Source: Pseudo-nitzschia pungens (lineage: Eukaryota; Bacillariophyta; Bacillariophyceae; Bacillariales; Bacillariaceae). Taken from it: a stretch of DNA of 64,000 nucleotides. This document shows, one piece after another, positions 1 to 64,000 of this stretch (the stretch's first letter is position 1; each line of letters begins with the position of its first letter). Location of the stretch: NCBI GenBank assembly GCA_037355855.1, contig CM074763.1, positions 4,774,001 through 4,838,000 of the forward strand, in the 5' to 3' direction. The position numbers and the translations under genes were made by a program. Under the pieces are notes generated by a model. That model did not search any database, was not told the DNA's origin, and saw nothing but the letters and a program-made list of their open reading frames with translations.

Positions 1-726
1 AAAGTTCACAAAGGTGCACGACGTAACACTTTGGTGTGATTGAAGTAAATTGGATTAAAAATTATTTGTTGTGTTGAGTCAAGTGTGTCAAATGTGTAAA
101 ATGGAATGAAAGTGTGAAGAGGGACTGAATGTCAGGGTCTAGAACAGAACATTTCCGTCGACCCGTTGGGGGAGTTGAGAAAAGGGAGAAATGTGGTTGA
201 GAATAATGGAAAAAAGTTGAGAATAATAAAAAAGAGGTTGTGAAATAAAAAATTGGGGTTGAATTTTTTTTAGACAAGTCGCGATTGGGTCGCGATCGGG
301 TCGCAATTGGTCGCGATGGGTCGCGAAACAGTTTTCGGACGATGTTCAAAACGCTACCGGTGTGTCACCAAACGGGAGGAAGCAGTAGTAGTAGTTCAGG
401 GTAAGAGTTTAGTTGTTAAAGTCATGGTGACACCGTAGACCACAGTACATTTTCTACATGTGCGTCAGCCAATGACTTTAACACTGAAGACTTAAAAACA
501 AACCTTCTGTCACACTGTCCGTCTGCCAACCGTAATTTCGATCCATAGAGGCACGAAATCTCCGAGACAAAATTTCGATCACTTTTTTTTGCTCTGATAA
601 CATGTATTTGCAACAATAATAAAGGCACCCTCTCTAACAAATAAACCACTTTAAACTTTAAACCACTAACAACATAAACTACAAGCACTCGCGCTACTCC
701 TCACAAGGATACTTCTCTCTCATGCC
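1..726. other. Intergenic, no gene seen
   Basis: AT-rich sequence with short reading frames only, none with convincing composition. It contains a local run of tcgcgat-type words around 280-325. It may include the 3' flank of the transposon-derived gene that follows, but I could not identify a terminal inverted repeat. Confidence 0.5.
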
Positions 727-3291
727 CTACTTCTCTCTCATGCCCTCTAGCGTTTCGATTTGCTCAGGGGATAGATGTTCCCTTGCAATTTCCATCCTCT
801 CGTTCGTGAGAGTTTTTGCTCTGTCTGTTAGATTTCCAAGATCCTCTGCCACCTTCTTTCCAACCTCTGTATCCTTAATTGTAATATCCTCTTGCTCTAA
901 TTCCTTCAGTACAGCATCATCCTGTTCAGTCCTGCAAGGAACTGCTGCTCCAACTGGAGGATCATCTTTCACTGCTACTAGTGCACTCTGTATCTCCTCT
1001 TTCTTCAAACCAGTAGGCTTTTTTCCAAGCTTCCACTCGTAAATTTTTTTCATGTCGTTCACCCGCAGCTTTGCAAAATCGCCGCTGCATGACTGAATTA
1101 GCGCTTTGCAGTCCATTTCCTTCTTCTCATATACCTCCGTTTTCGCCTTTGCAGATTTCATTGCTTCGATCTCTTTTTTGTGACGCGCTCTTTCATCCGC
1201 AATGTGCTGATCGTGACAGTTGTACGGTCTCCCGCCTAGAACGATGTACTTCTTCCCCGCAGTATTTGCCTTTGCAATCGCATCTTGGATCGCGCGCGCC
1301 GTAGTTGCTTCTGTTCTCGTAACTCACTGCTGATTCCACGGTGCTTGCTTACGAAATACGTCTCTGTCAAATCCAAAATCAATCAGCGTTTCAATGGCTA
1401 AGGTGTTGCATCGTTCGAGTTCCAATAGCTCCACTGTTCCTGGATCCTTTGCTTCGTCAATATCTCCGTTTGGCAAAATCATGAGCTCATGAACTATGTT
1501 ACAATCTCCGAGACAATTTCATGTGAAGGGACTAATTCCAACCTTCTGCCAAAAAGATCTTGATCTAACCAGAGAAAACGCTGCATCGAACGCGGACTCT
1601 AATTCCGTGTTCGTGTCTCGTAATCCAAATACCATCACTGGATAGTCGCTCGCCCATAAGGATCCCCCGTCTAAATAGCGCGCTGCATGTAGTTTCTTTC
1701 TATTCTTGCGGTAGGCCATTTTGAACGGGCCGTAGCTCCATTCAGTAACTTGCGTGACGTGAGTTGTGTTCGGTACTCCTGGTAATAGTAGCACACCCTT
1801 GACACTCAGTTCCTGTAGTAGGAGCTGAGTGTCGAGACGCCCAGGATCTGAATCCACGATTAACAAGACCCATTGACCTTTTGCTGGCTGTATGTCTGGG
1901 TACAACAGAAGAATACTTGTTAGAACGTACTTACAAAACTCGTTGCTGTCCATTCCGGCGTTGGCATTGCAATTAGCCATGTGTGGCCGTTTAGTGATGT
2001 GTCTGAAGCCCCATATTCCATTGCAGGTCCCCGCACGATCCAGTTCATTGGTGAAACTGCGGGAGATTCGTTTACTGTCTTCCGTTGCTGCGTTGCTCTT
2101 CAGTTGAAAGTGTACAGGAATAGGATCGCCAGCAGTGGTACTTCCTCCAACCATGGTACAACGTGAGCTACTTTTGTGGGCCTTCGTTGCTCCCTTTGGC
2201 AAAGTCGCGCTGCATGGACTATACTCGATCACTGGACGACCGCCAGCACAACTGCAGGTACCGTCAAGATTTAATCCTGTCTCGTCGACGTTGAGGATAC
2301 GGTGCAATTGGTGCGGCAAGAATACGAGCTCCCCCGCATGTCCGTCGAACCGTTCGATCTCAGTTGGCAGACGAGCAAATCCCTTCTCAAGCAGCAGTGA
2401 TTTCAAGTTAGTGAACCACTCATTAATCTTGTTGTATGTGGTCCACAGTGCTCTCCTCTCTTCCAACTGGGAGTTGGACTTGTTGACTTCAATGCTTTGA
2501 GCAAACCGGGGCTGCAAGCGCCTGTAAAGGCTATTGAAATCCTTCAAAGAAGATCCCTTGGAGAGGCATGCTTCCAAATCCTCCACAGCCTTCTTTCTAT
2601 TAGCAGGCTTGCCTTGCATTCGAGCAGAACAGAGAAGAAAGGAAGTCCCCATCGCTGAAACCAGCGCCTCCTCCACTTCCATAGGAATACTTGATGGTCT
2701 ACCCCAGCGTCCAGTGGAGAGTCCCTTGTTCCCTTGAGTCAAATGCCATCTCAAAGTGTTCATCTTTATATCAGTACCATTCATTCTGTTCACTGTAGCG
2801 CATGCCTGCTGCAGAGACACACGCTTTGGCCCAAGCTGCTCTCTGTACATCTTTTCTGCTGCAAGATAAGACTCTTCCAATTTGTCCTTCTCCTTCTGTT
2901 TGATTGTCATATCATAGATCAATTGGGAATGGCTCCTCCTTGGCTTCTTCAAAGCAGTTGAGGGATCCTGTACCTTCTTGCTCGCGTCAACGTTGCTGGC
3001 GTCGCCGTTGTTTGCTCTCTTGTTGCCATTGGTGCTGCTGGAGATCGTGGTTGAACTTTTGTTTTGGCTTTTGTAAGTACTACTATTTCCACTCGCGCTG
3101 TTCGCGCTGTTCCCTTTGCAGGATGTCATAGGGGAGATTGATGGCGCTTTAAGGGATAGAGCTATTGACCTTGGAACAGGCGTCTCCTTCATGTACTTGG
3201 TCCGGAGTCTCAACACTCTTCTTCTCACAGTCCGATTGGCACACTCTTCTTCAGAAAATCCATACACTCTCATAGCATCTGCTGTAGTCAA
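727..3291 (-). pseudogene. Pogo/Tigger-like DDE transposase, broken by two TGA codons
   Basis: One frame runs from the ATG at 3291 to a TAG at 727-729 (854 codons) but holds two in-frame TGA codons, at 1519-1521 (codon 591) and 1324-1326 (codon 656). Residues 1-230 are basic and Ser/Asn-rich and contain helix-turn-helix-like stretches (QQACATVNRMNGTDIKMNTL, about 161-180). The catalytic domain follows the DDE_1 pattern of Tc1/mariner-pogo relatives: NVDETG near 334-339, LLIVDSD near 477-482 in place of the usual LDGHGSH type, and PNTTHVTQVTEWSYGPFK near 507-524 with Glu replacing the third Asp. The C-terminal part after the second TGA is charged and helical. Seen: intact frame apart from the TGAs, catalytic-like motifs. 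Inferred: a decayed transposase, or a gene relying on TGA readthrough. The element's ends were not found. Confidence 0.75.
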
Positions 3292-5284
3292 TTTGTAATT
3301 TAACTCAACGCACTAGCTAGGACAATGCATACGTACGATGAGGATGACGCAACTCCAGACTCACTCGGAACTGCGACTAGGCGAGAGGCAGTAATTATGG
3401 TGATTCAATGGTAACGCCGATACAGTTTCCAATTATAGTAGTAGTACTACTACTGCTACTAGTAGTTGCCAACTCAGTTTATTCGGTTGCTGACGATCAA
3501 CGCTTTTCTCGCATATAGCTACAGCACAAGAATGCAGTGGATCGAATATTATCGATCGATCCCAGCGACTGTCCAAACTGCGGCAAACCGTTGTACACGC
3601 TCGTATGGTTCGATTCGGAAGAGCACTGGTGGCACGAAACGTAGTACCGTACCGTCTGGTATCGCAAGCCAACGAAAGAACGAAAGAACGAAAGAACGAA
3701 AGAACGAAAGAACGAAAGAACGAACCAACGAACAACGACGCTCCTCCCATACTTCTGTGGCTTATGACGTGATCCGTAGCAAATTATACAGCGATGCACG
3801 GTGGAATGGCTATCCATTACATAGTGTACGTTACTAGTACAGTACTTCTACTACTCGTTTCGAGAGTTTGCTCGGGTCCCCGGCGGTTTCGTACCGCCGC
3901 CCGGCAAAGCGAATGAAGGGTTTTGTTGGTGTTGTCTTGCGTCATCTCGCGTCGACAGCGTAAGAATACACGTGCTCGTATCATACGCGAATACATGGAT
4001 ACACCGAACACGAGAAGGAATGAGGGAGTATCCACAATCCAATAACATATCGAAAATGACTGGCTGCTTCTTTCGAAATTACAAATTGCAGTAAACAATA
4101 ATACTCTACGGTAGGTATGCGTGCCCGTATTGGAATGCAAGGAAGGACTGATAAATCATATGAGAGAGTGAGTGAGTGAGTGAGCCGAAACGGTAAACGG
4201 GACCATATGTTTTGGAGTTGTCAGATGCTGATCCACCATGAAGCCTTACATAATCTTACTGTTTCGAGCTGTTTGGGACTCTGTTCTTCAGCAGAATGAA
4301 GGTACGGTACACTGGATCACTTCCTTTGCGGAACAGAATGTAAGAGAAGTTGTTCAACTTTCGATAAACATATAAAATATCGTTGTTAACTGAAGACATC
4401 GATAAAATGAGTTCATCAGAAGAACGTCTACCGTCTCACTGACTCTCACGACTATTGATCGTTATAAATACCCTTCGGAACAAGCTGCATCTACGATTCT
4501 TTGACCCTATAATTAAAATAGTAGTAAGTGCATCCACGTCTCAAAAGTTCTTTCGAAGATGTTTCCACTATAAGTACTGTACTATTTACTGATTTAGGAT
4601 TATGTCCCCAGTCGTACGTGTACCAGTGAGGAATGAATTATGGGAAGATGAATCACTGTGTCACTTTGGTTCGCAGTGGGTTCTTTGACCCACAATTTTT
4701 GTTCTTCATCAAGAATTTCAGTGTTCCACATTCTTTACACATATTCTTCAGAGAACAAAGGAAGTCTTTTGTTCTTTTGTTCTTTACGACTGTATATATT
4801 CCGATGTAATATAAAATTCTATAATTCGCTGGCATTAATTTCATTCCCATCCACTATAATCGTTTGTTTCTAAACAAAGCAGAAACTTATGAACTGGACG
4901 GGAGTAACACTCGGCTCCTTCGATACCCAAAAACTGTTTTTCCATATAGTGTTCTCTGAAAAAACTCTTGTGGAGCAGTGAGTTTTTTGACAACATAGAT
5001 TTCATGAGACGGAACAAAGCTATCACAACACTCGCACGTCCTATTTCAATTCCATTCTTCCAAAAAAGGCTTTTTATAAATTGTTTGTAAACGGTAATTA
5101 CCTGAAAGAAACGTGTTTTCCGAACGAACGAATGAATGAATCATCGGTGTTGTTCGGCTCTTTACCTCACATCAATCAAAAAGTCGGTTGTGAATTATTA
5201 CAACTCCAATTTTCGACAACGTACGGTACTAGTAATTGTACATATCGGTTCTTGGATAACCTACAAGCACTCACATCCAAGAGT
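3292..5284. other. Intergenic, no convincing gene
   Basis: Contains simple repeats (an aacgaaag array at 3671-3724, a gagt array near 4168-4183) and otherwise AT-rich sequence. Reading frames here reach 123 codons, but they coincide with the repeat array. The 204 bases before 5285 extend the next gene's frame to an earlier ATG at 5081 and are more likely its 5' leader. Confidence 0.5.
3671..3724 (+). repeat. (aacgaaag)n microsatellite
   Basis: About six to seven head-to-tail copies of the 8-mer aacgaaag, ending in degenerate cgaaccaacgaac. The array is open in several frames, which explains the overlapping spurious reading frames on both strands. Confidence 0.85.
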
Positions 5285-8200
5285 ATGGATGACGAGACCA
5301 CCACCAAACAAGAAAACAATAGCAATACCAACAACTCCCAAAACAAAAGTCCCCCATTGGGCCAAAATAATGAAGCCACGGAGACTGTAGACACAGAATC
5401 CGCGACTTCCTCCAACACCATGACGAATGGCAATGGCAGCGGGAAACGCACATCGAACGGGTACAAGAACACCGACGCCAGCAATCGGAGTGGTTCGAAT
5501 GCCACGACTGCTGGTGGCGGTGCTGCTGCAAGTGGCAAACCCAACAACGGCAACAGCAACAGCAACATCAGCAACACTAACGCCGTTCCTGCAGCCGCAA
5601 CAACAACGATCCAAGTCCAAGCGGTTTTGAACGAAGCGAACAATGCCGCAGTTGCGGCGCAAACCATGGCGCTTGCTCCTGGGGCGGCAGAGACGCTGGT
5701 CACCACCAATTCCAGTTCCAATGCCAATGCTAATATCAATGCCGGAATTTCCAACCACCTCCAATGGATTCAGAACAGTCTTCCGGGTAACGGGACTTGC
5801 GTCGTAGCTACCGCGGCGGGCACGAATTATCCCAATCATCATCATCATCATCATTACAGCGGCAACAATAATGGTGTTGGAGTTGGCATTGGCACTGGCG
5901 GAAGCAATAGCAATGCTGCGATATCCGTCGTGGACAACGCACTCGGTTCGACAACGACAACCACAACGAGAACAATCCCAAACCTTATCCAAAACACCCA
6001 CGGTCTCCACGAGATGATCTTTGGAACAACTACAACAGCAGCAACTGCAAACAATGCAACAAACAATGCAACAGCAGCAGCCACTGCGACAGCCAATGCA
6101 AACGCCTATGGCAATCCATTGGCCAACGTCAACCTCAACAGCATCAACAACCTCAACCTAAATCCGTACCTTCTCGCGACTGCCGGAGTTCCCGTGACTG
6201 CAGCAGCTGCAGCAGGACCCATTGCTGCCGCTCTGATCCAGGACGCTCCAAACAACAACAACAACAACAACAACAACAATCAGAACACCAACAACGCACA
6301 CGCACACGGAACCGTCCCCGCGGCATGGAATACAAATGCACGTGCTCACACGCTCACGCTCACGCCGGGGCCAACTCCGGTAAGAGCCTCCACCAACCAC
6401 AACAACGGTCCAAGTCATTCGACGGCGATTACTACGAGCTCGGCGGCATTGGCATCAGCACCATCCAGCTCAAGTTCCAATTCCAATTCGCACGCTGCCA
6501 TTTTGCAGCAGAACGCCACCATCATGCAACAAAACGCCGCAGCACTCCAGCACCTGCAACAGACCAACAATTTTCTGGCGGCCAACTCCGGCGCTGCGGC
6601 TCTGGGAATGCTGGCCCCGATTGTCAACATGAACATGAACATGAATCTCTCGGCGGCGGCGGCAACAGCGGCAGCCGCCACTACTGCCGCTGCGAGTACT
6701 CCCGCGTCCACGGCAGCAACGGTAGCAACCACAGCACCAACAATCGCGGCCACTGTCACCCCGAGTCCCGATCAATTCCTCGCCGCTGCAACGGCAACGG
6801 CAGCTCCGTCGCTCGCTCATCGTCATCATCATCATCCGTGGAACAATACCTCCAACGCCCTGCTTCCCTCGGCGTTTCCGGTGGCGACGGTGGGGCAGGC
6901 CGCTGCTGCCACTGCAGCAACCCTGTCGTCGGACGGAGCCTCCACTCTGTCGGCGTCCAACTCAAACTCGGCATCTGCAACACCGCCATACTCGGTGCCA
7001 CAAGCGGCGGTGGCTCCCGGAGACGTTGGCAGCAACAATAATAGCAACAATGACAGCGTCAACAATATATTGCGGACCGCAATTATGCTCCAAAACACCG
7101 GTCTGCCCCTGTTTCAACAACCGCTGATCCCAACAACAACAACAACGTCAGCAGCATCCTCCAATGGCATTGCGGGTGGATACATGGTGGCTCCGGGCAG
7201 CAGTAACGACAACAGCAGCAACAACAACAACAACAACAACAAATCCGGCAACACCATTTATGCCCCCGCCAATAGTGCCGATCTCGAGACCACCAATGGG
7301 AGTGGTGCCGCTGCCGCGGCGAATGCGGTGGCATCGGTGTTGCCCGTAGCCTCGCTGAATCTGCCACTGCACCAACAACAACAGCATCAACAGCAGCTGG
7401 CCAATTCGTCTCTTGCCTTTCCGGTGGGAGGCACCAATGGCAGCAATGTGAATCTCAGTGGCCTCAATGGCAGCAACGGCAGCAATCATTTCAACCTCAA
7501 TCTCAACCTCAACCATCCCGTTGCGATTCTCGGGGGTACGGCACTCTCCTCCGCTGCCGCAGCTGCTGCGAACAATGTCGCGAACACCGCCACCACCGCC
7601 ACCAACAGCAATCACCATCATCACAATGATCATCACAATCGCCTCCAGCTTGCTGCCGCCGCCGCCGTGGCGTCCATGAATCCGGGACTGGCGGCTCTGC
7701 AACAGCAGCAGCAGCAACAACAACCCGCAACGCAAGCGGCAGCAACAACAGCAACACCTCAATCCCTTGCATCCATGTACCACCAACCACAAACAGCATA
7801 CTTTACCCAAAACATGACGACGGCTGCCGGCACAGCTCTCAAACAGCAGCAGCAGCAGCAATCACAAACCCAAGGCACGGCCGGGAAACAATCCTCCGGG
7901 CAGTCCAGACCATTGTATCTGGATCACGATTCCAATTGTGAGTGATTCTGGAGTGCTCGCGCCGAATCGAACTCCCCTCCTAGTTGCTTTGTTATTGGCT
8001 TTGCTGTGTTTTTGTTTGTGTTTGTGTTTGACAAGCTTTGTCGTAAGCTTGTCCGTATCCATCGGTGCGATCTGCAGTAGCTTGCTTTGTATACCTGCAC
8101 AGCATGCAATGCAAAACGACTGACTCTTATCTTGTGTGGGAAGAAATCCTCCTTTCGTGATTCCCATGGGCAGTGCTTGTAAGATTGCTGTACCGTAATG

Positions 8201-9047
8201 TGGTCTCGGATCTCTCACCATTTTTTTCGTCGCTTTCTTTCCTCTTCCCAATCATCAAACATCGTGCGAAACATTGTGCATCTTTGTTTCCATGTTGTTG
8301 TCATATTCTCATTATCATGCCATGCCATACCATGCCATCGTACATCGCATCATATTACATCGCGTCACTTACCACAGGTTTGACGGCCTATCAATGCTTC
8401 CTTCGAAAACAAATCGAGTTGTTTGAGGTCGGTCACGACGAAATGAGGGGGACTGCGCAGGGAAGGAACACGCCACTTCAGTACGGCCAGGTTGGCATTC
8501 GTTGTAGGCACTGTGCCCATTTGACGAAGGCAGCAAGGTCAAGGGGGGGCGTCTATTATTCAAGGACTATTGATGGGGTTTGTAAGTACACGCACTACTG
8601 AAATGGAATTCTCTATTTCCGGCGTCGATTACGGACTGTTTATGACTTGTGATAGAAACAACGAAAGGCAACTAACACAACTCTTTTGACGTTTGGGTCA
8701 CAACGGATCCATCCTCGTTTCTCTCAAATAATCATAATAAATACTCATACAATACATATGCACTATGCGTACACACCACACCAGACCAAGTGGCGCAAAA
8801 CATGTCGAAACTGCACTTCATGAAGGCGTGCACTTTGATCCCGGAGAGCACCAAGAACCAGCTCATGTCGCTGCAGAGCGTTAGCAGTCGCGCCTCGGGT
8901 GGCAAGGAATACTGGGCAGAGGGATTGCGAGTGCTGGGGGTGGTGGAAGTGGGAGGCGTGCTGCGATTTTCGTCAACCCCTCCAACTGCAACGACTCCAG
9001 GGAACTCCACAACCTCTTCGACCCAGATAGCCAAAACACCCCTGTGA
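5285..9047 (+). CDS. Asn/Gln/Ala-rich protein with C-terminal Cys/His domain (three exons)
   Basis: Model: join(5285..7937, 8378..8581, 8785..9047), 1039 aa. Exon 1 encodes about 880 residues of low complexity: runs of N, Q, A, T, S and several His tracts. The exon 1 donor is GTGAGT at 7938 with acceptor CACAG at 8377; the exon 2 donor is GTAAGT at 8582 with acceptor CCAG at 8784. Both junctions keep the frame. The joined C-terminus (about 155 aa) is ordinary in composition and looks like the real domain: LTAYQCFLRKQIELFE, then TAQGRN, GQVGIRCRHC, ARSRGGVYY and YQVAQNMSKLHF. From memory this layout (YQC..RKQIE, TAQGRN, GQVGIRCRHC) recurs in diatom proteins of unknown function; RCRHCAH could bind metal. 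The upstream ATG at 5081 is in frame (1107 aa), but the added segment lacks the low-complexity character, so 5285 is preferred. Function unknown; possibly a regulatory protein because of the poly-Q/N tracts. Confidence 0.8.
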
Positions 9048-10149
9048 CCAGTAATCCACTGCTTTATGCAATACAGCATTGCTGTACCAGGATCCACAAG
9101 TACCGGTACAAAGTACTGCGCTCTAAATGCTACCCTGCCACTTCAGTGGATCAAGTGTTTTGTTTCATTACGTATTATTTATGATTTTACATTTTACCGA
9201 TTTTGAGACCAACAACGTCGGTCTGGGTGTCATTGTTTCTTGGGGCCTAATTCATTTTTTAGTATCCGCTATTTTTGTTTCTTTGAGGTGGTGATCACCA
9301 CCACCTCCTGCCATTTTTCGAAAAATATTTTAAAAAATTATAATGGATGTGATGCCCCTACAACAACAAGAATTTAGGATTTTTTAGACCACTATATGAG
9401 GTGTTTGAAGCTCAAGTTTGAAGGAAATGGGTTGAAAACTGAGTGAGTAGTAATAGCCATCAACTTAGATCGCAACTGGTGTGTGCTCTGTCAATTTTGA
9501 CATTTTCTCATTAGGTAGTACTACTCTAGTACTACTAAACGTGTAGTAGTACTTGTACCCTCTAGACATCTGGTACTGAATAGCCTCTTTGTTTCGTGAT
9601 CGGATAGAAGCTTTTGGCACTTGTAGTATCATGCTTGTTCCCCCGTGCACACTTACTAGTGCAGCAGGAAAGTAACAAATATAATAATAGTAACAATAAT
9701 AGTAGTAGTAGTACTAGTAATGGTAGTACTAGTACTAGGATAGTAGTACACGACGAGTTGTCCATCGGCACCTACCTGCCCTCAGCAATTCCTCGCAAGA
9801 GAGTACTTCATTGTTTCAATTGAGTTTACGTGCACACGTAGTTTGCGGTCTACCAAACAATTGTGTTCATTTTATAATATTGCATCTATGTGGTTCTGGT
9901 GTGGGAATTGAAAAGATTGGTCTAAAACGTGTAGTTCACCAGGTTCAAAATCGTTTCCTGTTGGAGATGATTTGGCAGCAGAAATTGGAACCATTGTCAA
10001 CGTTCCCAGAGCGGAACCCATCCAGCAGCAGCAATGATCACGTGCTCATTGCTTCGGTCACTCTCAGCGGGGACTCGGGCGGGTTTCGTGTCACCCGCCA
10101 GCAGGCAATTTGTGGGGACGTCCCTCGCTCGTCGCGGATGACCCCGCTT
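9048..10149. other. Intergenic, microsatellite-rich
   Basis: AT-rich, with agtagt/tactag trinucleotide tracts near 9515-9570 and 9670-9750. No protein with plausible composition was found; the plus-strand frame 9811-10449 is mostly the shadow of the minus-strand gene that follows. Confidence 0.5.
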
Positions 10150-12351
10150 CTACTTGGAGGATGTCTTCACCCTCCATGTTCGCTTTTGCGTCTTTCCCGA
10201 TCCCAACCATTCGTCGACCCGATTGCTGTTCACCTTGGTGCCGTAGGTCGGTTTGGGTTTTTCTTTCTTGATGCGGGTCGAGGTTCCTGCGCTGTGGACG
10301 TACTCGTCGGGCCGGTAGGCGGCATGGTCATAGCTCGGATATCCGCCGTAAATCATCTTTTTGAAATTCTCCGGATCCGGGACGTAGATTTCGTCGTCGT
10401 CGTCGCTGTCGGTGCGAGAAGTCTTGGGGGTGGATTTATCGGTCGATGACTTGGCGGTGTTTCGGAGTTTTCGTGGAACGTAGTCCTCTTCGTCGTCGTC
10501 GCCGCCGTCGCCGTTGTTGTTGTCGCTGCTGGTAGCGGATTTCGTGGGCTCGTCGGAATGCGTGCGATTGCCGGAGACCTTGGTGCGGGATGCATCACTC
10601 GTTCTCTGTTTCGGCGAGTAGGGCCTCACTTTGGCGGTGGAGTCGCAAGTCACCGTTGGTTTGGGGGGTATCGGATCGCTCGAATCGGACGACGATGACA
10701 CCGTTGCAGCCGTCTTGTCTTCCGCGGCGGCCGGCTTGCTGCCCGACGCCTTTTTCGTTTTGCACGAAAAGAGACTGCTCGCGGTAGCCATGGAACTCCG
10801 GCTCGACCTGGTATCGTTTGTGCTGTCCCGTGATTTTTGGGAGAGACCAGAACCCGAAGGGCGTTTCGAAGCTTTGCGAAATGCCGGCGGGAGGTTCGAC
10901 GTGTCGTCCTTGGACGGAGGCGTCCACCGACGGTTCGTCGAGGGCTTGGGCTTGACTTCCTCCGTGTCGGTGCCTGCCAATTCGCCGTGCTGGCTTTTCT
11001 GTAGGGACGCTGCCACGATGGGATTGGAAATTTCGTGTTCCTGTGCCGTGAATAGGTCGTCGTCGGAGTCTGCCATGGTCACCACGAGGGGTTTCTTGGG
11101 TTGCCCCTTGCTCCCCGGCGGAGGGGGCGTTCTCGTACGACCACGGCTCCTGGTCGGGGTGACGCCGGTCCTGCTTTCACGGGTATTGCCCTGGGCAGAA
11201 GATCCCTCTTGGTCGGTACCCTTTGTCGCCGTCGGTTTCGGCGATGTGTTCTTGGTCACCGGAACCAGGCGCATCCGCGGTACGCTTCGTCCGCGCGATA
11301 CTTTGCGCTCGCCACTGCTGTTTCCAATGCCGCCGCGAATAATTGTCTCGCTGGTCCGACGAGGGGCCTTTGACGACGACGACAATTTCGACGCGGATCG
11401 TGGCCGGATGGCACCCGGCGACGACGAGCGATCCTCGCCTTCCGGTGCGGCAGCAGCAGCAGTCTCATCCTGGTCCACGACATCCTGGATTTCTTCGACA
11501 TCTTCCTCGAAACTAGCCTGGCTACCGCTGCCGCTGTCGCTGACCTCGCTCTTTTTGCTGTTCGTCGAATGGTCGGAGACTTTGAGATTGACCGGCATGC
11601 TTCGGTTCCGCAACACCCCTCGTCCATTGGAACCGCTGCGATTTTTGGAAGCGGTCGTGGTGCCCGTGTTGAACGGATGCTTTTCGACTTGGATGGGGGC
11701 GGGTTCTTCGATGCGCGGCGTTGTCGAACCATAGTTCGATCTGTTGGGCTTCCAGTTTCCCTTCTTGGCCGTCAGAGGTGGGCGACTCTTTCGCAGTTCG
11801 GGTTCCGTCGACTCCGAGGTCACCGACCCGTCGTGTTCGCTGATCTTGGACATCACCGGAGTCTTGGCCTTGGTCGGAACGTACGTGCGGCCCCGTCGAC
11901 CGGGCCGGTGCGTCTTGGGCTTGGGGGGAGGCGGAGGAAGCGCGCCGTTGGTTTCGAAAGCGCCGACGTTGACCCCGATTTTCATTCCGATCCGGCGCGT
12001 TGCACCCAGTCCGGAGGTGGACACTCCCGTCGCATCGATCTCCGGATAGTACTCCTCTTCCTCGACCGTTTGCCTCGTCACGACGGTGGGAATCGTCATT
12101 TCGCTCATCACCGACACGTCGTCCGAGTGGCCGTGTCCCACCATGGGATAGTTGCGCTCGGGAGCTTGCTCCGGCTCGGGTTCCAGCTCCGGCGGTTCTT
12201 CTAAGGCTCCGGCTTGTTTCTTCTCGGCGGCGATTTTGGCAAGTTCCAAGAGCTCGGGACTGTTCAGGGCTTCGACAATTTCCGGCGACTCGGCGAGCAT
12301 CGCCTGGAATTTCTGGAACTTGGCCAGCATCGCCGGATCGAGATCGGTCAT
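10150..12351 (-). CDS. Disordered hypothetical protein, 733 aa
   Basis: Single-exon frame of 733 aa from the ATG at 12351. The N-terminal 50 residues are helical and non-repetitive (LDPAMLAKFQKFQAMLAESP, then EIVEALNSPELLELAKIAAE). A proline/glutamate linker follows, then about 500 residues rich in Ser, Arg, Lys, Thr and Pro with acidic patches (SDDDDEIYVPD). The last 80 residues are more ordered (NFKKMIYGGYPSYDHAAYRP, then VDEWLGSGK). No family is recognised. The basic/Ser-rich composition resembles nuclear or cytoskeleton-associated scaffold proteins, but that is only an impression. The codon-like GC-rich composition and single long frame support a real gene. Confidence 0.7.
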   Translation of the reverse strand: MTDLDPAMLAKFQKFQAMLAESPEIVEALNSPELLELAKIAAEKKQAGALEEPPELEPEPEQAPERNYPMVGHGHSDDVSVMSEMTIPTVVTRQTVEEEEYYPEIDATGVSTSGLGATRRIGMKIGVNVGAFETNGALPPPPPKPKTHRPGRRGRTYVPTKAKTPVMSKISEHDGSVTSESTEPELRKSRPPLTAKKGNWKPNRSNYGSTTPRIEEPAPIQVEKHPFNTGTTTASKNRSGSNGRGVLRNRSMPVNLKVSDHSTNSKKSEVSDSGSGSQASFEEDVEEIQDVVDQDETAAAAAPEGEDRSSSPGAIRPRSASKLSSSSKAPRRTSETIIRGGIGNSSGERKVSRGRSVPRMRLVPVTKNTSPKPTATKGTDQEGSSAQGNTRESRTGVTPTRSRGRTRTPPPPGSKGQPKKPLVVTMADSDDDLFTAQEHEISNPIVAASLQKSQHGELAGTDTEEVKPKPSTNRRWTPPSKDDTSNLPPAFRKASKRPSGSGLSQKSRDSTNDTRSSRSSMATASSLFSCKTKKASGSKPAAAEDKTAATVSSSSDSSDPIPPKPTVTCDSTAKVRPYSPKQRTSDASRTKVSGNRTHSDEPTKSATSSDNNNGDGGDDDEEDYVPRKLRNTAKSSTDKSTPKTSRTDSDDDDEIYVPDPENFKKMIYGGYPSYDHAAYRPDEYVHSAGTSTRIKKEKPKPTYGTKVNSNRVDEWLGSGKTQKRTWRVKTSSK

Positions 12352-14436
12352 GATGGATTGCGAATTTGTTTCTGCTTGCTTGTACCAGTATTGATTATAT
12401 AGATATAGTAATATGGTCTTGGTCTTCTGCCTTCCTTCTCTTGTTTTTTGCTGCTCCTATCTCGTGTGGTGTTTGTGATGGCACCGTCGTCGAGGAATTT
12501 CGTCACTGATGGATGGGGGGGGGTGTTGGAACTCGCTTCACGAATCTTTTTCGCGTACGTAATGTTGTGAAGGTCAATAATCCTTCCCGGAAGAAATTGA
12601 TCTCCGTCGATTTAGTATTGTTGTTTCTAACGGTTGATCTTCGGAATCGTGTCGTGGAGAGTCGTGTGTCACTCCGTTCCAGGTTGGGTAGATGGTGCTT
12701 CTACTCGTAAATTGGAGGTGCAACTTTGGGCATAGAGACTCTCAAGATAAGCGCGATAGTACGAATTCTGTGGTATGGGACCGTTGCGTGATGATTGACA
12801 AAATCGTCTATCGTGTTTGCAACGCGCTTGCAACCAGCTCGCAACTAAGATTACAAGCAATTACAAGTACGTATCACGTGAAAAATATATGAGACGAAAG
12901 CACAAGACGGCGAAGAACGGACTGGAAGTCATGCGATGGTTCACTTTTAATCGTTATTTATGGAATGACTGTTTTCGGCAACGAATGACTTCTTACGATT
13001 TCTCTAGACTAACGCGTTACTATAGCGAACTGTCTTATGACAAAATACTAACTTCAACTTGGAGTTGGCATGCCAATGTGCTTTTTTCATGTGAATGTGA
13101 ATTTTTCTAATACTTCAGTAATTGTCAATTGAAGATAAAAATACTAAAGCTTTAGAATATAGCCCATACAATTATTGGTTTTAGAGACATCCAAGGAGCC
13201 GGCATAACAAGACCTTTTTTTTGGGTTTTGGTTGTTCGTGATTTTCGTTTTTCCTTCTTTTTTAACCTGCTACACTGTCACAAGAGCACGACCCGGAACT
13301 CGGTCAGGATCCATCTCAACAAGTGTTCGGCGTACGGTATACACTGACACGCTACAAAACAGAAGACATCACCGGACAGTGAAGGTGTACCGGCACCCCT
13401 GCCGGCACCGTACGGTAGGTTTCGAGGACGCGAAAAATTATCGGACGACCCGAGCGACATTCTTCGATAACTTACTCATCAATCAATTCTTTATTTTCTT
13501 CGTCGTACCGAACAGGTTGCAGAAGGAACTAACTTCGAGCCTGTTGCTGCGACAACGACGGCAGATGGCATCACACCACAGTACTACTTATGTTGTGGTG
13601 AAAGGCAGGCTACTTTGTATGTTCGGCATGGCGCCCGGGGGATCTCTCAGCGACCGTTTGTGAATAGCATAGCAACCTTGCAAATCCCTTCCCCCGGGCA
13701 TATCTTGATTGATCGGTTTTGAAAGATCGAGATCATTTAAGGTGGTGATCAACGAAAAAGGAGTGCGAGACGAAATCCCAAGGAGCTGCTCTGTCGGTCC
13801 CTTTTCTATGCCGGACCGGAAGTTTGGAGTACACAACACCTGCACCGTTCCTTTCAATACACATAGCGACCATTACCATCGAACAAGAATAAGCCTGTTT
13901 GTACAATGAAACACGTTGAAGATAGAGGAGATTCAAGTGCAAGACAGTGCCGGATTTCTGCCGGATAGATAGCAATGAAAAAATAAGCAGTGTTTAGGGA
14001 AACTTGCATCCAAAAATGAGCGAAGACTAGCAATCTATGGCTCCAAACCGACTGCAACACAAAGAGAACTTTGGATGAGCTAATCATATAGCAACATCAG
14101 TCGCTTTAGAGAGTAAATACCTTGAAGTGTGAATAGTATTGAATAATGGTTTATGTTTTACATTTATAGTGGCCATACGTGGACTTCGAGCGTTCGGTGG
14201 TGAATGTCGATCATCGCATATGAGAATCCTTGTTCTTTCTGAAACGACGGCGATCACGAGTGCCCCTTGATCTAGAATTGATTGATGCCTTATTTTTATA
14301 AAAAAAATATGCCTGAAGATTCGTTGTTACGTGTGAAAGAAAAGTTGATTCAGAGTATGGTTGAACAATTCTTTTCTCACTTCAATCCAAGCTTTATATA
14401 AATTTGCCTTGATTTTTCTACCTTACGTCATCGAGT
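12352..14436. other. Intergenic, no gene seen
   Basis: About 2.1 kb between two minus-strand genes, moderately AT-rich. The longest frames (about 140 codons at 13232-13663) have no recognisable domain and no supporting composition. It probably holds the promoter of the 733-aa gene (12352 upward) and the 3' region of the next gene. Confidence 0.5.
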
Positions 14437-17400
14437 TCACTTTCTATTCTTCATTTGAGATTCGAAGAACATGCGCCTTTCCCGAATTGATCTAGAAGGG
14501 ATCGATTGATGGCTGCTTGCACTTGGGTCTTCATCATTCACATTGCCATGTGTTTCCTGTGGTCCTACGGAAGTTTTATTATCATCCTTCAATGGTTCGT
14601 TGTTTTTTGCGTTGCTTGAACTAGCTACCGGTACGTCGTCATCTTGATTGTCGCCAGCTTCTACACCCCCGCTGTTTGAAACACGAAAGTTCGACGAAAC
14701 TTTCTTTTTCGTGAAATTACTGCTTTTGCCCGGCTGCGTAGAAAGTGGTTCATCCATTTCAATTCGGGATTTGCTTTCAATATCACTAGTGGTATCATCA
14801 AGTTTCTGGTCTGATTTGGGAGCTTGTTCTCGTTTTGACTCGCCTATACGGGTCACGGATTACATCCTTTCTTGTGCAAACGATTGTGTTTGAAGTGATG
14901 AGAAGGTGCTTTTTCCGTGTCGTTCTTCGTTTTCGATGGATGGTCGAGATTTATCCTCACATCTACCGTGAACACCTGCACTAGTAGTATTCACCTCGCT
15001 CATGGGAGCTTCCTCCCTCTGAGATACATCTCTTTTGATCCTCGCGACGTCATTTCTCGTAAAACGATTGTATTTCAACCGGTTAGGAGGTGGTCTGTCT
15101 TCATCTCGCTTTTCTTGCTCAAGAAGAGCATCGGCTTCACCGATTTTGTCTTTCGCATCCTTGTTGTTATCGGATAAACTATCCAAATGAGAAGCTTGTT
15201 CTCCATTAGGTTCGTTATTATTGTCGATTTTAACAGTCATACTTTTGCCAAAACTTTTGTATTTGAAGCGATTTGGAGCCGTTTTATCCATTTGAGTTTG
15301 TTCTTGCTTCTCAATGGCAGGCTCAGAAACCTTTTCGTCGTTGCTTTCCCCTGGATTGCTCACATCAGTTTCATTCTTCAGCTTGGAAGCTTCTTCATCT
15401 TTTTGTACAAAACGATTGTATTTGAAGCGGTGTGGGGTCGGTTTGGTGACTTTCTTTGGTTCGTGTCTTTCAATAGCAGACACGGCAACTTTTTCAACGT
15501 TGTTTTCACCTTGATCATTCGCGTCTGCTTCTTTCTTCAGCTTTGAGGCTTGGTCATCCTTTTGAACGAAACGATTGTATTTTAAGCGATTAGGACCCTG
15601 TTTGATGATTTCCCTGGGTGCTTGATTTTCAACAGTAGGCTTTGCACCAATATCTTCTTTGTTCTTCCCACCGTTGTTGCTATCCTTTCTAGTGAAACGG
15701 TTGTATTTGAAGCTATTTGAGCAAGTTGGTTTTCCCATATCGAGTGGTTCTTGGTTTTCAACAGCAGGCTCGACGTCTTTATCATTGTCTTTCGAGTTCG
15801 TATCTTCTTGGTCTTGCTGCAATTCACCAGATTTATTCAACGCGATATCCTTTCTCGCGAAACGATTGGCTTGAAAGAGGTTGGAAGCCTGCAAATGCCC
15901 CTTATTTTGACCGTTTTCTACAACAACCTCTGCATCTTTCTCGTCCTCGATTGGTATGTCGTTATCAGTTTGATTTTTCATACTGGAATCCTGCTCTATT
16001 TCTGCTTCATCACGCTTGTCTAAAGTGTCGCTCTTTTGTGTCAAACGATTGTAGTTGAAACGATGAGTAGGCGCCAATTTACTGCTTGCATTTAGGTTCG
16101 GGTATTCATCGAGAACTTCAGACTTCTCCGCGTATCCATCTTGAATAGCTGCTGTGGCATCGACTTTTCCTTTTTCTTCACTAGTCAAGTCTGACGCAAC
16201 ATCAGGTTTTGTAAAACGGTTGTATTTGAAGCGGTGAAGCGGGGCAACTTTCAATTTTCCATTCGATGCTTGATTTGGAGTCGGACGTTTCTCATTGCTA
16301 TCAGAATTACCTTGCACATCCTCACCGGTATTTGATTTCTGTATGAAATCTTCGTGGGAAACTTCTGAAGAAACGATCCTTCTTGGGAAACGATTAGGAA
16401 TGTGCGACGATGTTCTCATTCTGTTTGCCTCTGATTTTTCAACCGAAGGCTGCATTTTCGATTCATTCTCCTCTTTGATATCACAGCTGGCAATTTCTTC
16501 ATTTTTCGTGTTCGGGTCGCCCGCAAATTCTGGCGATGTATTACTTTTTCTTGTAAAACGATTATAACGCTGTGAGATAGTTGATGTTCTCATTTTGATC
16601 GGTTCTCGGTGTTCAATGGAACGGTGATTTTCATGGTTGTTGCCGCGTTGACTTTCATCGATCATGTTTGTTCTGGATTCAGACGATTCTTTCAAACGAT
16701 CGCAACTCCCAGTACTAATTCTTTTGTTTTCAGACTCAGATTGACTGATCTCTTTATCAGCAATCTTCGGTGTTGTTGACAGCGACGCCTTTGGTCCTTT
16801 CTCGGTCTTTGTAGCCATCAACGCCATTGCTTTTTGCGAAACCGAATACAACAATTTATCCGGCTTGCACACTACTGAGCGGTTCTCAGATGCGCTGAGA
16901 CAAGTGCTGATGTTATCCTTTAGCAAAAAATCTTCTTCTACGGTAACAAACATCGGAAGACCATCGCCATTATGAGGTGAACCGTCTTGCAACGAATCAA
17001 TCTCTGGCTTTTTAATGCGAGTCATATCATCTATGACAGTTTGTTTTTTCTCAAAAAGAGGTCTTGACATGGAAGATCCTACTCGGCTTCTGTCCAACTT
17101 TTCAAAGAACTTCCTACGAGCCGCAGCTCTAACAGGAGAGAACGCTTGAACCGATTTTTTGTTTTGTGGCCCTCCATTTTGTGGCCCTCCATGAATATGA
17201 TTCTCGCTTTGTTTTATCTTGCGCGCATTATCAAGTATATCGTCACCATCATCCTGTGAATCATTTTCCTTTTCATCACAGACGGATACATCCGATTTTT
17301 CCACTTGATTCAGAACTGCGTCGCACTTCAAATCCAATATGCCAGATCCACTCCTTGCTCCTTTAGCTACACTTTGAAGTGTCCCCCGCCTGTCCTCGTT

Positions 17401-20067
17401 GACGAGTTCTCCATCGTCATCGTCAACATGTTGGTTGTTTCTATCCTCACCACTTGAATTCAACGAAGTCATCGACTTGCGTGAAGCAATTTGAGACTCG
17501 ACCTTTCCCGATTCTCCCGATTCAATCTGATCTGTGATGTTTTTTCTTTTCGCTACAACAGTTCGCTCTCCAATTGACGAAGACCTCCTTTCCTCGTTTG
17601 TTGCCGGTGACTTGACACAAACAACATCATCAGCATCTTTAATGTCTTTCTTATTACTGTTGTTGTTCGAGATGCCTACTCGTTCAAACATTTTCATACG
17701 AGCAGCGAGTGTGCTGCTTTTCTTTCTTTTCTCTCGCGAAGGGACTTTTTCCACTTCTCGATCCACCGATATCGAGCCTTTCCCGTTATCTCCATTGTTG
17801 TTCTCATCGATTTGAATGGATTCAGTTGCCAATGTTGGAGCTCGGTGCTCCTGTTCGCGAGTTTGATACGGTTCAAGGGGTATGATTTGTGGATCTTGCT
17901 CGGGTTCGCAAAAGTCATTATCTGTTCTTCCATTCGTAGCATTCGACGAAGTAGACTTTCTAGTTTTTTCGTATTCGCCATCTGTGACGTTGCCTTCTTT
18001 ATTTTCATTTTCATTTTTTCCAACTTCGTCTAAACCACACACTATCTTTCTCTGTGTTTGAGGATTGCATAAGCTACTTCGCGTAAAACCCATTTCCTCA
18101 CTCTCGCCAGCAACAGCGGTGTTATCATTCGTGTGGCATACGACTTCTTTGTTCTGAGGAGCCTTCGTCTTCCATTTGCGTGATTTGGATAGTTTCACGC
18201 CGAAAATACTAGCACTTTGCTGGGCGAAGCTGGAGGTCTGATTACTGCTTTTGGATAGCATAGGCTTGTCGGTGATCGAACTTATCTCGTTCTCCGATTT
18301 CGTTGCTGTCGGATCAAAACATTCCTCCGACGCACTCTTCTCTGTTGGGCTTCCGACACTGGTTTTCTCAAAACTATCCGTACATTCCTCCGAACCAGAG
18401 ATGGGTTGAATGCAGTCATTAACTGCTTTCATTGTTTGGCCCTCCATTTCATTTCGCGTTGGACTTCCAATAGCAGAAGAAATGCCGCTGTGGAGGTCAT
18501 TCGGTTTTCCATTTTCAGTTTTCGATTTCGAGTCGCGCCGTTTTGAGAGCACAACCCCAAATTTACTGGCATACTGTTTGGCATTACTGTTCGAAAACAC
18601 AGTTAGACTTGAAACATCTGATGTGTTCTGGAGGAAATCCGATCTTGAACTTTCCTCCATTTCGACCGAATCAGCTTTGACATGGGATGAGTCACAGGTC
18701 TGCAAATCATTATCTTCATTTCTCCGCACTTCAGTTTTTGAATCCAACGTATTCCTACATGTATTTGAGGGTTTGGATTTCTCGTTGACTTGTTGACAAA
18801 TGCTTCGTTTCTTGTCTCCGTTCATGTTCTTTTCATCAATTTCAGAGATATCACTCTCAATAAGACTTTCAGCTTCGAGGTTTGGAGCAGGAATCTCAAT
18901 CTCAGATATCGATGCCGATGAAAGACGTTCCCGATTTTCAGTCAATTCATCTTGATGTGGAACTCCTGTTGAGGTAAAACGATTGGTAGGTGGAATCCGT
19001 AATGGTTGCTTGTTCAAACCAGATGTTTGAGTTTCCTCAGGTTGGTTAGCTTTGGATTGGAATAGTTTTAGTCGATCTGAAAATGATCGTACACTCGTTT
19101 CAATTTGATCGGCTTCTTTTACTTCTGGTCTTGTCGTATCATCATTTTCCTCAGTCTGATTTTTTGAAGCAAACAAATTCCAACCGCTCCCATGACGTTC
19201 TGTGTTATCGTTTCTTGAAATGTTCCAGTTGTTACTCGCATCAATGTCATAGAAATTATCTTCTAAAAAACGTTCTCCTCGAATAGAATCAGACAATAGA
19301 GTATCTTCTGAAAGCGAAGACAGAATAGGTCCATGATCATGATAGAGATCTGCGCCATAGACGGAGTCTTGAAAGAAATTCTCCTTCTCGCTGACATCAG
19401 GAGGCTCTCCTTCTTTTTCATTTGTTCCGTCCTCGGTTTCCGCGTTCGGTTTCGAAGGTTCTTTTGACAAATTTTGGAAGGCATCGAAATTACTGAACAT
19501 ATCACATGTGTCATCCTTACTCGACTTTCCACTGACCAAATGGTCTGATTTCACCTTTCTGTTGGCATCGTTGGCTTTCGTTGGCGTTCCAGTAAGAAAC
19601 ATTTTCGGATTTAGTAATGTTCTTTCCTTAAGAACCCTTGAATTGTTGGACTGGGTACTACTTCCTTCCCCTTCACGGTTGGAGAATCCAGTTCGAAAAT
19701 TCAGGAATGGAAGCGTATCCTTGGCCTCGTCAAAATCGCTCAGGGGCACAGAACCAGCAGTTTCAAAGGACTCTCGATCTTTGAAATATTTTCCTAACCT
19801 TGTTGGAGTGCGACTTGACCCGTTTTCAGAGCTCCCATCGTGACCTCTCCCGTCGCCTTTGATTTTCCTCCTACCCAATTTCGGTTTGCGCCACAATGAT
19901 GTAAAGTTGAAGTCATTTTTCTTCTTGTATTTTGGTATAGCGTTGTAGCGATCGGTATTCTCGTCTGCGAACGAATCGAAGGAAGCAAAATTATCGTCCG
20001 CAAACAACCCAGCGCCGTCGTCGGCCGTCATTTTCACGGAACAAGCTATGACTCCAGAGTTCTTCAA
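14437..20067 (-). CDS. Large repeat-containing disordered protein with an in-frame TAA near the 3' end
   Basis: The frame opens at the ATG at 20067 and runs 1735 codons to TAA at 14860-14862. The same frame then continues without ATG (it restarts on GTG) for a further 141 codons to a stop at 14437. The N-terminus holds F-D-S-F type motifs (NFASFDSF). The middle is highly charged and Ser-rich, with recurring short motifs of the form AARxKxFE (SDRLKLFQS, AARMKMFERV, AARRKFFEKL). The last 600 residues hold about ten copies of a repeat centred on RFKYNRFxxKD, spaced by acidic linkers. The piece after the TAA ends in RSIRERRMFFESQMK, which matches the AARRKFFE motif, so it belongs to the same protein by descent. 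No enzymatic domain is visible. Either the true product is 1735 aa, or the TAA is a disabling allele, an assembly error or a readthrough site. Confidence 0.7.
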
Positions 20068-21107
20068 CCAATAAACGACCTACGGCAGTGATCAATGGTT
20101 CAATATTCATACGTTTCCCTTACCCAGGGCCAGGAATCAATCACTGTTGTTTTTCTCTGGGTGTGGAAACTGTAAAAAAGTGAGGGAGAAGCAAGAATTG
20201 ATTTCCGTAAAACTCGTGTTTTCGTAGGCGTGTCGTCGACCGCGCCACTCCAGCGATGATTTGTATCGTGCAAGAAGCAACTGTGACAATCGTATCATAA
20301 AAACCGAAAAAACCGTTTGTTGGAAGTGCGCGCGTAAGCAAGCGAGTCAGTCCTTTTGTTTCCATAAAAATTATTGGATGTTCAAACATAAATTAATACG
20401 CCTTTCCATCACTCCTCTCCTATCACATGCAGGCTCTCTCGTTTCAACAGAGATTTCCAGACGTGTTTTCGAAGCACGGGAATAAAATCGGAATTGGTCA
20501 GCTCCCAGCAAAAAACGCAAACATCAAACATCAAACATCAACCGTGTATTGTGCGTAAGATTACTCGTAGGATATATCATATATGTACGAAGTACTTCGT
20601 ATGTATGTACATAGAACGTTAATACTTACTACTACTTCGCACCACAGAGTACTCGTAGTGGTAACCTTAACCTTACCTACTTTTACGAGTCCGTACTCGT
20701 TCGGACTCGTTGGAACAGTACGAGTACGAGTACTCGTACGTAAGATCTTACGTAGTACTACTACTTGAGAGTAGAATTGAATTAATACGTACCGGTATGT
20801 CTACCCTACCCTTAAGATCTTACGTAAATGCATGCCCATCAAAATCGTTTGAAGATGGAAAACATGTGGGAACATGCCACCGTACTCGTACGGTAATTAC
20901 ACGTAACAAGCCTACAAAATCTTCTTCGGTCCAATCCTGGAATGATCTGTTTCACCGTCGAGGATAATATTATTTGTCTGAAAACTCGATCAATCATCGC
21001 ACTTTTTATCCACAGGATCAGAGGTTATCTACCGGTACGGTATCGATCCCATCCACTTTCGGATTTCCCACTCCAATCGACGATCGCCGCAATCAATATC
21101 GCACACC
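20068..21107. other. Intergenic with palindromic GTAC/GTAAG words
   Basis: No gene seen. Region 20560-20910 is packed with words such as GTACGAGTAC, GTAAGATCTTAC and TACCGGTA. TACGTAAGATCTTACGTA at 20737-20754 is a perfect 18-bp palindrome. The region includes divergent promoters for the minus-strand gene ending at 20067 and the plus-strand gene starting at 21108. Confidence 0.5.
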
Positions 21108-21737
21108 ATGCGCAACGCACCACAGGTCGAGCGACTCTTTCTTCTCCTTTTTTTGTGCGCCATTGGGGCCGCGAGATCCTTCGTTCTCCGGTCTCTTCCC
21201 CGCACGCGCGTCGTTGCCGCTAGCATCCCTCACCGAGCGACCCCGGGGAGCGCCAGCGAGGGCGCCGGCGCCGGCGAGGAAATACTGCTCCGAATGAACC
21301 TGGGAATCAACACGGGAGCGGATCCCGATGCGTGCCTGGAGGCCGTCCGGCAGTACGCGAGGTCGTTTCCGTTTGCCGCCGTGCTCCCGGTGCAACCCCT
21401 CACCTACGTTCCCTCGGACGACGGGCGCGGGGTCAGGGTCACCTTTCTGAGGAAGAAAACCAAGGAGAAGGGCTCCGTCGACGGAGGCATCGATTTTTCC
21501 GTAGACTTCACGTCCTCGCGGAAGGACGAAGCCGATCCGGACCCCCTCGGCGGGAACCGGATCCGGTTGCTGGCGACCAGAAACCCGGAGGGACAGACGA
21601 TAAGCAAAATGTTCAGCGAAAAACTCATTGTTCTGGCCTTTGTGAAGGGCATCGCCGGGGAAGATGTCGACAAGGCCAACGAAAATTTATCGAACATGAT
21701 CTCGGTGGAAAGCGTCTTCCACAAGTGGATGGCGTGA
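21108..21737 (+). CDS. Small secretory/plastid-targeted hypothetical protein, 209 aa
   Basis: Starts with a clear signal peptide (VERLFLLLFLCAIGAA) followed by RSFVLRSLPRTR. The Phe just after the predicted cleavage point and the following basic, Ser-rich stretch resemble the bipartite presequence (ASAF-like) that sends diatom proteins into the plastid. The mature part (about residues 58-209) is compact and non-repetitive: LRMNLGINTGADPDACLEAV, a beta-rich middle (GVRVTFLRKKTKEKGSVDGG), and a helical end (MFSEKLIVLAFVKGIAGEDV). No family is recognised. Single exon, GC-rich like its right-hand neighbour. Plastid location is inferred from the presequence only. Confidence 0.7.
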   Translation: MRNAPQVERLFLLLFLCAIGAARSFVLRSLPRTRVVAASIPHRATPGSASEGAGAGEEILLRMNLGINTGADPDACLEAVRQYARSFPFAAVLPVQPLTYVPSDDGRGVRVTFLRKKTKEKGSVDGGIDFSVDFTSSRKDEADPDPLGGNRIRLLATRNPEGQTISKMFSEKLIVLAFVKGIAGEDVDKANENLSNMISVESVFHKWMA

Positions 21738-22663
21738 GGCAAAGCACTCGTGCGAACAAGGAAATGTGCCCCGCCCGTTCCGTTTTTCGGCTCGGGCTGC
21801 GGGTTTGGTCTCGGACTCGGTTTTTCATTTCATTTCCAATAATACAGGATGCAATCCATTCATCGCCTTTCCAATTAATCGGGATGGAAAATAGAAATCG
21901 TTTCGACTCAATCGTTCTTCAATTCGCGATTGATTGGGAAAGTTTCATCGTTCGAAAGTTCACAAAAAAGCATGCTACAAGTAATTGTTTTTCTGGCGTT
22001 TCCTCAAACGCAAGGTAGTTTGATTAATGAAATGACATAATGGCTACTACTTACTCGCGGTGTTCGTTCGCACGGCAAAACATTCCTTTGGCGTTCCGTG
22101 AGGCAGGCAACATGTACGGTAGTCCAAACCTTTCTTGGCAATCAATAGCGAGCGATGCCAAGGATTGCGAGGTTCGCACGCAAGCACCGACATCCCTCCT
22201 CCGCATTTTCATGCTGATGCTGCTGCTGCGGATTATTCTTGGCGGTTTCCCCATTGTTCAACGTCGAATCCGAACGCGATCCTTCGGTCATTTTGTTTTG
22301 TTCTCATTTACCGGGCGCGACTAGAGTTGCCACACCCGGGCGTGCCATCCCGCACAAAAAGCCGAACGAACGAACAATGCCCTCGCGGGACGATGGCGAG
22401 GAGACTTTCGCAACCTTTGCTTTGATAATGGTGGTCGATGGATGGATAGATGGATGGATGGATGGATTCGAATGGCGCGACGGTTCGCAGGCACGAATGG
22501 CGCGAGTCGCGGGCCATGCCAAACCTTCGGAATCCAGGCACGAGCATCGCATCGCATTTCCCCCCCGTCTCGCTTCCTCCGTTGGTTCGATTCCTTCGGT
22601 GGATTGATTGATTGATTCGATTCCGTGGGACTCGAAAATCTCCGTCGGACACACGCGCGCATC
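21738..22663. other. Intergenic between convergent genes
   Basis: Between the plus-strand gene ending at 21737 and the minus-strand gene ending at 22664. Contains a gatg/gatt tetranucleotide tract near 22435-22470. A B-box-like ggttcgattcc near 22588 has no matching A box or acceptor stem. No gene called. Confidence 0.5.
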
Positions 22664-24718
22664 TCACCGACCCCTCGCCTCCGCCCCCGCTTCCGATCCC
22701 TCGGCGGTTGCCGCTTCGCACCGATCCAGCAGCGCCCGCGCGTGGTCCCTCCATTTCTCCCCCACCGAAACGTTGAGCTGAAAGGACATGGCGAGGCCCC
22801 GCAGCAGCACCGAGGCCCGGTACACCATGCTCAGCTCGCTGGGAAAGTAGACGATCTCGTCCCGTTCGTGCAGGGACCGGTGCCAGCCGGGCTTGAGGTA
22901 CTCGCTCCGGAACCTGCCGAACATGAGCCTCGCAAAGGCCGCCAGAAACTCGGTGGAATCCTTCTTGGTGACGAATCCCAGCTCGCGGCAGAGGCCCGCA
23001 ACGTCCTCGTCCGGTGCGTCGTTGGCGACGCTCAGGATGAGCCTCGCTATTCTCCGTTGCTCGCAGGGTGTCAACCGCTTGCACTGCCCGTAATCGATCA
23101 GGCCGAGCTTGTTCTTGCTCTTGCTCTTGTTCTTGCCGTCGCGTTCGTTGGTGGGAACGACCAGAATGTTTCCGGGATGGGCGTCCGCGTGGAACAATCC
23201 CTCGTGAAAGATCTGGTAGCCGTGAACGTCAAAGAGGGCGTCGATGGCGTCCTCCGTCCAGTCCAGCATCTCGGCACGCGAAACGGCGTGCTCGTGCTTT
23301 CTGGCCCACTCGAGCCACGCCTCCGGGGTCCCGCCGCACGCCGACGTCCCCCGAATGACCCGGACCGCCGCGGCCCTCGACCAGAGAACGGTCCTCCGGG
23401 CCAGGCGGACCAGGAACAAGAGAGCGTCGACTCCCACCCACGCGCCCAGGGTTTCGGCGGCGGTCGCCATCCACCCGGCGGTTGCGATTGGATTTGATTT
23501 TGACGTTGACTTTGACGTTGCGGTTGCATCGTTGCTGTTCTCGTACCACCGGTGGTCCGGAGATCGGTTGCGCCGCTCGTCGTCATTGCCGTCGCCGTCG
23601 CCGACCACGGATTGGATCCCGCGGCTCGTGTCGATGCCGAGCGCCTCGAGCTGCCTCCGGGCTTCCTCCTCGAACTTGGGGCCCGGCAGATACGACATGG
23701 TGAGGACCGTGTCGGTGCACAGCTCGGGAAAGGGTTTCGGGATCTCCACCCCCCGTTTCGAGTAGGGCGCGTCCGGATCGAGGCTGCTCTCGTAGACCTC
23801 GCGGAGATTGCGGGCCTCCTCTCGGTAGTCGAGCTCCGCCAGGAACTGCCGGGAAAACTCGTCGTAGGACAGCCGCGCCGAGGTCTCGTCGACGACGCCG
23901 AACCAGACGCAGAGGCTCAAAAAGTCTCCCACGCACTTGACGTCGGCCGGCACCTGCCACTTGGCGTCCGGGTACTGGATCTTGACCACCACCTCGGTGC
24001 CGCTGTCGTTGTCGTTGTCGTTGTCGTTGTTATAGTCCTCGTGATTAGCGCTGGAGTCGTTGTTTTTCAGCGTCGCCTTGTGGGCCTGCCCGATCGATGC
24101 GGCCCCGCAGGGCGTTTCCTCGAACGAGGAAAAGACCTCCTCCAGGGGCTTGCCGAGCTCGGCCTCGAGCGCCGGTTTTACGACCGTCTCGAAGGACTCG
24201 TGGCCCGGAACGCACGACTGCAGCGTCCGAAACAACACGCGGTACTCGTTCGGAACCGGGAGGGCCGTCACCGAGAGGACCTGGCCGAGCTTGATGTACA
24301 GACCACCGAGTTCCAGCAGCGTCGAGTAGATGCGGGGGGCGTTGCGCTCGTGGAGGGTTTGGAACACGGAGGATCGATTCGAGGCGTTGCCGGCGGGATC
24401 GTTATCGCTCTCGTTCTCGATTTTCTCCTCCGTTTCGCGGTCGTCGCGTTCCGCGTCGTCGTCGATGACGCTCGCGTCCCCGCTGTTTCCAAACCGCCGC
24501 TGGAATCTGACGTACGGACTCGACGACGAGACGTGCCACCAGTAATCGGCGACGATGGGAGCCACGCTGCCCCAGAAGCGAAACTCGCGGCGGAGCCCGA
24601 GGCCCTCGTCCGTGCAAACGTACGCGCCAAAGGCGGTTCCTCCGGCCACCGCGGTCCCCCCGAGTCCCAGCGCCGCGCGGCGGGCCACGCCGGACACCGC
24701 GGGGGATCGGAAGATCAT
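22664..24718 (-). CDS. ABC1/ADCK (UbiB-family) atypical kinase
   Basis: 684 aa in one exon. The hallmark UbiB motifs appear in order: KLGQ (KxGQ, 143-146), the Ala-rich loop AASIGQ (206-211), the ATP-site lysine in VVVKIQYP (K246), ELDYREEARN (295-304), the catalytic loop HADAHPGN (510-517) and IDYG in place of DFG (541-544). The N-terminus has a short hydrophobic segment (about 15-35) that could anchor or target it to mitochondria or plastid. Human members run about 450-650 aa; the extra length comes from acidic or Asn/Asp inserts (85-120, 220-240) and a 370-470 insert with a hydrophobic stretch (AETLGAWVGVDALLFLVRLA). Family knowledge: these proteins support ubiquinone, plastoquinone or lipid metabolism, with ATPase rather than ordinary kinase activity. 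The insert and single-copy context resemble the ADCK1-type group, but the subgroup is not certain. Confidence 0.9.
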   Translation of the reverse strand: MIFRSPAVSGVARRAALGLGGTAVAGGTAFGAYVCTDEGLGLRREFRFWGSVAPIVADYWWHVSSSSPYVRFQRRFGNSGDASVIDDDAERDDRETEEKIENESDNDPAGNASNRSSVFQTLHERNAPRIYSTLLELGGLYIKLGQVLSVTALPVPNEYRVLFRTLQSCVPGHESFETVVKPALEAELGKPLEEVFSSFEETPCGAASIGQAHKATLKNNDSSANHEDYNNDNDNDNDSGTEVVVKIQYPDAKWQVPADVKCVGDFLSLCVWFGVVDETSARLSYDEFSRQFLAELDYREEARNLREVYESSLDPDAPYSKRGVEIPKPFPELCTDTVLTMSYLPGPKFEEEARRQLEALGIDTSRGIQSVVGDGDGNDDERRNRSPDHRWYENSNDATATSKSTSKSNPIATAGWMATAAETLGAWVGVDALLFLVRLARRTVLWSRAAAVRVIRGTSACGGTPEAWLEWARKHEHAVSRAEMLDWTEDAIDALFDVHGYQIFHEGLFHADAHPGNILVVPTNERDGKNKSKSKNKLGLIDYGQCKRLTPCEQRRIARLILSVANDAPDEDVAGLCRELGFVTKKDSTEFLAAFARLMFGRFRSEYLKPGWHRSLHERDEIVYFPSELSMVYRASVLLRGLAMSFQLNVSVGEKWRDHARALLDRCEAATAEGSEAGAEARGR

Positions 24719-27700
24719 GCCGATCGGACCGCCGAAATTTCAAACGCAATGCTCGGAATACCGTACCGGAACGAAGCTCTCGTTTCTCGCCGCCGTCGTT
24801 GGTTTTGCGGTTCCGTTGGGTTGGGTTTGAATGCTTGGTGGTGATTCGTTTCAATCAATGGAATGCCCAGAGTCGTTTGCGGTTCCAAGTTCAAAAGAGA
24901 ATTTCTCAATCAAATTCGTTCGAATTGTTGCCGGTTGCCCTCATGCCGTAATTACGGTAAACCTTAATTACGGTAAATTGGAAATTGGAAATTTGACGTT
25001 GGACTGCGTCACTTTCATTCCCCTCCCAGAAATTCGCGATGCGCGACGGTACCGTACCGGGTAAGATTACCGGTAATACGGTGCTCCTACGGGTAAGGCT
25101 TACCTTGTACCACAATATCATTATGATGGCATGCCGCGGACAATCGAGGAGTGAGTGAGTCGTCAGTCGTGCACGCAGCGTCGTCGGTCCGTTCGCGCTG
25201 CTGGCATGTACCGTACAGTAAATCTTACATGCTTCTCACTTGTACCGTACGGTAAAATCTTACCGTAATTACTACGCGTCGGTACGACCTAGTACGAGTA
25301 AGGTTTAGTTCTCATACTTTTTCTCATAAGGTTAGAGCTACGTACGGTACTTCATGTCGCGACAGCGAGAAGCTGTGCTGTAAGCCTTTCAAGGTAAACC
25401 TTACGGTAACTTCTTACGACGTCTCCCGGCACAGAAGAACATGCCGAGGAGACGGTGTTCGCACACCCACCGAGAAGAATCAACGAGGAAGAACACTTGC
25501 CTCCAAATACCTCGCACGGAACGAGTACTTGTACGGTAGAAAGAATCTTCTTCCGACGGATCAAAGGAGAAGGAACGAGAAGAATCCGATTTTGGTGGTG
25601 GCGGGGGCGGATCCTCTTCGTTGTTTTGTTTGCTGCTGGTGGTGGTGGTGGTGGTGATGACGAGGAGGATGAGGCACCACGAGGAGGATGAGGATGATGG
25701 ATCAATTTTTTTTCGTTCTTTCTGCTGGTGCTGTCCATGCTCCTTCTTTCTTGATCCTCTTTGCGGAAGAATCGAGACCAACAAAAAAGATGATGCAGCA
25801 GGAGGATGCAACAACAACAACAAGAAGATTCATGGACGCCACGAACCTTGCTTTCAGCAGTACGACGACCAGTATCGAAGCTTTGTTGTGGTTGTTGTTG
25901 TTCTTGTTGTTCTTGTTGTTAGTATTGCTTCTTGTGTCCTCTTTCTTTCGTATCACCAGCAGCAACTATTATAATGTTGGTGGTGATGTCCCTGAAACTG
26001 ATAATAGTTGTTGGGCAAATGGTGACCACTTTTGTTTTGCAAAGCACCATTGAGACAAATGAATGAAGAATGTGCTGCTGCTGGCTGGTGGTGGTAGTGT
26101 CTTTAAAATCTTTTCCCCGTGAATGGTAGTATTGTTGGAAATCCTACTAGAATCGCAAAAGTACTGGCAGCAGTAGTAGTCTGCTAGTACATTATGGTAG
26201 TAGTAGTACTAGCAGAATTGGTCAAACAGGCACCACAACATTCTGCATCATACAGCAAGAATGCATCCACCACACCAGTACTAGCACCTTGCACCATCAA
26301 GAAATTTGTGTTACAATACTAGTACTAGTGTCAGTCAGCAGGTTCAAACAGCAAGTAGTAGTAGTACTAGTAGTGTGGTGGCTCAAAGCAGAATCGAATG
26401 GTGCTCTGCTGGTGGAGGCTAGTATTCATAGTACTACTACTCATGGATCAATTTGTGAAAGGTCCAGCAAAAAGACAGTTTTACTTCTTGTAGCTAGTAC
26501 TCCTACTAGTACTAGTACTACTACTACTAGTACTAGTAGTAGCTGCTGTGTTCTGAATTTACTCACCATCAGCCAGCTGGAATACAATCGTTTGGAGTAC
26601 AGGAGGTACTGCTGGTGTTGCAGTGAGAATGAGGCTGTTAGTTCTTATTCTTGCTTCTTTTTGGTGCTTCTTGTTGTTGTTGTTGTTGTTGTTGTTGTTG
26701 CAGCTGGTGTTCTTGTTCTTGTTGCTGTCGTTTGGCACGGTCACCACTAGTAGTACCACCGCCAGCAGCAGAGGAGGAGGTACTACTACTAGCATTTTCT
26801 TATTCTTGTTGCTGTCACGTTGATATTGTTGTTGACACTCAGTGAGGCTTAGTATTTGTACCACCAGAACTTCAATGGACATAAAAGAAAAAGCAGGCGC
26901 TGGTGGTGGTTATGCAAAAGGTTACTACGATTACACACGGAACCCCCCCCCAATTCGAGTGTGAAAGAGAGTTGTGTTTCGGCACCGCCGGATCCTTCCT
27001 TCGTCTGTGTCTTCCGGAGCCGTCCCAGACCGCTTCACGATTTGTTGCAGTTGATAATAGCCTGAGCGAAGGGCTACAATAGCCTCGGGAACAAGTAAGA
27101 CGTGGTTTGAAGACTGGCACGACGGTCACCAGGTTGGAGTGGACAAAGCCACAATTATGAATCAATGAATACGATGGTACTTATCAAAGTAGGCTTAATT
27201 GTCTAAGTCGTGCATGATAATTTGGCTCTAAAAAAGAGTTGTTTCTCGAACACCACTGCGTCCTGCCGAATTTACATTACCAAGAAAGTCCTTCGTAGCA
27301 CATTGAATAACCGATTCCTCTGTCTTGCTAGATCTTGTTGATATTCTCAATTCGGTCTTAAAACAATAAAATAATAATAGCCTCTAACGAGGTTGTCTTG
27401 CTTGTGTGAAAGTTTCTGTGACCATACCAAACGTGGTACTTTTTGTCACTCGTTTTGAACTCTGTACCAAGCATTCTCACGTAGAACGTACAGCAATGAC
27501 CACCATTTGTCACCGACAGTCCTTGCCTTTTTCCCAAACGATGACAGCCAATTTTCAATAATTGTAATTATCACTGCAAAACATCCGGAAGACCGCCCAT
27601 CGCTGCCTCACAAATTTGCAAAGCGCATTTTAATTCGATTTCGATCCACACCCAGGGTTGCAAGTAGATTACTTCCAACCTCCAATCCTCACAAAAACAA

Positions 27701-27819
27701 CTCGACACCACAACGCACGATACATTCTTTCGTCTTCACTATTCTGAAAAGCTTTCACAAAAAGCAAGAAATACACACATCCATTCCATACCGAGAACAA
27801 AACAAACAATATTTCCAGG
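24719..27819. other. Gene-poor, repeat-dense intergenic region
   Basis: About 3.1 kb. 24950-25420 is rich in TACGGTA/GTAAGGTTAC words. 25600-26900 consists largely of ttg, tactag, agtagt and gatgag trinucleotide tracts that create open frames of up to 153 codons with Cys-, Leu- or Ser-run translations. None of these resembles a protein. 26900-27819 is ordinary AT-rich sequence and holds the promoter of the next gene. Confidence 0.55.
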
Positions 27820-29130
27820 ATGCAGTCCTTGTCGTCTTATGTATACGATTCCGAACCAACCAAAGTTTGGGGTCAGAAAGAAGAAAAACAACCAGATAAT
27901 TACGTCTCCAAAGCGCAGTGCGGCTCCCTCGAAGAATTCATCAGATCGTTGCAAGCACAAGACGCGAAAGACAAGGCCAAAAATGATGATGCCAAAGACG
28001 ATGTAACTCGTGAAACCACCTGTGCCACCACCTGTGCCACTACCGTTCCAGCCGTAGCGGAGTCATCGTGTTCCGAAACGGACGATTCCGGTGATGATTC
28101 CGGGTGGTCTACCGGTTCGGATGATTCGGATTCGAGCGTCTCGGACAGCGACTCCAACTCTTCCGGTTCTTCCAGTTCGTACAGTTCTTCCGATTCGAGC
28201 GAAGACGATTCCACGGAGACCTCGGCCTCGCGAGATTCCCAGCAACGCCCGAGCGCGAGCTTGTTCAAATCCGCGCCAAAGCCCGCGGAAAAGAAAGCAA
28301 CCAATGCCAGCAACCGAATGATCCGAAGCAGCAACCCATCTAGTTCTGCCTCCGTTTCTTCCGATGATTCGAGCGAAGATGACTCCACAGAATCCTCGGC
28401 CTCGCGATCTTCTCAGCAACGCCCGAGCGCGAGCTTGTTCAAATCCGCGCCAAAGCCCGCGGAAAAGAAAGCAACCAATGCCAGCAACCGAATGATCCGA
28501 AGCAGCTACCCATCTAGTTCTGCCTCCGTTTCTTCCGATGATTCGAGCGAAGATGACTCCACAGAATCCTCGACCTCGCGATCTTCTCAGCAACGCCCGA
28601 GCGCGAGCTTGTTCAAGTCCGCGCCAAAGCCCGTAGCAAAGGCCAAGCCCGTATCAAAGCCGAAGCCCGTAGAAAAGCCAAAGCCCGTAGAAAAGCCAAA
28701 GCCCGTAGAAAAGCAAAAGCCCACCGTAAAGAAAATAACACCTAACAAAAACAACCAAAAAATCGTCCGAGCCAGCAGCAACAACCAAGTGGTTCGCCGA
28801 AAGTCAGAAAAGGTTTCGGTCCCCTCTACGAGCGCGAAGAAAAAGTCGTCGGTCCCTTCTACCAGTACGAGGACGAAGTTCGCGACACAGCCTTCGACAC
28901 GCCCCACAAAAACCCTGCACATGTCTCTTGATTTCTCGAATTCTCCCGATTCCGACTTGAACATGTCTCTCGATCTGTCAAAAGCTCGAAAGAAATACGG
29001 AGATTCGATCAACGTTGCTGATTTCGGTGCCAGAGCTTTCAACCGCCCAGACGTGTGGGTAGGTGGCAGCGCCCGAAATGAGCCGGTAAGACGCAGCTGG
29101 AGGCCCAAAAACCCAGCTGATCTCATGTGA
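27820..29130 (+). CDS. Ser-rich protein with 58-residue tandem repeats, 436 aa
   Basis: Starts at the ATG at 27820 in a Tyr/Trp-containing N-terminus (LSSYVYDSEPTKVWGQKEEK). A Ser/Asp stretch follows, then about 2.5 copies of a 58-residue repeat of the form EDDSTESSAS..QQRPSASLFKSAPKP..KKATNASNRMIRSS (DNA period 174 bp). Next come KPVEKPKP repeats and a basic Ser/Thr segment with two MSLDxS motifs. The last 60 residues are conserved-looking (KYGDSINVADFGARAFNRPD, then SWRPKNPADLM). No domain is recognised. Long acidic/Ser blocks alternating with Lys/Pro blocks are typical of phosphorylated scaffold or silica-associated proteins, but no signal peptide is present, so a cytosolic or nuclear role is more likely. 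Copies 2 and 3 differ at only a few bases. Confidence 0.75.
   Translation: MQSLSSYVYDSEPTKVWGQKEEKQPDNYVSKAQCGSLEEFIRSLQAQDAKDKAKNDDAKDDVTRETTCATTCATTVPAVAESSCSETDDSGDDSGWSTGSDDSDSSVSDSDSNSSGSSSSYSSSDSSEDDSTETSASRDSQQRPSASLFKSAPKPAEKKATNASNRMIRSSNPSSSASVSSDDSSEDDSTESSASRSSQQRPSASLFKSAPKPAEKKATNASNRMIRSSYPSSSASVSSDDSSEDDSTESSTSRSSQQRPSASLFKSAPKPVAKAKPVSKPKPVEKPKPVEKPKPVEKQKPTVKKITPNKNNQKIVRASSNNQVVRRKSEKVSVPSTSAKKKSSVPSTSTRTKFATQPSTRPTKTLHMSLDFSNSPDSDLNMSLDLSKARKKYGDSINVADFGARAFNRPDVWVGGSARNEPVRRSWRPKNPADLM
28187..28618 (+). repeat. 174-bp in-frame tandem repeat (about 2.5 copies)
   Basis: The copies begin around 28187, 28361 and 28535. Period 174 bp equals 58 codons, so the reading frame is kept. 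Copies 2 and 3 are nearly identical at the DNA level, including synonymous positions, which points to recent duplication or gene conversion. Confidence 0.85.
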
Positions 29131-29640
29131 GGTTGCATCACAATGAAGGATGTCACGTGACCAAAGAATTTCGTCCCCACTCTGGGTTTGGTTCCGAGTG
29201 AAAATACTTCCCCTTTAAAAGATATACATGCAGGGACCTTGTCTTGCATTTGTTTAGAAAGATAGAACTGCGATCAGCTCTTCCCAACGACAACAGAAAC
29301 CGAAAAATTAGTAATAATAAACTTGTATGATACCATTATTAAAAATTATTTCAACTACCAACAATCAAAATAATTATAGACTAAAGATACCGCAATGTGA
29401 AAGTCGTTGTGTAGAACCAGATTCGAATATTCACCTTGTGTGACAATATTGAGCGGGTGTGTGTAATGCATGCCAACTAGTACGTGTAGTTTCTTTCTAT
29501 TCTTCACAAAGTCCATGTCGTCGAGAGAACCAACAGTCTGCTGCCCAGTCCATAGAGTGCGGAACAACGCTCCGATGCATCACTCGACGGGGAAACCGGC
29601 TCGGTCCCGCAATCACTTCTAAAAAAAATTAGGGTCTTAG
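29131..29640. other. Intergenic with a possible transposase relic
   Basis: No gene called. On the minus strand near 29484-29515 the sequence AAGAATAGAAAGAAACTACA is shared with the pogo-like transposase (near 1687-1710), and the translation KNRKKLH agrees. The match is short, so it may be a decayed copy or chance. Confidence 0.4.
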
Positions 29641-30378
29641 TTACATCGACATTTTTTTCATCTCGTCGCGAATGTGGGTGATGGGCATGGCCAGGTTCCC
29701 GGCGGTTTTCATTTGCCTGCCCTTCTCGGTAGACGCCAAGATGTTGGGATTGGCAATCTTGTTCGAATGGTCCTCGTTTTTGTAGGGAGTGAACGTGATT
29801 GGTGCCGCGAGATCCTCTCCACTCTTCGCGGCTTGACCAACTTCCGACCGTTTCAGTCGATCCTGATTGGCAACATAATTGGAGTGATCCTCGTTTTTGT
29901 AGGGGGTGAAGGTGATGGGCGCCGCGAGATCCTCGCCGCTCTTGGCAGCCAAGCCAATCTCGGACTGGCGCAGTCGGGCTTGATTGGCAACATAATTGGA
30001 GTGATCCTCGTTTTTGTAGGGAGTAAAGGTGATGGGCGCCGCGAGATCCTCGCCGCTCTTGGCAGCCAAGCCAACCTCGGACCTTTTCAATCGATCTTGA
30101 TTAGCGACTTTGTTGGAATGGTCCTCGTTTTTATAGGGAGTGAAAGTAATGGGCGCCGCGAGATCCTCACCGCTCTTTGCGGCTTGGCCAACTTCCGACC
30201 GTTTCAGTCGATCTTGATTGGCAACTTTGTTGGAATGATCCTGGTTTTTGAACGGGGTAAAAGTAATCGGTGCGGCCAGGTTTCCGCTGGTCTTCATCGC
30301 ATCGGCCCTGCCGGTCTTCTTGAGCTTGACCCCACCTTTGGCCCAGGATGGCTTTTCCCAGAGACCGTCATCCGACAT
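29641..30378 (-). CDS. 39-residue tandem-repeat protein, 245 aa
   Basis: Begins LWEKPSWAKGGVKLKKTG (residues 6-23), then five copies of a 39-residue unit and a partial sixth. The LAAPITFTP core recurs at residues 34, 73, 112, 151 and 190 and ends as LAMPITHI at 229. Each unit reads LAAPITFTPYKNEDHSN, then VANQDRLKRSE, then a GxAAKSGED linker. The protein is basic, soluble and lacks a signal peptide or membrane segment. The invariant ITFTPYKNEDHSN and WEKPxWAK elements look like binding modules. I do not recognise a named family. Units 2-5 are more alike than units 1 and 6, as expected from internal duplication. Confidence 0.8.
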   Translation of the reverse strand: MSDDGLWEKPSWAKGGVKLKKTGRADAMKTSGNLAAPITFTPFKNQDHSNKVANQDRLKRSEVGQAAKSGEDLAAPITFTPYKNEDHSNKVANQDRLKRSEVGLAAKSGEDLAAPITFTPYKNEDHSNYVANQARLRQSEIGLAAKSGEDLAAPITFTPYKNEDHSNYVANQDRLKRSEVGQAAKSGEDLAAPITFTPYKNEDHSNKIANPNILASTEKGRQMKTAGNLAMPITHIRDEMKKMSM

Positions 30379-31651
30379 GTTATTTTTGCTTGTAAGTTGT
30401 TACGTTTTCCGAGTGTAGTATAAATAAATATATAATAGTTGTGGGACGAAAGCTTGATGGCACAGTTTCAGCCCCGGAGATGGTGTTGTGACACTTCGAT
30501 TTGCTTAGTTTTCGTCCCTCAACCAAACAGTAAATCAATCGAAGGGATATGAGGAGAGAGGCTAGACTTCGTTTTTCTATGCTCGATGCTCAACTTTCAG
30601 CGCGTCAATTCTTGCATATAACAATGTCGTGACGGTGGCTTATTGTTGATGAAACAAGGTTCAACTGCATCAAGGTTCGAGTAATTATGGTGGGAAGACT
30701 GAGACATCAACCAACATTAGCGATAGTACCGTACCGGTTTAACCAGTAACCTTAGGAGCTCTTGGCCGAGCACCTTGTTCCAATTTTCGTATGTGAAGTA
30801 AGTAACCTTATGTTTTAAAGCTCGTAAAGTTTTTGACAAGCCCTCGGTCGACTTACTTCTCTAATTATTTTTCGTTCTCACTTATGGTTTGTGCGGAAGT
30901 CATCACGTCGAAGAGCCCGTCAGTCTTGAGGAATCTTGAGACGAGTGAGTCTTTTGAACTGGACATCATCGTCGTCCCCGAAAATCCGACACCAACCTAT
31001 TACTGGCAAGGTTACTGGTAATTTACCGTAAGGGGTCGACATGACTCAAAACACAATTCGACTGCATCGACCTCGATGATGTCCCTCCATGGATGGGTCG
31101 GTCAGTACCTCCATCACGGGACTTCTTCAGTACCGGTACGTGTTCGGATCCCTACGGTAAGGTTAACCTTAACCTTACAACGTAAAAAAGACGTTTGTTG
31201 GGAAAAAATTCCATTCCCGCTTGGATTGAGCATGCCATGCGTGTTGGGCACGCACACCAACCCGTTTTGGATTCGTGCGTGCATGCATGCTTTTGTGTCG
31301 CTCTTTCTTTCGACTTTCGACGATACCAGCTGTTTCTGAATCAATCCTGTGTCTCATTCCTGACGGATCGGAACGCTGCCGTTGGTTCGAAGTTCGAAGG
31401 ACCGCGGTGCGACGAAATTCGCTTCGATTGAGCATCTAGAATCAATCAATCAACAATCAATCAAAATGCTGTGCATCTAGAAAAAAAGCGCTAGAAAGTT
31501 AGTTCATTGCCTCCCGCTCCGGATATCTTCTGCTCGACCAGAACTACCGTACGTGCGAAAGAAGAGAAACGACACCGAGAGCCATTTTTCGATTTCGAGG
31601 TAAATCAATCAATCCACCCCGGTGAGGTTCCGAACGCGAAGAGACACGAAA
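30379..31651. other. Intergenic between divergent genes
   Basis: Divergent promoter region. Contains GTAAC/GGTTAAC-type words near 30730-30810 and 31120-31180. No gene with plausible composition was found. The ATG at 31622 lies in frame with the next gene but precedes a cleaner signal-peptide start at 31652. Confidence 0.5.
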
Positions 31652-32520
31652 ATGCCGTCGCGCCGTTTTGGATTTTGTTCGATGCTGCGGCGGGCGGTCG
31701 CCCTTCTAGCGGTGCTCGTGATTTCGTCCCCCCGTTGTTGGTCCGCCGACGCCTTCATCGTCGGCGCGTTCAAGCGGGTCGAGAAAGATTTTCGATCGCT
31801 GACGAGACGGGTAACGGCCCGCCACATATTGGTCCCCGACGAAGAGATCGCCATGGCGCTGAAGCGGAAAATACGGGACGAGTGCGTCACCAAGGACCTG
31901 TGGGTGATCGACGTCTTCGAAGAGGCCGCCAGGAAATACTCGAGAGACGAAACGACGAATTTTCGAGGAGGCCTGATCGGCGAACTCGTTCCCCAGGGTA
32001 AGGCCGGAAAATGATCGACACGGGCGCGATCCGCGGACCGTCCGGGTCCGGATCCGCGGAGGAGTTTCGTCGAGATAGATGGGTCGGAACGGAACGGAAT
32101 GGATCTCCCGTTTCTAACAACCGCGTTGTTCGTTTCGTTTCGTTTCGTTTCGTTTCGTTTCGTTTCGTTTCGTTTTGTTTCGTTTCGTTTCACCGCGCAG
32201 GATACTGTCGGAGTCCGGAACTCGATCGATTGCAATTCTCGGTAGCCCTCGGCGAAATCGTCGGCCCGTTGGAAACGGACTTTGGCTTTCACCTGCTTTT
32301 GGTGTCGGAGCGGACGAACTGTCCGCAACTGGACGGGGATAAGACCCGAATGATGCGGACCCGAGGGGACGATGTGTTTGGCACGCTCGCGGAAGGAAGC
32401 CAAGCGGGAAGAGTGAACGCCGGGGAATTGATCGCGGATCAGGTGAAATTCTGGTGCTTCGCATTCCTCGCGGGCGGCATCCTGGCCGAACTGTCCGAAC
32501 GGTTGGTCTCCGGTCTCTAG
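31652..32520 (+). CDS. Plastid-targeted parvulin-type peptidyl-prolyl isomerase
   Basis: Model: join(31652..31997, 32201..32520), 221 aa. Donor GTAAGG at 31998 and acceptor CGCAG at 32200 join VPQ-GYCRSP in frame. The N-terminus is a signal peptide (MLRRAVALLAVLVISS) ending SADAF-IVGAF, an ASAF-like plastid presequence. The PpiC/rotamase domain follows (about 50-160): TARHILVPDEEIAM, EEAARKYSRDETTNFRGGLI, ELVPQG, LQFSVALGEIVGPLETDFGF and HLLLVSERT. The pattern HILV...G.LG...VG.V.T.FG.H is typical of parvulins. After the domain comes a linker and a hydrophobic C-terminus (FWCFAFLAGGILAELSERL) that may be a membrane anchor, an unusual addition. It would catalyse proline cis-trans isomerisation during folding in the plastid or its membranes. 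The intron carries a cgttt array. Confidence 0.88.
32131..32190 (+). repeat. (cgttt)12 microsatellite in the parvulin intron
   Basis: Twelve pentamer units (one variant, tgttt) lie just before the polypyrimidine tract and the CGCAG acceptor at 32200. The array supplies the T-rich tract used for splicing. Confidence 0.9.
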
Positions 32521-32675
32521 ACGAGTTCGGCCCCCATCGATCTACTTTTGTTTATTTTAATTCATTCATTTGAAAACGCAAATCTGGATGGTTGCTTGCG
32601 CTACGGGGCCAATATTATTAGTATTAGTAGTAGTATTAGTAGTAGTATACAGTGCGTTCCGCTCGCGTCGCGACC

Positions 32676-34100
32676 CTAATAATCCAGCAGCAGGTTCATT
32701 TCGTCGATGCTCACTTCGATGTTGCCCATTCCCGTCAGCGACCTCGCCTGCGACGATTCCGTGGAATACTCGATCTCGGGTTCCGGAAGCGCGACGTTCG
32801 CCTTGACCTCCAGCTTGAGATTGCCGCCCGACCCGTCCAGGGGCAATCGCTTCCATATCGTGAATCCCTCCACCACGTCGATGGGCGTCAGGCGCTCGGT
32901 CCGGAATCCCACCTTCGCGTAGGCCTGGAAGGTCTGCAGGTTGATGGTCGCCCGGAGCCGCAGCCGCGTGACCAGGTCCTCGACGCCGCCCACGCCCATC
33001 TGCCAGGATTTCGTCAGCTGCAGCTCCCTGTTCCCCGAGAGGGTGATCTTTCCCCCGATGATGTCGTCCTCCCACGAGGATTTGAACTGCCAGATGCCCT
33101 GCTGGGTGTTGTAATCTGCCCCGAAACGAACGATGGTCTTGAGGGGCCGGAAGGTTTTGCGGAGCTTGAGCGTGGTGCACGGTTCGATGCGGCACACGAT
33201 TTTCGGCAGGGATTGCAGCTTGGGATCGACGTTGACCCTCCACCAATTCTGGGCGTTCCGCAGTATCGCCGGCTTTTGTTGTTGTTGCTTTCGTCTTCGT
33301 TGCTGCTGTTGCTGCTGCTGCGACACGGGCACGAATGGCGCGCGCCCCGATCTGGAAAATGCGTATCCTCCTCCTTCGTTGTTGTTGTTGAAGTTGTTGT
33401 AACCTCCGCTGGAAATGGACGAGATCGATTTTCGTCGTTCGCGATAGCGTTCCATGCGCCTGAAAAAGTCGTCCTCGTCCTCGTTTGGATCGTCGTCCCG
33501 GTCGTCACCGCCAAAATCGTATCCATCGGCATCGGAATCATCGTAGGAGTATCCGCTGCCGAACGGATCATCCTCATTGTTGTTGTTGCTGTTGCTGTTG
33601 TTGTTGCTGTTGTTTCCGGACCCAACGCACGGAGCCGACTCGAACAAAGAGAACTCTCGACCAAACCCGAACATCGAGGATCCGCGACGACGCGACGACG
33701 CGGCGGGTTTCTTTCCGCGATCGCGGATCGCATCATCGTCGTCGGCGTCGTCGTCCCGGCCGGCACCGAAGGGGTCTCCGCGCATGGTGTTCGAAAGCGG
33801 ATCGGAAAAGCGTCGGTTCGATGCGATGCGGGAATTCGCATCGGGTCGTTCCGCAACCGCCGCGACGGGCACGAATGCGAATGCGAATGCGAATGCGAAT
33901 GCGAATGTCGCGACGATGGACCCCAGAAAAAACGCGAGCGTCGAGACGGCGTGCCTCCGGATCGGAAAGCGGGGGACACCGCGTCGACGAGGGACGGATC
34001 CTCGGTGTCGTCGGACGCGATTGCTGTCGCAACTCGAGCCCGCGGTACCGGTGCCCGCGCCCGATCGAAACGAAGTCGGAGGGCCTTCGATTGTCGTCAT
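32676..34100 (-). CDS. Membrane-anchored beta-rich protein, 474 aa
   Basis: Starts at the ATG at 34100. Basic N-terminus, then a hydrophobic segment (about 51-82) partly built from an AF dipeptide repeat encoded by a 6-bp repeat. Residues 85-260 are disordered with Asn, Asp and Gln runs. From about 275 a compact domain starts: NAQNWWRVNVDPKLQSLPKI, RIEPCTTLKLRKTFRPLKTI, then VRFGADYNTQQGIWQFKSSW and several alternating beta-strand patterns to the end. The C-terminal domain looks like a conserved beta-sheet or beta-barrel domain found in algae and plants, but I cannot name it with confidence. Its 3' end faces the parvulin gene 155 bp away (convergent). Plastid or envelope location is possible but unproven. 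Confidence 0.75.
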   Translation of the reverse strand: MTTIEGPPTSFRSGAGTGTAGSSCDSNRVRRHRGSVPRRRGVPRFPIRRHAVSTLAFFLGSIVATFAFAFAFAFAFVPVAAVAERPDANSRIASNRRFSDPLSNTMRGDPFGAGRDDDADDDDAIRDRGKKPAASSRRRGSSMFGFGREFSLFESAPCVGSGNNSNNNSNSNNNNEDDPFGSGYSYDDSDADGYDFGGDDRDDDPNEDEDDFFRRMERYRERRKSISSISSGGYNNFNNNNEGGGYAFSRSGRAPFVPVSQQQQQQQRRRKQQQQKPAILRNAQNWWRVNVDPKLQSLPKIVCRIEPCTTLKLRKTFRPLKTIVRFGADYNTQQGIWQFKSSWEDDIIGGKITLSGNRELQLTKSWQMGVGGVEDLVTRLRLRATINLQTFQAYAKVGFRTERLTPIDVVEGFTIWKRLPLDGSGGNLKLEVKANVALPEPEIEYSTESSQARSLTGMGNIEVSIDEMNLLLDY

Positions 34101-34714
34101 GCTGCTTTGTTGGAATTGTTGTTGCTGGATGTGATGAATGAATGAATGAATGAATCTTTGGGTCGGCTCGGATTGAGCATTACAATGGCGAGGTACTCTC
34201 GTGAATTTGCACGCACCGTGCTCTCATCGATCCGCCGTGCCGTTGCCGCGTTAGAACGATGATCCGATCCGAGAGTAAACACGAAACATGCCGTTCCGAA
34301 GAAGTAAGATTACCTTCCAGGTTCCAGCTTCCAACAAGCAAAAAAAACATGACACGGTTCCTGGTAATAAAATTACGCAACAGACACGGCGCGAAATACG
34401 GTAAGATCTTACGGTACGAGTACATACTGTTAAAAGTTTTTTAATTACAAGTACTTCTCGGGTTGAATTGGTTGGGATTGTTGATTTGTGCAACCTCCAA
34501 ACGAACCGATCTTGAGAAGGGAATGAAACATTGAAACATTGGATCCCGGATATCTATAGTAGATAGTATACATACAAAAAGTAGGGTAATCTGAGGCTAC
34601 CCTACGGTAAGGTTATCTGGTGGCCTGGTACGTAGCGCTCCGATTGTCGCGGGAGCGGGAAACCGAGGATTTTGGATTTTCACTCATTCGATGATTCATT
34701 CATTCATTCATCTG
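34101..34714. other. Intergenic
   Basis: Holds aatg/attc tetranucleotide tracts (34136-34150 and 34690-34712) and the palindromic word GTAAGATCTTAC near 34402. No gene seen. The retrotransposon insertion site follows. Confidence 0.5.
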
Positions 34715-34718
34715 TCCT

Positions 34719-34966
34719 TGAACTACGCTGATTGTAAAATTGTGTGCTATTGAGTTTTAGAACCAAAAGGACTCAATTGAGAAACTTGTAGGTTCGATGA
34801 ATTTATCTATTCGTGAAAATACTTAAGAAGACCGACTTCGTCTAGCTAACGGTCGGAATTGTATCAGAACTTCAAGGAGAAGAGAGATCAATTCATATGA
34901 TTGAATAATGACTGATACTCGTGAATGAATCAGTGAGTCATGAATCGAGTGTCTGTGCGTTGTTCA
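34719..34966 (-). repeat. LTR (3' LTR of the minus-strand element), 248 bp
   Basis: Begins TGAACTACG and ends TTGTTCA in plus orientation, with short terminal inverted repeats TGAAC/GTTCA. It is identical to the other LTR except for an extra GCTA in TCTAGCTAACGG and T versus C in CATATGATT/CATACGATT. Confidence 0.95.
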
Positions 34967-34987
34967 GTCTTCCACACCAAGGAAATC

Positions 34988-36289
34988 TTATGATTTTGCT
35001 TTGCAAGGAATAAGATTTCGAATGTTGATGCGTTCGTGTTCGAGACCGCGTTGAATGGTGACAGTATTATTGGTGTGGACTTGAAGAATGGGGTAGGGAC
35101 CGGTGCGGACCAAATCGAGTTTGTTTCGATCATGTTTGGTGACAAAGACGTTTTGGCCAATGATGAATTCATGGGAGGAGCGTTTGCGATTGGCACGAAG
35201 GAGGCGGGTGTCGATTTGGGCTTGGCGGTGTTTAGTAAGAGTGAGAATGTCGGCGTGTAGAGGAATGTTTAGGAGCATGTCGCGGTTGAATACGAGTGCG
35301 CCGGGGGAGAAGTTGCCGAGGGTGGAGACGGGATTACAGCGGAGAGCGTGCATGGCTGTGGCAAGAGCTTCGTCAACGAGGGAAGCTGCTTGTTCAGCGG
35401 ATGAGGGTGGTTTGAGGTTGATGAGGGTACGGATGACTTGTCCGATGGTTTTGTGGGAACATTCGATGATTCCGTTGGCAGTGGGTGTGTGGGGTGAAAT
35501 GTTGATCGGTTTGATTCCGGCGTAGTCGAGGGGGAATTGAAAATCATGACCATGAAATTCGGGTCCGTGGTCATGGACGATGCGGATGGGGCGAGGGTAA
35601 CGGGAGAGCCAACAGTTTTCGAAGAGTTGTCGAATGTTTTCGGCTGTTTTGGGGCCGGGGATGCGGACAATTTTGATTAGGTTGGTCACGGGATCAATGC
35701 AGGTGAGTGCGTCGAAGCGAAGATCGATGTTATTGACTGTGACGGTCCATGGGCCGATGCAGTCGACGTGTACTTCAGACCAAGGGAGGATGGGAGCCGT
35801 GCGAGGAGCGAGTTGACCAGCGGGTTTGTGAGAGGTGCGGACGAGCGGGCAGATGAGGCAGTTGGAGATGATGTTGCGACAGGTGTGGCGGAGGTTAGGA
35901 TGGTAAAAGTGGCGGCGAATGATGGCTTCAAGGCGGTCCATGCCGGTGGAGTGGACGGTGAGTTCGTGGTAGAATTTGACGAGAGGTTCGAGCATGGAGG
36001 TGGGAATCATAATTTTCCAAGAGGATTTGTCAATAGGCGAATCATAGCGGCAAATGATGTCGAATTGGTCAAGACGTTGGGAAAAGTAACGGCGAGGTTC
36101 AAGGGTGGGAAGTTGGAGTATATCCAAGTCGGTCTGTTGATAACTGTGAATGGTTGAAAAGTGGAATGGCAATCTGCCTTGAGGATCAAATCGAGGGTGA
36201 ACGAGATAATTCTCTTCGAGACTGTCATCGACAGGGGGACATTCAGTCAATGCTTCGCATGATGGTCTCACCATAAGGCTTTCAGCCAT
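34988..36289 (-). CDS. Retrotransposon integrase region
   Basis: 433 aa from the ATG at 36289, in the same frame as the upstream pol region (1953 nt apart, a multiple of 3), with TGA at 36410-36412 between them. Zinc-finger HHCC: YHELTVHSTGMD with later H, then NCLICP. The DDE catalytic triad is visible in HVDCIGPW, VHDHGPEFHG and NGIIECSHKTIGQ. The end is rich in basic residues (LHADILTLTKHRQAQIDTRL, then RNLIPCKAK). No chromodomain is seen. The protein would insert element cDNA into the genome. Because no separate promoter is expected, it should be made as part of a Gag-Pol polyprotein. Confidence 0.92.
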   Translation of the reverse strand: MAESLMVRPSCEALTECPPVDDSLEENYLVHPRFDPQGRLPFHFSTIHSYQQTDLDILQLPTLEPRRYFSQRLDQFDIICRYDSPIDKSSWKIMIPTSMLEPLVKFYHELTVHSTGMDRLEAIIRRHFYHPNLRHTCRNIISNCLICPLVRTSHKPAGQLAPRTAPILPWSEVHVDCIGPWTVTVNNIDLRFDALTCIDPVTNLIKIVRIPGPKTAENIRQLFENCWLSRYPRPIRIVHDHGPEFHGHDFQFPLDYAGIKPINISPHTPTANGIIECSHKTIGQVIRTLINLKPPSSAEQAASLVDEALATAMHALRCNPVSTLGNFSPGALVFNRDMLLNIPLHADILTLTKHRQAQIDTRLLRANRKRSSHEFIIGQNVFVTKHDRNKLDLVRTGPYPILQVHTNNTVTIQRGLEHERINIRNLIPCKAKS

Positions 36290-36409
36290 TTCAGAAAAGT
36301 TGAATGCATCGTTATCGTCGTCGAATTCGGCATAGGCAAAATAGGTGGCGAGGTTGGTAGGGGTGCGGCTGAGAGAGTCGGCGACTGTGTTGTCGGAACC
36401 TTTAATGTA

Positions 36410-38242
36410 TCAATAGGTCGGGTTAAATTCTTCAAGGATGAGTTTCCAGCGGAGGACGCGTTGGGTGTTATAAGTGGTAAGTTTGTATGTGAGGTTTTGG
36501 TGATCGGTGTAGACATTGATTTTGGCGCCTAGGAGCATGGAGCGGAATTCTTTAAAGGTTTCGACAATGGATAAGAGTTCTTTTTCGATGGTAGTGTAGT
36601 TGAGTTGGGCTTTGTTGAGTTTGCGGGTGTAGTAGGCGACGGGGAGACCATTTTGTTTGATGACGGCGCCGAGTTGGAAATCGGAGGCGTCTGTTTCGAT
36701 GTGGAATTCGAGGTTGTGGTCGGGGTAGGCTAACATAGTTTCGACGGAGATGAGGGATTTCATGTCTTCGAAGGCTTTTTGACATTGTTCGTTCCATTGA
36801 AAGGTTCGTGGGGTTTTGAGAAGGTTGGTGAGTGGGGCAAGGATGTGCGATCGACGGGGCCACATGTCGCGATAATATGTGACGAGACCGAGGAAGGCAC
36901 GGAGTTGTTTGAGGGTTTTTGGGGGTTTCATGGCGAGGATAGCCTTGATTTTCTTGGACCAAGGTTTGACTCCTTTGGGGGTGAGCCAATGTCCGAGGAA
37001 ATCGGTTTCTTTGATGGCCCATTCGCATTTGAGAGGGTTGATTACGAATCCTTTTTCTTCGAGACGAGTGAGGGTGGTGTCAATGAGTTCGAGATGGGAT
37101 TGGAAGTCGCCGCTGAAGCAGGCGATGTCGTCGATGTAGACTTCGAGGTCGGGAATGTCGCGGAGTACTTTCTCCATGATTTCTTGTGCGACATCTGGAG
37201 ATTGACAGATGCCCATGGGGAGACGGTTGTATTTGTAGAGGCCGAAGGGTGTGGTAATGGTTGTGAGATCTTTGCTTTCGTCATCGAGTACGAAAGTGTA
37301 GTATTGCATGGAGATGTCGAGCTTGGTGAGGTACGTGTATCCGGATCGTCGAGAAAGGATATCTTGGATTCGAGGGATGGGGTAGACTTTGCGTTTTATG
37401 GCTTTATTGAGAGCTCGGAAGTCGGAGACCCAACGAATTTTGCCGTCTTTCTTTGGGGTGATGAAAGTGGGGGAAATCCAGGTGGATCGACCTTGTGGGG
37501 AGAGGACGCCTATTTGAACGAGGCGGTCGAGTTCTTTTTTGAATAGGTCAAGGTTTGTGCGGGGGACGGGGTATGCTCTGGAGCGATGAGGGGGAATGGT
37601 TGGATCGACATCGAGGTGTATTTCTTCGTCTGGGTAGTGTTTGAGAACGCCGTCGAAAAGGGTTTGGTGTTTTTGAAGGACGTTGTATAACATGTCGCGT
37701 TGTTTGGGGAGGAGGTGTTTGCAGTCATTGCAGACGGCTCGGACGTCGTGTCGATCGTAAGTGGATTCTTGAATGGTGGCGTACGTGTCGATTTGGGTAG
37801 AGTTCAGAGGGTCGATGTGATTGGCGTGTAGTTGGAGGGCAAGGTTGATGGAGTCGGTCGCGCTTCGGGGGTATACTCGCATGGGAATGATGAGTTGGTC
37901 GCTTTCGATGAGGTTTTCGTTGAAATTGAGTATGATTTTGAAGTGACGAAGGGCGTCTCGACCGAGGATGATGTCGTATCGACATGGTGCAGTAAAGACA
38001 CGTGCTTCGAGTTGTTCCAGGTGTAGTTCGGATGATATTTCGGGTAGGGTGAAGTGGTGAAGGGTGACTTTCTGGTTGGAGTTGAATTCTCCTGCCATGG
38101 TGACTCCAGAGATGTCGGATGTTTGAGTGGGGGTAGTTTCGGGGGGTAGGGCGTGTTGGCTGAACCAGGTGGTCTTGGATCCAGAATCGCATAGAATGAG
38201 GTATGGACGGTCGGATGAACTGGTTTGGATGGTACGGGACAA
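36410..38242 (-). CDS. Retrotransposon protease, reverse transcriptase and RNase H
   Basis: 610 aa from the ATG at 38242; open in frame back to the gag stop at 38297. Aspartic protease near the start (LCDSGSKTTW, a D-S-G active site). The reverse transcriptase has the Ty3/gypsy pattern: KDGKIRWVSDFRALNKAIKR, TKLDISMQYY, GLYKYNRLPMGICQSPDVAQ, YIDDIACFS (catalytic YxDD) and FLGHWLTPKGVKPW. The RNase H part has ETDASDFQLGAVIKQ, then YTTIEKELLSIVETFKEFRS and YTDHQNLTY. The frame ends in NPTY-TGA; the next residues in frame (YIKGSDNTVADSLSR) match the canonical end of RNase H, so the TGA interrupts a conserved motif. Confidence 0.93.
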   Translation of the reverse strand: MSRTIQTSSSDRPYLILCDSGSKTTWFSQHALPPETTPTQTSDISGVTMAGEFNSNQKVTLHHFTLPEISSELHLEQLEARVFTAPCRYDIILGRDALRHFKIILNFNENLIESDQLIIPMRVYPRSATDSINLALQLHANHIDPLNSTQIDTYATIQESTYDRHDVRAVCNDCKHLLPKQRDMLYNVLQKHQTLFDGVLKHYPDEEIHLDVDPTIPPHRSRAYPVPRTNLDLFKKELDRLVQIGVLSPQGRSTWISPTFITPKKDGKIRWVSDFRALNKAIKRKVYPIPRIQDILSRRSGYTYLTKLDISMQYYTFVLDDESKDLTTITTPFGLYKYNRLPMGICQSPDVAQEIMEKVLRDIPDLEVYIDDIACFSGDFQSHLELIDTTLTRLEEKGFVINPLKCEWAIKETDFLGHWLTPKGVKPWSKKIKAILAMKPPKTLKQLRAFLGLVTYYRDMWPRRSHILAPLTNLLKTPRTFQWNEQCQKAFEDMKSLISVETMLAYPDHNLEFHIETDASDFQLGAVIKQNGLPVAYYTRKLNKAQLNYTTIEKELLSIVETFKEFRSMLLGAKINVYTDHQNLTYKLTTYNTQRVLRWKLILEEFNPTY

Positions 38243-38296
38243 GGCGATGGTGAAGGGGACGGGTTCGGAGGGACTGAGGTTGTGGGGGCGTGATAG

Positions 38297-39712
38297 TCAA
38301 TAGTCAACTGAGTCGTGTTCTTGATGATAGATGTTTTGGTGGTAGCATTCATCGTCGTAGTCTTGGTAATAGTTGTCTTCGTAGTCTTGTTCTTCTTCTT
38401 GGGTGAGAGCGGTGCCGTTGTTTTCACATTCCTGGTAATAATTGTCTTCGTGGTTGTTGTCGAAGTTGTTATCGTCGGGGTGTGAGTCATCGTAGTACAT
38501 GTCGGAGTTGATTTCTAGGTGATGGGCGTCGGATCGGGGGTTGTTGTTTCCGAAGCGGCGTTGTTGGAAGCGAGTGTTGTATCGGTGGGGTCCATTGGGG
38601 GGATTGGGGGGATTTGGGGTGTTAGTTCTGTGTCCGTTGGTTGGGCGGGGGTTGGGGCGATTCATTGTTTGGGATCCGTTGTGGCGGTGTCCATTGGGTC
38701 GGCCGTTGGAGTATCCGGTGTTGGGTGGGCGGGTGTTGGTTTGGGTGTACTGGTTGCGGGGGGGGTTGGGGCGGTATGGGTTGTTGTTGGGGCGATAGGA
38801 GTTGTTGTTGTGGAACAAGGTGCGTGGGGAGACGGAGTTGTATCGGGGGCGTTGGGTTCGGTTGTTGGGGTTTCCGTTGAATTTGCGACGGTTTTGGCGG
38901 AATTGTTGACTGGCGTCGTGGTGAAGGCGTTGTTGTTCCATGAAGGCAACGAGGCGTTGGAATTCGTAGTTTTTGTCGTCGAGTTGGTTTCCGGTTTCGT
39001 TGAATTTGAGTTGCCAGGCGGGGAGCATGAGGCGATAGAAGGCATTCTTCAGGGAGGTGTCGTCGGGAAAGAGTTTGTTTCCGTTGGAACCGGGGAGGTG
39101 AAGGCTGAGGACGTTGATGAGACGGAGGCGGCCTGCGGTTGCGAAGCAGTCCATGTTGAATGGTTTCGTGGCGTGGAGCATGTATTCCTGCTGAATCAGG
39201 AATGCGTTGGAAGGGAGGAACATGCCGAGGAAGGTGCGAATGTTGTCGTTGAAGTGTGCGTCGTCAAGGTTGGAGTTGCCGGTGATGACAGAGTCCCAGG
39301 AGTGTTTGAGGTCACCACCAAGAACGTCGCGGGTTTTCTTGTGGAGGATCTTGTTGTGGAGGTCGAGGTTGGAAGCGCTGGCTGCGTCGATGAAGTCTTC
39401 GATGACGCGGATGAGACGTTCTTTGTCGGAGGAGTCGGGGCAAAAGGTGGTGTCTTGTTTCTTGAGAATCGTGGTGGATGAGGTGTTCGATGTGGCGGGT
39501 GCTGGGGCTGCTGCGGGGGCTGCTGCGGGGGCTGCTGCAGGGGCTGCTGCGACTGGGGGTGGGGGTGGTGGTGGGGCTGGTGCTCCGGTGGGGGGTGGAG
39601 GGAGGGTGAAACGGTGGACAAGACGAGTGGTGGGGTAATCCTGGTAGGGGATGACGGGTTTGAATGGGATGGGCGGTTGCTTAGTAGCTTGAAGCTGAGC
39701 GATGGCGGCCAT
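38297..39712 (-). CDS. Retrotransposon Gag-like protein, 471 aa
   Basis: Starts at the ATG at 39712. Proline/alanine-rich N-terminus, then a helical core (about residues 95-260) that is probably the capsid-like domain, then a long Asn/Arg/Pro-rich segment (PNNRTQRPRYNS, HRTNTPNPPNPP). No CCHC zinc knuckle is present; nucleic-acid binding probably relies on the basic Asn/Arg-rich tail. The C-terminus is acidic and Tyr/His-rich and stops at TGA 38297-38299. The next codon is CTA, and the same frame continues into the protease. Confidence 0.85.
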   Translation of the reverse strand: MAAIAQLQATKQPPIPFKPVIPYQDYPTTRLVHRFTLPPPPTGAPAPPPPPPPVAAAPAAAPAAAPAAAPAPATSNTSSTTILKKQDTTFCPDSSDKERLIRVIEDFIDAASASNLDLHNKILHKKTRDVLGGDLKHSWDSVITGNSNLDDAHFNDNIRTFLGMFLPSNAFLIQQEYMLHATKPFNMDCFATAGRLRLINVLSLHLPGSNGNKLFPDDTSLKNAFYRLMLPAWQLKFNETGNQLDDKNYEFQRLVAFMEQQRLHHDASQQFRQNRRKFNGNPNNRTQRPRYNSVSPRTLFHNNNSYRPNNNPYRPNPPRNQYTQTNTRPPNTGYSNGRPNGHRHNGSQTMNRPNPRPTNGHRTNTPNPPNPPNGPHRYNTRFQQRRFGNNNPRSDAHHLEINSDMYYDDSHPDDNNFDNNHEDNYYQECENNGTALTQEEEQDYEDNYYQDYDDECYHQNIYHQEHDSVDY

Positions 39713-39804
39713 GGTGATCAGATGTTACAGTAGTTTTTAGAAGAGTTTGGTACTTTATCGATAAAGGGAAAATTTTTTCAGCGATATTGCAATTGAATTC
39801 AATA

Positions 39805-40048
39805 TGAACTACGCTGATTGTAAAATTGTGTGCTATTGAGTTTTAGAACCAAAAGGACTCAATTGAGAAACTTGTAGGTTCGATGAATTTATCTATTCGT
39901 GAAAATACTTAAGAAGACCGACTTCGTCTAACGGTCGGAATTGTATCAGAACTTCAAGGAGAAGAGAGATCAATTCATACGATTGAATAATGACTGATAC
40001 TCGTGAATGAATCAGTGAGTCATGAATCGAGTGTCTGTGCGTTGTTCA
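39805..40048 (-). repeat. LTR (5' LTR of the minus-strand element), 244 bp
   Basis: The copy at the coding 5' end. It matches the other LTR apart from one substitution and a 4-bp deletion. Following it on the coding strand is an inverted repeat (ATATTG/CAATAT around an AATTGAATT core) instead of an obvious tRNA-complementary primer site. Confidence 0.95.
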
Positions 40049-40052
40049 TCCT

Positions 40053-40546
40053 CACGTCCAGTAATGACGAGCCCAACACGGCCAGTGAGTCAATCGTTTT
40101 TTGCGGGTACGTACAAGTTCAAATTCGTACCGGTATTGGTATGTGGTTCGTACGAGTACGGTATGCCCCTCGTAAACACGTACAGGGTACTGTACCGTAC
40201 AGGTTTACAAGTAAGTTACCGTACTTCGGTAGTTGGTAGGTAGAGAAAAGGCATGAAGAATCTCAATCCTCGCGATCATTCGGCAGAATATGCGTCCGAA
40301 AAATTGTCTCGCTGTCCGGGTTTCTGACACAAAGAATCATTCATCCCCAATTCTCGAGCGTTGGGAGAACAGAAAAATCCGGGGTGTTACAGCAACACCG
40401 ATCGCGGAGAGATATAACTCGAACATGAAGTGTCAACAAAGGTGATCAGAGATACTTTCGGAATGCAAAACATCGAGATCGATTCCAAGTGAGATAGAGA
40501 GAGACTGGATCGGATACAGAAACCACAACCCCAGAGAAATTGGAAG
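40053..40546. other. Intergenic
   Basis: Promoter region of NAD kinase, immediately right of the retrotransposon. Contains GTACGAGTACGG-type words near 40150-40220. No gene called. Confidence 0.5.
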
Positions 40547-42509
40547 ATGCTGAGGAAAACGAAGAGTCGAAGGATGTCGTCGCGGGCAATATTTCTGGCG
40601 ATGCTGCACGCCACGGTGCTGCTTCATTCCGCCCGGAACGTGCGGCCCTTCACGCCTCGATCCAAGAGATTCGAGCTGCCCAAATTCTCGAACCTCGAAG
40701 TGAAGCACGACAGGAACAACAACGGCGATGTCGGTAGCGGCAGCGATGCGGACCCGATCCGAAACGACGGCGGCAACAACAGCACGATCACCCCAACCGT
40801 GATCGCAAAACGGAGATCCTCGTCGCCCCTGCCAACAAATACGGTGACGCCATCGATGACCACGGCCGTCGCTCCCCTGAGCAAGAAAATCCCGAGCAAG
40901 GAGCGCAACAACAAAAACAACAACAACAACAACAACAACAACAGCGATCGCAAAATGGATCTCATGTGGTGCCAGAGCGATCGGTGCCAGGATTCTTTGC
41001 GAGAACGGGTTGTCGGCGATCACAACACGATCGTCTTCAATGGGCCCGCCACGGGGCAAGTGGCCTACCGATGGAACAAAAAGGCGTATCCCATCGACGG
41101 ACGGCACGCGGACAGTACCGCGCCGCGATCTTCCCGAGAAACGAAAAAATCGGGTTCGCGCAAGGCTCCCCCGTTTTCGACGGTTTCGATGCCAAAGATC
41201 GCGTCGGTGTTGCTCCTCGTGAAACGGGACGACGAGAGTTTGTACGAGATTGCGGCTCGAAAGGTCCGTCCGAAACCATGGCGGATATCGCAAGTGGGGA
41301 CAAACTCGGAGAAGAATCGGTCGGACGGAAACGAACTATGTGTGTCTCACGTGATGGTTTTTTGTTTTTGTTTTTTTAAATTCTGTTTGGTCGAAAGGTT
41401 CCCGAGCTGACCGAGGTGGGGATCGACGTGTTGATGGCTCCCGAACTCGCCGCCAAACTGAAACACTACCACGGGGTCGACAACGAACGAATACACCTCT
41501 TCGAACAGCCAAAGGATCCCAACAAAGAAGACTGGAAGGTCCGGCACGTCGACGACGACGAAGAAGAGTGGATCCGCGACATGAACTACGAAACCTTTCC
41601 CGACCTGATTTGCACGCTGGGGGGCGACGGTCTCCTGCTCTACGCCAGCAGCATCTTTCAGGGACCCATCCCGCCCCTCCTGGCGATCAGCGGGGGGAGC
41701 CTCGGCTTTTTGACGGCGTTTTCGGAGCACGAGATGACGGACGCGATCCGGGTGGCCCTGGGCGTGGCCACGCGGACCGGAGCGGGAGACGCGTTCGCGG
41801 AGGGCGGCGACGCGGATGAAGATGCGTTGTCGAGCGCCTCCTCCCTCGCGGGGACGGCGGAGAAACGGGCGCCCTGCAGGTGTTTCCGCCCAACATGCTT
41901 TCCTACCCGTACGAGCCCCTGGTGAGCGAGACGACCCCGCGATTCACCTTTGGCTACGACGACCACATTTGCATGACGATACGGATGAGACTGGACTGCC
42001 GGATCGTCAACCGAGAGGGGGTCGTCCGCGCCCGGTACAACGTTTTGAACGAGGTGGTGATCGACCGGGGGGGCAGCCCGTACCTGGCGGCCCTGGAATG
42101 CTTTTGCGACGACGTGCACCTGACGACCGTCCAGGCCGACGGGGTGATCTTCGCGACGCCCTCCGGTTCCACCGCCTACAGCATGTCCGCGGGGGGTTCC
42201 GTGGTCCACCCGGCGGTGCCCTGCATCCTGGTGACGCCCATTTGCCCGCACGTGCTCAGCTTTCGGTCGATGGTCTTTCCGGACCACGTGGTGCTGCGGT
42301 GTTTCGTCCCGGACGACGCCCGGTCCGCCGCGTCGGTGGCCTTTGACGGGAAGCACCGGACCGAGCTGGGGCGGGGGGACAGCGTCCAGATCCGGATGAG
42401 CGCGTACCCCTTTCCGACCATCAACAAGGGCGACCATTCGTCGGATTGGTTGGAGAGCCTGAAGAACAGTTTCAACTTCAACACGCGGCCGAGGCAAAAA
42501 CCGCTGTGA
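40547..42509 (+). CDS. NAD kinase
   Basis: Makes NADP from NAD and ATP. Model: join(40547..41263, 41398..41763, 41880..42509), 570 aa. Intron 1 (donor GTCCGT at 41264, acceptor CGAAAG at 41397) is phase 0 and joins EIAARK to VPELTEVGIDVL. Around 41760-41880 the reading frame changes. A second phase-0 intron, 41764-41879 (or 41752-41879), ending CTGCAG, restores it, but its donor GTGGCC is unusual; a one-base assembly error is the alternative. Family motifs: TLGGDG (the GGDG phosphate-binding motif), GGSLGFLT, TIRMRLDCRIV, NEVVIDRGGSPYL, ADGVIFATPSGSTAYSMSAG and VAFDGKHR. The N-terminal 200 residues are disordered, with an Asn run and a hydrophobic start (AIFLAMLHATVLL) that may be a targeting signal. 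An alternative start is ATG 40574. Strong family call; exon 2/3 junction uncertain. Confidence 0.9.
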
Positions 42510-42966
42510 GAGACCGGGGCGCGTTCGCTCGTGGGACGGCGGCGGAAGATTTTTTGGGCGAGTCTCGAAGAGCAGCGTTGCTATTTTGAGAATAGTTACC
42601 ACCATCGTTGTAATTTAAAAAAAAAATACAAAAATAGTTTCGCCGCACGCAATATATTCGTACTATTGAGTATGGTGTAGTGAAGGTTCCTTGACGCTTG
42701 CCAATTCGTTATTGGAAATTCAGGGAACCATCAAGGGTCTAGCTGGGGCGCAGGGGTGGGGGATGGGAAATATTTCGCACAGAATCAAGACCAATTCGCT
42801 GCACTACGGTACTGTATTTTCGCTGTTGATTGTTGTTGATACTGCTACCGCATTGTACGAAACAAAAGCAAAGGACGCATTCGAACGAGTTTGTGGCAAA
42901 ACTTTTTCTAACGTTTGGGATTTCGGGCGAGGCTTCCGATGCGTATCGGCCGCGTTCGTTGGATTT
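42510..42966. other. Intergenic between convergent genes
   Basis: 3' flanks of NAD kinase (plus) and ETF-QO (minus). A short poly-A stretch lies near 42616. No gene seen. Confidence 0.5.
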
Positions 42967-45441
42967 CTACATGACCTGGTATTGGGGACCTCCCCCTCCC
43001 TCCGGAACGGTCCATTCGATGTATTCGTCCGGCATCTTGATGCTGCAGCACTTGCAGTGGATGCAGTTTTGGGCGTTGATGACCAGTTTCTGGTTGGGTT
43101 GGTTCGAATCCGAATCCGAATCCGAATCCGATTTCGACTCCGATTTCGATTCCCCGCCGCTCGATTCGGCCTGGCCCTCGACGTATTCGTAGACACCCGC
43201 GGGGCAGAACCGTTGCTCGGGTCCGCCGTACACCTGCATCGAGACGCTCTCCGGAATGCTCGCCCTTTGTGGCTTGACCCGGAGGTGGGCCGGCTGGTCC
43301 TCTTCGTGGTACGTGTTGCTGCGCTGGAGGTTGGTCAGCAGGTCAAAGGTGAGCTTGCCGTCCGGCGCTGGATAGTCAATGGGTTGGTGCTTCGAAGCGG
43401 GCTCGGTCTCGTCCGCGTCCCGGGTGGCGTGCGAGAGCGTCCAGGGTTCCTTTCCCTTGGTGATGTGCGTGGCCAATCCGGAATAGAGGAGGCCGCCTCC
43501 GACCCCCCACTTGGAAAAGGCCTGGTGGACGTTTCGTACCTGCCGCAGCTCCTCATAGATCCAAGAGTCCTCGAGTTTGTCGGCGTAGGCCTTGGGTTCC
43601 GTCGGTCGATAGGATTCGCTCAGCTCAAAGGTTTCGGCCACCGGTGGTTGGTCCGACTCGGCCAGGAGGCCCTCCACGACGGCCTCGGCCGCCAGCATGC
43701 CCGATTTCAGGGCGGTGTGGGATCCCTTGATTTTGACGGCGTTCAGGAATCCCGCGGAGCATCCCAGGAGGGCACCGCCCTTGAACGTCACCTTTGGAAT
43801 GGCATGAAATCCTCCTGCGGAACGGAACGAGAGTCGGGTAATTTCAAGGCCAAATAAAATTTAAAAAAAAAAAAAAATTGTGAAAAAGAGTCGGTTGGAG
43901 ATACTCCAAAACCACAAAAACGAAACAGAACGAAACGAAAAAGAACGACAAAGAACGCAAAAGCAGCAGCACCCACTGCACGCACCCTCGTTCAACACCC
44001 TCGCCCCGTAGCTGATGCAGGTCCCCCCCTCGAAATGCTTTCGAACCTCCGGATGGGTCTTCCACTTTTGGAATTCCTTGTAGGGATTGAGGTAGGGATT
44101 CTTGTAGTCGAGCCCGACCACCAGCCCCGCCAGGACCAGGTTCGGTTCCTGGTGGTACAAAAAGGTCCCCCCGAAAACGTCGTCGGTCGGCGACGATTGG
44201 AGTGGAAACCCGAGCGTGTGCTGCACCAGGCCCTTTCGAAAGGTTTCCTCCGGGACCTCCCAGACCTCCTTGATGCCCAGCCCGTACGTCTGGGGCTGGA
44301 CTCCGTCGTCGTCGCGGAGGCCGAGTTTTTCCATCAGGAATTCCGAGCAGGACCCCCGGGCTCCCTCCGCAAACAGGGTCTGCCGGGCCCGGAGCTCGAC
44401 GCCGCGCTCAAAGGTGGCCTTGGGGCTCCCGTCCTTTCCGATGCCCACGTCGCGGGTCGCGATTCCCAGGACGCAGGGTTCGTTGCCATCGCCATTGCCA
44501 TCGCTACCGTCGTCGTCGGACAAGAGGACCTCGCTCGCGGCGAATCCGGGGTAGATTTCGACTCCCAAGGCCTCGGCCTCCTCGGCGAGCCACCGGCAGA
44601 GCTGGGAGAGGCTCAGTATGTAATTTCCGTCGTTGTGGAGCTGGCTCGGGAGCAACACACCGGGGATCGAATAGGACGATCCTCCCTCGGTCAAAATCTG
44701 GAAATGGTCGTCCTCGACGGGCGTCGCGTGGGATCCCTGGCTGTCGAAAAAGACCTTTGTCCAGTGCCGGTTGTCTTCGTCTCCGTCTCCGTCTCCGTCT
44801 CCGCCCTCTCGGGCCCACTGCGGAAAGAGCTCGCAGATCGCCCTCGGGTCGAAGACGTTTCCCGACAGGACGTGCGCGCCGATCTCGGATCCCTTGTCGA
44901 TGACGCAGACCGAGAGTTCCCGGTCGCGCTCGAGGCAGAGCTGCTTGGCGCGAATGGCCGCCGCCAGTCCCGCGGGTCCTCCCCCGACGATCAAGATGTC
45001 AAAGGCCATGCTCTCGCGGGGTTCGAGCGGTTCGGGGGGAATCCCGCTCTCGCTCTCCGCGTCGGGGTCGCCGTTGTCCGCCGCCGCGGGAGCGGACGAA
45101 AACGGTCGGAGCTTGGTGCGGATGGTACCGGTGTCGGGAGCGAAACGGTGAAGGAAAGGGCGATTCGGATTCGATTTCGATCTCGATCTCGATTTCGATC
45201 TCGGCGGCGACCACCACGAGGAGAGGGATCGCCGTCCGGTGCTGACGGGTTTCGGATTGCAATGATGGTGGTAATGGTGGTGGTAGTTGGTTCTTTCCGA
45301 AAGATTTGCGGCGATGGCTGCCCGGGAAGAAGAGAGCATCCGACGAGTCGACGCGGAAGAATTGGAAATGGAAGCCGATCCGGATGCGGAGGATGATGCC
45401 AGCCTCCTGCCCACGGAGGATGCGGCAATTGTGCGAACCAT
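42967..45441 (-). CDS. ETFDH: Electron-transfer flavoprotein:ubiquinone oxidoreductase (ETF-QO)
   Basis: Mitochondrial inner-membrane enzyme passing electrons from reduced ETF (fatty-acid and amino-acid oxidation) to ubiquinone. Model: complement(join(42967..43814, 43986..45441)), 767 aa. The donor GTGCGT at 43985 and acceptor CCGCAG at 43815 (minus strand) join ARVLNEG-GFHAIPKVTF, matching the family. The FAD site FDILIVGGGPAGLAAA lies near 147-162. Later family motifs: IDKGSEIGAHVLSGNVFDPR, LVVGLDYKNPYLNPY, and KIKGSHTALKSGMLAAEA. The 4Fe-4S cluster cysteines are present at the C-terminus (FCPAGVYEYV and NAQNCIHCKCC), and the protein ends EWTVPEGGGGPQYQVM, the usual ending. The N-terminal 145 residues are basic and Ser-rich, fitting a long mitochondrial presequence. 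An acidic Ser/Asp/Lys insert from a 6-bp repeat precedes the cluster motif. Human protein is 617 aa; the rest is extension. Confidence 0.95.
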
Positions 45442-46511
45442 CTTCTTGTGTTTGTGGATATCTAGCGTTCCGGTTGATGGATTTTTAGGGGGTTTGGGTT
45501 TCGTTTCTACGAAGTATTTCTTTTGTCAAAAGTTGCAATGTCGAAAAAATATATATGACGACGACGACGACGAAAACGAAAACGACGAAAACGAAAACGA
45601 CGAGTGATGCGTTGCGTTGCGATGAATGCCGACGGAATTGAATTTTCGTCGATTCGGATTTTGTGTTTCGGTTGACGTTTGAATTCTGTTGTTGGGGTCA
45701 TCAATCAATCAAAATCAATCAATCAATCAATCAATCATTAAAAAAAGGCAATCACAAAGATGATGATGATGATGATTCTTTCTTCGTGCCGTCCAACACG
45801 AAGTTGGAGGATTTTTGGGAAGCAAATCAACGATCCCAAAACAGATGATGATAGATCTACGGTAACCTTACGGTAATTTAACGTATTCATGCGTAGTATC
45901 CTGGAGTGAGTTCGTGAAGCCACCCCGTTGACACCTTTATTCTCGTCCATCATGACGCGCTCGTTGCTTTGCCATCGGGAGCGGAAATGTCGGTTCCAGT
46001 CAAAATCAACATCGCGCGAAACCACCCTGCGCCTCGTTCTGTACCGGTGACGGTCAACTCCAATCAAATCGAATCGGTCGAATTCATGGTTCCCCCGGCG
46101 TGTGCATGTGCACCAACACACAACACACACGAGAACACGAAAGCATTCCTTTTTTCTTGCGGGAATTCGATTCGCGAAGAAGTGACGACATCATCTTTCT
46201 CGTCGAGCTCATCCGCAGCTCGCCGCACAACATCCCACCGGTTAGTTTTTCTTCTCACCAAACGGGAGTAAGTAGAATACAGTAAGGTTACTACCGGTTG
46301 CATTACCAGGCACTGGTAACCTTACTTGTTCGACGAAGCAGTCTTTTTCCTGGGAATGATACAGTGTTGTAAGGTTACCCTTTCGAATCAATCTTTCACT
46401 AACTTGCTTGCGAAGTGAAACGTTGTGACGTACAGAGTTGCACCCTACAACCAAACAAACAAAGAATCAAAGAATCAAAGAATCAAGCAATCAAACGAAT
46501 CCAATACAAGC
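45442..46511. other. Intergenic between divergent genes
   Basis: Divergent promoter region for ETF-QO and the acyl-CoA-binding protein. Contains acg/aaaacg repeats (45555-45605), an aatc tetranucleotide tract (45700-45738) and GTAAGGTTAC-type words at 45860-45885 and 46280-46390. No gene seen. Confidence 0.55.
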
Positions 46512-47708
46512 ATGACGTCCGGTCCGGTCAGCAGCAACAGCAGCGTCGGCAGCAACAGCAACAGCGTCGGCAACAGCGTGAGCAGCAGCACCGGCACGGG
46601 CCTCACCGCCGCCTTTCGCGAAAAGGTCAGGATGATGCAGGCCTGGAAACCCGGCAGCGTCCCATCGAACCGCGACAAGCTCGAGCTGTACGCCTATCAC
46701 AAGGTAGCGGTGGCCGGTGACGCCCCCCCGTCCCTCCCGTCCACCGCCTCGGCCCCCGACCGCGCCAAGTACCAGGCCTGGAGAAGCAAGAGCGGCAAGT
46801 CGAAGGACGAGGCCATGCGATTGTACATCCAGGAAGCGGACCGCCAGATGCGGGTCTACGGATCGACGGTGGCGCCGATTCCGCACGCCCGAGCCCAAAC
46901 CCGCAGCACGGCGGTGAGCAACAGCGGCGCCGGAATCACGCCGCCGGTGGCCAGGACTCCCCGGTCGACGCCGGCGGACGGCCTCGGCAGCGCGGGACAA
47001 ACGGCGCAGCTCCCCCCGTCGTCGACGCCCCCGGGCCTCGCGGCGATTCCGCTGCTGTGCGCCGCCGCCGCCGAATCCCGGGAGGCCTACCTGCGTCGGC
47101 TGGCCCAGACCTCGCTGCAAACCGCCTGGTGGATCCGGCAGGTCCCCCTCTGCGCGACACCCGGGAATCTGGCGGCCTTCCCCGAATCGGTCCTGCTGGC
47201 GGTGGCCCGATTTCTGGAGCACGTCACGCTGACGACGCCGGGACCGACGACGCAGAGCCTGGTGGCCTCCTTTTGCTGGCCGCTGCACAAGACCTTTCTG
47301 GTGCTGTGGATGCTCATCATTCTGTACGTGACGGTTCTGGAAAGCGCGGCCCACATTTTGGCGATTCTGGTGTGGGGGAGCCGGAGGACGGGACTCTCCC
47401 TCCACAAGGAATGGGTCGAGGTCGTCCCGATGGTGGCCGAGTCCGTGTCGGCCATGTGCGAGCCGCACCAGCCCCTGACGTGCCGGCTGGTGGGCCTGGT
47501 CTTGCTGCCCTTTTCGGCGGTGGTGGGATTCCTGCACGGTGGCCCGACCGATGCGAGCATCACTCTGGCGAGCTTTGCCATGGTGGTGGCGGTGGCCGCC
47601 ACCTGGTGGTACTGGCTGCTGCTGGTTCCCTTCGGGGTGTGGTCGCTGCTGTGCACGGCGTTCGGGGTCGGATTTTGTTTCGTGCTGATCGAGTTTGCCG
47701 GTGTGTAG
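46512..47708 (+). CDS. Acyl-CoA-binding domain membrane protein
   Basis: 398 aa from the ATG at 46512 (an in-frame ATG at 46425 adds 29 uninformative residues). The ACB domain lies at about 35-116: FREKVRMMQAWKPGSV, DKLELYAYHKVAVAGD (the conserved LYA..K region) and KYQAWRSKSGKSKDEAMRLY. After a Pro/Ser linker the C-terminal half is hydrophobic, with membrane segments near LHKTFLVLWMLIILYVTVLE, LVGLVLLPFSAVVGF, and two at the end (ASFAMVVAVAATWWYWLLL, then VWSLLCTAFGVGFCFVLIEF). It would bind long-chain acyl-CoA at a membrane, probably ER or plastid, for lipid synthesis or export. Membrane-bound ACBPs exist in plants and animals, usually with the anchor at one end. Confidence 0.88.
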   Translation: MTSGPVSSNSSVGSNSNSVGNSVSSSTGTGLTAAFREKVRMMQAWKPGSVPSNRDKLELYAYHKVAVAGDAPPSLPSTASAPDRAKYQAWRSKSGKSKDEAMRLYIQEADRQMRVYGSTVAPIPHARAQTRSTAVSNSGAGITPPVARTPRSTPADGLGSAGQTAQLPPSSTPPGLAAIPLLCAAAAESREAYLRRLAQTSLQTAWWIRQVPLCATPGNLAAFPESVLLAVARFLEHVTLTTPGPTTQSLVASFCWPLHKTFLVLWMLIILYVTVLESAAHILAILVWGSRRTGLSLHKEWVEVVPMVAESVSAMCEPHQPLTCRLVGLVLLPFSAVVGFLHGGPTDASITLASFAMVVAVAATWWYWLLLVPFGVWSLLCTAFGVGFCFVLIEFAGV

Positions 47709-50700
47709 TAATACTACCGTACGTAATAGGAAGCGTGAGTACAGGTACGGTTTGCAGCAGCAAAAAGCAAACACACGGAGCGAAACAAAAAACAAAACCA
47801 AACGAAACCAAACGAAGCCGAGCCCGGGCGCGATCGAGAGTTCTTTCGAATGCAGAGTTTGACATGCGGTACTTACTGACCTATGGAACATTTCATTCGC
47901 GTGTTTTTATCAGCCCATCACAAATTAGACGCGTCAATCGGCAGTGCAACACGAGTTGACAATAATAATAATAATAATACCAATTTCGTGGCACTAACGG
48001 AGGAGCCAGAGATGTGTTATAATCATCCGGGATTGTTTGGATTCTTTTCATGATCTATAAAAAATAATAATCAAGGTAATTCTTACTTCGTCTTGTGTAC
48101 CATCCGCTGTCGCCACATACCCGGTAGCGCGAGCACTGTAATGATCGCTCACGGTCCTCCAGTGAAAACAAGAAGACGGCGCGGCACTCCGCGGCCGCAT
48201 TCTCGGTTCGTTCGCGAGCGATCGAAACGCGAGCGAGCGAGACAAATTCCGGTGCACCGGTGCGGTAGAGTGGCACGCAACCCCGACGATAGTTCGAAAA
48301 GGCGTGGTTGGGAATTGGTGGAGTTGCCATCACTCGCGAGTGGAGCGCGGAGCGGAAAGCTACGGGGCTCATCGCCGCAAACTCGAGCGGTGCCGCGGAT
48401 GCGGAATGCACAAGAACCAAAAAAAAAATCGTTCCCTCCGGTCTCGTCTCGTTTCGTCCCCCGTGGAGTTGCAATGCGGGGCGACGTTGCACCCGGACCT
48501 GTTCCGTCTGCGGAATGCACGGCACAATACCGTACAGTACAGTGCAGTTCAGTGCAGTACAGTAGTGGGGATCCGTCATCCGGTTGCATGCGATGACGGT
48601 GGTTCCTTCCACTCCATCATGATGGATCGCGAGCCAAGGAACGAACGAGCCGCGGAACTTTCATTTGGAATCGAGGCGTCTCGAATCAATCACGGTATCA
48701 TTCCCGTCTCTCTGCGAAACAAAAAAAAGAAAACCGGAAACACGGTTCCGGCAAAAAGAGGAAGATGCCACAAAGGCGCCCAAAAAAAAAAAAAAAAGAT
48801 CAGAATCACAAACCCAAAAATTCCAACAGAATGCAACATCGTTGCGGTCGCGATCGTTTTCGTTGTCGTCGTTGTTGTTGGTGTTGTTGTTTTTTGTCCC
48901 TCATCTCTCATAATCCTTAGATACATCAGCGCAATGCCTACTTCCGTGCCCCCGGACGAATTGTCGATCGACCCGAATCCGAAACCGGATTCCGGCGCGA
49001 TCTTCGCCCGGGAGGTTGGGTTCGGCACCCATTCCTAGCACACCTATCTCCCCTGCGCCGTCCACGGTTACGCCCCGGAATCACGAAATCGTCTCCCGCT
49101 GTCCATAGGACGGCAAGAGACGGCTCGGAACCGGCTCGCTCCGCTTCTCTAGCAACAATAAAGAGAAGTACCGCGCGAATCCCGTCCGCTTCCAAGACCG
49201 GGTCTCCGCCAATGGAAACCGCGATCGAGGCGGCGGCATTGGGGCCTCTCGAAAAAAAGTGTATATCCTCGGGACCCACCCAACCGAACCGAACCGAACC
49301 GAACCGTATCGTTCAATGCTGTCACTGCTGCTACCGCAATTTCGATCCCCGGACATACCTTTGCATCGTCGTTCTGGGGCATCTGCTGCCGCTAATGATT
49401 GTTCTCTATCCATTCATTCTGTCCTTGTATTGATTTGATTGATTCGATCGGATGTGCTTTGTGTTTGACCAAGGTGTCGTATTCTGGCGGAACGAGGTTC
49501 TTGCTTTTTCTGTGGAGGGAGGGAAGAATGTTGAAGGGTTCCCGATGAGTGAATGGACAAGAATGGACGGACCACGAAGCGCCGAAAACCATCGAGAAAC
49601 AGATGGCTGAGTGAGCTGCGGAAGACCGAAGATCGCATGCGGAGTAAACCTTACCGATCCCCTCAAAAATAAAAGGGTGGAACCATAAGGTTACATCGAC
49701 TCCCTAAAATCTTACTTCTATCGTTGTACGAGTAAGGTTACGGTACTGTGTAAAGGTACGAATAACCTTGCTGTAGGCATATGCGCAACAGAGAACGTAA
49801 GGTTACGAGTAAGGTTTACCGCATGTACAGAAGAAAATAATGATTTCAACATCCGAAACCCATTGTTGAAGTGAAATACGTAATCGTTCTCGCAAAAGGG
49901 CAATAGTTAGATGGATAGCGCTACAGTATTATTTCAGTAGCACGTAGGGTATCTTACTACTACTAGAGTTCGATTTACAATCCAAGTCAGCAGTTGCTGC
50001 TAGTTCCAGTAGAAATCTCTACTTGTGTCAAGGTTGATTCTTATTGGATCCAATAATCTCTGTTCTAACGCAATATATATGGCTCAGTCCCCGCTGTAGA
50101 AATCTCTACTTGTGAAGAAATTCATTGCTAGGATTGGTAAGTTGGGGTTGGGGTTAATCTATTGAATCTGCAATAATTTTTTTGATATCTTTCGAAACAT
50201 GATTGTCAAAACTGTTGTTACTTCGTACTTGCCAAGAAGTAAGGCTGATTACTCGAAATTCGCACCATATATACTACTTCTACTTCGTAAGGCTACTTCG
50301 TAATAATAATGGGACACCATGATGTGAGAAGAATGCCTCGTCATTGATTGGTGGGAACATGAATGATTTCGCCATATTCTTCACCCATAAACATTCTTCG
50401 TAGAAATCGGAAGAACAAAAATAATGACTATTGTCCCTACCGGTATCCACACCTTTGTACGGTAGGTTTTCGGACGTAGTACTAGAAAAGAAAGAATCGT
50501 AGTAATAATTACTACTACTGCTGGTAGTAACCCTATGGCATGATCAGAAACCCACGACAATAACTGATCAACAACGAGAAAGATCCAATTTTTTTGTCGA
50601 AACAACCGAGTGCGGGTAGCCAGCTGTCACCTCTCGCAGGGGAATACGAAAGTTCTGCCTAAACTCAACAAGGCAGGAGAATGCGATCTTGTAAAGTTCC

Positions 50701-50839
50701 AGAAGCTTTCAGCTCGTCGGTACACTAGCTGAAATGCTTCATTGATCATTCACATGCCATCGCTTCTTCAGAGTTTGATTAAAATTTTGATACAAAACAA
50801 GAAGATCGAAACCTCAAAGCGAGATAACAACAACTCGTC
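47709..50839. other. Intergenic, no convincing gene
   Basis: About 3.1 kb. Holds ccgaa (49283-49305) pentamer repeats, GTAAGGTTAC-type words at 49640-49830, a duplicated 19-mer (GTAGAAATCTCTACTTGTG at 50009-50027 and 50096-50114) flanking the perfect 16-bp palindrome TTATTGGATCCAATAA at 50041-50056, and poly-A runs at 48420 and 48785. Open frames of up to 244 codons (48304-49038) have incoherent composition and no domain. Confidence 0.5.
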
Positions 50840-52669
50840 ATGACTATCAAGTATTCGAGCCCGAAGCGCGCTCCCAATCCGGACGGGGGAATCTCCCACA
50901 CATTGACAGTGAGACCGGAACGATTGAGGTTCCACGCCTACGGCTTTTTCTGGAGCTCGGTCATTTTCGCCGCAATCATCAACAAGTTTTGGGCAGTTCC
51001 CATCATCAAAGACGGGGCAGATGCCGGTTTCGGCAACATCTGGACCCAATGGGACTATTCGCCCTCCCACGAAATCATCGCCATGTACTTTCCACTCTTC
51101 GAATATTCTCTCGTCATCTTTTTGCTCCTGGACTTTGTGGACACCAAGCTATCCTACAAGAGGGGCGAGCTCCCGGATTGGTATTGGACGATGATGAAGA
51201 TTGTCACACTAATCAACCTCGCCTTGTGTATGCTGTTCCGCATGGTGTTTGTCTACCTTTCCTACGAAGACTTGTCGGGATACACCACTGCGATGTTTTG
51301 CCTCCAGTTTGTGCTCACCACCGTGGCAATTGCAAGTGTCTTGAAAATATGGTTGACTGGTCAGAGCTATCCGATGATCCCTCTCAAAGCATGCGAGGTA
51401 GCGTTCTTTTCAAAATGCTACGTCATCCTCAACCTTGTGATCAGTACTGTGAAGTTCGTTTCGTTTCCATCCTCGTCTATGATCGACTCGCTCTGGATTC
51501 TATTCAATGCCATAATTCCGTTTTTCATTTCGTACATTCGCATGAAAAACGAAGACCCGTTTACCATCGACATCGCGGCACCCGTACACATCTACGAAAA
51601 GCCTGTCAAACCGGAAACTCCTCCGACCGAATCCACCAGCCTTCTTGGCGACGGCGTCACATCTTCTGCTGAACCTCCCGCGCCTCCCGAACCGGAACCA
51701 GAACCGGAACCAGAACCAGAACCAGAAGTTCCTGCGCCTACAGGGCCCTACATCGTTTCGCGTCAAGAAGAGTTGGATACCATCAAGGGGGTTGAGGGGA
51801 ACAATGACACGTTGCTCAATATCTTCACCGACATGAGATACAAGGAAGCCGAAGTGATCACAGTAGAAGGGGCATGGCTTTCGGATATTTACTTGCCGAG
51901 CGGGGCTCCGGAGGGATCAAAGCTGACAGTCAGGTGCAATTCCGCGTGGAATGTCAACGTCCACAATCTAAAGGACGTTAAAACAATGGTTGTCGCCACG
52001 AAGCAAAAGTTAGTCCTCGTTGTGGTCGACGGCGCGTGGACCTTGGAAGCTTGGGTCGATGAAAAAGGTCCTTTTGTTGTGACGGAACAAAAAGAACTTG
52101 AGCGCTACAAAGGGACTCCTGCCCATTACTTTTTAGTTGTTGCCGACAAACGTGTTGTTTATCACAGCGCCGATTTGGAAGCTTGCAAGAAGTATTTAAT
52201 GGACAACTATGCACTGAACGCAAGGACACCCTCTCGCTTGGTGGTTGATGTAACTGATGGCAAGGTTCACGAAGATCCTCACAGTGTTGGAGGGCAAAAC
52301 CAGGGTGCAGGTACGGGCGCAGGATTCAACAAATTTTGGAAGGGCTGGTCTGACATTCGCTATTTGATGGGTGCTGCTAAGAAATTCATGGAGAATAACA
52401 AGGTCGGGGGGCCTTCAAAGAATGACAACTTGCTTCAACTCTTCAATCCAAAAGATTATAAAGACGTCGAAATTGTTACACATGATGGGTCGTGGATCAG
52501 GGAACTGTACTTGCCGAAGGCGGATAACATCATTTCAGGATCGTCGTTGACCGTCAAGTGCAGTTCAACTTTTGCAGTAAAAGTAATTTACCCAGAAGTG
52601 TGGGAGAATGAAGTAAAAACGTCCGAGACTCTTGTTCTAATTGCCAAGGATGGTAAGTGGACCGCTTAG
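50840..52669 (+). CDS. Six-TM membrane protein with duplicated beta domain, 609 aa
   Basis: Single exon from the ATG at 50840. The N-terminal half has about six membrane segments: 35-55, 82-103, 117-140, 148-172, 186-208, 215-235. A Pro/Glu linker (282-298, EPEPEP) leads to a soluble C-terminal half containing two copies of an about 80-residue beta domain (about 323-400 and 529-608). Each copy reads LLxxF, then VITVEGAWLSDIYLP or VTHDGSWIRELYLP, SKLTVRCNSAW or SSLTVKCSSTF, and VVVDGAW or AKDGKW. Between them is a YIVxxQEEL-like charged region. I do not recognise a named family; it may be a sensor or transporter-associated protein with extracytosolic binding domains. The internal duplication is directly visible. 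Confidence 0.75.
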   Translation: MTIKYSSPKRAPNPDGGISHTLTVRPERLRFHAYGFFWSSVIFAAIINKFWAVPIIKDGADAGFGNIWTQWDYSPSHEIIAMYFPLFEYSLVIFLLLDFVDTKLSYKRGELPDWYWTMMKIVTLINLALCMLFRMVFVYLSYEDLSGYTTAMFCLQFVLTTVAIASVLKIWLTGQSYPMIPLKACEVAFFSKCYVILNLVISTVKFVSFPSSSMIDSLWILFNAIIPFFISYIRMKNEDPFTIDIAAPVHIYEKPVKPETPPTESTSLLGDGVTSSAEPPAPPEPEPEPEPEPEPEVPAPTGPYIVSRQEELDTIKGVEGNNDTLLNIFTDMRYKEAEVITVEGAWLSDIYLPSGAPEGSKLTVRCNSAWNVNVHNLKDVKTMVVATKQKLVLVVVDGAWTLEAWVDEKGPFVVTEQKELERYKGTPAHYFLVVADKRVVYHSADLEACKKYLMDNYALNARTPSRLVVDVTDGKVHEDPHSVGGQNQGAGTGAGFNKFWKGWSDIRYLMGAAKKFMENNKVGGPSKNDNLLQLFNPKDYKDVEIVTHDGSWIRELYLPKADNIISGSSLTVKCSSTFAVKVIYPEVWENEVKTSETLVLIAKDGKWTA

Positions 52670-54260
52670 GATAGAGGAAGGATACAAATACAGAGTCATA
52701 ATAAGTTTCAGTGGTTTCCTGTTTCCGCCGACGTGTAGCGGTGCGGTATTATGACTAAAACTAGGGCTAACTAGAGTGAAAGTATGGCTGCCCGGCCCTG
52801 CGACCCGCAGTAAAACAAAAGAAAACAAAAAGTTTACAATATTTGGATTTAGTAGGATACAACATCATCCAAAATGAACCCTCGTTTATTCTGAGGCAGG
52901 TGATCTATTATTATGATAAATACTTTGTAGTACAGGTACTCACCATCTTTTTCTTGGCGAGGATTCCCCCTCTTGTTCTCTCTGATCTTGCTTTGATGTG
53001 TGCTCAATTGCTTCCTTTTATTGACACCAGCCACCCTCCAGTCTGCAGGAAAAATTCCACAGCCACTGCCCAAGCAAGTTGGACAGAGTCGTGGTAAACC
53101 TTACCGTCATCTGCGTAGCGAAGCAAATATCTGCGCACAAATTTTCCTCCCACACGGGTTATCTTCGAAACAACGCATGATCTACACTCCGAACACCATG
53201 TGCGGAATCAGCCGATCACCTGCAACTCGAAGAATCCCGGTGTCTTGAACTGCGAGTATGCCCGCATCCTCGACAACATTTTGAACTGCGATCGCTTCCC
53301 CTTCCCCCCCGGAAGAAATTCGACTCCTCAAGAAGTTTTCAAACCAAGCGGTGTCAACTACACATCGCCGCCTCTCTGCGAACAGACACCATGCTCCATC
53401 CGTTCGATAGTCTCGGGCGGCATTGTCCCGACGCAACTCTGTCAAACAACCATCTCGTCCTGTTCAGAAACCTCCGTCGTAGCAGGGTTGGGTTGGGTTG
53501 GGTTGGGTTGGATCGAAAGAGAGCGACTGCGGCACGGGTCGCGAAACAATGGGCAAGCAATCGGGAGGTGGCAGCAACGACTGGATGATTTTGTTGCTGC
53601 GCTTTGCATTGCCAAAGAATAAAGTGTGCCCAGAGCCTGTGGATGCAAAGCACGATGGCGGACGCGTCAAATCGAATCGAATCGAATGGAATGGAATGGA
53701 ATCGAATCGAATCAATCGACTCGGACGATCACCGCCATTTCACTGCCCGAAAAAAGCCGCGTTGCGCCTTGTCCCGGGGCAACGATTTGTAGAGACATGG
53801 TCATTGTTTTTGGGAAGCCTTTGTTTCGCAGAATCAGTTCTTTCGGCCACCGCAGCGGCTGTCTCTCGGGTTGCGATTGGATTCGGATGGCATGCGAGAA
53901 AAAAGGATCGCGCGGGGGAGGTCCCGGGGCCGTGGTGATCGAGGTGAAATCGGAGCGCTTTCAAAGGAAGGAACCAGGGGCACCCGCGAGAGACTAAGAT
54001 CCCATTCCATCCGAGGATTGCTGGTTCGACGAAATGGATTGGCGTGTTTTGTTCTTCAACGTAAATCGAAAGTTGCCTTGGTTTCGGAGGCATTCCATTA
54101 TTCATTCTTTTCATTCGCTGCTGACCTTGCTCTCGGTGCATTCCGTAGGAATCTAAACGGCGAGCAAAGCGTCTCGACGACTCATGAATGACGATGGACC
54201 CTGATTTGAAGATCGGACGGACTTCTAGAAAAAGTGTTTCCTTAGTACGTAATCGTACGT
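52670..54260. other. Intergenic, repeat-containing
   Basis: No convincing gene. Contains a gttgg pentamer tract (53488-53512) and gaatc/gaatg pentamers (53672-53715). Overlapping frames near 53200-54190 are explained by these repeats. Confidence 0.5.
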
Positions 54261-54899
54261 ATGATGGCCGTTGTTACAAAGAATGGCTATGCCTTGCAAT
54301 ATGCATCCAAGGAACTAAGGAATAGCGAAGAGATTGTATTGGCTGCTTTAATAGAGAATGGCAATGCCTTGGAATTTGCGTCGGAGGAAATGAGAAACAA
54401 CAAGCGGGCTGTGATGGCTGCTGTTACAAAGAATGGCCTGGGCTTGCAATATGCAGCAAAGGAACTAAGGAACAATCGGGATGTGGTCATCGCTGCTGCA
54501 ACACAGGAGGGCTTTGCCTTGCAGTTTGCGTCGGTTGAAATGCAGAGCAACAGGCGGGTTGTGATAGCTGCAGCTACCCAGTATGGCGAGGCCTTGTTTT
54601 TATTTGCATCCAATGACTTGAAGAGGAACAAACGGACCGTAATGCCTGCATTAACACAGAATGGTAAGCTCTTGGAGTTCGTGACAGATCAAAAAATGCA
54701 GAACAATCGGGATGTGGTTATGACCGCCGTAAAACACGCGTCGAAGAAACGGAAGCGAGATATTGGAGTTGTCCGATCCGCGTTGCAAGAAGATCCATCG
54801 GCATCAACGTATCTGTCCAAAGAATTCATCGTCGCTGCCTGTTGCCGCGACATCGAAAAGAAAAAAGACGGGCATGGCAAAAAATTGAAATATAAATAA
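54261..54899 (+). CDS. DUF4116-type repeat protein, 212 aa
   Basis: Built from about six consecutive copies of a 24-25-residue repeat of the form NGLGLQYAAKELRNNR followed by xVVxAAxTQ. This is the DUF4116 pattern, found in many protist and algal genomes and in some large DNA viruses of algae. The last 60 residues are basic (KKRKRDIGVV, KKKDGHGKKLKYK) and unlike the repeats. The frame is closed by a stop just upstream, so the ATG at 54261 is the likely start unless an upstream exon exists (a CTTAG precedes it at 54241). Function of DUF4116 is unknown; each repeat may form a helical pair. Confidence 0.75.
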   Translation: MMAVVTKNGYALQYASKELRNSEEIVLAALIENGNALEFASEEMRNNKRAVMAAVTKNGLGLQYAAKELRNNRDVVIAAATQEGFALQFASVEMQSNRRVVIAAATQYGEALFLFASNDLKRNKRTVMPALTQNGKLLEFVTDQKMQNNRDVVMTAVKHASKKRKRDIGVVRSALQEDPSASTYLSKEFIVAACCRDIEKKKDGHGKKLKYK

Positions 54900-56332
54900 G
54901 CGAGAACGCATCGGTGCTAATCGAAGCATCGGATTTTTTTTTCGGAGAACAAGATCATCTTTGTCGAAATTGTCCATCCGTAGGGTTTGCATCCAACGCG
55001 CTGTTGTTGCAATGGACACGTGTGTGTTTTCAAAATGCCATCACAAACAAGAAGCTCCGGGCTCCAGCTCTTCTCGGAGATATCCGGCATATCCGAGTAA
55101 GCTCACCGGCGTCCTTTTGCGTCTCCGGAAACCGCCATCTCGAGGATTCGATGAACCGCATCCGCGGAATCCTTGGGTCTTGTTCTCGAACCCGCGCACT
55201 ATCCTGTCTCTTGGAGTCTTTGTTGGCATGTGATGGATCCTGCTTCCCGTCGTACCCGGGATTCGCAGTGGTGATGTGGTAAACGCGGGACACGGTTGCA
55301 CAACCTCGGTCGCCCTTGTCTGGATCCCTTGGACTTTTTTTTTCGTCACGGCGAACCAACGAACACAGAAAGTACCGTATGGCGACACGGTTGACTCGAT
55401 GGGTGTCGGAAGAAGGAACAATGCCGATCATCACTAGCAGAAATGTTTACGTACGGAGGATTACCTTAGTAGTAACCTTAGTGCCTCAGAGTGGCCTTGT
55501 TGTTGCGGTACTGTTGTGAATCTTGTTCGAACGGCATATTTTCACCATACAGTAATGGTTGTTGGATACAATGAAAGGCAAAGTGTGGTCCTCATTAGTG
55601 TACTTGGTGTAAGACTTACGCAGGTTCCGTCAATGATTTTTTTGGAAATCGAAAGAAAGACTGGTGTGTTCTTGTCACGGGATCAAAAAAATAGTAGATG
55701 ATCATTATCTTTCCGAGTAAGGTTACTAGTACTCGTACGGGTAACTTACCGTACGGTATCCGGTATGAGTCTCCAAGTGTGACACGAACCTTCGTAAAAA
55801 TAAAAAACAACACAGATAATATTATTTTTGTCTATTGCCCCGAATGATCATTGCATCGTTGCGACTTTCAAACTCGCGCACGCCCGGTGCGAAATTTGAA
55901 TTTTGGCAGGTTTGTGTTCGGTAACCTTACTCTTACCTTCTCGTACAGTACGGTACAATACCGTACCGTACATAACCTTACCCGTAAGTGTACCGGTTCG
56001 AGTCTTGACGAATAACGAGGTCGCACTCGTACCGTACGGTACGGAAAAAAAGAAAGAAAGAAAGATTGATTCATTCGATATTACGATTACGTAACTTACC
56101 GGTCACCACTATCGTATTTTGTGTTTTGAGAGTTGTCCCATTGCTTCGATACAGCACTTTCTGGTGCTTGCTCCAAGCATTCTTCGTTTCGACATCTTTC
56201 CGATTCTCATTTTTTTAAAAAAAGGTTTGGTTTGGTTGCGGACAGGACGTTCTCGAGATTGATCCAAATCCAAATCCCAATCCCAATCCCAATCCATCCA
56301 CCCACCCGCTCGTCCACTCTTCCGCGACAACG
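54900..56332. other. Intergenic
   Basis: No gene called. 55440-56100 is dense in TACGGTA, GTACCGTAC and GTAAGGTTAC words. The promoter of the next gene lies immediately before 56333, with caaatccc-type repeats near 56265-56300. Confidence 0.55.
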
Positions 56333-57475
56333 ATGACGATCGGCAAGCGCATCCTCGCTGCGTTGCTGGGAGCGGCCGCGACCCCGCTCCTCGCCGCAGC
56401 AGCGGTCTCTCCGTCGTGTCCGTCCGGCCCCAAGAGCGTCGTCGCGCCCCCGTTCGATCAGTCCTGCCAGAACCACTGCTCGTTCGGCGCGAATGCGGGA
56501 GAGATCGTCGGTCCCGCGGTCCTGACATCGGGAGACGCCTCGGGCTACGAGGTGGCGGCCATTTATTTCGGCCACCAGAACTGAGGTGCGTTTTGTTGTG
56601 GTGTGTTGTGTTGTTTTGCGCATCATTGCGTTGTGTTGTGTATCGTTGCGTATGTGATCCAACCCATTGCATGTTTCCCACTATTACTCGCCTCGTGGTT
56701 CGGAATCATCTCCCAACGATTCCACCGTCCTGCTCACTCCCTCATTCATCCCCTAATCCACTCCCTCGCTATCCCGCTCACCCACTCACCCACCCACTCT
56801 CCAGGCGGGTGCGTTGGCATGGTTTCCGCCATGGCCAGCGCGTACGAGGGTCTCACCGAGGCCGAACGCGAGCGCGTCTTTTTGCTCGCCGTCGGACGGA
56901 ACGAATACTCGGCCCTCGATTCGAACTTTTGCCGGGGGTTTGCGGCGTGCGCCGACGAGGGCGGGGCGCCGTGGTGGACGGCTCTGGGAGCCTCCCAGCG
57001 GGACGTCGTCTTTTATCTCAGGGCGGATCCGACCCGCGACGATTCGTGGGAATTCTACTGCCACTATTCCATGAACACCCACCGGGCCGAGTTTGGCGAC
57101 ACGATCCGGGAGATGCTCGCCGTCACCGAGGCGGCGGCGGCAGAAGCTGCGGCAGCTGCGGAACTGGAGGTGGATATGGATATGGATATGGATATGGATA
57201 TGGAGATCGAGGCCGCTGACGAGGAGGTGGAGGCAGCGGTCACCACCGATGTTCTCGACGAACTGGACACGGATTTGGAGTTGGAGTTGATCGGGAACGA
57301 GACGACGATCGAACCGGAAGACGAAATGGAACCACCTATTCTCAGTCCGGTTTCCCTGGTTGACAGCGACTCGGCTCCCTTGGCGTCGTCGTCGTCGTCG
57401 TCCCGCGCGGCCGTCACCGCTAACGCAATGACATTGATGGCGGGTGCATCGATCTTGACATGGTTCGTCTCGTAA
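56333..57475 (+). CDS. Candidate secreted selenoprotein with UxxC motif
   Basis: Model: join(56333..56585, 56805..57475), 307 aa with TGA (56582-56584) read as residue 84. The donor GTGCGT at 56586 (same type as the ETF-QO donor) and the acceptor CTCCAG at 56804 join the exons so that TGA is followed by Gly-Gly-Cys: HQN-U-GGCVGMVSAMASAY. Before it lies a strand-like segment YEVAAIYFG, so the layout is that of a thioredoxin-fold active site (CxxC with the first Cys replaced by Sec). The N-terminus is a signal peptide (RILAALLGAAATPLLAAAA) followed by three cysteines. The C-terminal part is acidic with a DM repeat, and ends with a hydrophobic tail (ANAMTLMAGASILTWFVS) that could be a GPI or membrane anchor. 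If TGA were a true stop, only an 83-residue protein would result. A SECIS element was not identified. Confidence 0.65.
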
Positions 57476-57510
57476 GGAACGATCCTTCAAGTCACAACAA
57501 TGCATAGTAC

Positions 57511-57540
57511 TTTTGTTTGATAACAACCTATCAAACAAAA
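57511..57540 (+). other. Perfect 12-bp hairpin in the 3' region
   Basis: TTTTGTTTGATA, loop ACAACC, then TATCAAACAAAA; all 12 pairs match. It lies 35 nt after the stop of the candidate selenoprotein gene. It lacks the UGA.GA quartet of a standard SECIS, so it is probably a 3' UTR or processing structure. Confidence 0.7.
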
Positions 57541-58307
57541 CGAAACAGAAACGGAAGAGAAAAGAACGGAACGGAACGGAACGAAACAAGGTTTCCGAAA
57601 CAAGGTGTCGTGTATTGTTGTGTGGTTGTCGGTGCCGACAGCAACGGTATGGTTTGTCTCGGTCGGAATGAAACGGACGCTGAATGACGCACCTTTGATC
57701 GGTCCGGGAAGGCAACGCGATGCCATTCCCACCAGAGTACCGCAAATGGTGCCGACGAGCAGACGATGAATTGTTCGGAGCAAACTTTTACTGTAGGAGT
57801 ACAGAGCCAGTAGGAACGCCACACCAGCAACAATACTACTACTACACGTCACTAGTACCTGCGAAGAAGTAGTAGTAGTACTACTACTAACGAGCAGCAG
57901 ATTTAGCAGTTCTTACTACTACGACAACACAGAAACCAATTCTAGTTGTGATATACTAGTACTAGTACTAGTCGAGTCGTCTTCAAATCCCAAACTGATT
58001 GGATGTACGACAATGCTTTGTACTATTATTTTAGATGCCGATGTGTGGGTTGATTTTTGGAATGAACGATTGCTCTCACTGGGCAAGAAGAAGAAACGAG
58101 CAAGCAGCAGCAGTTGACCAGAAAACTACTAGTATCTGGATTCTTGTTCCAGCACCGTGTTCTCCTTCGTCTGATAACTGTCACGCAACCCCGTAGCGAC
58201 CCCCCGTGGCAACCTCATTTGTGTGCAGATTTAACACGACATATGTTTGCATCACCTTGCGTTGCACAACCTATACGTTCAAGGTTATTGAGCGGTTTGG
58301 GTCGCGC
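57541..58307. other. Intergenic
   Basis: Contains ggaac pentamers (57558-57580), agt/act trinucleotide tracts (57840-57890, 57950-57975) and no recognisable gene. Any SECIS for the preceding gene should lie here or just upstream. Confidence 0.5.
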
Positions 58308-58884
58308 CAGGGGGTTGCGAAAATCAGACTCCGTGGTTGTGAAACGCAGACTCCGTGGTTGTGAAACGCAGACTCCGTGGTTGTGAAACGCAGACTCCGT
58401 GGTTGTGAAACGCAACCTCTTACTATTCTGAAATACTTCCTATGTGTTTGCGAAAATCAGACTCGGTGGTTGTGAAACGCAACCTCTTACTATTCCGAAA
58501 CAATATCAACGTGGTCGCGAAAATCAGACTCCGTGGTTGCGAAAATCAGACTCCGTGGTTGTGAAACGCAGACTCTGTGGTTGTGAAACGCAGACTCCGT
58601 GGTTGTGAAACGCAGACTCCGTGGTTCTGAAACGCAGACTCCGTGGTTCTGAAACGCAGACTCCGTGGTTGTGAAACGCAGACTCTGTGGTTGTGAAACG
58701 CAGACTCCGTGGTTCTGAAACGCAACCTCTTACTATTCTGAATTACTTCCTATGTGGTTGCGAAAATCAGACTCTGTGGTTGTGAAACGCAACCTCTTAC
58801 TATTCTGAATTACTTCCTATGTGGTTGCGAAAATCAGACTCGGTGGTTGTGAAACGCAACCTCTTACTATTCTGAAACAATTCT
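58308..58884 (+). repeat. 22-bp minisatellite array
   Basis: Two 22-bp units alternate: GTGGTTGTGAAACGCAGACT plus CC, and GTGGTTGCGAAAATCAGACT plus CC or CG. They are interrupted by a longer unit containing AACCTCTTACTATTCTGAA and CTTCCTATGTG, repeated four or five times. There are no unique spacers, so this is not a CRISPR array. Position beside two transposon-like genes suggests transposon subterminal repeats. Confidence 0.85.
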
Positions 58885-58964
58885 TACGAGTTATACCCCG
58901 TTTTGAATATCATAACTCGCCTCCACAATTACAATTCCACTATGTCTTTTTTCTGCTACTTTTA

Positions 58965-60521
58965 TCATACACTCTCCATCTCACCTAGGAACTCAACCAT
59001 ACCTGGATCAACAAATGCCTCTTCTTCTGAATCGTCGTCCTCCCTGCTGTCACTATCATCATTACCATCATCCTCATTACTGCTTTCACGCACAAATTTT
59101 TCCTTTACTAGCATCTCAAACTCCCTCCCAGTCTCCTCACCTTCTCTTAATTCCCTTACACGTCTACACAACCGATTGAAAACTCTCATTCCTTCCTGAG
59201 TCCATCCATCCTTTTTTCCACTTCTTTGATCGCAGTATCGTTTCTTCTCTGTACCCCTCCTCTTTGGATTTGGACCATCCTTAATTGTCTTCTGCTCAAC
59301 CCACACCCTGTATTCGTTGTGAATCATCATCAAACCAAATGCCTCATCCGATACTGTAAATATCTCACTAATCAAATCTTCACTCTTTCTTGTATCAAAA
59401 TTCGTAACATTTGGATTGATCGCCGACAGAATTCTTGTCAAAAAGTACTGATACTCATCGTTATCAAACATGTTAGGTCTGCGGTATTCAGGGCAAATGA
59501 TATCTCTTGTCGTTACATCAATTTGTACTTTGCTTGGAAAATGTTCTGGTACCCTATTTGCGTAAGCGTCGTCTTCATAAACAATGCACACCAGTGAGTT
59601 CCCTGTTCATATTATGATACACATGTGCAATTACCCTCTTTTGTTGTCACTCAACTTACCAAACCATCTTTTTCGTGCCAGCGTTTGAGTGTTATGGCGG
59701 AGCGCACTGAGTGCTAGCTTCACGGTACCCACATGGTAATTAGCAAACGTCTTGCTGGTCACCCCCTTGAGAATACTTATCCTACCCGCTTTGATTCCCT
59801 TCTCTATAATCTTGGCATTCTCTTCTTTTTTTCCCATTGGGAATTTTGTCAATTTATATACCTTCTCTTTTACGTACTCCCTCACCTGCTTCTCAACAAC
59901 CTTTCCCTTTGTGTCGGCTAGTGACAATAGATCACCCGACACCAATCCTTCCATTTGACTGCTTAACTCACTAATTTTTCTGTCCTCATTATCTGGTCCT
60001 CTCACTTCTTGGACCGGCAATGCTATACCCTTTGGAACGCCAGGTATCGCCTGTCGTTTGTTCTCCTCGTCGTTGTTGATAGGATCAGAACGTGTAGTCT
60101 TGGACAACAAAATCTCCGTCACCACCTTCTTGTAGTCACCACCCTTCTTTCCCCGCAATAAGCGCTTTATCGTCTCCACGCCTTGCTCGAAATCCTTTTT
60201 CTCCCTCTCTGCTTTAGCTCGCTTCTTCATACTACCCACCAGTCGTCCTGGCGGTGTCTCTTTTGTGTTCTCGTCTGTCGTCTTGCCTGTTGAATTTCCT
60301 GTCCCTCCACCGGCTCTGGATACAATCGTCCCGAGTTCTTCATCGTCACTCAACTTTCGTTTCTTGCTCATCTCAGTAGACACTCTCACTGTCTCGTCAT
60401 TTACTGTGGTCGGTTGATCCAATTCTGTTGTGTCTACTACATCCTCGTATACACTTGGCCCATACGACATTCTTCGTGTGGACCTTTTTTCTGGACATAA
60501 ATTTGGATTGGTTGTATTCAT
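58965..60521 (-). CDS. Two-exon hypothetical protein of a putative DNA transposon, 499 aa
   Basis: Model: complement(join(58965..59602, 59660..60521)). The donor GTAAGT at 59659 and the acceptor AACAG at 59603 (57-nt intron) join KRWFG to NSLVCIVYEDDAY in frame. N-terminal 100 residues are Ser/Thr-rich and charged (STEMSKKRKLSDDEELG). A basic helical middle follows (FEQGVETIKRLLRGKK, TSKTFANYHVGTVKLALSAL). The second exon is compact (NMFDNDEYQYFLTRIL, KRYCDQRSGKKDGWTQEGMR, VFNRLCRRVRELREGEETGR) and ends in an Asp/Glu/Ser-rich tail. No domain is named. Divergent to the transposase-like gene at 61022 and next to the minisatellite, it probably is an accessory ORF of the same element. Confidence 0.7.
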
Positions 60522-61021
60522 TTTTACCCAGTAATCTTACTTACTAGTAACGCTGTGAAAAATTATGTGTCTTCTGCACCTCTCCAAAAGAGACACAACC
60601 ATCAAGGTCAATGTGAAAAAGTCAACGTGAAGTGGGCGTTCTTGCCCCGCTAGTGCACATGCAGGCTACATGAATCACGCCTACCCTCCCGCGCCATAAT
60701 TTGTCCCTCACCTCCTTCTGTACATTATAGGAACACTCAATACCTACTGTGTAGAGCTACTACTACTACTAGTATTGACTACAGAATTACTACTAGTACC
60801 ACCAGTAGGGCGACTGCAAGCCTGCCCTCACCCACTACTACAAGTTCTTCCCACCACTGTCTGATAGTAACCTCGTTCTTATTAACTGTATGAAGAACAG
60901 TCCCCCACATAACCACAGCATTTGACTCAACTGATTCGTGAACGTACACCCAGCCATATTCATCACCTTAACCTTACCTTACTAGCACTTAGTCCAAAGA
61001 TACTCCCAATCATTCCCTTTG
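60522..61021. other. Divergent intergenic region
   Basis: Between the minus-strand gene and the transposase-like ORF. Holds tac/act trinucleotide tracts near 60760-60800 and no gene. It probably contains a shared divergent promoter of the putative transposon. Confidence 0.5.
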
Positions 61022-64000
61022 ATGTCTCTTCATCCATACTCACATGGAATACGTTTCAAAACATCACGAGCACCATGTCGTTCTGTCACACTATCATTGA
61101 AAACGTCCACCTCAACGCAAACATCCTCAACAACATCCATTGAAAACGTCCACCACACCACAAACATCCTCAACAACATCGTACTCGAACTCCAAAGCAT
61201 GTACCCAAATTCTCACTTTGTCAATTGCAATAAGTACCCGAAGCTATTCTACTGCGTGGCGTGCGCCGCTTCGGATAGAAACAAGAAGAAGCAGAAGAAG
61301 ACGTTTTCTGGAGTCAAAAAAGTATCTGTTTCTCACCGCGGTTCCATAAACTATGTTTCGAGGGGACTATCAAACCATCTGGCAAATAACGAGTATTGCT
61401 TATTCTTTTACGAATCAAGAAATCTACAGAAATGTTACTCCACGTCGGTAGTGAAGGAAGATTCCGATTCATCGATTCCTCTTTCTAAAAAGTACACTCT
61501 ACAAGAATTTGGTCGGATTCTACCCTCCAACCCCCACCCCAACAACAATCCATCCAACCTTGACCTTCACGCTAGGCTCAACGGGCAAGTGGTCCACAAC
61601 GTTCTAATTCCCCCAATCGACAGAGGTGCAATGGATGCTAACATGTATCAACCACCCACCAACTTTCCGCGTTGTGACGGAAGTATTGATAGCAACTCTC
61701 TTGATATTCTCGATTCATCTGATGAAGCAGACGATTGCAACTCAAAGAGGAAACAACCCTTCCCATCCATCAATGACAGAGAAATATCTTTCCGCTCCAA
61801 CAGGATTCGTCGAGGATACAATGCCAACCCTAGACTGATAGCAGAAATCAAGCTCATGAATCTACTCATGAAGCACAAGCTACACCTCAACACTTTCAAG
61901 TCGATATTCGAGTGGGCTAAAGACGCGCAAGGAATGGACGGCTTCGATTTTGCATCAACGCCTGCCCGTTCAAGAGATGCAATCTTCAACGAAATGAAAA
62001 CCCATCTCAATGTTCCCCCAACGCACTTTGAACCAAAACTCACTAATTGGCTCCCAGGTAATCTCCCAACCCAAATTTATGTGCGACCTTTCCAGGATGC
62101 ACTCCATACTTTGTTGACAAATAATGATCTAATGAAGGAAAAAAATATTTCCCTCCCAAACTCCAGAGATCCTTTGTCCCCTGAAAACTTCCCTTCAATC
62201 TCTGATAATACCATGATCACAGAGTTGCATCATGGATCCTGGTGGAGCGACTCATGGAAGCAACTATGCAAAAAAGACGAAATGCTAGTTCCATTACTCT
62301 TCTACATGGATGGTATCAGTCTCGACGTGCATGGACGTTTGTCTCTCACTCCTCTGAACATGACCCTTGGAATTTTTAACACTGAAACAAGAAAAAAACC
62401 GGAAGCATGGACAACAATCTATTTCCACCCCGATCATCAGTTAGAGTCAATCGGCCGTAACACCCGAAAAGAAAAACCCCACGAATCTATTCAGAACCTA
62501 CACAACGCAATAGACACTGCCTTATCATCTTTGAGAACGACATGTGAAAGCAATACCCCTATCGAGTGGGATTTTTTCCCTCACGACGGACGTCTAACAC
62601 CGATTAAAATGAAATTTGCTATTGCATTTGTGATTGGTGACACTGAACTGCATGATAAACTCTGTGGAAAGTTCGGATCCCGCTCACTTCTAGTGAACAA
62701 ACTATGCCGTCATTGCAACTGTCCGTCGGAGGATATTAACAAACCAAACGCACAAACACTCCAACAAAGAAGATTATGGGTCCCATATGATTTCCAAAAA
62801 ATTTTTGAAATGGAAGACCGTACTGAAACAGAAAGGTATTGCCAGTCGATTTCTCATCACCCTATAAAGAATGCATTCCACAAGCTCAATTTTGGTGTAA
62901 ATGTTCACAATATTCATCTTGCCTCTCCCGGGGAATGCCTCCACATGCATCAGCTAGGTGTAGCAAAACGATGTGTTGAGGCACTTGGGACTCTGCTTTT
63001 GGGTCAGTTACAAACGGGTGAATGTCCGTATGCACCTGATCTTCGTGTTGGGAAAAAAAGTTACTCAATAGTCGAAGATTTGGCACGGCTATACGGGGCA
63101 CAGCTTTCAAGACAGTCGGATCGGGACTTTCCTCGTACTAAGTTTACTGGTGCCCTTCTGAGCTCCACGAAAAAGGGAGGGCAGGAATACTCGGGCATTC
63201 TTATATCGGTGCTAATAACCCTTGCAAGTAATCCCTTGGACAACATCCTTGGTGACAGACGCTTCAACAAGAAGCAAATCGAGGTTATCGAGCTCATCAT
63301 TTCCATGGAAGAGTTTTTAAAAAAGGGTGACATTACCGTTGGAGATTTGAAGAAACTTCCAAAGACCGTTTCGTATTTCATTGATTGCGTTAATACAACC
63401 TGTCTTCGGAATGGAGCAGGATCAAAGTTGATTAAAAACCATTTGTACTTTCACCTCACTGATTACATCAAGTTATGGGGAAAACCATGTGGCTGGGACT
63501 CGGCGTACTCTGAATCTCACCATAAAACGGAAATCAAAGCTCCTTCAAAAAACACACAACAAAATGCTTCAACTTTGATCGAACAAACAGCAAAGAGACA
63601 AGAAGAGAAAATGTTACTACGCACAGCCACTTCTGAATATGGATTGGGAGTAAAGAATGACACACAGTCACAGACATGTAATCCCGTTGGTGGTTCACGT
63701 TTTACAATCCAACGTACCAACGACACACCAAGCATGACCTGGTCTAGAACATCCAACAAGGATAAGCCGTCATACCCGATGGATGTCCTTGCCTTTGTTT
63801 GCGACAAAGTCATTCCAATTCTTGACAATGTTTCCCACGTGGAGGGGTTCACTGAGCACAACCGTCATGACAAAGTGAACAATAGGAAATATATTTTTCG
63901 TTGTCATACATCGTATCGATCCAACAGTTCACAAGTCAACGCTGTTTGGATGGACTGGGCTCTTTTCCATTTGGACGATGAACAAATACCCTGTCAGATC
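61022..64000 (+). CDS. Large transposase-like ORF (partial, runs off window)
   Basis: An open frame of 993 codons from the ATG at 61022 to the window edge, with no stop; the next in-frame ATG is 61199. Translated features: YCVACAASDRNKKKQKKTFS and SHRGSINYVSRGLSNHLANN near the N-terminus (zinc-finger-like Cys/His), then LFYMDGISLDVHGRLSLTPL, NMTLGIFNTETRKKPEAW, NKLCRHCNCPSED, and NIHLASPGECLHMHQLGVAK with VGDLKKLPKTVSYF later. The block around YMDGISLD resembles the DDE-type transposase core of the CMC (CACTA/Plavaka-like) group, and similar large ORFs recur in diatom genomes. I infer a transposase, without a named family. A 43-bp tandem duplication near the 5' end (61096-61181) shifts the frame relative to the flanking sequence, so the true start or intactness is uncertain. 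No stop codon interrupts the rest. Confidence 0.7.
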   Translation, partial: MSLHPYSHGIRFKTSRAPCRSVTLSLKTSTSTQTSSTTSIENVHHTTNILNNIVLELQSMYPNSHFVNCNKYPKLFYCVACAASDRNKKKQKKTFSGVKKVSVSHRGSINYVSRGLSNHLANNEYCLFFYESRNLQKCYSTSVVKEDSDSSIPLSKKYTLQEFGRILPSNPHPNNNPSNLDLHARLNGQVVHNVLIPPIDRGAMDANMYQPPTNFPRCDGSIDSNSLDILDSSDEADDCNSKRKQPFPSINDREISFRSNRIRRGYNANPRLIAEIKLMNLLMKHKLHLNTFKSIFEWAKDAQGMDGFDFASTPARSRDAIFNEMKTHLNVPPTHFEPKLTNWLPGNLPTQIYVRPFQDALHTLLTNNDLMKEKNISLPNSRDPLSPENFPSISDNTMITELHHGSWWSDSWKQLCKKDEMLVPLLFYMDGISLDVHGRLSLTPLNMTLGIFNTETRKKPEAWTTIYFHPDHQLESIGRNTRKEKPHESIQNLHNAIDTALSSLRTTCESNTPIEWDFFPHDGRLTPIKMKFAIAFVIGDTELHDKLCGKFGSRSLLVNKLCRHCNCPSEDINKPNAQTLQQRRLWVPYDFQKIFEMEDRTETERYCQSISHHPIKNAFHKLNFGVNVHNIHLASPGECLHMHQLGVAKRCVEALGTLLLGQLQTGECPYAPDLRVGKKSYSIVEDLARLYGAQLSRQSDRDFPRTKFTGALLSSTKKGGQEYSGILISVLITLASNPLDNILGDRRFNKKQIEVIELIISMEEFLKKGDITVGDLKKLPKTVSYFIDCVNTTCLRNGAGSKLIKNHLYFHLTDYIKLWGKPCGWDSAYSESHHKTEIKAPSKNTQQNASTLIEQTAKRQEEKMLLRTATSEYGLGVKNDTQSQTCNPVGGSRFTIQRTNDTPSMTWSRTSNKDKPSYPMDVLAFVCDKVIPILDNVSHVEGFTEHNRHDKVNNRKYIFRCHTSYRSNSSQVNAVWMDWALFHLDDEQIPCQI
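61096..61181 (+). repeat. 43-bp tandem duplication in the transposase-like ORF
   Basis: ATTGAAAACGTCCACC begins at 61096 and again at 61139. The copies end ...CTCAACAACATCC and ...CTCAACAACATCG. A 43-bp offset changes the reading frame. In the frame of the first copy, ENVHLNANILNN is read; in that of the second, ENVHHTTNILNN, so the duplication splits one ancestral reading frame. Confidence 0.8.

Follow-up and report, generated by a model that had tools for sequence, protein, structure and literature searches.

The gene at positions 56,333 to 57,475 of the window (the whole stretch of 64,000 nucleotides of Pseudo-nitzschia pungens analysed here) encodes, with a probability that we put at about 0.88, a secreted thioredoxin-fold selenoprotein, whose selenocysteine at residue 84 is directed by a hairpin downstream of the coding sequence and which is probably tethered to the cell surface. 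The selenocysteine reading of TGA84, made from the sequence, is well supported: it is backed by the position at which relatives stop, the tRNA-Sec and the other selenocysteine (Sec) genes of the genome, a SECIS-like hairpin and the predicted fold. The first-pass annotation had already placed Sec at residue 84, and this is now supported by the conserved stop at that codon, on either side of which the protein is conserved. As in eukaryotic selenoproteins, a TGA is present in the window DNA, and the relatives have a conserved stop and conserved flanks.

Gene structure and the in-frame TGA

The gene lies on the forward strand. Exon 1 (56333..56585) encodes a signal peptide, a Cys-containing N-terminal region, the first strand of the fold and the TGA, which is codon 84 (56582..56584) and is read here as selenocysteine. 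Exon 2 (56805..57475) encodes Gly-Gly-Cys87, the remaining thioredoxin fold, an acidic and Ser-rich linker and a C-terminal hydrophobic tail, and ends with TAA. They are separated by a GT-AG intron of 219 nt in phase 1 (56586..56804, forward strand), and the join is uninterrupted in the full-length relative P0003. With the start ATG at 56333 and the stop TAA at 57473-57475, splicing gives a frame of 307 codons, in which the TGA is the sole internal stop. The donor (G/GTGCGT) is one base 3' of the TGA and the acceptor is CTCCAG/GC, with its AG at 56803-56804. The join encodes U84-G-G-C87 in frame, and the earlier claim of an in-frame TGA just before a GTGCGT donor, giving UGGC after splicing, is therefore confirmed from the window sequence. 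Third-position GC is higher in the exons (0.82 in exon 1 and 0.76 in exon 2) than in the intron (0.55). The intron corresponds to 73 codons with no in-frame stop, so that the frame stays open if the intron is retained.

It is conceivable that the mature mRNA lacks the TGA, through use of another donor or through editing, or that the gene is a pseudogene, with no recoding in either case. Alternative in-frame donors do exist. Of the donors tested between 56481 and 56700, those that skip the TGA and join the 56804 acceptor in frame comprise three with GC (56487, 56544 and 56571) and one with GT (56511). However, the GT alternative would delete 25 residues including the strand, the remaining ones are GC donors, and none of the alternatives in this range retains the strand and the redox site together. 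Also, two of the relatives are MMETSP transcript models (P0027 and P0004), and since the N-terminal half P0027 ends precisely at the site, the stop is present in transcripts and has not been spliced away there; the check for loss of the TGA by other splicing, proposed in the first-pass annotation, thus came out on the side of the retained stop. P0003 retains a residue at the site, and both sides are conserved among the relatives, which argues against a pseudogene. We regard removal of the TGA or a pseudogene as the least credible of the alternatives.

Relatives and the conserved stop

Three protein searches returned 23 relatives, 10 relatives, and 40 additional ones among 67 matches, respectively, the third having scored only the 7993 candidates sharing most words. 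Of the 73 distinct relatives found, P0003 is full-length, 10 are N-terminal halves and 62 are C-terminal halves; the one with a species name is P0005 of Pseudo-nitzschia multistriata (67% identity). They were compared in alignment A9, in which all 59 C-halves and 8 of 9 N-halves fall into their expected places; alignments A4, A7 and A8 were rejected, with one or the other set of halves misplaced. A distant relative, P0073 (33% identity, E 1.3e-4), starts at the Met after the site and may extend the family past its close members. The DNA of the relatives was sought in viral and genome contig collections, where no relative was found.

Nine of the 10 N-halves terminate in one column, immediately before the TGA (...YFGHQN and variants). 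The tenth, P0031, runs on as W-G-T-F and then diverges; judged from back-translation, its TGA appears to have been translated as Trp and a G/GTACGT-like donor then read through. P0003 reads ...YFGLQS-W-AGCVDMV, as splicing of the window gene would predict at the join, while P0025, which is 77% identical to P0003, stops at the site. A W at codon 84 is what is expected where a gene caller applied code 4 (TGA to W). Judged from these two W readings, the stops of the relatives would be TGA, and the codon in P0003 could alternatively be TGG. Because the relatives stop at the same codon, the placement of the TGA in the window gene goes beyond chance.

Among the C-halves, 56 of 62 begin 6-10 residues past the TGA (51 at residue 90, one at 91 and four at 94; P0064, counted among the 56, has an unclear start), and the six that start elsewhere are P0050, P0053, P0054, P0069, P0070 and P0072. 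These starts alone could be explained by an intron in genomic contigs, and therefore the argument is carried by the ends of the N-halves. An extension into the N-half was seen in P0003 and in none of the other aligned relatives examined. Three pairs of halves come from contigs of 2708, 3827 and 21703 bases, each pair probably from one contig. Cys87 is kept in all four relatives that reach that position.

The same pattern of halves could reflect two products, one a short secreted peptide that stops at the TGA and the other a C-terminal protein starting from Met90 or Met94. Nearly all relatives are held in the databases in this form, and Met90 and Met94 are conserved among them. On the other hand, the C-half would keep its hydrophobic tail, present in 60 of the 62 C-halves, without a signal peptide, its fold would be missing both the conserved C87 and its first strand, and P0003 was read as a single chain. 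We consider two separate products highly improbable.

A homologue with Cys at the TGA position, suggested at the outset as a check on the selenocysteine reading, did not turn up among the 73 relatives found. In the 62 C-halves and P0003, only three sequences have any residue aligned at position 84, namely W (P0003), L (probably P0050 and intron-derived) and S (probably P0069 and possibly intron-derived). The usual corroboration is thus missing, and this counts against the selenocysteine reading. If the reading is right, the lack of a Cys form among these relatives may point to a function for which Sec is strictly needed. A six-frame search of the 66.9-Mb genome, in which the best three candidates were scored, matched exon 1 and exon 2 of this gene and revealed no Cys paralogue.

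Selenium machinery of the genome

Six tRNA-Sec matches were found in the genome, each with 77.6 bits (cut-off 47). Four of these equal-score genes stand in tandem at C10:2371879-2372342 with a spacing of 126 bases, and single ones are on C1 and C5. Most genomes have one or two tRNA-Sec genes, and six is a large number. Nine further genes have a TGA (asterisk) at a known Sec site. Their families were assigned by Pfam matches, and the selenoprotein names, SelL/PRXL2 included, are those that we take to correspond. They are two GPX genes (NVASK*GATRREY and NVACS*GKTK), SelT (FCVS*GS), two SelM-like genes (SCPA*TL and SCPS*TL), MsrA (G*FWG), a SelU-like gene (SLG*PLC) and two PRXL2/SelL-like genes (HYG*FLC and RRPG*VLC). 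The second PRXL2/SelL-like gene, L044 (C1:921500-924700), has the longer motif RRPG*VLCREHG, and its ATGAC..CGAC SECIS-like hairpin is at L030:2106-2177.

SECIS-like hairpin in the 3'UTR

The hairpin of the window gene (57684..57756, forward strand) starts 209 nt past the stop codon. Its ATGAC is at 57684-57688 and its CGAC at 57753-57756, with the arms of the main helix at 57689-57697 and 57743-57752; the folding energy is -24.7 kcal/mol and 14 of the first 16 bases are paired. The apical AA or CC of a SECIS element usually lies about 11-12 nt above the core. Here, the CC lies 15 nt and the AA 20 nt above the core, and both are paired in the minimum-energy fold. The hairpin is SECIS-like, with an apical AA that is not canonical. 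In several known elements of this genome, the AA is also off the usual distance or paired.

The outcome of scanning depended on the settings. Versions 1 and 2 both asked for an AA or CC close to its usual place. Version 1, which required it to be unpaired, found no SECIS in 57476-58800; version 2 gave one or two weak candidates in the 3' region; and version 3 ranked 57684-57759 top in that region, yet 2 of 60 random 1,100-base stretches scored higher. In the final scan, ATGAN and NGAN were required around a stable hairpin in which no fewer than 13 of the first 16 bases pair, the AA requirement was dropped, and the settings were chosen after the results of the earlier scans. With these settings, five of eight known Sec genes (MsrA, GPX1, GPX2, SelT and SelL) have an element no more than 1.1 kb from the stop. 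A hairpin of this kind is present in six of the nine known Sec genes and is rare elsewhere, and the ATGAC..CGA form in five of the nine; the three that the scan missed are the two SelM-like genes and the SelU-like gene.

For the background, 26 loci and the window were scanned on both strands (298,284 bases, six redundant loci omitted). Nine rows pass, two of which are one site in overlapping loci, and the ATGAC..CGA form occurs twice, in this gene and in L030, which was later shown to be a Sec gene. When 57476-58575 was shuffled 400 times with dinucleotides preserved, the looser form appeared in 16 shuffles and the ATGAC..CGA form in one. The base preceding ATGA is A in all six known elements and in this gene, whereas NGAN is followed by A in the six and by G in this gene. 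The elements of six Sec genes (L012, L013, L017, L030, L033 and L039) share A-ATGA[C/A] and CGA[C/A/G]-A cores, which are possibly a lineage-specific signature useful for a genome-wide scan.

Other SECIS searches were less informative. A plain ATGA..AA..TGAT pattern is not enriched in the window (21 occurrences against 17.7 expected). Rfam SECIS_1 has no match at this locus, which says little because it has none in the whole genome either. The three lncRNA matches in an Rfam scan of 55500-59500 are at chance level, and the MAFFT alignment of the six known elements looked wrong in the stems, for which reason no covariance model was made from it. The check for a SECIS downstream of the gene, suggested in the first-pass annotation, has thus given a SECIS-like hairpin at 57684-57756, but it is not fully canonical and Rfam SECIS_1 is silent on it.

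This incomplete match leaves some room for programmed readthrough of UGA84 without selenium, in which a near-cognate tRNA (Trp, Arg or Cys) would give an ordinary protein at a low level. Such readthrough likewise predicts a conserved stop flanked by conserved protein. Against it stands the place of the stop, which falls on the very redox position of a thioredoxin fold, with UxxC spacing; moreover, the genome makes selenoproteins and the 3'UTR hairpin shares its core with the other Sec genes. We judge readthrough without selenium unlikely.

Predicted fold and comparison with known families

AlphaFold predicts a thioredoxin fold in which the first helix begins at the site. In the model of P0003, where the site is residue 79, there are a strand at 69-74, a helix at 79-94, a strand at 104-110, a helix at 112-120, strands at 146-152 and 161-168 and a helix at 169-186. 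A first model (A5) had a mean pLDDT of 48.1 and was excluded from the fold searches. The model has the beta-alpha-beta...beta-beta-alpha order, its redox pair lying where helix 1 begins, and there is no conserved Pro at the cis-Pro position before the third strand. The Q-R-D preceding that strand is invariant in 24 sequences and varied in a few of the wider set. Additional conserved Cys are at 45, 49, 127, 133 and 170. The strand-then-site layout noticed earlier is borne out by the model, the UxxC site on a thioredoxin fold by the model and the UGGC join, and the hydrophobic N- and C-termini have held as well.

A structure search matched Sco1, ResA and peroxiredoxin Q, with 6-17% identity in the matches listed. 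The protein shares with the AhpC/TSA - TlpA/ResA - Sco superfamily the predicted fold and the place of the redox pair, where strand 1 ends and helix 1 starts. When a sequence profile with Cys inserted at the site was compared with the PDB, the sole match at E<=10 was Sco1 (2k6v, E 0.14, not significant), in which the CxxxC of Sco aligns with the site of this gene. The window protein differs from Sco in having UxxC instead of CxxxC, and in the extra conserved Cys. No Pfam family matched the window protein at E<=1, and for the 6 of 73 relatives scanned at E<=10 nothing above chance, with no AhpC-TSA, AhpC-TSA_2 or GILT. The window protein thus has no match to PF13911 (AhpC-TSA_2) or PF00578 (AhpC-TSA), and the locus is not listed in genome searches with these families. 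SELENOL/PRXL2-like proteins and AhpC_b are also UxxC selenoproteins, whereas the protein here is predicted to be secreted and to have a C-terminal hydrophobic tail. GILT proteins are secreted and have a CxxC site; the window protein resembles them in its secretion, but neither it nor the six relatives have a Pfam GILT match. MSP is a membrane selenoprotein and has two Sec.

The portions of PMC7539508 covered here give 42 algal selenoprotein families, three of them new there (PDI_e, the UxxC selenoprotein AhpC_b, and SymSEP), and an algal TlpA that carries a hemerythrin domain. GILT, TlpA, Hypo and MSP are algal Sec families according to the parts of PMC7539508 and PMC2375036 covered, and MSP with its two Sec is reported in the latter from Dictyostelium, Chlamydomonas, Volvox and Ostreococcus. 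None of the family descriptions covered in PMC7539508 fits, its Hypo family and supplement standing outside this comparison, and the Thalassiosira pseudonana selenoproteome table of PMC2375036, as far as covered, has no unnamed family. The literature search, in which the Hypo sequences of PMC7539508 and the hypothetical proteins 1-3 of PMC2375036 stood outside the sequence comparison, found no description. Together with the lack of a Pfam match, this agrees with the initial impression of an unfamiliar family. It is apparently a new selenoprotein family, undescribed as far as these searches reach.

Proposed mechanism and significance

We propose that ribosomes would decode UGA84 as selenocysteine with the tRNA-Sec of the genome, and that the hairpin at 57684-57756 would direct the insertion. 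Sec84 and Cys87 of the UGGC motif would form a selenenylsulfide/thiol redox pair. The predicted signal peptide would take the protein into the secretory pathway, and a GPI anchor or the C-terminal tail would probably hold it at the cell surface; signal peptide and hydrophobic tail together suggest a surface-tethered redox protein. A candidate role there is that of a thiol-disulfide oxidoreductase or a peroxide reductase. In its broader form, the proposal is of GPI-anchored surface thioredoxin-fold selenoproteins of the diatom lineage, existing in the Sec form only and overlooked because gene callers split them at the UGA, and we lean towards it with reservations.

If the selenocysteine reading is true, current annotation splits the dozens of members of an entire selenoprotein family into two hypothetical proteins each, and an extracellular UGGC redox enzyme would be a specific candidate reason why such algae need selenium. 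In its broader form, the proposal would mean that these algae carry a selenium-dependent redox enzyme on their outer surface.

Two features of the neighbouring sequence were also recorded. Minisatellites lie downstream of the gene at 58313-58876 of the window, with a 22-base unit repeated 18.6 times and a 67-base unit repeated 2.9 times. Beyond them, an open frame of 213 residues, counted from stop to stop (58965-59606), runs on the minus strand, convergent with this gene.
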